From the NCBI GenBank assembly GCA_021811105.1, contig JAJZPM010000044.1, positions 1 to 33,172 on the forward strand: 33,172 nt of DNA, read 5' to 3'. A program made the position numbers and the translations under genes. Shown piece by piece: positions 1-33,172 of this stretch. Position 1 is the stretch's first letter; each line of letters begins with the position of its first letter. Source of the DNA: Nitrospirota bacterium. GTDB taxonomy: Bacteria > Nitrospirota > Thermodesulfovibrionia > Thermodesulfovibrionales > UBA6898. The notes under the pieces are model-generated. The model did not search any database. It was given only the letters and a program-made list of their open reading frames with translations, and was not told the origin of the DNA.

Positions 1-69
1 CTTGGCGATTTTTTCTATGCGTTCCCTTAGTCTTTCATCGACCCGGACTGTAATGGTTGCACTTCTCAT
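1..69 (-). CDS. Ribbon-helix-helix (CopG/Arc-type) antitoxin or repressor, N-terminal fragment
   Basis: The reverse strand starts at ATG 69-67 and stays open to the window edge for 23 codons. It reads MRSATITVRVDERLRERI followed by EKIAK. The TITVRVDERLRERIEKIA pattern is the beta-strand plus first helix typical of RHH antitoxins of type II toxin-antitoxin pairs. A good Shine-Dalgarno (AAAGGGGGTG) lies just upstream of the ATG. The rest of the gene and any toxin partner lie outside the window, so a plain transcriptional repressor is equally possible. It is on the same strand as, and downstream of, the defence operon, separated by about 300 bp with its own promoter-like region. Confidence 0.6.
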   Translation of the reverse strand, partial: MRSATITVRVDERLRERIEKIAK

Positions 70-89
70 GATGCTTCACCCCCTTTGTA

Positions 90-106
90 ATACATTGTAT
101 ATCATA
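90..106 (-). promoter_or_regulatory. Candidate promoter and operator of the RHH gene
   Basis: On the minus strand a -10-like TATGAT (106-101) is followed by the palindrome ATACAATGTAT (100-90; arms ATACA/TGTAT), which would overlap the transcription start. RHH antitoxins usually autoregulate by binding short palindromes at this place. No convincing -35 box was found. Confidence 0.35.
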
Positions 107-372
107 GCAAACAAAGAAGTAAATATTTGCCGCCATATCCTAGCAAAAGCCGCGATCTTGGCAGATATTGAAATGCTGCGGAGTACAAATGAAAATTATG
201 CTGAACTCTGGTAAGCAAAGCACTCTGAGCAGCCGTCCTCGAAATCTTTTGTTTAGAGCGGTTTCAGGCCCTACTTCGCAGAAAAAGCTCCGGAGTGCTT
301 TTACAATCTTTCTCAAAAAACTGATATTTCAAGACGCGACCCCGTCCGTCTTCGCGTCTCTCGCCCGGCAGG
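107..372. other. Gap between the defence operon and the RHH gene
   Basis: No credible gene was recognised here; the open frames lack recognisable start context and protein character. It holds a 9-bp perfect inverted repeat (AAAGCACTC 217-225 with GAGTGCTTT 293-301) and a hairpin at 332-359, listed separately. Confidence 0.4.
332..359 (-). terminator. Possible terminator hairpin downstream of the defence operon
   Basis: AGACGCG (332-338) and CGCGTCT (353-359) form a perfect 7-bp stem with a 14-nt loop, 14 bp past the stop codon of the last operon gene. Read on the minus strand there is no immediate U-tract; a run of six T lies about 13 nt further on. That makes it a weak intrinsic-terminator candidate. 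Confidence 0.3.
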
Positions 373-708
373 TTACGGTGAAAGCCTTAGCGACTTGCCA
401 CAGGCTGACTTTCTTAGTTTTTCTTCATGCTTTTCATAATCTCCAAGATGCGCCCGCATGAGACTTTTCCAAAGCCGACCGTGGTTGGGGACTCTAAAGT
501 GCAAGAGCTCATGAACGATTACATAATCGCTTATCTTGCGGTCCAGTTCGAGTAACTCGGCATTAAAGTTCAGGTTCCCGGCCGTGGAGCAGGACGCCCA
601 CTTGGTCCGCATCGGTCGAATGGCCAATGAATTCACTTTCACGTCTAGTTTATCCGCCCATTCGAGCACCCGTCTCTTGAACTCCTCCTTGTCGCGCCAG
701 GATATCAT
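373..708 (-). CDS. Short M48/YgjP-like (DUF45) zinc metallopeptidase
   Basis: This 111-aa protein carries the zinc-protease signature HELLHF, followed by NHGRLW, whose His is the usual third zinc ligand in the YgjP/SprT-like fold. Upstream, the stretch RTKWASCS and then NLNFN is also typical of DUF45 proteins. The family is commonly about 230 aa, so this is essentially only the catalytic half. Its ATG overlaps the hsdR stop codon (ATGA), so it is translationally coupled and is the last gene of the defence operon. Such peptidases are known companions of type I restriction genes but their role there is not established. A function in turnover of a restriction or defence subunit is inference. Confidence 0.8.
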   Translation of the reverse strand: MISWRDKEEFKRRVLEWADKLDVKVNSLAIRPMRTKWASCSTAGNLNFNAELLELDRKISDYVIVHELLHFRVPNHGRLWKSLMRAHLGDYEKHEEKLRKSACGKSLRLSP

Positions 709-3701
709 TTCCTGAAACTCTTCTGTAACAGGATAAAGAGGGCTTCGACTGTTGCGGTCACCTTTTCAATATCGTCCTCTTCAGTCACGAGGGCAAATGT
801 TACCTGCTTGCGCACCTCGCGCAATTCCGCATCACTGCCTTGCCAGTTTGGATACTGGGAGAATGCCTCCGCCACCTTCCGGCTCGCCACCTCAGGGTTC
901 GGGATGCCGTCATCAGTCAGTTTGCAGAGGACAAAATAGGTCAGGCTATCAAGGCCCTTCGCGGCCTGCTCCTTCTTTCTCTGTTCGTTCTTCTCGATCT
1001 CCCTCAGCAGTCCGGCGAGCGCGTCGGCAGTTGTCGTCTGGCGGTCTTCGAAACTTTCCTGGACAGCCCTGGCCCGTTCCGCCAAGGCGACAAGGAAGGG
1101 CTCGCCGCTATTCTCCTCTGCTGTCTTCTCGATGGATTTAATAAGGTTGATGACCTTCGTGGCTTTTCCTTCATTGCGCTGTTTGATCGTATCAAGGGTC
1201 GCTTTGTCGATCTCGACATATTCTGCAGGCAGTTCTCCAGCTATCCAGGTCCCGACATGCTTCTGCACAAGTTCATTGGTCTTTTTCTGGAAAGCCTTAT
1301 CTACATAAACCTTCTTTTCATAGGCATTTCGAACTACTACATAGACAGCGGACAGCGTCGTAAAATCCCCGATGAACGGTCGCAGGAACGCATCGGGCGA
1401 GATAATCTCGTAGAGCATCTCGATCTCTTTGTATTCCTTGAAAAACTCCTTGCGACGCTCCTTATCCCGGAAGTGTTCGATCAGGTCGTCCACGTCTTTG
1501 TCGTCGAAATTCCGCTTAATGAGCGCCAGATACGCCGGGGCACTGGTCTCCATTTTTGCCTTGAACAGGTGCTTCAGCAAGCCGAGGTCTTTGACGATAG
1601 CGTTGATCTCATCGCTGTCAAAGGCGAGCGCTTTTTCCAGTTTGTCGAAAATGCCCACAAAATCAAGCACGAAACCGTGCGGCTTCACCATCTCCTCGGC
1701 CTCATTTTCGTATGGCCTGTTCACCCGCGCGATAGCCTGCAGCAGGGTATGGTCCCGCATCGGCTTGTCCAGGTACATTGCATAAAGTATCGGCGCATCA
1801 AAGCCTGTAAGCAGTTTTTCGGTAACGATAAGAATCTTCGGCAAGTCGCCGGACTTCCTGAAATTCTTACGGATCTGCCGCTCCTTCTTCTCGTCAAGAT
1901 GCCATTTCTTCAGGCGCTTCGGATCGTTATTATTGCCGGTAAAGACGATCTCGGAATATCCGGTCGGCAGAGCCCACCCTTTGAATATCTCATCAAGCGC
2001 CTCCTTGTATAGAGCGCAGGCCTCGCGGTCCACGGCAACAAGGAATGCCTTGTAGCCAAGCGGTTCCACATTTCTCAGATAGTGATTGGCCACCAAGTCG
2101 GCAACTTTCTGCACGCGGTCCTTGCCCTTGAGAAAATTCTTCAGATTTACCGCTCTTTCGAGGATCTTGTTCAGCTCCTCGATGTCCGCGATCCCTTCGG
2201 TCTCGGCCAGTGCAAGGAACTCCTTTTCCATGATCTCGTGCGGCACGAGCATCTCGTTGGGCGCGAGGGTGTAGTAAAGCGGAAGAGTTGTGCCGTCTTC
2301 GATGCTCTCTGCGATGGAATACTTGTGCAGGTAGCCCTGATCGTCCTCGCAACCGAAGGTCTTGAACGTTCCCTTGCCGTAAGCGGTCTTGTCTACCGGC
2401 GTACCGGTAAAGCCGATATAGCTTGCGTTCGGCAGGCCGGCCATCAGGAAGTTGCCGAGGTCGCCGCCTGTTGTCCTGTGCGCCTCGTCGATAAGCACAA
2501 AGATATTCTTTCGTGTATTCAGGTCGGCAGGCATGTCGCGGAACTTATGGATCATGGTCACGATAATCCCCCGGTAGTCCTGGCCCTTTTCATCCAGCAG
2601 CTTGTTGAGCGTTGTGATCCGGTCGGCATGCGCCACGTTGCCCAACCCCACTGCCGCAAGGTTCTTGAGCATCTGGTCCTCCAGTTCGTTCCGGTCGATC
2701 ATCAAAAGGATTGTAGGTTTCTCGGCCTCCGGTGCCTTAAACAGAAGCTCTGCGGCCTTGATCATGGTATAAGTCTTGCCGCTGCCCTGCGTATGCCAGA
2801 CGAGCCCGCGCGAGCGCGTTCGGTCCAGGGCGCGAGCAACCACCCTGTCCACAGCGGTTGTCTGATGCTGGCGCAGGATGATCTTCTGGAGTTCCTCTTC
2901 CTTTTCAGCAAAGAGAATGAAGTCCTTGAGGAAGCGAAGCATATTCGGCACGGAGCAGAAGCTTTTCACCTTGGCTTCGAGATTTCCAACTTGGTCATGC
3001 TTCCAGTTGAAGAGGTTGCGTCGGACGGTGTTCCATGTCACGCCGTAGGCAAAGCCAATCGCCTCGGTGGCGGTAAAGAGCATCTCCGGCACCATCACCT
3101 CGGGTGTTTCGGCGTGGTAGCGGCGTATCTGATCGACTCCCAGAGCGATAGCCTCGTCTTTTGTTGCGTTCTTGCACTCGATCACCAACACAGGGATGCC
3201 GTTGATGAGAAAGACTATGTCTTCCCGTGTGCCATAGCTGCCGTTGTGGACATAAAACTCTTCGGTCACTTCATAGATGTTTCGGGAAGGGTTGTTGTAG
3301 TCTATGACTTGCAGATCCAGCTCGCGGCTCTCATCGGAGCAGAAGAATTTGCCCTGGTTGCGGAGGTAAGCGAGGAAATCACGGTTGCCTGCGATGTCGG
3401 CTCTTAAACGCTGCCATTCGCCGATTAAAGCACCTTCGGCCTCTTTGTATTTGGGATTGAATTCTCGGATCTTTGCGTGGAGCAGATCGCCGAAGTAGAG
3501 CGATGCACCCTGCGCCCGGCCGGCTGCCTCACTGGCCCCGTTCTTCGTCCCCTCGCCCTCTGGGAGAGGGTGAGGGTTCTGCTGAGGGGTGAATCCTCGC
3601 CGCTTCTCGGCTTCAGCACGCGGTACATAGGTCCAGCCTATCTCCTGCGCATACGCGAGGACACGGGCTTGAACGGTTTTATGTTCTCCGGGTGCAAGCA
3701 T
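705..3701 (-). CDS. hsdR: Type I restriction enzyme R subunit (HsdR)
   Basis: This is the ATP-driven translocase and endonuclease subunit of a type I restriction-modification complex (R2M2S). The 998-aa protein shows the N-terminal PD-(D/E)xK nuclease domain (YGTRED near residues 156-161, then VIECKN near 173-178). The superfamily 2 helicase motor follows: Walker A HTQGSGKT at about 303-310, DEAH at about 405-408, GFTGTP near 430-435, then LLTGFDAP and QAIARVNRP. I chose ATG 3701, which overlaps the gajB stop (TGATG) and gives the usual APGEHKTVQAR start; an in-frame GTG at 3713 would add four residues. An in-frame insertion reading NPHPLPEGEG near residues 42-51 comes from a palindromic repeat. 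The gene sits after gajB rather than next to hsdS, an unusual interruption. Confidence 0.95.
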   Translation of the reverse strand: MLAPGEHKTVQARVLAYAQEIGWTYVPRAEAEKRRGFTPQQNPHPLPEGEGTKNGASEAAGRAQGASLYFGDLLHAKIREFNPKYKEAEGALIGEWQRLRADIAGNRDFLAYLRNQGKFFCSDESRELDLQVIDYNNPSRNIYEVTEEFYVHNGSYGTREDIVFLINGIPVLVIECKNATKDEAIALGVDQIRRYHAETPEVMVPEMLFTATEAIGFAYGVTWNTVRRNLFNWKHDQVGNLEAKVKSFCSVPNMLRFLKDFILFAEKEEELQKIILRQHQTTAVDRVVARALDRTRSRGLVWHTQGSGKTYTMIKAAELLFKAPEAEKPTILLMIDRNELEDQMLKNLAAVGLGNVAHADRITTLNKLLDEKGQDYRGIIVTMIHKFRDMPADLNTRKNIFVLIDEAHRTTGGDLGNFLMAGLPNASYIGFTGTPVDKTAYGKGTFKTFGCEDDQGYLHKYSIAESIEDGTTLPLYYTLAPNEMLVPHEIMEKEFLALAETEGIADIEELNKILERAVNLKNFLKGKDRVQKVADLVANHYLRNVEPLGYKAFLVAVDREACALYKEALDEIFKGWALPTGYSEIVFTGNNNDPKRLKKWHLDEKKERQIRKNFRKSGDLPKILIVTEKLLTGFDAPILYAMYLDKPMRDHTLLQAIARVNRPYENEAEEMVKPHGFVLDFVGIFDKLEKALAFDSDEINAIVKDLGLLKHLFKAKMETSAPAYLALIKRNFDDKDVDDLIEHFRDKERRKEFFKEYKEIEMLYEIISPDAFLRPFIGDFTTLSAVYVVVRNAYEKKVYVDKAFQKKTNELVQKHVGTWIAGELPAEYVEIDKATLDTIKQRNEGKATKVINLIKSIEKTAEENSGEPFLVALAERARAVQESFEDRQTTTADALAGLLREIEKNEQRKKEQAAKGLDSLTYFVLCKLTDDGIPNPEVASRKVAEAFSQYPNWQGSDAELREVRKQVTFALVTEEDDIEKVTATVEALFILLQKSFRK
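3550..3576. repeat. Palindromic repeat inserted in frame in hsdR
   Basis: CCCTCGCCCTCT (3550-3561), loop GGG, AGAGGGTGAGGG (3565-3576). The arms are complementary apart from one G/T pair. On the hsdR strand it encodes PHPLPEGEG, the peptide signature of small palindromic elements that invade coding regions in many bacteria. It lies in the N-terminal linker of HsdR before the nuclease domain. Confidence 0.7.
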
Positions 3702-5707
3702 CAGGCAACACACTCATCTTGGCCATATATCTTAATAATTTCCCATACAGTGGTGTCGAGACCGCTTAGATATTGATGGAACCTGTCCTTGTGAACTGCA
3801 AAGCACAGTAAGTGTGTCGGACGAGAAAACCCGACATAGACCATCCTCGCTGATTGTTTAACGCGCTTTCTTTCGCTTCCCACCAGGCCCTCCATTAAGA
3901 ACTGCCTGGACAATCTCTGCGATTCATAGGACTTGGCTGCCACACCGTGGCCATCTTGGTGGAAATAAGTTTCCATGTAAAGCGTTGCTGTATGGGTTTG
4001 TCCCTTGACTGAATGAACGGTTGCGATCTCGATGTCAAACCCGTGTATGTTCACAATATTTGAAAAAGATTGTTGGGTAGTATCGGCCAGCGCAGCTGTC
4101 TCGGCTGGCTGATCAATAAACTCTCGAGACTTATTTACATCCTTTCCGAATATCTGTAATAACTTAGGAATAGTTTCCCTAATTTCTTCCACAACGTCTG
4201 TTATATCACCCCTTATCGAATATAATGTCCACTGGTAGAGGCAGAGCTTAAATTGCTCGTAAAAAACAGCATGCTTTTCTCTAAGAAACTTGAGCAGAGA
4301 GTTGCTGGTGAAGTGGCTCCCACTCTCCGGATTATTGGCATCTTCAAGGCGCAAAACTTTTAAGATGAAATTGAGTATGCTTTTTTGAACAGCCCCGAGC
4401 GTCTTATTTTTTCTATCATAATGCCGCAGATAATCTTCGAGGCAATTGTGATCTATGCGAGACTTTTGTCGCGCTTTTTGGAATGCTGGACAATAATCCA
4501 CTAATCGAAACTTGCTGCCGGTTCTGCCTTTATCCTCCGCGTTCCACTCGGAATTCCATGCGACAGCCTTAAAAATATTTTCACCACTCTCCGGTATCCT
4601 TCCTTCATCAATCAGGTTTCTTAAAATAGAAGAGAATTTGTGAACTACCGTGCAGACTGACGCGTCATCAAAAATAATGATATGTGGCTTTATGTTTACC
4701 TCGGAAAGACCGTTGATCTGAAATCCATCAGCATTATCCAGTGCAAAGAAATTCACAACTGTGGCAATTGGAATAGATAAGCGGTAACTATTGGCAAGAC
4801 TCAGCACAATCCCCCTGGCTTGCCAAGCGCTTTTCTCATCGAAGTCATTATTGTCATAGATGGATTGGTTCCGGTCACCTATCCTCTGATATCCACACTG
4901 ACATTTTCCGCCATCAAAGAAAAGCTCTTCAAGAAGGTCATGCTGGTGTTTGCCCATGTCCTGCATTTCGTCAACAAACACATAGCTAAACCTTTCTTGC
5001 ATCAGCGCCTTAGCTGCCTTCCTTTTTGACAGATGAATAGCTGCAAGAAAATATGCGTCTTCGAAATGAAGATACCCACGCCCGAAAATATCCATCTTCA
5101 TTCGCGCCAGCGTCTTGTAAGTTTCGGAGGCTGACGCTTTCTTAAGTGCGACTGCCCCGCCAATGCCATCCGTCAAATTGAACTGGTCATCAAACCTTAT
5201 TCGCTTCAAAAATGCAACTGCATCGCTCTTATTGTCGAGCCATGCCTTCGCTGGGCATTTAGCCGGTAAACATCTGTAATAACCCGCAACCGCAACATCA
5301 AATATTTCATTGTCGATTCGAGTTGGTCGCTTTCCAAACCTTGCAACATAAGCCGGTATCGCTAGAAATCTATCAACAAAACTCTGAATTGTCCCAATAT
5401 AATTCGGATAAGCGAAGAGTCTTTGGCACTGCTTACCTATCTTCTTCTTTATCTCATCCACCGCAGTATTGGTATGTGAAATCACAAGAATGCCGGAGCC
5501 ATTGCTGAAAGGTAGATAGCGTTCCAAAATTACAAGCTTGGCCAAAAGAACGGTTGTTTTCCCGCTGCCCGGCACCGCCTGTAGATCCAGGGTATCGAAG
5601 CGGTTGATGAAAGCCCGACGCTCTGCGTCGAAGGTCCTCCCCTCAGGCAGAAGTAGCCTTTCAGCATGAGCGATATCATTATCCGTGATGTTAATTTCGA
5701 CACGCAT
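3701..5707 (-). CDS. gajB: Gabija-type UvrD/Rep-like helicase (GajB-like)
   Basis: This is a superfamily 1A DNA helicase partner of the OLD-family nuclease encoded just upstream. Visible motifs are Walker A AVPGSGKT (residues 44-51), motif Ia SHTNTAVDEI (77-86), DEMQD (246-250), motif III GDRNQSIYD (277-285), motif V TVHSVKGQ and motif VI YVGFSRPTH near 624-632. At 668 aa it is longer than the roughly 500-aa GajB of the Bacillus cereus prototype. The start overlaps the gajA stop by 17 bp and its own stop overlaps hsdR (TGATG). In Gabija, GajA and GajB form a complex that cuts or degrades phage DNA. Sampled lines inside the gene are about 35-43% GC, clearly lower than about 60% in sampled hsdR and hsdM lines, suggesting separate ancestry. 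The gabija assignment rests on the pair and its order. Confidence 0.85.
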   Translation of the reverse strand: MRVEINITDNDIAHAERLLLPEGRTFDAERRAFINRFDTLDLQAVPGSGKTTVLLAKLVILERYLPFSNGSGILVISHTNTAVDEIKKKIGKQCQRLFAYPNYIGTIQSFVDRFLAIPAYVARFGKRPTRIDNEIFDVAVAGYYRCLPAKCPAKAWLDNKSDAVAFLKRIRFDDQFNLTDGIGGAVALKKASASETYKTLARMKMDIFGRGYLHFEDAYFLAAIHLSKRKAAKALMQERFSYVFVDEMQDMGKHQHDLLEELFFDGGKCQCGYQRIGDRNQSIYDNNDFDEKSAWQARGIVLSLANSYRLSIPIATVVNFFALDNADGFQINGLSEVNIKPHIIIFDDASVCTVVHKFSSILRNLIDEGRIPESGENIFKAVAWNSEWNAEDKGRTGSKFRLVDYCPAFQKARQKSRIDHNCLEDYLRHYDRKNKTLGAVQKSILNFILKVLRLEDANNPESGSHFTSNSLLKFLREKHAVFYEQFKLCLYQWTLYSIRGDITDVVEEIRETIPKLLQIFGKDVNKSREFIDQPAETAALADTTQQSFSNIVNIHGFDIEIATVHSVKGQTHTATLYMETYFHQDGHGVAAKSYESQRLSRQFLMEGLVGSERKRVKQSARMVYVGFSRPTHLLCFAVHKDRFHQYLSGLDTTVWEIIKIYGQDECVA

Positions 5708-7547
5708 GTTTGATCGCTTTCAAAAGGTACTTAATCGATTCGTCGTTATCGTCGAGAGAAATTTCCGGTGACTCTTTCTTCGAGTCTCCCTCCAGCGTCT
5801 GTGTGAGATGGTGTGCGATCTCCGTCTTGTCGAGACTCTTGTCGATTAGCTTTTTCGCCAATTCGTGCTCAAGGTTCCCGGTATCTATTTGAGGATGCGC
5901 CGTCTTCAGCGCTTGTGCGAACGCGCCAGCCAGAGAACTAGACTGGGCAAGGCAAAACTCCAGCGTCCATTTTGGCGCAACAAACACCTTCACTTTTTGT
6001 GAATTGAACTTAGATTCCTTTTCCTGGATAGCGACACCGCTATCACGTGATACATCGTCAGCATCTCTTGGCTGGTAGTTGTAAATGGCTTTTCCATTTT
6101 CATCCTTAACAACTTTACCCTCTTGATCTTGTTTGGGAATCTTGTAGACAGTTGGCACATCAATATCTGTCACGATTGAAACAGGCACATCCATTTCCGG
6201 CCCTTCTTTTCTCACGAATACTTTCGAATAGCGTAAGAATGAAGTGCCTCCGACATTGACAATGGAAACTCCCGCCTCCGTGAGATCCTTGGATATCAAG
6301 CCAGACTTCTTCATTATTCTTGCCAATGCAGGCAATAGAATTTCCTCAGCCCACCCCTCCACCATGATCACGCCCTTGGCAAAGAACAGGTTCGATTTGG
6401 TAACATCAAGAAACCATTCGAGGAACTTATGATCCGAAGTGTCTAGCGCGGTAAATTCTTTCCCCGTTTTATCCTTGCCCATGGGAAATGCCTGACAGCT
6501 GTTGCAAATAATCAGGTCATCCAGTTTGACCTTGGATGCCAAGTTCGGGCTGTGTGTCGTTAGTATGATTTGAAGATCAGCTTCGTTTTGGAGTCCCTCG
6601 ATGACCTGCATTTGCGCCTGTGGATGGAGATGGGCCTCCAATTCTTCGATGAGACCCAAGCGCAGCCCATGCCAGTTTTTCTTGTTTAGATGGACTAGCT
6701 CAGATGCCATGAACAGGCGGTTCAGAGTGCCGAGCCCCGGGTTTATCTCGTCTTCTATGGACAGTTCCAATTTTTCCAAAATACTTCTCAAGCTTCCCTC
6801 GGCAGCGGCGATATCACTGATTTTATCGCTACCAGAAAATGACTTGATATATCTGTCAACTTCGTCTTTCAGATCCTTCCCCTTTGTGTCATTAGTCAAA
6901 GGAGTATCATCAGCGTTTTTCCCCTCAAAATATTTTTCGATCGCCTTGTTGAACTCACCGAAATGACCCATCAAATGATGATCCTTCTCTTTCCCCTTGA
7001 AAGCCTCATGCCCTTGAAAGATCTGCGAGAGCCTCGAGTTTCTTTTGGGCACCAGTTCGGCCTTTGCATCACGCAGTGGCTTCAGGTAGGTCGCCTTCAA
7101 ATAGTCTCTCGCCTCTGCGCCTAGTGGATGGCCTTCACTGTCAGCTCCGGCTCTGACATCCGACGGAAAGATTCTCTCGGAATTTCTCTTTACCTCGTAG
7201 TTCAACCTCAGATATGTCTGGCACGTTGCTCCTTCGCCAGCCCAACCGATCCACTCAATGAAGTTTTTAGCCTCTTCCGGGGCCAAATCTTCAAAGGTGA
7301 GTTCGATCCGGAGTCTCTCTGTATTATTGTAGAAATCCTCCTCTGTCACCCTTGTCCACTCGAAGCTGTGTGTCCCAAGAACCAGTTTGATGGCATCAAT
7401 GATCGCAGTCTTCCCCGAATCGTTCTCACCTATCAAAACATTGAGGCCCTTTTTAAGCGGCAGACTCAGATTGGGCTTTGCTGGATCAAACTCCGTGTCC
7501 GATCCAAATTTCCTGAAGTTCCAAAGTTTTATATTTGACAAAAACAT
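5691..7547 (-). CDS. gajA: Gabija-type OLD-family ATPase-TOPRIM endonuclease (GajA-like)
   Basis: The 618-aa protein has an ABC/SMC-like ATPase half: Walker A GENDSGKT at 40-47, Walker B LGLIEELEAHLHP around 297-309, and switch histidine in TTHSPN at 330-335. A TOPRIM nuclease domain follows, with MVEGWAEE (catalytic Glu near 397) and the metal-binding DID in IVTDIDVP (461-463). This is the class 2 OLD architecture; such genes sit beside UvrD-like helicases and are the nuclease of Gabija defence. In the studied GajA, nuclease activity is held off by normal nucleotide levels and released when they fall during phage infection; whether that applies here is inference. It begins 2 bp after the hsdS stop, with GGGAG about 10 nt upstream, so it is co-transcribed with the type I genes. 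Confidence 0.87.
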   Translation of the reverse strand: MFLSNIKLWNFRKFGSDTEFDPAKPNLSLPLKKGLNVLIGENDSGKTAIIDAIKLVLGTHSFEWTRVTEEDFYNNTERLRIELTFEDLAPEEAKNFIEWIGWAGEGATCQTYLRLNYEVKRNSERIFPSDVRAGADSEGHPLGAEARDYLKATYLKPLRDAKAELVPKRNSRLSQIFQGHEAFKGKEKDHHLMGHFGEFNKAIEKYFEGKNADDTPLTNDTKGKDLKDEVDRYIKSFSGSDKISDIAAAEGSLRSILEKLELSIEDEINPGLGTLNRLFMASELVHLNKKNWHGLRLGLIEELEAHLHPQAQMQVIEGLQNEADLQIILTTHSPNLASKVKLDDLIICNSCQAFPMGKDKTGKEFTALDTSDHKFLEWFLDVTKSNLFFAKGVIMVEGWAEEILLPALARIMKKSGLISKDLTEAGVSIVNVGGTSFLRYSKVFVRKEGPEMDVPVSIVTDIDVPTVYKIPKQDQEGKVVKDENGKAIYNYQPRDADDVSRDSGVAIQEKESKFNSQKVKVFVAPKWTLEFCLAQSSSLAGAFAQALKTAHPQIDTGNLEHELAKKLIDKSLDKTEIAHHLTQTLEGDSKKESPEISLDDNDESIKYLLKAIKHACRN

Positions 7548-7549
7548 AT

Positions 7550-8752
7550 TTAATTAACTCCCGACAGATCAAGATTATTCACCCTTATCTGCGCCGTCAT
7601 CAACTGGTGGAGCAGGGTGCGGAAGAGGTCAGTAAGAGTCTTCGCCTTGCTTTTATGCGCTTTTTCTTTCCGATCCAATGCCTTGAAGACGCCAGCAATC
7701 TCCTGTTGCTCCTCCAACGAAGGAACCGGCACTGGATATGTTTTGAGATACCCGCATGTCAGTGCTCCCTTGGTACTGCCGCCCGCTTGGCTCACGGACC
7801 GCAAATGATCGTACCTCGTTTGCATATACCATAGAGCAAAATCCGGAACAACCGTTGGTGACGTGAATTGAGCATAAGCAAGATGCTGGTTAATGCAGGA
7901 CTCAAAGGCAATGAGGGCGGAGTTCCCCAACGTCTTGCCTTGTCCGGTGATGGCGATAAGCAGACTGCCAGGCTTCACATGAGGCAGATGACATTCTTTG
8001 ACCGCACGCTCGGTCACGAACTGATCTGCCTCTGTGATAAACAGCTCATGAATCTTGGCGCTGTTCAGCCAAGGGATCGCGCCGCCTTGCCAGTAGCCTT
8101 CGTTATCCCGCTTGGGGGTCGAACCATTCCCAATCTTCGCAAGAGAACCGAGTGGTACTACCTCCCAACTCTCCGGCACCGGTCCGATCTCGGTCTGTTT
8201 CTGAGGCTCGCCACGAAGGCCTTCGGTAAAGAGTTTATGAAGGAGTGTCTTTTTCAGTTCCGTGGTTCGTTGAAGCAGTTGCTCCTGCTGCTCGATAGCC
8301 CGCTGCACCACCCCCAACACCCCCGCAATCCTTCGCTGCTCATCCTTCTCGGGACACGGGACCGTCTGTTCTTTCAGGAGTGTGAAATGACGGTTGTATC
8401 CGCGATTCGGGATATCGAGACTTAGAAGCGCATAATAGAAGAACTTCGTGTCGAAAAGGTCTTCCTTGGGTTTCAATACTTTTGTTCCGTCCGCTCCGAT
8501 AATAAACGGAAAGTCCACATACTTTACGCACCGTGTATGATCGCCAAAAATTACCAGCGGGAGTTCTTGACGTATGACTCTATCCGTAGCATCAGAGTAG
8601 CCAGCTATGAACGCTTGTCCTTGATCGACGACTGGGAATTGACCTGAAGGCATAATCTCAGAAGTGAGAATTTGGTTCTCTCTGCCGACCTTCACCTTGC
8701 CTAGCGTTTCTGGAAAAGCGATTGCCTGCCATCCTGTCATAACATTGCTCAT
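7550..8752 (-). CDS. hsdS: Type I restriction-modification specificity subunit (HsdS)
   Basis: This 400-aa subunit selects the bipartite DNA target for the methylase and nuclease. It shows two target recognition domains, each followed by a conserved helical spacer. The first spacer begins at DEQRRIAGVLGVVQRAIEQQ and the second at EEQQEIAGVFKALDR. The linker phrase IGPVPESWEVVPLGSLA, which opens the second recognition domain, is very typical of the family. The ATG overlaps the upstream nuclease stop codon (ATGA); a second ATG four codons later is possible. The recognition sequence cannot be read from the protein alone. Both recognition domains look intact, so the subunit should be functional. 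Confidence 0.93.
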   Translation of the reverse strand: MSNVMTGWQAIAFPETLGKVKVGRENQILTSEIMPSGQFPVVDQGQAFIAGYSDATDRVIRQELPLVIFGDHTRCVKYVDFPFIIGADGTKVLKPKEDLFDTKFFYYALLSLDIPNRGYNRHFTLLKEQTVPCPEKDEQRRIAGVLGVVQRAIEQQEQLLQRTTELKKTLLHKLFTEGLRGEPQKQTEIGPVPESWEVVPLGSLAKIGNGSTPKRDNEGYWQGGAIPWLNSAKIHELFITEADQFVTERAVKECHLPHVKPGSLLIAITGQGKTLGNSALIAFESCINQHLAYAQFTSPTVVPDFALWYMQTRYDHLRSVSQAGGSTKGALTCGYLKTYPVPVPSLEEQQEIAGVFKALDRKEKAHKSKAKTLTDLFRTLLHQLMTAQIRVNNLDLSGVN

Positions 8753-9984
8753 GTCCCGACCCCGTAAACTGCCTCTTGCTCCCTCACAAACATCTCCTTC
8801 TCCCTCTCGATCTCCTCGATCAGCTCTTTTTCACTCGGCAGATAGAGCTTATACTTCGAGGCAAAGAGCTGTTTGTTTTCCTTGAGCACTGAGTACTTGA
8901 CCACGGTTTCGTCTTTGTCTGTGCAGAGGATTATGCCGATGGTGGGGTTGTCATCCTTGCTTTTGTACTTGTCTTCATAGAGTCGAACGTACATGTCCAT
9001 TTGCCCGATATCCTGGTGGGCCAGTTCCCCGGTCTTAAGATCGATGAGGACGAAGCATTTGAGGAGGTAGTTATAGAACACAAGATCGATGAAAAAATCT
9101 TTGGTCTCTGTACTGAGGCGCTGCTGCCGGGCGACGAAGGCGAAACCTTTGCCCAGTTCCAGCATAAACGCCTGCAGCTTGCCGATTATCGCCTGTTCGA
9201 GGTCTGATTCACGGAAATCGGGGTTGTCCTTGAGCCCGAGAAATTCGAGGACGTAGGGGTCCTTGATTAAATCCTTGGCCTCAGCAGCAAAAGGCATTGT
9301 CCTTTCCTGCATATCTTCGATAACAGGCTTCTTTTTCCGGCTCATCTTCAGCCGCTCGTAGTAAAGCGAATTAATTTGCCGATCAAGCGCACGAACCGAC
9401 CAATTCTGTTCGGCGGCTTCCCTGGCATAATAGTGGCGGGCTTCGGGCTTTTCAACACGCAGTAGCAACTTAAAATGAGACCAGGTCAAAAGGTGCCACG
9501 GTTCAGCACCTATCTCAGACTCGGCAGCACCATCTGAGCTGTCTTCAGATTTTTCACACAGTGTGTGAAAAATTGGGAAGGTGAGGTAAAACCTCCTGAA
9601 GTAGGCCAAATTTGTCATTCCAAACCCTGAGCCAAACTCGGCAACCAACCTCATTGATAGTTCTTGAATCAAAGCCTTGCCATAGCCAGCTCTTTTATGT
9701 CCCCGCTGTTCCTCCTCAACAATCATCCGACCTACATTCCAATAGGCACCCACCATGGCAAAATTGACAGCGTGATAGGTCTTTGATCGTGCCGAACGAA
9801 GAACATCTGCAACGGCCTCATAGAATTCGTGACGCAGTGCGTCACATTTCTTGACGGACTTTTCGTATACTGCCTTCTCCCAAGCTCTGTCTTTCATTTG
9901 TTTCATAGACTCACCCGGCTTGACTTCATAGGCATACTTGCTCAGAGATTCGGCAGCATCCTGCAAACGTTTCTTCTTTTTCAT
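8749..9984 (-). CDS. DUF1016/YhcG-family PD-(D/E)xK nuclease
   Basis: The 411-aa protein has the N-terminal DUF1016 domain (around residues 68-140, with YWNVGRMIVEEEQRG, GYGKALIQELS and FGMTNLAYFRRFY). A C-terminal nuclease fold follows, in which FFIDLVFYN (Asp about 300) and FVLIDLKTGE (Asp about 315, Lys about 317) form the PD-DxK core. Family members are predicted nucleases found repeatedly in defence islands and often inside type I RM loci. It overlaps hsdM upstream and hsdS downstream by four bases (ATGA), so it sits inside the modification half of the operon. Its role is unproven; an accessory nuclease is the natural reading. A 25-bp palindrome lies in the linker between its domains. 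Confidence 0.88.
   Translation of the reverse strand: MKKKKRLQDAAESLSKYAYEVKPGESMKQMKDRAWEKAVYEKSVKKCDALRHEFYEAVADVLRSARSKTYHAVNFAMVGAYWNVGRMIVEEEQRGHKRAGYGKALIQELSMRLVAEFGSGFGMTNLAYFRRFYLTFPIFHTLCEKSEDSSDGAAESEIGAEPWHLLTWSHFKLLLRVEKPEARHYYAREAAEQNWSVRALDRQINSLYYERLKMSRKKKPVIEDMQERTMPFAAEAKDLIKDPYVLEFLGLKDNPDFRESDLEQAIIGKLQAFMLELGKGFAFVARQQRLSTETKDFFIDLVFYNYLLKCFVLIDLKTGELAHQDIGQMDMYVRLYEDKYKSKDDNPTIGIILCTDKDETVVKYSVLKENKQLFASKYKLYLPSEKELIEEIEREKEMFVREQEAVYGVGT
9549..9573. repeat. Perfect palindrome inside the DUF1016 gene
   Basis: ATTTTTCACAC (9549-9559), spacer AGT, GTGTGAAAAAT (9563-9573): 11-bp perfect arms. It encodes the FHTLCEKSE segment between the DUF1016 domain and the following conserved WHLLTWSHF segment, so it may be a small inserted palindromic unit or a regulatory hairpin within the operon mRNA. 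Confidence 0.5.
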
Positions 9985-11567
9985 ACCCCGATCCTCTTCA
10001 GAATTGCCTTGAGCGCTGCATCGGTGGCTTTCGCCTCCTCCTCCAAAGCATTCAACTCCTCCACGATCTCTGCAATGGGCCGGTATTCGTCCGCCTCGCC
10101 TGTATGGATGTATCGGCTGGGCGAGATGTTATAGTCGTTCTTGGCGATCTCGTCCTTGATGACAATGCGACTGTATTTCTCCTCCTCGCGCCATTCCTTA
10201 AAAGTATTCGCAATGCGAACAATGGCCTCTTGAGGAATATAATTCTTCGGATCGCCCTTCACGAACTCGCGGCTCGCGTTCAAGAGGAACAGCTTGCCTT
10301 GCCTCTCCTTTGGCTTTTCCTTGTTGAGCACGATAACGATGCCCGGCGCGGTTGTGTTATAGAAGAGGTTTTCAGGCAGGTAAAGCACGCCCTCGATAAG
10401 GTCCTGCTCCGCAAACCAGCGTCGCACGTCCTTTTCCTTATTGGTATTTGCATTGCCGGAGCCGCGGGAGGCAGCGCCGGTGTCGAGCACCACAGCGGCC
10501 CGTCCTCCGGGTTTTAGGCTTGCGAGGATGTGCTGCATCCAGCCCCAATCAGCCTTGCTTCCCGGAAAGCCGGCTCCTTTTGGGAAGCGGTCGAGCTCGT
10601 CTGCGTCGTAGTCCTTTTCTTTGAATTCGGTCTGGTTCCACATGGGATTGGCCACCACGCGGTCGAAGGTTTGCAGGCGGTTGCCCTTGCGGAACTTGGG
10701 CTTGCGAAATGTGTCGCCTATCTGGATCTCGCCTTCCATATCGTGAATGATCATGTTCATATTAGCCATCGCCCAGGTGCCCGGCTCGTTCTCCTGACCG
10801 TAGAGCCTGGCAGGCGCGTACTTTTTCTTCGAGCGAAGGCTCATCTTCTCCTGCAATACCAGCTCGCACTTGATAAGCAGCCCGGCAGAGCCGCAGCAGG
10901 GGTCGTATATCTCCATACCGGGTTCGGGGTCCATTATATGTGCCATGACGATGCCGACTTCGGCCGGAGTATAAAACTCCCCCGCGCTCTGGCCGCTGCC
11001 CTCGGCGAACTTGCGGATCAGGTATTCGTAGCTGCGCCCGATAATGTCGGGCTCCACGTCGTTCAGACCGAGCCGTTTGGCGCTGATCGCTTCTATGAGG
11101 TTGCTGAGGCGGTCATCGTCAAGGTCGCGCTGACCGTGGGTAGTGGCGTTGAAGTCCACGCGGTCGATGATGCCCTTCAGGAGCGGGTTGGCGTCGGCGA
11201 TGGCCCGAAGGTGGCTGGTAACACGCTCGCCTTCACCGACTTGCCGCTTCGCTTCCCCGGCGCCCTCTTTCGTTTTTGGGGGAATGCGAATCACCGACCA
11301 AATGGACTTTTCGGGGTCATCCGGCTCCAACGGCAGGTAAAAGCGGACAAGCTTTTTATCATGCTTCACCAGTTTGAACGCCTTGGCCCGTGAGCCGACT
11401 TCCTGGGCGATACGGTTCAACTCATCATCGTAGACATCGCAGAGACGTTTAGCGAATATGAGCGGGAGTATGAATTCTTTGTATTTCGGCGCATCCTTTG
11501 CGCCTCGAATAGAGCAGGCAGCGTCCCAGATCCACGATTCGAGGGATTTGTCGTTACCGTTGGACAT
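9981..11567 (-). CDS. hsdM: Type I DNA methyltransferase subunit (HsdM)
   Basis: This is the N6-adenine methyltransferase of the type I system, 528 aa. The N-terminal HsdM helical domain (KYKEFILPLIFAKRLCDVYDD) precedes the Rossmann methylase. The methylase has EFYTPAEV, the SAM-binding motif DPCCGSAGL (222-230) and catalytic motif NPMW (307-310, the variant of NPPF/Y common in this HsdM group). It is the first gene of the seven-gene defence operon, with Shine-Dalgarno AGGAAAGG six bases before the ATG. The next gene overlaps its stop codon. The gene looks intact and is GC-rich (one sampled 60-base line is 60% GC), similar to hsdR and unlike gajB. Confidence 0.95.
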   Translation of the reverse strand: MSNGNDKSLESWIWDAACSIRGAKDAPKYKEFILPLIFAKRLCDVYDDELNRIAQEVGSRAKAFKLVKHDKKLVRFYLPLEPDDPEKSIWSVIRIPPKTKEGAGEAKRQVGEGERVTSHLRAIADANPLLKGIIDRVDFNATTHGQRDLDDDRLSNLIEAISAKRLGLNDVEPDIIGRSYEYLIRKFAEGSGQSAGEFYTPAEVGIVMAHIMDPEPGMEIYDPCCGSAGLLIKCELVLQEKMSLRSKKKYAPARLYGQENEPGTWAMANMNMIIHDMEGEIQIGDTFRKPKFRKGNRLQTFDRVVANPMWNQTEFKEKDYDADELDRFPKGAGFPGSKADWGWMQHILASLKPGGRAAVVLDTGAASRGSGNANTNKEKDVRRWFAEQDLIEGVLYLPENLFYNTTAPGIVIVLNKEKPKERQGKLFLLNASREFVKGDPKNYIPQEAIVRIANTFKEWREEEKYSRIVIKDEIAKNDYNISPSRYIHTGEADEYRPIAEIVEELNALEEEAKATDAALKAILKRIGV

Positions 11568-12037
11568 TACCGGCCTTTCCTAGTTTGGCACTTTAGCATA
11601 ATAAACCCTAACGTTGCATAAAGTGTGTGTATTTAGGCCGTCATTCCCGCAGTCTTTAGGCGGGAATCCATTCTTAAGAAAACATGGATGCCCGACTGAG
11701 AACCTCGGGCATGACGGAAAAAGAACTATGACCTGGAGGTAACATTCGGTGAACTCCAGCATAAGGAGTGTCATCAGGCTCAAAAGCCCGTCAATCAAGC
11801 TTTTGTGGCTGTTAATTTACAATCTTTATGCAACTGGAAGGTAAAGATAGACTCAACCGTCATCCCCGTGTATGCAAAAGTATAAAGCATAAAAGAGGAC
11901 TTGCTCAAGGGGAAACTCATATTTGCAGATAAATGGACTCGGATGTTGTGAAACTAACCGGGCAGCAGAAATCCGGTCTTTGGTGATTTTATGGCGCGAT
12001 GCCTTATTTGTCGGGCGCGAATTTCCTCAACTGATAG
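11568..12037. other. Gap between gyrB and the defence operon
   Basis: No gene is credible here. It must hold the promoter of the defence operon: on the minus strand, TATTATGCT around 11605-11597 is a possible -10 region but no clear -35 was seen. It also contains an 80-bp inverted-repeat element (11638-11717), a degenerate fragment resembling one of its arms (CCGTCATCCCCG, 11857-11868), a CAAAAGC/GCTTTTG hairpin (11781-11805), and an ACCGG/CCGGT hairpin (11957-11977) that could end gyrB transcription. Confidence 0.5.
11638..11717. repeat. 80-bp palindromic repeat element (MITE-like)
   Basis: The ends CCGTCATTCCCG (11638-11649) and CGGGCATGACGG (11706-11717) are inverted repeats with one mismatch. 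Inside are sub-hairpins CCCGC/GCGGG (11646-11664) and GCCCGA/TCGGGC (11690-11710), giving a cloverleaf-like layout. The GTCATTCCCGC...GCGGGAATCCA phrase is common in dispersed intergenic repeats of many bacterial genomes. It lies just upstream of hsdM, near the expected operon promoter. Confidence 0.65.
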
Positions 12038-14455
<2,418 letters not shown>

Positions 14456-14527
14456 TCATAATAGGCTGTGCGTGATGACTTTGAAGCAGGATCGCTTAAC
14501 GCATCACGATTCACTCTTCACGGTATT

Positions 14528-15628
14528 CTATATCCTCATCGGCATGATCACGCACCGGTATTCGGTGTCGGTATCTTCCCTAATCAAGACAGGGCTCAGG
14601 GGCGCCTGCAGTTCCATTATCACATTTTCGGAAGCCATCGCATCCAGAATGTCGATGAGGTAGCGGGCGTTGAAGCCGAGGGATACCGATTCCCCTCTGT
14701 AGTCGACGGCCAGTTCATCGCTGGCTTCGCCGAGGTCCGGGTTGGAAGAGGTGATCGAGATGAGGCCGTCAGAGAGATCGACTTTGACCGCATTCGAGCG
14801 TTCACGCGACATGATCGCGACCCTCCGGAGCGTTTTGGTGAAAGCCTCTTTCCCCACACTCACCTTTTTTTCGTTGGACGAGGGGATCACCTGTTCGTAA
14901 TTCGGGTACGTCCCTTCGATCAGCCTTGTCAGGAACTGCATTTCCCCTACCCCGAAAAGCACATGGTTCTTGCCGAGCGTCATACGGACACTCTCTTCGG
15001 ACTTGTCGAGAAGCTTCCTAAGCTCCTGGGCGGCCTTTCTCGGCACGATCAGTTTTCGCTCTTCCCTGATCGTCCCCTCGATGCTTCTTTTGATCAATGC
15101 GAGCCGGTGGCCGTCGGTCCCGACAACAGTCACCTTGACGCCCGGGATGATATGGAAAAGGAGACCGTTGAGCGTATAGCGCGTATCGCTCTCTCCCGCG
15201 GCGAAAACCGTCTTCTCTATCACCTCGGCCAGGACCTTCGCGCTTACCTGCAGCTCCTCCATGTCCTCCATGCCCGGCCATGCCGGGAACTCCTTAGGGG
15301 GCAGGCAGGCGAGCCGGAAACTGCTGGCGCCGGCCTTCAGCTTAAGCCACTGCTCGTCTATGGACTCGCAGACCAGGTCGCCTTCGACCTCTCTGACGAT
15401 CTCGAACATCTTCCTTGCGGGGATGCATATCTTGCCTTCTTTTTCCACTTTTATCTGGAGGGGCTCCTTCAGGGCGGTATCGAGATCGGTGGCGGTAATG
15501 AAGGATCCGCTCTTCCCGGCATCCAAGAGAAAATGGCTCAGCACCGGCATCGTGTTTCTCTTCTCCACTATATTTTGGATGTTCGAGAGTTTTGCCAGTA
15601 TTTCGTCCTTCGAAACAATGATCTTCAT
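14528..15628 (-). CDS. dnaN: DNA polymerase III sliding clamp (beta subunit)
   Basis: DnaN encircles DNA as a ring dimer and tethers the replicative polymerase. The protein from ATG 15628 (MKIIVSKDEILAKLSNIQNI) is 366 aa, the normal family length, with the internal VVGTDGHRLALI motif and the C-terminal VIMPMRI ending that forms part of the partner-binding pocket. A longer frame opens 32 codons upstream but runs through the end of dnaA and lacks family similarity. The chosen ATG has a strong Shine-Dalgarno, AAGGAGGGG, 5-6 bases away. The gap to the dnaA stop is only 11 bp, so the two are co-transcribed. Confidence 0.97.
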   Translation of the reverse strand: MKIIVSKDEILAKLSNIQNIVEKRNTMPVLSHFLLDAGKSGSFITATDLDTALKEPLQIKVEKEGKICIPARKMFEIVREVEGDLVCESIDEQWLKLKAGASSFRLACLPPKEFPAWPGMEDMEELQVSAKVLAEVIEKTVFAAGESDTRYTLNGLLFHIIPGVKVTVVGTDGHRLALIKRSIEGTIREERKLIVPRKAAQELRKLLDKSEESVRMTLGKNHVLFGVGEMQFLTRLIEGTYPNYEQVIPSSNEKKVSVGKEAFTKTLRRVAIMSRERSNAVKVDLSDGLISITSSNPDLGEASDELAVDYRGESVSLGFNARYLIDILDAMASENVIMELQAPLSPVLIREDTDTEYRCVIMPMRI

Positions 15629-15639
15629 GCGGCCCCTCC

Positions 15640-16974
15640 TTAGTTCTTTATCTTCATCAAGAGATTGTCTATCATCCTGTTGAATGTTTCGTCCTTTGTC
15701 CTGCGTTCCTCGATCTGCTTGCATGCATAGATAACCGTTGCATGGTCCTTGCCGCCGAAATGTTTTCCGATATCGCTCAGAGAAGCCTCGGTGACCTGCT
15801 TGCTCAGATACATCGCCACCTGACGGGGCAACGCGATATCCTTCGTTCTCCTCTTCGCCTTGATGTCTGCCAGACTGATATTGTAGAAGTCACAGACGAT
15901 TTTTTGCACTACTTCCACCGTCACCGGCCTTTCGTCGTCATGGATGATGTCCTTGAGGACCTTTTTTGTTGTCTCAAGGTTGATCTCCTCGCCCGTGAGG
16001 GACGCCTGCGCTGCGATCCGGATAAGGCAGCCCTCGAGTTCCCTTATATTCGAGCGTATTTTGGAAGCGAGGAAATTCGCGACCTCTTCCGGGATCTTTT
16101 TCAGCGCCATCATCTCGGCCTTTTTATAAATGATCGCGAGCTTCGTCTCGATATCCGGGGGCTGGATGTCGGCGATAAGGCCCATGTTGAACCTCGACCG
16201 CAGGCGGTCGGTAACCTCGCTGATCTCTCTCGGGGGTCTGTCGCAGGATATCACGATCTGTTTCTGCTTTTCATACAAGGCGTTGAACGTATAAAAAAAT
16301 TCCTCCTGAGTCGCGGTCTTCTTCGCGATAAACTGTACATCATCGAGAAGGAGCAAGTCCAGGTTTCTGTACTTTTCCTTCAACTCGACCATCTTGTCAT
16401 GCCTCAGCGATGAGACGACCTCATTGGTAAATTGCTCGGACGAAACATAGAGGACCGAGAAGTCGCCCCGCGAGTCGAGCACCTTATTTCCGATTGCGTT
16501 CATCAGATGGGTCTTGCCCAGGCCGACGCCGCCATATATGAAGAGAGGATTATATGTCTTCCCCGGCGACTCGGCAACCGCTATCGCCGCCGCATGGGCA
16601 AACTGGTTACTGTTGCCCGTGATGAAATTCTCGAAGGTATACTTAGGGTTTAGGTAAATCCCTTTGCTGGCCAGTTTTATCCTTCTGTTTTCGAGCTTCT
16701 CGATAATCTTTCTCTGGTTGTTCTGCTGCTTCTCCTCGATCTTATAGCGAAGCGCAACCGGATACCCGACCACTATTTCGATTGATTCCTTGAGCAGGTT
16801 CGGGTAGGAATCTTCTATCCACTCTTTAAAGAAACGGTTCGGGATCTCGAGGGTAGCCGTCTGGTCCTTTAAGTTGAAAAGCCTGATTGGTTTGAACCAC
16901 AAGTCAAATATCGAATTGCCGACCTTACCCTCTATCTTTGAGAGACTCTTATGCCATATCTCATCTATCGTCAT
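15640..16974 (-). CDS. dnaA: Chromosomal replication initiator DnaA
   Basis: This AAA+ ATPase binds oriC and melts it to start replication. The 444-aa protein has domain I (IWHKSLSKIEGKVGNSIFDLWF) and a short linker. The AAA+ core carries Walker A GGVGLGKT (148-155), Walker B LLLLDDVQF and the RLRSRFNMGL arginine-finger region. The DNA-binding domain IV ends with the signature GGKDHATVIYACKQIE. It begins next to the oriC-like gap and is preceded by a near-consensus promoter whose leader contains DnaA-box-like nonamers, suggesting autoregulation. Transcription continues into dnaN and gyrB. Confidence 0.97.
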   Translation of the reverse strand: MTIDEIWHKSLSKIEGKVGNSIFDLWFKPIRLFNLKDQTATLEIPNRFFKEWIEDSYPNLLKESIEIVVGYPVALRYKIEEKQQNNQRKIIEKLENRRIKLASKGIYLNPKYTFENFITGNSNQFAHAAAIAVAESPGKTYNPLFIYGGVGLGKTHLMNAIGNKVLDSRGDFSVLYVSSEQFTNEVVSSLRHDKMVELKEKYRNLDLLLLDDVQFIAKKTATQEEFFYTFNALYEKQKQIVISCDRPPREISEVTDRLRSRFNMGLIADIQPPDIETKLAIIYKKAEMMALKKIPEEVANFLASKIRSNIRELEGCLIRIAAQASLTGEEINLETTKKVLKDIIHDDERPVTVEVVQKIVCDFYNISLADIKAKRRTKDIALPRQVAMYLSKQVTEASLSDIGKHFGGKDHATVIYACKQIEERRTKDETFNRMIDNLLMKIKN

Positions 16975-17044
16975 ATTTTTTATTCACTGCCTTTGCTAAC
17001 AAGTTCTTAACAATTGTTAGTAACTGTGTCGTGGAAGGTAAGCT

Positions 17045-17073
17045 ATTATAGCTCAATTTAATATTTCAGACAA
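17045..17073 (-). promoter_or_regulatory. dnaA promoter
   Basis: On the minus strand, -35 TTGTCT (17073-17068), a 17-bp spacer and a perfect -10 TATAAT (17050-17045) point toward dnaA. The start would fall near 17038, giving a leader of about 60 nt. That leader contains the perfect palindrome TAACAATTGTTA (17008-17019) and three DnaA-box-like nonamers. Confidence 0.7.
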
Positions 17074-17281
17074 TATCTCTGTTGCTTCTCTGTCAGTAAC
17101 CTTTTGGCTTTTTCGTCATACCGTAAGTGTTTGCATTCCTTCGTTTTCCCTTACATGTTTTTCAAAGAGAAAAATCTTTATAAAACGATAACTTAGAGGG
17201 TTTTACTGCTTACCAACAGCACTTATTACTACTACTAGTTTTTTAATATTTATATAAAGAAGTAGAAGGAGGACTTATATC

Positions 17282-17310
17282 TTGACAGATGGGATGACGA
17301 AGCTTAATCT
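17282..17310 (+). promoter_or_regulatory. Candidate kdsC promoter
   Basis: A perfect -35 TTGACA (17282-17287) is followed after exactly 17 bp by a weak -10 TAATCT (17305-17310), placing a start about 50 nt before kdsC. The same TTG could instead start a 43-codon leader frame (17282-17413) behind an AAGGAGG at 17266-17272. Confidence 0.4.
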
Positions 17311-17366
17311 ATCTTTCATACCTTTTGGCTGCCTGATAGGGAAAAATACGAATCGCTCGGAACCTT

Positions 17367-17927
17367 ATGAAAAAAAATTTGCCTTTACGGAAAAGGACAA
17401 AAAAAGAGGTTAAGAATATAGCGCGGAATATAAAATTGCTTATTCTTGACGTCGACGGGGTCCTTACCGACGGAAGCATAATACTCGATAACAAAGGTAA
17501 TGAGTACAAATTATTCCATGTCCGTGATGGGCATGGAATAAAAATGCTGATGAAAGCCGGGGTGGAAGTAGCGATCATCACAGGCAGAAGTTCCAATGTA
17601 GTGGAAAGAAGGGCCAAAGAACTCGGCATAAGGGAGGTTTTCCAGAAATGCCATGACAAGGTTTCTGCCTATCAGGACCTGCTCCGCAGGTACTCGCTCG
17701 ATGGAGGGGAGGTTGCTTACGTCGGCGACGACATCGTCGATGCGCCGGTAATGAGCAAGGTCGGACTTCCCATCACGGTATCGGATGCCGACCGGGGGAT
17801 CAAAAAGTATGCATTGTACGTAACGAAGCAGAGAGGGGGAAGAGGTGCGGTCAGGGAAGTCACCGACTATCTCCTGGAGGCCAAGGGGCTCTGGCAAAGG
17901 ATTATTGATGGGTACTTTGAAGCTTAA
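17367..17927 (+). CDS. kdsC: 3-deoxy-D-manno-octulosonate-8-phosphate phosphatase (KdsC)
   Basis: KdsC removes the phosphate from Kdo-8-phosphate in the cytoplasm to make Kdo for lipopolysaccharide; its presence argues for a diderm cell. It is a C0-type HAD phosphatase of 186 aa. Motif I is ILDVDGVLTDG (catalytic Asp 28 and 30), followed by FHVRDGHGIKML, IITGRSS and motif III YVGDDIVDAPVM near 117-128. ATG 17367 is the only reasonable start because an in-frame stop lies at 17337; its own Shine-Dalgarno is poor. It leads a chain of overlapping genes (kdsC, pgsA, plsY, TPR protein, DUF4388 protein) and sits directly at the putative origin. Confidence 0.92.
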   Translation: MKKNLPLRKRTKKEVKNIARNIKLLILDVDGVLTDGSIILDNKGNEYKLFHVRDGHGIKMLMKAGVEVAIITGRSSNVVERRAKELGIREVFQKCHDKVSAYQDLLRRYSLDGGEVAYVGDDIVDAPVMSKVGLPITVSDADRGIKKYALYVTKQRGGRGAVREVTDYLLEAKGLWQRIIDGYFEA

Positions 17928-18441
17928 CCTGCCGACTATCCTGACGCTGAGCCGGATAGTGCTTATTCCGTTTTTTGTGGTAACGGTATACCGGTATCCC
18001 TTCATCGGGGCGCTTGTCTTCGGGGTCGCCTCCATCACTGATTTTCTTGACGGATATCTGGCCCGCCGGTCGGGTCAGATAACGAAGTTCGGCATTATTA
18101 TGGATCCGATCGCCGATAAGTTTCTGATAATAACCGCGCTGATCGTTCTGGTCGATATGGAGCGGCTTCCCGCGTGGATCGCGATCGTGCTAATTGTACG
18201 GGATTTTCTTATAACTGCGCTGAGGGTGGTCGCCCTCTCAAGAGATATTGTTATCCCGGCCGAAATGGGGGGTAAGCTCAAGACGACCGCCCAGATTACC
18301 TCGATCTTATGCCTGGTTCTCATGGGTAGTATATTTCAGATCGATCTCTATGATGTAGGGATTGTCTTTATCTGGATCGCCCTCGTGCTGGCGGTCTTAT
18401 CCGGGGTGAAATATACGCTCTTCTTCTGGAGAAGCATATGA
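17908..18441 (+). CDS. pgsA: CDP-diacylglycerol-glycerol-3-phosphate 3-phosphatidyltransferase
   Basis: This inner-membrane enzyme transfers the phosphatidyl group of CDP-diacylglycerol to glycerol-3-phosphate, the committed step toward phosphatidylglycerol. The 177-aa protein has the CDP-alcohol phosphotransferase signature D-x2-D-G-x2-A-R ... G-x3-D-x3-D, seen as DFLDGYLARR and then FGIIMDPIADK. Several hydrophobic helices surround it. ATG 17908 (MGTLKLNLPTILTLSR) fits the family N-terminus and has AAAGG seven bases upstream. It overlaps the end of kdsC by 20 bp. A longer in-frame start at 17845 would add residues unlike the family. Confidence 0.93.
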   Translation: MGTLKLNLPTILTLSRIVLIPFFVVTVYRYPFIGALVFGVASITDFLDGYLARRSGQITKFGIIMDPIADKFLIITALIVLVDMERLPAWIAIVLIVRDFLITALRVVALSRDIVIPAEMGGKLKTTAQITSILCLVLMGSIFQIDLYDVGIVFIWIALVLAVLSGVKYTLFFWRSI

Positions 18442-19022
18442 ATGTGGTGTTACTGTCGGCGGTTGCTTTCCTTCTTGGTTCCATACCCACCGGAATGTTG
18501 GTAGCCAAAATCATGGGGGTAAATCTACGAAGCGCGGGAAGCGGGAATATCGGCGCAACCAACGTGCTGAGGACCACGGGAAAAGGGGCTGCTGTCCTTA
18601 CGCTTGTGGGAGATATCTTCAAGGGGTCACTAGCAGTTCTGATGGCAAAGTACTTTAATACGGGTATTTTTTATCAGGGAGTAATCGGTATTTTTGCGGT
18701 GCTCGGACATGACTTTTCACTTTTCCTGAAATTCAGAGGAGGAAAGGGTGTTGCCACAAGTATAGGGGTACTGTGTATTTACTCTCCACAAACAGGGCTG
18801 ATTACTATTATAATATGGCTGATGACGGTTCTCATTACACGATATTCATCGCTTGGCGCCCTTGTGTCTTTCGGCATTCTGCCCCTCAGCGCTTTTTTTC
18901 TCGATTCGCGTGAGAAATTCCCGCTCTTTTTTCTCCTGGCAGTGATGATCTTCTTTCGCCATAAGGACAATATCGTCCGTCTGATAAAAGGCGCCGAGCC
19001 CAGGATAGGCGGCGGCTCATGA
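18438..19022 (+). CDS. plsY: Glycerol-3-phosphate acyltransferase PlsY
   Basis: This integral membrane enzyme moves the acyl group of acyl-phosphate onto glycerol-3-phosphate, the first step of phospholipid synthesis. At 194 aa it is of normal length, with the hallmark loops GSIPTG, SGNIGATNVLR, FRGGKGVATS and RHKDNIVRLI between hydrophobic helices. It overlaps pgsA by four bases (ATGA), so the two phospholipid enzymes are translationally coupled, and the next gene overlaps its stop in the same way. Confidence 0.95.
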   Translation: MNVVLLSAVAFLLGSIPTGMLVAKIMGVNLRSAGSGNIGATNVLRTTGKGAAVLTLVGDIFKGSLAVLMAKYFNTGIFYQGVIGIFAVLGHDFSLFLKFRGGKGVATSIGVLCIYSPQTGLITIIIWLMTVLITRYSSLGALVSFGILPLSAFFLDSREKFPLFFLLAVMIFFRHKDNIVRLIKGAEPRIGGGS

Positions 19023-20713
19023 GAAAACTCGCCCTGTGCCTGCTTTTCTGTCTTATCTTCCCGTCTTCACTTTTGCACGCAGACGAGTATTATGATCTTC
19101 AGTTGAACAAAGGGATACGGAACTCCGATACATATGCTTATCTGTTGATTGAAAAGGCCCGCGCAGACAAAGCGGGATCAGTGGAGTTGCTTCATAAAGC
19201 GCTTACCGATGCTCCGGATCTCCCGGCGGTCTATTTCGCTCTGTCGAAGGCGACTTTTTCCCTCTCCGGCTCGGGAATTCTGGACAGCGTCGATTACGTG
19301 ATTCGGGGGATAGATGCATATTCCAGAAATTTCTGGTGGTCTTTTACTCTTATGGGGTCTCTTTTTTTCGATCTGGTCTTTTCCTTTATCGTGGCCGTGT
19401 TGCTGATTGTCGCGGTCAGGCTCCTGCCGGATGTCCCTCTGCTTTCCCATGATATAGGTGAATCGTCGTGGAAGGTGGCCCTCTTAATCCTGATGGTTGC
19501 GCTTTCGGCTGCAAGTCCGCTTCTTTTTTTGGGCAGCATGGTAGTCCTGCTCGGTTTCTATATAAAAAAATATAGCAGGAGCGTCGTCTATCTGTTCCTG
19601 CTGTTTCTCCTGTGTTTTCCTCTTCTTTCGAAGACGGCTTCGCTTTATCTCGAGGCCGTCTCATCCGGCAGTCTGAAGGCGATCGTAACGGTTAATGAAT
19701 CCGAGGGCAACGAATACGCTATTTCGACGCTTCAAAACAGGGATGATTTCGCCTCGCTTTTTTCCTATGCCCTTGCGTTGAAGAGGGAGGGGCGCTATGA
19801 AGAAGCGATCGCCTCATATAGGCGACTGCTTGAAAAAAACGAAGACCCCAGGATATATGTAAACCTCGGGAACTGCTACGTAGGCCGGTACAACTTTGAT
19901 GAAGCAAGAAAGGCGGACCTCGAAGAGGCTGTCAAATACTACGCTTCTTCCTTACGCATTAAACCGCTTGTTTCTGCGTACTACAACCTCTCACAGGTCT
20001 CGCGTGAAATGCTTGACTTTGTAAAGGGAGAAGAATATTTCAGGTCCGCCCTTGCCCTGAACAGGTCTGCCGTTGCCGGCTACAGGGCGATATCGGGCAG
20101 AAAACCAAACCGGTTTGTCGCCGACGAGACACTGAGGCCTTCCGAATTCTGGGATTATGCCTTATCCAAAAATGATTCGCCTTCGTCCCTCGGAGTTGCC
20201 GCGGTTCCTCCTTTCGCAGTTTCCTTGGCGGCGCTGCTTTTGGGTGTAGTCTTCTATCTCATGAACAGCCGGGAAAGACAGCGCGCATACCGCTGCAGGA
20301 AATGCTACAAAATTCTCTGCGCAAAATGTGAAAAGAGGGTTGTGTGGGGACGGATGTGCCCCGAGTGTTACTCCTCTTTGATAAAACTTGAGGAAATGGA
20401 CGTGCGGGAGAGAGTTGCCCGGTTACTGTCGATATACGAACATCAGACAAGGCACAGGAACTTTTTGAAGGTATTATCCTTTGTACTGCCGGGACTTGCC
20501 GAAGTATATGCGGGGAGGGTCTTCCTTGGTTTATTATTCCTGTGGTCTTTTCTTTTTTTCTTTCTTCTGCCCGTTATGGTTTTTCTATTTGTTCCGGACA
20601 GTCATTTGGTGTCACATAGTTTCATCAAGTGGGCCGCGCTCTTTCTGGCGGGGCTTCTCTACGGATTGTTTCTTGTAATCACGAGAAAGAGGATCGCAAA
20701 GGGATGGCTTTAG
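19019..20713 (+). CDS. Membrane-anchored TPR protein with internal zinc ribbon
   Basis: I do not recognise a named family. This 564-aa protein starts with a signal peptide (MRKLALCLLFCLIFPSSLLHA, cleavage probably after residue 21). Three hydrophobic segments follow between about residues 110 and 205, then a TPR-like block (YALALKREGRYEEAIASYRR, YVNLGNCYVG, AYYNLSQVS, about 245-350). After another membrane segment (about 393-413) comes a four-cysteine-pair-like zinc ribbon, CRKC and CAKC near 425-436 and CPEC near 446. The C-terminus holds further hydrophobic helices and a basic tail. The start overlaps plsY by four bases and the end overlaps the DUF4388 gene. An envelope scaffold or assembly role is a guess. 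Confidence 0.75.
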   Translation: MRKLALCLLFCLIFPSSLLHADEYYDLQLNKGIRNSDTYAYLLIEKARADKAGSVELLHKALTDAPDLPAVYFALSKATFSLSGSGILDSVDYVIRGIDAYSRNFWWSFTLMGSLFFDLVFSFIVAVLLIVAVRLLPDVPLLSHDIGESSWKVALLILMVALSAASPLLFLGSMVVLLGFYIKKYSRSVVYLFLLFLLCFPLLSKTASLYLEAVSSGSLKAIVTVNESEGNEYAISTLQNRDDFASLFSYALALKREGRYEEAIASYRRLLEKNEDPRIYVNLGNCYVGRYNFDEARKADLEEAVKYYASSLRIKPLVSAYYNLSQVSREMLDFVKGEEYFRSALALNRSAVAGYRAISGRKPNRFVADETLRPSEFWDYALSKNDSPSSLGVAAVPPFAVSLAALLLGVVFYLMNSRERQRAYRCRKCYKILCAKCEKRVVWGRMCPECYSSLIKLEEMDVRERVARLLSIYEHQTRHRNFLKVLSFVLPGLAEVYAGRVFLGLLFLWSFLFFFLLPVMVFLFVPDSHLVSHSFIKWAALFLAGLLYGLFLVITRKRIAKGWL

Positions 20714-21753
20714 AAGGTTCGTTATCCGATTTCGGACTTGCCGACATTCTCCAGCTGATTTATTTTCAGCGAAAAACGGGGGTGCTTACCCTTGACGGAA
20801 GGATGGACAGGGTCAAACTATTCTTCATCGAGGGAAATATCTCCGGCGCCGAGTCCAAGCGGCGGGTTGATGACAACCGTCTGGGAAAGATCCTGCTGAA
20901 AAAGGGGCTTGTGAAAGAAGAAGAGCTCCAGACGGCGCTCGCGGAGCACAAGAAGACGGGAGAGAAGCTCGGGAATATCCTGGTGAGCAGGGAGATCGTG
21001 GAAAAAGAGACGGTCACCGAGATTGTGAACAGCCAGATTACCGAAACAGTAATTCAGCTTTTCAGCTGGAAAGAGGGTACGTACGAATTCAAGACCGAGC
21101 GCGTATCCCAAGACAAGGAACTCTCATTTTCTCTCGATACGCAGCATCTTCTGATGGAGGGCCTCAGGATCGTCGACGAGTGGTCGATGATCAAGGGAAA
21201 GATTTCTCTTGACATGGTCCTTACGAGGAAGGAGGAAGCGCCGGCCGATCTAACCGCGGAAGAGGAGGCGATACTCGGGTACGTTGACGGTGAAAACGAT
21301 GTCAGCACTGTCATCGATCTCAGCGGGAGGGACAATTTCGAGGTGTCAAAGACGCTTCTGGGGCTGATGGAAAGAGACATCATCGAATCGGCCGAGGCTC
21401 CGCCTGTAGTGACGAAGATCGAGACCGTAGAGGTGCGGAAGCGGATGCCTTTCCTGAACATTCTCGTTCCTGCCGCGGTATGTATCTCGCTTGTTCTCTC
21501 TTTTTCGGTCATGGCGGCCAGGAAAGACAGCCCTTCAAGGCAGTTCAGGGCTGCGGGAACAATCGAAGACCTCAGATACAGGATAGAATCGTATAAGATA
21601 GAACATTCGACGTATCCCGCATCGCTTGATTTGATTTCACACGCAAAAGACCCATGGGGAAGGCCTTATGAGTACAAGGTCTCGAATGGTTTCTTCTCTC
21701 TGCAGAGCGCGGGGCCCGACGGCGATTATGGAACCGCAGATGATTTATACTGA
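20704..21753 (+). CDS. DUF4388 (PATAN-like) protein fused to a pseudopilin GspG-like domain
   Basis: This 349-aa protein has several parts. The N-terminal DUF4388 domain (MALEGSLSDFGLADILQLI, then FQRKTGVLTLDG and FIEGNIS) encloses a GspE-N-like helical segment (GKILLKKGLVKEEELQTAL). A single membrane helix lies at about 251-272. The C-terminal 65 residues resemble the soluble domain of type II secretion major pseudopilins (STYPASLDLI, DPWGRPYEY, SAGPDGDYGTADDL with calcium-ligand-like aspartates). ATG 20704 is chosen because the DUF4388 match begins there and it overlaps the preceding stop by 10 bp. The N-terminus should be cytoplasmic and the pseudopilin-like part periplasmic. The partner and function are unknown; a signalling or assembly link is inference. 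Confidence 0.78.
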   Translation: MALEGSLSDFGLADILQLIYFQRKTGVLTLDGRMDRVKLFFIEGNISGAESKRRVDDNRLGKILLKKGLVKEEELQTALAEHKKTGEKLGNILVSREIVEKETVTEIVNSQITETVIQLFSWKEGTYEFKTERVSQDKELSFSLDTQHLLMEGLRIVDEWSMIKGKISLDMVLTRKEEAPADLTAEEEAILGYVDGENDVSTVIDLSGRDNFEVSKTLLGLMERDIIESAEAPPVVTKIETVEVRKRMPFLNILVPAAVCISLVLSFSVMAARKDSPSRQFRAAGTIEDLRYRIESYKIEHSTYPASLDLISHAKDPWGRPYEYKVSNGFFSLQSAGPDGDYGTADDLY

Positions 21754-21798
21754 CAGTCCGGCCTGCGGCGTCCGGACGATGCGAAGAGGCGAAGGGAT

Positions 21799-22515
21799 GT
21801 GAAGAAGGCCGTCGTATTGCTGAGCGGGGGGGTTGATTCTTCGACGGTGCTCGCAATCGCCGCGAGCGAGGGACGTGAAATCTATGCCCTGAGTTTCGAT
21901 TACCTGCAAAGGCATCGCGTCGAACTCGAATACGCAAGGATGACTGCAAGGGCGATGAAGACAAGACGGCACTTGATAGTGAGTTTCGACCTGAGAGAGA
22001 TAGGAGGGTCGGCCCTTACGTCGGACATAGAAGTCCCAAAGCGCATAGACGAGGGAATGCCTTCTCCTCCGGACGAGATACCGGTCACGTATGTCCCGGC
22101 GCGCAACACTATCTTTCTCTCTTTCGGACTCGCCTGGGCGGAAGTGCTTGGTGCGGGGGAAATCTATATCGGGGCGAATGCGATCGATTACAGCGGGTAT
22201 CCGGACTGCAGACCCGAGTATCTGAGGGCCTTTGAGAACATGGCAAACTTGGGGACGAAGGCCTCGGTCGAGGGCAGCATAAAATTTTCGATCAAGGCCC
22301 CGCTCATTTCGATGAAGAAGTCCGATATTATCAGGAAGGGGAGCGAGCTTGGGGTCGATTATTCGCTTGCATGGAGCTGCTATGACCCGCAGCCAAGGGA
22401 TAAGTCACTTGTTCCCTGCGGACGCTGTGACAGCTGCAGGATCAGGGCAAAGGGTTTTGCAGAGGCCGGCATCAGGGATCCTTTGGCAGAGAACAGTCAT
22501 CCTGATGTTGCATAA
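21799..22515 (+). CDS. queC: 7-cyano-7-deazaguanine synthase (QueC)
   Basis: QueC converts 7-carboxy-7-deazaguanine to preQ0 using ATP and ammonia, in queuosine tRNA modification. The 238-aa protein has the PP-loop [12 protein letters not shown] near residues 7-18, the [18 protein letters not shown] stretch and the C-terminal zinc site ([12 protein letters not shown]). The start is GTG 21799, with AGAGG nine bases upstream; an overlapping ATG at 21797 stops at once. It lies 45 bp after the DUF4388 gene. No other queuosine gene is visible in the window. In some bacteria the same chemistry feeds deazaguanine DNA modification, but no dpd genes are seen here. Confidence 0.95.
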
Positions 22516-22612
22516 ACGCCAGAAAAACGCCGAAAAGGTTTGTTTGCGACTATAAGGTTATCGCGGATGGTAAATCTCTGATAGTATAGTAAATAAAGTC
22601 GAGGAGGGCAAC

Positions 22613-22891
22613 ATGGGAGAGAAACTGTCTCAGGAAGAATTCGTGAAAAAGGCGATCGTGAGTCTGAGAAAGGAAGGCTACAAAGGGATCCATTCGGTCT
22701 ACTCGGGGTTTAATGAGGCCTTCAAAAAGTATTTTAGCGACGAGAACCCGGTTGAGGTCACGAACCGGCTCGCAGGCGAGGGGAAGATCGTCATCAGGCC
22801 GGTAAAGGGGGGCGTTATGCTCTATCTGCCTGAAGACGCGCCAGGGGCGGGAAGCGGGGAACAGGCGCTTAAGAAGATGGGGCTCGGTTGA
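22613..22891 (+). CDS. Small conserved-looking protein upstream of selA
   Basis: This 92-aa protein is of unknown function. It begins at ATG 22613 after a strong GAGGAGGG Shine-Dalgarno. The sequence (LSQEEFVKKAIVSLRKEGYK, then VYSGFNEAFKKYF and VTNRLAGEGKIVIRPVKGGV) looks like a small winged-helix-type fold: helices followed by a hairpin with basic residues. The stop overlaps the selA TTG start (TTGA), so selA translation is probably coupled to it. A DNA- or RNA-binding role is only suggested by the predicted shape. Confidence 0.7.
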   Translation: MGEKLSQEEFVKKAIVSLRKEGYKGIHSVYSGFNEAFKKYFSDENPVEVTNRLAGEGKIVIRPVKGGVMLYLPEDAPGAGSGEQALKKMGLG

Positions 22892-24297
22892 TCCCGGAAG
22901 GGCCGGCGCAGAAGGCGTTGCTTTCGGGCCTCCCTTCAGTGGATGAAGTCCTGAAGAGCCCTGACGGAAGGCAATGGATTTCGCAGTTTCAGAGGAAGAT
23001 AGTCCTCCTGGCGGTCAGAGACGTTATCGCAGAAAGAAGGGCTGCCTTGCTTAGCGGAAAAACCGCGGAACTCTCGCTTGAAAGTCTTACCGGAGATATC
23101 AGGCAAAGGATCTCGAAGCTTTCCTCATTCAGTCTTCAGCCCCTTATTAATGCTACCGGCATTGTCATCCACACAAACCTTGGCAGGGCGGTCCTTTCCG
23201 ACAAAGTCCTCAAGAATGTCGTGGAAGCAAGCGGGTCATATTCCAATCTCGAATATGACGTCGCAAGCGGAAAAAGAGGGCAGAGACATACGCATACGAA
23301 GCGCCTCCTCAGGGAGATCACGGGAGCTGAAGATGCGCTCATCGTGAACAACAATGCGGCAGCGGTCTTTTTAAGCCTCAATACTGTCGCAATGGGAGGG
23401 GAGGTCATCGTTTCGAGGGGCGAGCTCGTCGAGATCGGCGGGTCTTTCAGGGTACCCGATGTGATGGCGGCGAGCGGGGCGGTGCTGCGGGAGGTCGGAA
23501 CGACGAACAAGACCCACCTGAGGGACTATGAAGATTCGATCAATGAAAACACCGCGCTGATTTTGAAGGTGCATCAGTCGAATTACAGAATCACCGGCTT
23601 TACAGAGAGTGTGGAGATCGAGGACCTCGTCTCCCTCGGCAGGAAACATGAGATTCCGGTGATGTTCGATCTCGGGAGCGGCTGTCTTATAGACCTGAGA
23701 CCCTATGGCATTCACGACGAACCCTCTGTCTCCCAGATCGTGGAAACCGGCGCTGACATTATATCCTTCAGCGGAGACAAGCTTCTCGGGGGACCCCAGG
23801 GCGGGATAATCCTCGGCAAGAAACGCTATATAGAAAAAATCCAGAAAAACCCTCTGGCGCGGGCAGTCAGAATAGACAAACTTGCGATAGCGGCGTTCGA
23901 AGCAACGCTTATGGAATATATGGACACCGAAAACGCAAAAAGGGAAATACCTGTTCTCGCGATGCTCCTCCAGGCCCCCGGGGAAATGGAAACGCGCGCG
24001 AAGAAAATCGCCTCAGCGTTGCGCAGGAAAGTCGGCGAGAAAGATATCCGGGTTATCAGGGATTCCTCGAAAGCGGGGGGAGGTTCGCTTCCGGAGGTCG
24101 AATTTCCGACTTATGCGGTCGCGATAAAGCCTTCCGGCATCTCGGTCAATGAGCTCGAGTCCAGGCTGCGAAACAGCTCCCCTCCGGTGATCGCGAGGAT
24201 ACGGGAAGATTCTCTGCTCCTGGACGTGAGGACCGTCCGGGAACGGGAGATCGACGGTATCGTCAGAGCGGTCGTTGCTTCTCTTTCGGCCGGGTGA
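22888..24297 (+). CDS. selA: L-seryl-tRNA(Sec) selenium transferase
   Basis: SelA is a PLP enzyme that turns seryl-tRNA(Sec) into selenocysteinyl-tRNA(Sec) using selenophosphate. The 469-aa protein shows the N-terminal domain, the INATGIVIHTNLGRA motif (88-101), NNNAAAVFL and the PLP-lysine motif SFSGDKLLGGPQGG with Lys near 298. The start is TTG 22888, overlapping the upstream stop (TTGA); no later in-frame start would keep the conserved N-terminus. selB follows 0.5 kb downstream after an opposing gene. No selD or tRNA(Sec) gene was recognised in this window. Confidence 0.95.
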   Translation: MIPEGPAQKALLSGLPSVDEVLKSPDGRQWISQFQRKIVLLAVRDVIAERRAALLSGKTAELSLESLTGDIRQRISKLSSFSLQPLINATGIVIHTNLGRAVLSDKVLKNVVEASGSYSNLEYDVASGKRGQRHTHTKRLLREITGAEDALIVNNNAAAVFLSLNTVAMGGEVIVSRGELVEIGGSFRVPDVMAASGAVLREVGTTNKTHLRDYEDSINENTALILKVHQSNYRITGFTESVEIEDLVSLGRKHEIPVMFDLGSGCLIDLRPYGIHDEPSVSQIVETGADIISFSGDKLLGGPQGGIILGKKRYIEKIQKNPLARAVRIDKLAIAAFEATLMEYMDTENAKREIPVLAMLLQAPGEMETRAKKIASALRRKVGEKDIRVIRDSSKAGGGSLPEVEFPTYAVAIKPSGISVNELESRLRNSSPPVIARIREDSLLLDVRTVREREIDGIVRAVVASLSAG

Positions 24298-24312
24298 GGA
24301 GATTATTGGCCG
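24287..24312. terminator. Weak terminator-like hairpin between convergent selA and two-CW genes
   Basis: CGGCC (24287-24291) and GGCCG (24308-24312) can pair across a 16-nt loop, followed on the plus strand by TTTAGCTTTTT. The convergent stop codons are only a few bases apart within the loop. The short stem makes this tentative. Confidence 0.25.
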
Positions 24313-24620
24313 TTTAGCTTTTTCATTATGAGCGCCGAAAGCATGAAATTCGGAAACTCCTCGGATTTTACCAATTTGTAGAAATCGCAGATCTCGCAGT
24401 TCTTGTATTTTTGCGCGAATGTACCCTGCACCTCCCCTTTGCACAATGTCCCGGCCAATACCCAGCAGCTCCTTCCGGCTTTTTTCCCGCCGTGAACACC
24501 GTCGAGTCTCTCCTCCACGGTCGCCGGGCAGATCCCGAGATCGGCCGTATGTGCGCCGCCGGGCTCTCTCCCGCATTTCTTAAACTCCCAGCAATTTAGT
24601 TTGTTTTTTTTCTCTGCCAT
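24303..24620 (-). CDS. Two-CW domain cysteine-rich protein
   Basis: This 105-aa protein starts MAEKKNKLNCWEFKKCGREP and carries paired Cys-Trp motifs: NCWEFKKCG with CPA, then SCWVLAGTLC with CEICDFY. This is the two-CW pattern found mostly in anaerobic and sulfur- or metal-cycling bacteria. The cysteines suggest metal or redox binding, but no function is established. ATG 24620 has an excellent Shine-Dalgarno AGGAGGTG; a longer frame upstream lacks the family pattern. It is the only complete gene on the minus strand right of the origin and lies between selA and selB. Confidence 0.75.
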   Translation of the reverse strand: MAEKKNKLNCWEFKKCGREPGGAHTADLGICPATVEERLDGVHGGKKAGRSCWVLAGTLCKGEVQGTFAQKYKNCEICDFYKLVKSEEFPNFMLSALIMKKLNGQ

Positions 24621-24653
24621 CGCCACCTCCTGTAAAAAATAAGCGCTCGGATA

Positions 24654-24659
24654 ATTATA
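24654..24659 (-). promoter_or_regulatory. -10 box upstream of the two-CW gene
   Basis: A perfect TATAAT on the minus strand (24659-24654) lies 33 bp before the two-CW ATG. The -35 region (TACAGA at 24682-24677) is poor. Confidence 0.35.
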
Positions 24660-24731
24660 CAACAGAGGGCATCAGATCTGTATGGAAACTGCTAACGGGA
24701 TGCGGCAGGTAGCCCGCGAGGCAAATAAAGA

Positions 24732-24760
24732 CCGACACGATCGCAAAAAAATATTATAAT
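24732..24760 (+). promoter_or_regulatory. selB promoter
   Basis: -35 CCGACA (24732-24737; 4 of 6 consensus bases), a 17-bp spacer and a perfect -10 TATAAT (24755-24760). The expected start near 24767 leaves a leader of about 24 nt with only a weak Shine-Dalgarno. Confidence 0.55.
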
Positions 24761-24790
24761 GGATGAAGAAAATTTTCCCGGACGAAAAAG

Positions 24791-26674
24791 ATGAGACATA
24801 TAATACTCGGCACTGCAGGGCATATTGACCACGGAAAGAGTTCTCTCGTAAAGGCGCTCACCGGCATCGACCCCGACAGGCTCAAGGAAGAAAAGGAGCG
24901 GGGCATCACCATCGATATCGGATTTGCCGACCTGGTTTATCAGGAGAGCGGCCTGACCGTCGGCATCGTGGATGTACCCGGCCATGAAAGGCTTATAAGA
25001 AATATGCTTGCCGGCGCAGGAGGCATCGACATGGTACTGCTCGTTATCGCCGCGGACGAAGGGATCATGCCGCAGAGCCGTGAGCATCTTGCGATCTGCG
25101 ACCTGCTGAAGATACAGTCGGGACTTATCGCGGTGACAAAATCGGATCTCGTCGAGAAAGACTGGATCGATCTGGTGAAAGACGAGATACGCGGGTTTGT
25201 GAAAGGGACCTTTCTCGAGGCCGCGCCGATCATTCCGGTCTCCTCCAGGACCGGAGAAAATCTCGATATCCTCAGGGAAAAGATAGAAGAACTTGCCCTG
25301 AAGGCCGCCCCGAAGAATTCGGAAGGACTGTTCAGACTCCCGATAGACCGGGTCTTTACCCTGAAGGGCTTCGGTACGGTCATTACGGGCACCGCGATTT
25401 CGGGCACGGTTTCTCTCGACGAGCCTGTGGAGATCCTGCCTGCAGGCATAAAGACGAAGGTGAGAGGACTGCACAGCCACGGCAGGACCATTGAAAAGGC
25501 CCATGCGGGGCAGAGGGTGGCAATAAACCTCCAGGGCATCGATAAGGAGAGTCTTAAAAGAGGAGATGTTGCCGTAACGCCTTCGAGCTTCTCTGCAACA
25601 AAAACCATAGATGCGTTTCTCGAGCTTCTTCCCGGTGCTCCGATACTCAAAAGTAAGAGCCTGGTCCATTTCTATGTCGGCACGGCCGAGACGGTGGCGA
25701 GAGTAATGCTGTACGGGGAAGAAGAACTGAAACCCGCGCAGAGCTGTAATTGCCAGCTCAGACTTCAGGAGCCGGTCGTCGCTATGGCGGGAGACAGATA
25801 CATCGTGCGAAGGTTTTCGCCTCTGGAGACCCTTGGGGGAGGGGTAATACTCGACCCGTCGCCCTCAAGGAGAAGGCGGAAGGAAGGTACAGAAGACCTC
25901 ACGGTACTCAATACAGGAAGTCTCGACCAAAAAATTTCACTGAAGGTCGAAAGGGCGGGCCCCCGGGGCATTTCGGCCGACGCGATAAAGGGGTGGATCA
26001 GGGAAGAGCCGAAGGCGATTGAAGAAGCCCTGAAAAAACTCGGCCAGGCCGGAGAGTTGCTGCATTTTGAAGACCAGTTATTGCACAAAAAGGCGTATTC
26101 AGCTCTCCAGGAAGGGATCGCCGGCATTCTCAGTGCTTTTCACAAGAAGAACCCCCTTAAGACCGGCATGTCAAAAGAGGAGTTAAGGAACCAGCTTAAT
26201 ATAGACGCACGCATTTTCAATTTCATTCTGGCCGGCCTGAAAAACATCGTCGTCGAAAAAGACCTGGTAAGGCTCGGGGAGTTCAAGATTGCGCTGTCGA
26301 GCAGCGAAGAAGGATACAGCACAAAGATACTCGGGCTGCTCGAAAAAGGCGGGTTTCAGCCGCCGACCAGGGAGGAGCTTTCGACGGCACTCAACGTGGA
26401 TCAGAAGCGTCTGGGAGATATCTTAGGGCTTCTTTCGAAAGAAAATAAGGTAGTGCGGATCAATGAATCGCTTTATTTGTCGGCAGGCTCCTGTGAGGAG
26501 ATGATATCGCTCGTGCGAACATTCTTTGAAAAAAAACCGGATTTGTCTGTCGCCGAGTTCAGGGATATCCTCAACACCTCCCGAAAGTATGCGCTTCCGT
26601 TCCTCGAATACCTTGATTCCCACAAGATCACGATAAGGACCGGCGATGTCCGGAAAAGCCTTCTCAAGAAGTAA
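24791..26674 (+). CDS. selB: Selenocysteine-specific elongation factor SelB
   Basis: SelB is the GTPase that brings selenocysteinyl-tRNA(Sec) to UGA codons marked by a SECIS hairpin. The 627-aa protein has the G-domain motifs GHIDHGKS (10-17), DVPGHE (61-66) and TKSD (116-119). EF-Tu-like beta-barrel domains and C-terminal winged-helix repeats (for example [20 protein letters not shown] and [20 protein letters not shown]) that read the SECIS RNA follow. Length is normal. It has its own promoter, divergent from the two-CW gene. A selA and selB pair implies that the organism makes selenoproteins, though none is recognised here. Confidence 0.96.
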
Positions 26675-27044
26675 TTCATTGGCTCAGGAAAGAAGAAAAG
26701 AAGCACGGTTCATCATTCCTGACATCTATCGCGGGTATGTCACCATGAAGATAAAGGCGGGAAACGATCTCTTCTCGGCAGACCTCCTGGATTTCAGCCG
26801 GCATGGCGTAAGATTCAGGAGCCCCGTTTCCTTCCCGGCCGGCTCTCTTGTGGAGTGTGTACTTTCAATCCCGCGCTCCCTTTCCAAGGAGATCGCCGTT
26901 ACCCTGAGGATCGCGCACTGCGCCGACTCACGGGCCGGCTTTACGGCCGGGGCGGAGATCGACACGGTTTCTGACGAGATGTGGTTCAAAGTATTCGTGA
27001 AGGTGCATGATTTTATTGTCGAAAGGGCGGGCAGAGTTTATTAG
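26646..27044 (+). CDS. PilZ-domain protein
   Basis: This 132-aa protein shows the c-di-GMP-binding PilZ pattern: an arginine cluster QERRKEAR (about residues 14-21), then the DFSRHGVRF motif (D/N-x-S-x-x-G). It is a stand-alone PilZ domain, probably a cytoplasmic c-di-GMP receptor; target unknown. ATG 26646 overlaps the end of selB by 29 bp and has AAGGA seven bases upstream. A TTG at 26679 is a shorter alternative. It ends just before the parS pair. Confidence 0.82.
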   Translation: MSGKAFSRSNSLAQERRKEARFIIPDIYRGYVTMKIKAGNDLFSADLLDFSRHGVRFRSPVSFPAGSLVECVLSIPRSLSKEIAVTLRIAHCADSRAGFTAGAEIDTVSDEMWFKVFVKVHDFIVERAGRVY

Positions 27045-27057
27045 CCTTTCTGCGCAT

Positions 27058-27073
27058 TGTTCCACGTGGAACA
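27058..27073. other. parS site 1
   Basis: TGTTCCACGTGGAACA is a perfect 16-bp palindrome matching the widely conserved ParB-binding parS sequence. It lies about 100 bp upstream of parA and about 10 kb from the putative origin. Confidence 0.92.
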
Positions 27074-27094
27074 TACGTTGTGACCCTTGAATTT

Positions 27095-27110
27095 TGTTCC
27101 ACGTGGAACA
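27095..27110. other. parS site 2
   Basis: This is a second identical copy of TGTTCCACGTGGAACA, 37 bp from the first measured start to start. Two adjacent sites should load ParB efficiently and may also repress parAB. Confidence 0.92.
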
Positions 27111-27153
27111 TTCGGCCTTCCCATCAAGTTTTTTATCGAATCTGCCGGCAAAA

Positions 27154-27162
27154 TGCTATAAT
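27154..27162 (+). promoter_or_regulatory. Extended -10 promoter of parA
   Basis: TGCTATAAT combines the TGn extension with a perfect -10 (27157-27162); no good -35 is seen. A start around 27168-27169 would leave only about three bases before the parA ATG, and no Shine-Dalgarno is present, so the message may be nearly leaderless. Confidence 0.6.
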
Positions 27163-27171
27163 ACTCTGAAA

Positions 27172-27957
27172 ATGCATAGGATTGTCGCGATAGTAAACCA
27201 GAAAGGCGGTGTCGGGAAGACGACGACTGCTATCAATCTTGCCGCTTCTCTAGCACTTTCCGGCGAAAAGATCCTGATAATCGATATTGATCCTCAGGGG
27301 AATTCAACTTCAGGGCTCGGCATTTCGAGGGATGCGGTAGAGGTAGAGAAGACTCTCTATAGTGTGCTTTCGGGTGACTGTACGGCAAAAGAGGCGATTA
27401 TAGGTACTTCAGTCGAGAACCTGTTCCTGCTGCCGTCGAGTATCGACCTCCTCGGCGCTGAGGTTGAGCTTGCAGGGCGGGAAGGCCGGGAGCGGATACT
27501 CTCTTCGGCTCTGGAGGCTATAAGGGGTGTGTACCGGTATGTTTTCATAGACTGCCCTCCGTCGCTGGGCGTTTTAACGGTCAATGCCCTGGTCGCCGCA
27601 GAATCGGTGATCGTCCCGGTCCAGTGCGAGTATTACGCGCTCGAGGGATTGGGTCTTCTGACAAAGACCCTTCGGCTGGTCAGGGGGTCTTTTAACCCCG
27701 CCATCGATATCGAAGGCATATTGCTGACAATGTTCGACACAAGAAACAGTCTTGCCCATCAGGTGGTCTCGGAGATAAAGAAACATTTCGGGGACAAGGT
27801 CTACCGGACTATTATTCCCCGGAACGTCGCCCTGAGCGAAGCCCCAAGCCACGGCAAGCCGATTATCCTTTACGATATACGCTCCCGTGGGGCGCAGAGC
27901 TATCTTTCTTTGGCCAAGGAGATTTTGCATGAAAACGGCGTTGGGCAGGGGGCTTAA
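27172..27957 (+). CDS. parA: Chromosome partitioning ATPase ParA (Soj)
   Basis: This Walker-type ATPase forms dynamic gradients on the nucleoid that pull ParB-parS complexes apart. The 261-aa protein begins MHRIVAIVNQKGGVGKTTTA, with the deviant Walker A KGGVGKTT at 11-18, then IDIDPQGNSTSG and IDCPPSLG. A longer frame from ATG 27094 reads MFHVEH because it translates the second parS site; that start is not credible. The gene overlaps parB by 29 bp. Confidence 0.95.
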   Translation: MHRIVAIVNQKGGVGKTTTAINLAASLALSGEKILIIDIDPQGNSTSGLGISRDAVEVEKTLYSVLSGDCTAKEAIIGTSVENLFLLPSSIDLLGAEVELAGREGRERILSSALEAIRGVYRYVFIDCPPSLGVLTVNALVAAESVIVPVQCEYYALEGLGLLTKTLRLVRGSFNPAIDIEGILLTMFDTRNSLAHQVVSEIKKHFGDKVYRTIIPRNVALSEAPSHGKPIILYDIRSRGAQSYLSLAKEILHENGVGQGA

Positions 27958-28750
27958 TGCCCTGATCCCTGAAAAGGGAGAAGAGGTCCTCTATCTCGAT
28001 ATCGACAGGATTATGCCCGGCAAGCAGCAGCCGCGCAGGATTTTCCATGAAGAGTCCCTGAAAGAACTGGCGGCCTCGATCAAGGAGAAGGGGGTTCTCC
28101 AGCCTGTCATCGTCTCCAGGACAGGAGACGGCGCCTTCAACCTCATCGCCGGTGAACGGCGTTGGCGGGCTTCGGTGCTCGCGGGGTTGAAGAAAATTCC
28201 GGCGCTGATCAAGAATGTGGCTTCGAAGGACTCCCTTGAAATAGCGCTCATAGAGAATATCCAGAGAGAAGACCTCAATCCCATCGAGACTGCCGAGGCT
28301 TTTAACCGCCTGCTCATGGACTTTAATCTGACCCAGGAAGATCTCTCCGGGAGGGTAGGAAAGGAGCGGGCGACTATCGCCAATTACCTGCGACTGTTGA
28401 AGCTGCCCGATGAGATCAAGACGATGCTCTACAACGGGTCACTAAGCATGGGACATGCGAAGGCCCTGCTTGCCATAGAGGGCAAGACTCACCAGGTCGA
28501 AGCGGCAAGGAGAATCGTGAAGGACGGTCTCAGCGTACGGAAGGCGGAAAAACTTACCAAGAAAGGCTCTCCTCAAGCGAAACCGGGCAGGAAAAAAGAC
28601 CCTCAGATCGTTTCTCTGGAAGAAAAATTGATCAGGCAGCTGGCAACGAAGGTTCGCATCATTCATAAAGGGAAAAAAGGCGGGAAGATAGAAATAGAAT
28701 ATTACTCCCTTGAAGAACTCGACAGACTCCTGGAGATCTTGCTGGCCTGA
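27929..28750 (+). CDS. parB: Chromosome partitioning protein ParB (Spo0J)
   Basis: ParB is a CTP-dependent clamp that loads at parS and spreads along DNA. The 273-aa protein begins MKTALGRGLNALIPEKG, the usual N-terminus contacting ParA. The CTP-binding motifs GVLQPV (55-60) and AGERRWRAS (74-82), ENIQREDLNP and a helix-turn-helix (LTQEDLSGRVGKERATIANY) follow, with a C-terminal dimerisation segment. Shine-Dalgarno AAGGAG precedes ATG 27929 within parA. The stop overlaps the next start (TGATG). Confidence 0.95.
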   Translation: MKTALGRGLNALIPEKGEEVLYLDIDRIMPGKQQPRRIFHEESLKELAASIKEKGVLQPVIVSRTGDGAFNLIAGERRWRASVLAGLKKIPALIKNVASKDSLEIALIENIQREDLNPIETAEAFNRLLMDFNLTQEDLSGRVGKERATIANYLRLLKLPDEIKTMLYNGSLSMGHAKALLAIEGKTHQVEAARRIVKDGLSVRKAEKLTKKGSPQAKPGRKKDPQIVSLEEKLIRQLATKVRIIHKGKKGGKIEIEYYSLEELDRLLEILLA

Positions 28751-29277
28751 TGACAAAGAACCTCTTGTTAACAGGGCCGCCGGGTTCGGGCAAGACGACG
28801 CTGATTAGGAAACTCTCCGAGATCTTTAAGGAGTTTAATCCTGCCGGGTTTTACACCGGAGAGATAAGAGAGGAAGGCTTGCAGACCGGTTCCTTTGCTG
28901 CGTCCCTTTTCGGCGACAGCAGAGTTTTTTCCCACATCACCTTGAAGAGCAAGTATGCAGTCGGCAGGTTCCGCGTGGACGTGAAGGGCTTTGAGACGAT
29001 GCTTGACGGCGTCTTTGCGCGAGACAGGAAAACGGGGTTGTACCTTATTGACGAGATCGGGAAGATGGAGTGTCTTTCGAAAAAATTCTGTAAGTATATC
29101 ATGGAGTTTCTTGATTCCGAAAAACCTGTCGTAGCCTCTATCACGGATAAGGGTACCGGCATTATCACCGAGATACGAAAGAGAAGCGATGTAAAGTTGC
29201 ATGAGGTGAATCCGGAAAATCACGACCTTAAGCTGAAGGAACTTACCATGGAAATCAGGGACCTCCTCCTCGAATAG
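28750..29277 (+). CDS. THEP1-type nucleoside-triphosphatase
   Basis: This 175-aa P-loop protein of the THEP1/DUF265 family, related to human NTPCR, hydrolyses nucleoside triphosphates in studied members. Walker A GPPGSGKTT is at 9-17, AGFYTGEIRE follows, and the Walker B-like LIDEIGKMEC is in the middle, all typical. It overlaps parB by one base (TGATG), so it is co-translated with the partitioning genes. Its cellular role is unclear. Confidence 0.9.
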   Translation: MTKNLLLTGPPGSGKTTLIRKLSEIFKEFNPAGFYTGEIREEGLQTGSFAASLFGDSRVFSHITLKSKYAVGRFRVDVKGFETMLDGVFARDRKTGLYLIDEIGKMECLSKKFCKYIMEFLDSEKPVVASITDKGTGIITEIRKRSDVKLHEVNPENHDLKLKELTMEIRDLLLE

Positions 29278-29292
29278 GCTTGGGAGATCCGG

Positions 29293-30474
29293 ATGATTTC
29301 AGGGAAAGTCAAAACAGGCCTGGATCAGGTTGCCGCGAAGTGGCCCAAGGTCCTGAACGGCGCACGTATCGGACTTGTAGTCCATCCGGCTTCTGTAGAC
29401 CGCAGGTTGAGATATGCGGCTTCGGTCTGCCTTGAATCCCGGAAGTTCAGGCTGAAGGCCCTCTTTGGGCCCCAGCACGGGATTCGCGGCGAGACGCAGG
29501 ACAATATGATCGAATGGGAGGGATTCCGGGATCAGGGGAACGGACTTCCTGTTTTTAGTCTTTACGGAAAGACGCGGCGGCCCACTCCGGAGATGCTCCG
29601 GGGACTCGATGCATTAGTCATTGACCTTCAGGATGTCGGCGCGAGATATTATACGTTTATCTGGACGATGGCGCTTATCATGCAGGCCTGCCGGGAGACG
29701 GGGAAGGCGGTTGTCGTCCTCGACAGGCCCAATCCGATCGGCGGCAAGCTGACTGAAGGACCGGTACTCGCCCCTGAATACAGCTCTTTTGTAGGGCTGC
29801 ACCCATTGCCTGTCCGGCACGGGATGACGATAGGGGAAATTGCGCTCTACCTCCAAACTTTATATTCGGGAGTTCAGTTGCACATTATCAGTATGACTGG
29901 TTGGACAAGGAGCATGTGGTTCGATGATTCCGGTCTTCCATGGGTACTTCCTTCGCCCAATATGCCCACGGTAGAGACCGCTGCGGTATATCCCGGGATG
30001 TGTCTCCTCGAAGGGACTAATTTGAACGAAGGAAGGGGCACCACGAGGCCCTTCGAGATCTTTGGAGCCCCCTTTATTGAGCCTGACAAACTCGTGGGCC
30101 GGCTATCCGGATTCGGCCTGGGGGGTGTTGTCTTTCGCCCGCTTTATTTCTTGCCCACTTTCCAGAAACATGCAGGTACACTCTGTGGCGGTGCCCAGAT
30201 CCATGTGACGGACAGAAGAAGATTCAAGCCCTTCAAGACAGGAGTCGGAATCGTAAAGGCGGTCTTCGACCTTTATCCGAAGGATTTTTCCTGGAACAAT
30301 CCACCCTACGAGTATGAAGAACGGCTCATGCCGATCGATATACTGGCCGGTACCGACCGGCTGCGCAAAGATATCGAGGCCGGCAGGGACCTCAATGCAA
30401 TGGAACTCTGGTGGGACGAAGAGCTAATGGCCTTTGACAGAGAAATCAGGACAAAAACCCTCCTCTACACGTGA
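29293..30474 (+). CDS. namZ: NamZ-type exo-beta-N-acetylmuramidase (DUF1343)
   Basis: The 393-aa protein matches the DUF1343 family, whose characterised member NamZ of Bacillus subtilis removes terminal MurNAc from peptidoglycan fragments. Typical motifs are FGPQHGIRGE, SLYGKTRRPTPEML, DLQDVGARYYTFIWTM, LDRPNPIGG with EGP, and GTNLNEGRGTTRPFE. An in-frame stop at 29275-29277 excludes an upstream signal peptide and the mature-looking N-terminus has none, so the enzyme appears cytoplasmic. It overlaps the MurU-AmgK fusion gene (GTGA), which would use its product. GGGAG lies about seven bases before the ATG. Confidence 0.85.
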   Translation: MISGKVKTGLDQVAAKWPKVLNGARIGLVVHPASVDRRLRYAASVCLESRKFRLKALFGPQHGIRGETQDNMIEWEGFRDQGNGLPVFSLYGKTRRPTPEMLRGLDALVIDLQDVGARYYTFIWTMALIMQACRETGKAVVVLDRPNPIGGKLTEGPVLAPEYSSFVGLHPLPVRHGMTIGEIALYLQTLYSGVQLHIISMTGWTRSMWFDDSGLPWVLPSPNMPTVETAAVYPGMCLLEGTNLNEGRGTTRPFEIFGAPFIEPDKLVGRLSGFGLGGVVFRPLYFLPTFQKHAGTLCGGAQIHVTDRRRFKPFKTGVGIVKAVFDLYPKDFSWNNPPYEYEERLMPIDILAGTDRLRKDIEAGRDLNAMELWWDEELMAFDREIRTKTLLYT

Positions 30475-32420
30475 AAGAGATTCGCGCATTTATATTGGCG
30501 GCGGGACTAGGAGAGAGGCTAAGGCCGATCACTGACCACCTTCCGAAACCGCTCCTTCCGATCCTGGGGAGGCCGGTTATCGAAAGAGTGATAGAGAGGA
30601 TCGCTGCCGTTCCGGTAAAGCGGATCGGGATCAATCTCCATTATAAACCCGAAATGATCAGGGAATGGGTTGGGACTTTCGATCACAGCGGGGATATCGA
30701 ACTTTTTTATGAGAAAGCGATACTCGGCACCGGCGGGGCCTTAAAAAATGCGGAAGGCTTTCTCGACGGTTCTTTTTTTGTCGTTCATAATTCGGATATC
30801 TTGTCCGACATCAGCCTAGGGGTACTCATCGAGCGACATCTTTCCGAAGGCAATTGCGTCACCCTTGCGGTCCATGACCACCATACCTTCAACAATGTCT
30901 GGATCGATGAAGCCGGGAGATTACGGTTCGTGGGGAACGCAGGGACTGAGAAGAAAGGGCTTCGAAATGTTGCCTTTACCGGCATAGCAGTATATTCGCC
31001 GGAGTTTCTCACGCTGCTTCCGGCAGGTAATTCGAGTATCGTGGACATGTGGCTGAAGGCTGTATCCTCAGGGCTAAAGGTCGGGACAGTCGATTTCAGT
31101 GGTTGCAGTTGGGAAGACATAGGCACGCCCGCCGCTTTTTCCTCTTACATATTCAACGTCTTGAAAGAAGAGGGAGAAACGATCTTCGCCCATAATTCCG
31201 TTGACTGTAGCGGCGTGCAGTTAGGAGCGAATGCTGTTATCGAGAAGGGAAGCATCCTTGAAAAGGGGGCGTCGCTAAGGAACTGCATACTCCTGCCTGG
31301 GGCCCGGGCAAAAAAAGGTGAGTATACAGAAAATGCGATTGTCGGCCCCGATTACAAGATCGGCCTTCAAGAGCAGCCTTCGATCCCCGCGTCTCTGCCA
31401 TCGGGGATGATTAGGGATTTTATGGGCGATTCGTCAGGCGACATTACAATGACATTGATCGGCACCGGGGGTTCGGACAGGAATTATTACCGCATCAGGG
31501 ACAGGCAAAAGAAAGCGGTTCTCATGGAGTGCCCGAAGACAGACCCGGATTACCAGCGGCATATGATCTATACGCATTTTTTCAGGAGATATTCGGTCCC
31601 CGTGCCTGAACTGCTTGGGTCTGATTCGGCTGACCCGAAACCGGTCTCTCCAAGTGGCTATATCTATGCGCTCTTTGAAGACCTCGGTGACATATCTCTC
31701 TATTCATGGCTGAAGTGTAACAAAAAGGCCTGTTCTGTCGAGGCATTGTACAAGCGCGTCCTGGACATCCTGATAGGCCTTCACACTGTGGTTACAAAAA
31801 ATGTGTCGGAGTGCCTTCTTCTTCAGTCTAGGGTCTTTGACTACAGCCACCTTCGCTGGGAAACAGACTATTTCGTCGAAAGGTTCGTAACAGGACTGAA
31901 GGGTGCGCTGATTTCCGATACAGGGCTTCTCGAAGGCGAATTCGACCGCCTTGCAAAGACGGTCGATTCTTTCGGAAAAACCGTAGTGCACAGAGATTTT
32001 CAGTCGCAGAATATCATGGTGATGAACAGTGATATGCCGAGGGTGATCGATTATCAGGGTGCAAGGATGGGCCCCCCTGCGTATGATCTTGCCTCGTTCC
32101 TTTGGGACCCTTACTCCCCGCTGGATGATGGTCGCCGCGCTGCCCTCCTCGGTTATTATATCGCGGGAGTGAAGGGCCATCACGGCAGCTCCTTCGATGA
32201 GGCGGCCTTTCGGCAAACGATACTCCCATGCCGCCTGCAACGGCATATGCAGGCATTAGGCGCTTATGGTTTCCTGTCGAAGGTGAAGGGGATAGCCCAC
32301 TTCTTAAAGCATGTCCCTCAGGCCCTGCGGTATTTGAAAGAGGAGGTCGAAGAGGTGAAAGACGAGTACCCTGTCCTATGGGAATGCGTCAAAGATATGG
32401 ATGAAAACATTGAAGATTGA
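30471..32420 (+). CDS. MurU-AmgK fusion: nucleotidyltransferase plus sugar kinase for MurNAc recycling
   Basis: This 649-aa two-domain protein probably catalyses two successive steps. The N-terminal half (about 1-245) is a sugar-1-phosphate nucleotidyltransferase like MurU: LAAGLGERLRPIT, LPKPLLPI, ILGTGGAL and VVHNSDIL. A short left-handed beta-helix tail follows (about 245-300, GANAVIEKGSILEKGA). The C-terminal half (about 310-649) is an aminoglycoside-phosphotransferase-like kinase of the AmgK type, with GTGGSDRNYYRI, VVHRDFQSQNIMV near 504-516 and VIDYQGARMGPPAYDL. In Pseudomonas, separate AmgK and MurU turn MurNAc into MurNAc-1-phosphate and UDP-MurNAc. Translational overlap with namZ supports that substrate. 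Another sugar is possible. The start is GTG 30471. Confidence 0.82.
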   Translation: MKEIRAFILAAGLGERLRPITDHLPKPLLPILGRPVIERVIERIAAVPVKRIGINLHYKPEMIREWVGTFDHSGDIELFYEKAILGTGGALKNAEGFLDGSFFVVHNSDILSDISLGVLIERHLSEGNCVTLAVHDHHTFNNVWIDEAGRLRFVGNAGTEKKGLRNVAFTGIAVYSPEFLTLLPAGNSSIVDMWLKAVSSGLKVGTVDFSGCSWEDIGTPAAFSSYIFNVLKEEGETIFAHNSVDCSGVQLGANAVIEKGSILEKGASLRNCILLPGARAKKGEYTENAIVGPDYKIGLQEQPSIPASLPSGMIRDFMGDSSGDITMTLIGTGGSDRNYYRIRDRQKKAVLMECPKTDPDYQRHMIYTHFFRRYSVPVPELLGSDSADPKPVSPSGYIYALFEDLGDISLYSWLKCNKKACSVEALYKRVLDILIGLHTVVTKNVSECLLLQSRVFDYSHLRWETDYFVERFVTGLKGALISDTGLLEGEFDRLAKTVDSFGKTVVHRDFQSQNIMVMNSDMPRVIDYQGARMGPPAYDLASFLWDPYSPLDDGRRAALLGYYIAGVKGHHGSSFDEAAFRQTILPCRLQRHMQALGAYGFLSKVKGIAHFLKHVPQALRYLKEEVEEVKDEYPVLWECVKDMDENIED

Positions 32421-32976
32421 TTTCGATGAACTCCAGAAGGCGATGGAGGATACCGTCAGGGACGCCTTTGATTACTTCCTCGATACTGAGACAGGGGAGA
32501 TCCTCATCCTTTCGGAGGATATCCTGAGGAGGGCCAGGGGGCTTCTTTCCGAAGGCTTTGATGAGGATATGGCGGACTATGAAGAGGTGGAGTTCGACGT
32601 TCCGGTCGAAGTCCCTGAATGGATGGAAGACGAGATAGAACTGGCCCTGGATATCTTTCTTTATGAGAAAGACCGGTATGCCCGGATACCCGAAAGGGTG
32701 ACAGAAAACGGGTACAAAACGATGAAAGGCTTCACCGAAAAACTTGAGAACCTTCCACTGAAGCAAGAACTTCTGTCATTACTGGACGGCCCCGGGGTCT
32801 TCAGAAAATTCAAGGACGCGCTTGATCCCTATCCGAAACTGAAGAAGCTCTGGTACGGCTTCAATGCCAAGGTGGCGAGGGACGAGATGAAAGAGTGGCT
32901 CCGCACACTTTCGATAGAAGGGGTTCCCCGGTATTCAAAAAAAGAGGAGACCCCGTTTAGGGCGGGATCTCCTTAG
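32401..32976 (+). CDS. UPF0158 family protein
   Basis: This acidic 191-aa protein resembles the UPF0158 family: an N-terminal DYFLDTETGEILIL segment, a central run of acidic residues, and a C-terminal KLKKLWYGFNAKVARDEMKEWL. The family has no assigned biochemical function. It overlaps the preceding gene by 20 bp and so ends the namZ operon. A link to peptidoglycan recycling is suggested only by position. Confidence 0.8.
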   Translation: MKTLKIDFDELQKAMEDTVRDAFDYFLDTETGEILILSEDILRRARGLLSEGFDEDMADYEEVEFDVPVEVPEWMEDEIELALDIFLYEKDRYARIPERVTENGYKTMKGFTEKLENLPLKQELLSLLDGPGVFRKFKDALDPYPKLKKLWYGFNAKVARDEMKEWLRTLSIEGVPRYSKKEETPFRAGSP

Positions 32977-33030
32977 GGGAGGTAACAAGAGGCAATGAGA
33001 TATAACTGCTGAGGTCTTAGCTCTTTGCCT
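32946..33030 (+). terminator. Two consecutive hairpins ending the namZ operon
   Basis: Hairpin 1 (32946-32972) has 10-nt arms GGAGACCCCG/CGGGATCTCC with one mismatch, at the very end of the UPF0158 gene. Hairpin 2 pairs AGGCAATGAG (32990-32999) with CTCTTTGCCT (33021-33030), one mismatch, followed by TTACTTCTT. Neither has a long U-tract; together they may stop convergent transcription. Confidence 0.35.
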
Positions 33031-33172
33031 TTACTTCTTCGGCCTCTCTCACCTTGCCGGTGCTGCCGATCACATCGACTATCCAGGCAAGGGCTGTGCC
33101 GAATACCGAGCCCAATACGATGCTGACCGCTGCGCCGCAGAAGATGCCTAATGCAACACCCACCACGGTTAT
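33017..33172 (-). CDS. Small membrane protein, C-terminal fragment
   Basis: On the minus strand a frame enters from the window edge and ends at TAA 33019-33017 after 51 codons. It reads as a glycine/alanine/valine-rich hydrophobic region (VGVALGIFCGAAVSIVLGS and onward) followed by a charged tail ending EEVKAKS. This looks like the last membrane helix or helices and cytoplasmic tail of a small protein. The family was not recognised; the start lies outside the window. It converges on the UPF0158 gene. Confidence 0.55.
   Translation of the reverse strand: MTVVGVALGIFCGAAVSIVLGSVFGTALAWIVDVIGSTGKVREAEEVKAKS

Follow-up and report, generated by a model that had tools for sequence, protein, structure and literature searches.

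A Gabija pair in a probable exchangeable defence slot of a type I restriction-modification operon

Introduction

Extra genes are known from several type I restriction-modification loci, among them EcoprrI with prrC and the Campylobacter jejuni rlo genes (PMC2610378, PMC2928727), and the place between hsdS and hsdR is an established site of other defence genes, including PrrC, the rlo genes, TgvAB, and DarTG2 (PMC2610378, PMC11411939, PMC12255303), in agreement with a preliminary description of the locus studied here, which placed guard nucleases such as PrrC or RloC there. PrrC consists of one anticodon nuclease, which the restriction enzyme keeps silent. TgvAB, a GmrSD-type modification-dependent nuclease, forms a two-gene module between hsdS and hsdR in the type I operon of V. 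cholerae VPI-2; it protects without HsdR nuclease activity, i.e., with a nuclease-dead HsdR, and alone it gives 10- to 100-fold less protection than the full cluster against several phages (PMC11411939), so context can matter. The RRDM island of enteropathogenic E. coli has the order rptR-hsdM-hsdS-darTG2-hsdR-M48, and its authors already describe the hsdS-hsdR site as a potential hotspot of recombination for defence systems (PMC12255303).

Here we analyzed a 33,172-nucleotide stretch at the end of a contig from a Nitrospirota bacterium (hereafter the window), in which a Gabija pair lies between hsdS and hsdR. The window resembles RRDM in gene order, in the use of the hsdS-hsdR slot, and in the metallopeptidase gene after hsdR, but RRDM carries DarTG2 as cargo, has the RptR repressor with its operators, and has no described DUF1016 gene (PMC12255303); neither an RptR-like open reading frame (ORF) nor the operator repeats (TTTAGCTAA direct repeats upstream of hsdM) occur in positions 11568-12037 of the window. 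With TgvAB it shares a two-gene module between hsdS and hsdR, whereas the cargo differs, and as in both of these loci the foreign defence module is complete and on the same strand. Stand-alone Gabija, as in an Acidobacteria genome (L022) and B. cereus VD045 (8sm3), has the same two proteins in the same order but lies outside operons of other systems. Embedding in this slot is already known from prrC, TgvAB, and DarTG2, and what is new is Gabija as the cargo: within the part of the literature that we covered, no published description of Gabija between hsdS and hsdR was found, and Payne et al. 2024 (bioRxiv 10.1101/2024.01.29.577857, cited in PMC11411939) may list it.

A seven-gene chain with intact restriction-modification and Gabija components

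All seven genes named in the preliminary description are present, in one direction and at the expected place, and form one chain on the minus strand:

11568..12037, minus strand: gap between gyrB and hsdM, 470 bp; presumed operon promoter, with a weak sigma-70-like match at 11908-11879
9981..11567, minus strand: hsdM, N6-adenine methyltransferase subunit; 528 aa, motif IV NPMW
8749..9984, minus strand: DUF1016/YhcG PDDEXK nuclease, PADLOC candidate PDC-S02; 411 aa, between hsdM and hsdS
7550..8752, minus strand: hsdS, specificity subunit; 400 aa, two Methylase_S stretches
5691..7547, minus strand: gajA, ABC ATPase of the OLD family with a TOPRIM nuclease; 618 aa, Walker A (GENDSGKT) and TOPRIM residues E397/D461/D463 intact
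3701..5707, minus strand: gajB, UvrD-like SF1 helicase; 668 aa, PGSGKT, DEMQD, GDRNQSI, HSVKG, and GFSR present
705..3701, minus strand: hsdR, restriction and translocation subunit of the type I enzyme; 998 aa counted from the ATG at 3701
373..708, minus strand: ygjP-like zinc metallopeptidase, HELLH; 111 aa, constant 3' neighbour in the hsdR clade

From hsdM to ygjP the junctions measure -4, -4, +2, -17, -1, and -4 bp, three of the overlaps being ATGA and two measuring 17 bp and 1 bp, next to a single 2-bp gap; this bears out the earlier figure of 1- to 17-bp overlaps or a 2-bp gap. The 1-bp gajB/hsdR overlap, TGATG at the gajB stop, holds if translation of hsdR begins with the ATG at 3701. 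A mechanical call placed the start at the GTG at 3713, which is probably wrong because relatives align from the ATG. Scanning for promoters and terminators gave match counts at chance level and no usable internal signal.

The restriction-modification genes make up a type I set, with methylase, target recognition, nuclease, and motor motifs in HsdM, HsdS, and HsdR. Profile searches match HsdM to N6_Mtase (306 bits) and HsdR to HSDR_N plus SWI2_SNF2 (NCBIfam hsdR, 448 bits versus a cut-off of 285). Motif IV of HsdM reads NPMW, versus the usual NPPF/Y, in the window and in 11 relatives; it is a feature of the clade and no sign of decay. The last gene, described earlier as a short M48 peptidase, does encode a metallopeptidase, but YgjP-like (PF01863, 102 bits, HELLH motif) is a better name than plain M48. 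The DUF1016 gene product combines DUF1016_N with a YhcG_C PDDEXK domain. Payne et al. 2024 reportedly deal with defence genes embedded in other defence operons, and this gene, as PADLOC candidate PDC-S02, may be compared with the embedded candidates of that work.

The two genes previously called gajA-like and gajB-like prove to be a real Gabija pair in the hsdS-hsdR slot. PADLOC matches both over their full length (GajA 733 bits, GajB 747 bits; subfamilies PDLC00099/00146), and profile searches find AAA_15 plus an OLD-like TOPRIM in GajA and a UvrD-helicase domain with conserved SF1 motifs in GajB. Across 25 relatives, GajA residues G40, G45, K46, E397, D461, and D463 are invariant. The AlphaFold model of GajA (pLDDT 88) has solved GajA structures as its best structural matches, aligned over full length (8x5i, Z 20.4; 8sm3, the GajAB of B. 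cereus VD045, Z 20.1), although the protein is far in sequence from B. cereus GajA, a profile match only; direct phmmer searches of the PDB with GajA and GajB did not retrieve the GajA/GajB entries, while the profile and the structure model did find GajA. Judged from sequence, then, this is a complete Gabija pair, both proteins full length and with their motifs intact.

The gene order recurs in other genomes

The operon block lies directly after gyrB in the dnaA-dnaN-gyrB region, near the contig end. In same-genus genomes, the alignment runs through gyrB and stops at its end, no hsd genes follow, and this hsdR is found in none, suggesting that the block is an island not fixed in the genus. GC content is lower in gajB (0.445) and gajA (0.469) than in hsdR (0.540), hsdM (0.563), and gyrB (0.553), and of the 10 operons in which GC was measured, the window among them, 9 have cargo with a lower GC than their hsdR.

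The order itself was recovered elsewhere, so that its absence from other genomes, which the preliminary description would have taken as refutation, does not apply. The gajAB pair lies between hsdS and hsdR, with ygjP behind, in two other loci (L021 in genome G255, hsdM-hsdS-gajA-gajB-hsdR-ygjP; L132 in genome G006, hsdS-gajA-gajB-hsdR-ygjP), and a gammaproteobacterial MAG (L070) has hsdM-DUF1016-hsdS-gajA-gajB up to the contig end after gajB. A Methanoculleus locus (L069) holds hsdM-like genes, gajA, gajB, and hsdR. One locus of the same phylum (L020) starts at a contig end and was left out of the context comparison. Such recurrence across independent genomes means that chance does not explain the arrangement. 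In L070, a Mutator-family transposase gene (8637-9890) splits gajA.

Related operons carry other defence systems in the same slot

The comparison covered 20 operons with an HsdR identity of at least 58% and a readable gene or gap before hsdR. HsdR searches covered the own phylum and class plus samples of two other groups, with genomes evenly drawn and non-exhaustive; many loci come from draft or metagenome assemblies, and the counts depend on the genomes sampled. The slot is occupied in 19 of the 20, with nine or more kinds of cargo:

Gabija: window, L132, L021
Thoeris: L194, L204
SIR2-HerA: L197, L140
Fic/SoFic: L137, L199, L196, L195 (with DUF6119)
Upx: L133
McrBC: L134
Drt1a (DRT1) plus DUF1016: L139
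RhuM, with a weak TIR match: L203
PDC-M68B: L198
Ppl-like ATPase plus DUF1016: L171
No assigned system: L138, L135
Empty, 6 bp: L141

These names are profile matches, and Fic of L195/L196, RhuM, PDC-M68B, and the Ppl-like gene are weaker as evidence of defence than Gabija, Thoeris, SIR2-HerA, Upx, and Drt1a. A contig end cuts the hsdS side in L199 and L171, and hsdR is broken in L135; L136 (HsdR 90%) and L155 (broken hsdR) were excluded from cargo scoring. More distant frames carry DSR2 plus AbiU, a Sir2-Ago pair, AbiU or AriAB-like genes, or no insert. Relatives of hsdR found by DNA in E. coli belong to another type I family, with hsdS abutting hsdR in the three loci read.

Since related operons almost always carry another defence system at this spot, it looks like an exchangeable slot. 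The alternative, that the pair landed in the operon by chance piling-up within a defence island and without selection for position, would fit the absence of the whole block after gyrB in same-genus genomes, a mark of an acquired island, and the fact that most gajAB pairs are free-standing; nevertheless, in 19 of the 20 close operons an insert occupies this very point on the same strand, with hsdR and ygjP behind, and three different gajAB lineages are present at the slot, which makes this alternative very improbable.

While the cargo changes, the frame is conserved. In pairwise global alignments with the window, HsdM is 64-88% and HsdR 59-85% identical across frames, and HsdS 31-65%; in the nearest frames, HsdM reaches 84-88% and HsdR 79-85%, with HsdS at 37-40% (65% in one) and unrelated cargo. 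The HsdR tree, with 22 labelled tips, requires at least 15 cargo changes, and the tips with Gabija, with Fic, with Thoeris, and with SIR2-HerA are in each case dispersed. A YgjP-like HELLH metallopeptidase gene stands 3' of hsdR in every frame read with HsdR at least 58% identical (window 373-708, L021, L132-L141, L171, L194-L199, L203, and L204), whereas hsdS and cargo vary; it is the constant fourth part of the frame in this restriction clade, and its product possibly acts in the turnover of HsdR or of protein-DNA complexes.

Slot-borne Gabija pairs are of several lineages

The three Gabija tips on the HsdR tree need three separate changes, forced by well-supported branches. On the GajA tree, five changes, four of which are forced, are required for the gajA genes with hsd genes nearby, and slot-borne GajA has no clade of its own; the placement of L021 and L132 there is unsure owing to long branches, and their gajAB PADLOC subfamilies (PDLC00071/00106 and PDLC00086/00104) both differ from those of the window. 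The three slot-borne pairs are, as far as sequence comparison can tell, different lineages with independent origins. The closest GajA relative, 70% identical, is the free-standing one of the Acidobacteria locus L022, with no hsd gene near and a gajA/gajB overlap of 17 bp as in the window, suggesting that the pair moves as a unit. GajA relatives in genome contigs were found with an alignment query, a single-protein scan having given none, and an hsd gene lies close by on the same strand in only 4 of 80 sampled gajA loci.

The preliminary description had put the locus forward as a composite system in which Gabija backs up restriction. A dedicated Gabija-restriction composite is not supported: at least nine cargo kinds occur across the 20 operons, the Gabija pairs there are of three lineages, and the closest gajAB is free-standing. 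A looser guard, with Gabija silenced by the restriction enzyme, triggered when an anti-restriction protein blocks that enzyme, or fed by HsdR-generated DNA ends when a phage blocks RecBCD/AddAB, has several points in its favor: prrC, a proven guard, uses the same slot (PMC2610378), all genes of the operon are tightly coupled, HsdR cuts yield linear ends of the kind on which Gabija acts without RecBCD action (PMC12407980), and the anti-restriction protein Ocr activates Gabija, as PMC12255303 states with reference to earlier work. Against this, the slots of sister operons carry systems with unrelated triggers (Thoeris, SIR2-HerA, DRT1, McrBC, Fic), slot-borne GajA forms no separate group, and GajA relatives occur without hsd surroundings in the other 76 of the 80 loci, which leaves such a tie unlikely. 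No sequence feature points to HsdR backup, to firing on HsdR blockade, or to HsdR binding by Gabija, and the slot of the window encodes an ATPase-TOPRIM protein and a helicase, with no anticodon nuclease domain. A PrrC- or RloC-like nuclease was considered as slot content and had no match among the listed families; nor did PrrC or RloC match the slot proteins scanned, a subset of slot ORFs of at least about 60-90 aa. A stricter form, in which HsdR cuts or phage blockade of HsdR would license GajAB, so that restriction and DNA-end surveillance make one two-step circuit repeatedly selected in three lineages and one slot family, is in our judgment decidedly unlikely.

A proposed fixed frame with an exchangeable cassette

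The reading that we favor, and consider likely, is a type I operon with a fixed frame and an exchangeable defence cassette, here Gabija, which is co-expressed with restriction yet works independently. The frame of the clade would be hsdM ... hsdS-[slot]-hsdR-ygjP, with a slot that takes interchangeable, self-contained defence modules and, between hsdM and hsdS, a second insertion point occupied in the window by the DUF1016 nuclease gene. One transcript from the hsdM promoter, together with translational coupling, would have the cargo made alongside the restriction enzyme. HsdM, HsdS, and HsdR would cut incoming unmethylated DNA by standard type I action. In P. aeruginosa, Gabija acts on linear DNA without RecBCD/AddAB processing (PMC12407980), and by analogy GajA and GajB may act separately on linear phage DNA unprocessed by RecBCD/AddAB. 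Phages that escape restriction through DNA modification or anti-restriction proteins would therefore meet a second, methylation-independent barrier, and the two layers would be complementary, with restriction reading methylation and Gabija reading DNA ends. The window genome has a RecB/AddA-like frame of 1029 aa, below the recB cut-off. We infer the independent working of the cargo from its turnover and from one published analogue, TgvAB, the most direct one.

Exchange of the cassette, frequently together with a new hsdS, probably proceeds through homologous recombination, with conserved hsdM and hsdR as the arms; no recent recombination breakpoint was seen. A slot that hosts so many systems could nevertheless persist because all of them profit from restriction.

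Beyond the known slot, these comparisons add a measured picture of its turnover rate: one type I clade, which occurs in each of the three broad genome groups sampled, has a fast-turnover, exchangeable defence slot. Operons with the same frame and different cargo are a natural set for asking whether there is synergy or merely shared expression, and the slot marks a defined spot in which to search for new defence modules. Where scanned, the slot genes at L138:4903-5810 and 5824-6582, L135:12615-14265, L198:13600-14919, and L161:5190-8549 have no PADLOC match, and Pfam likewise gives nothing for the L135 and L138 genes that were run against it; by position, the slot genes of these four loci are candidate defence modules.

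Minor observations

Downstream of ygjP, positions 1-69 of the window (minus strand) hold the first part of an ORF, truncated by the contig end, whose product resembles a ribbon-helix-helix (CopG-type) protein. The DUF1016 nuclease gene shifts between operon junctions, lying between hsdM and hsdS in the window (8749-9984), L134, and L070 and before hsdR in L139 and L171; in a Fusobacterium record (L016), it directly precedes a gajAB pair. L203 has two RhuM-family genes (9736-10761 and 5363-6460), one at each insertion point, hsdM-hsdS and hsdS-hsdR.
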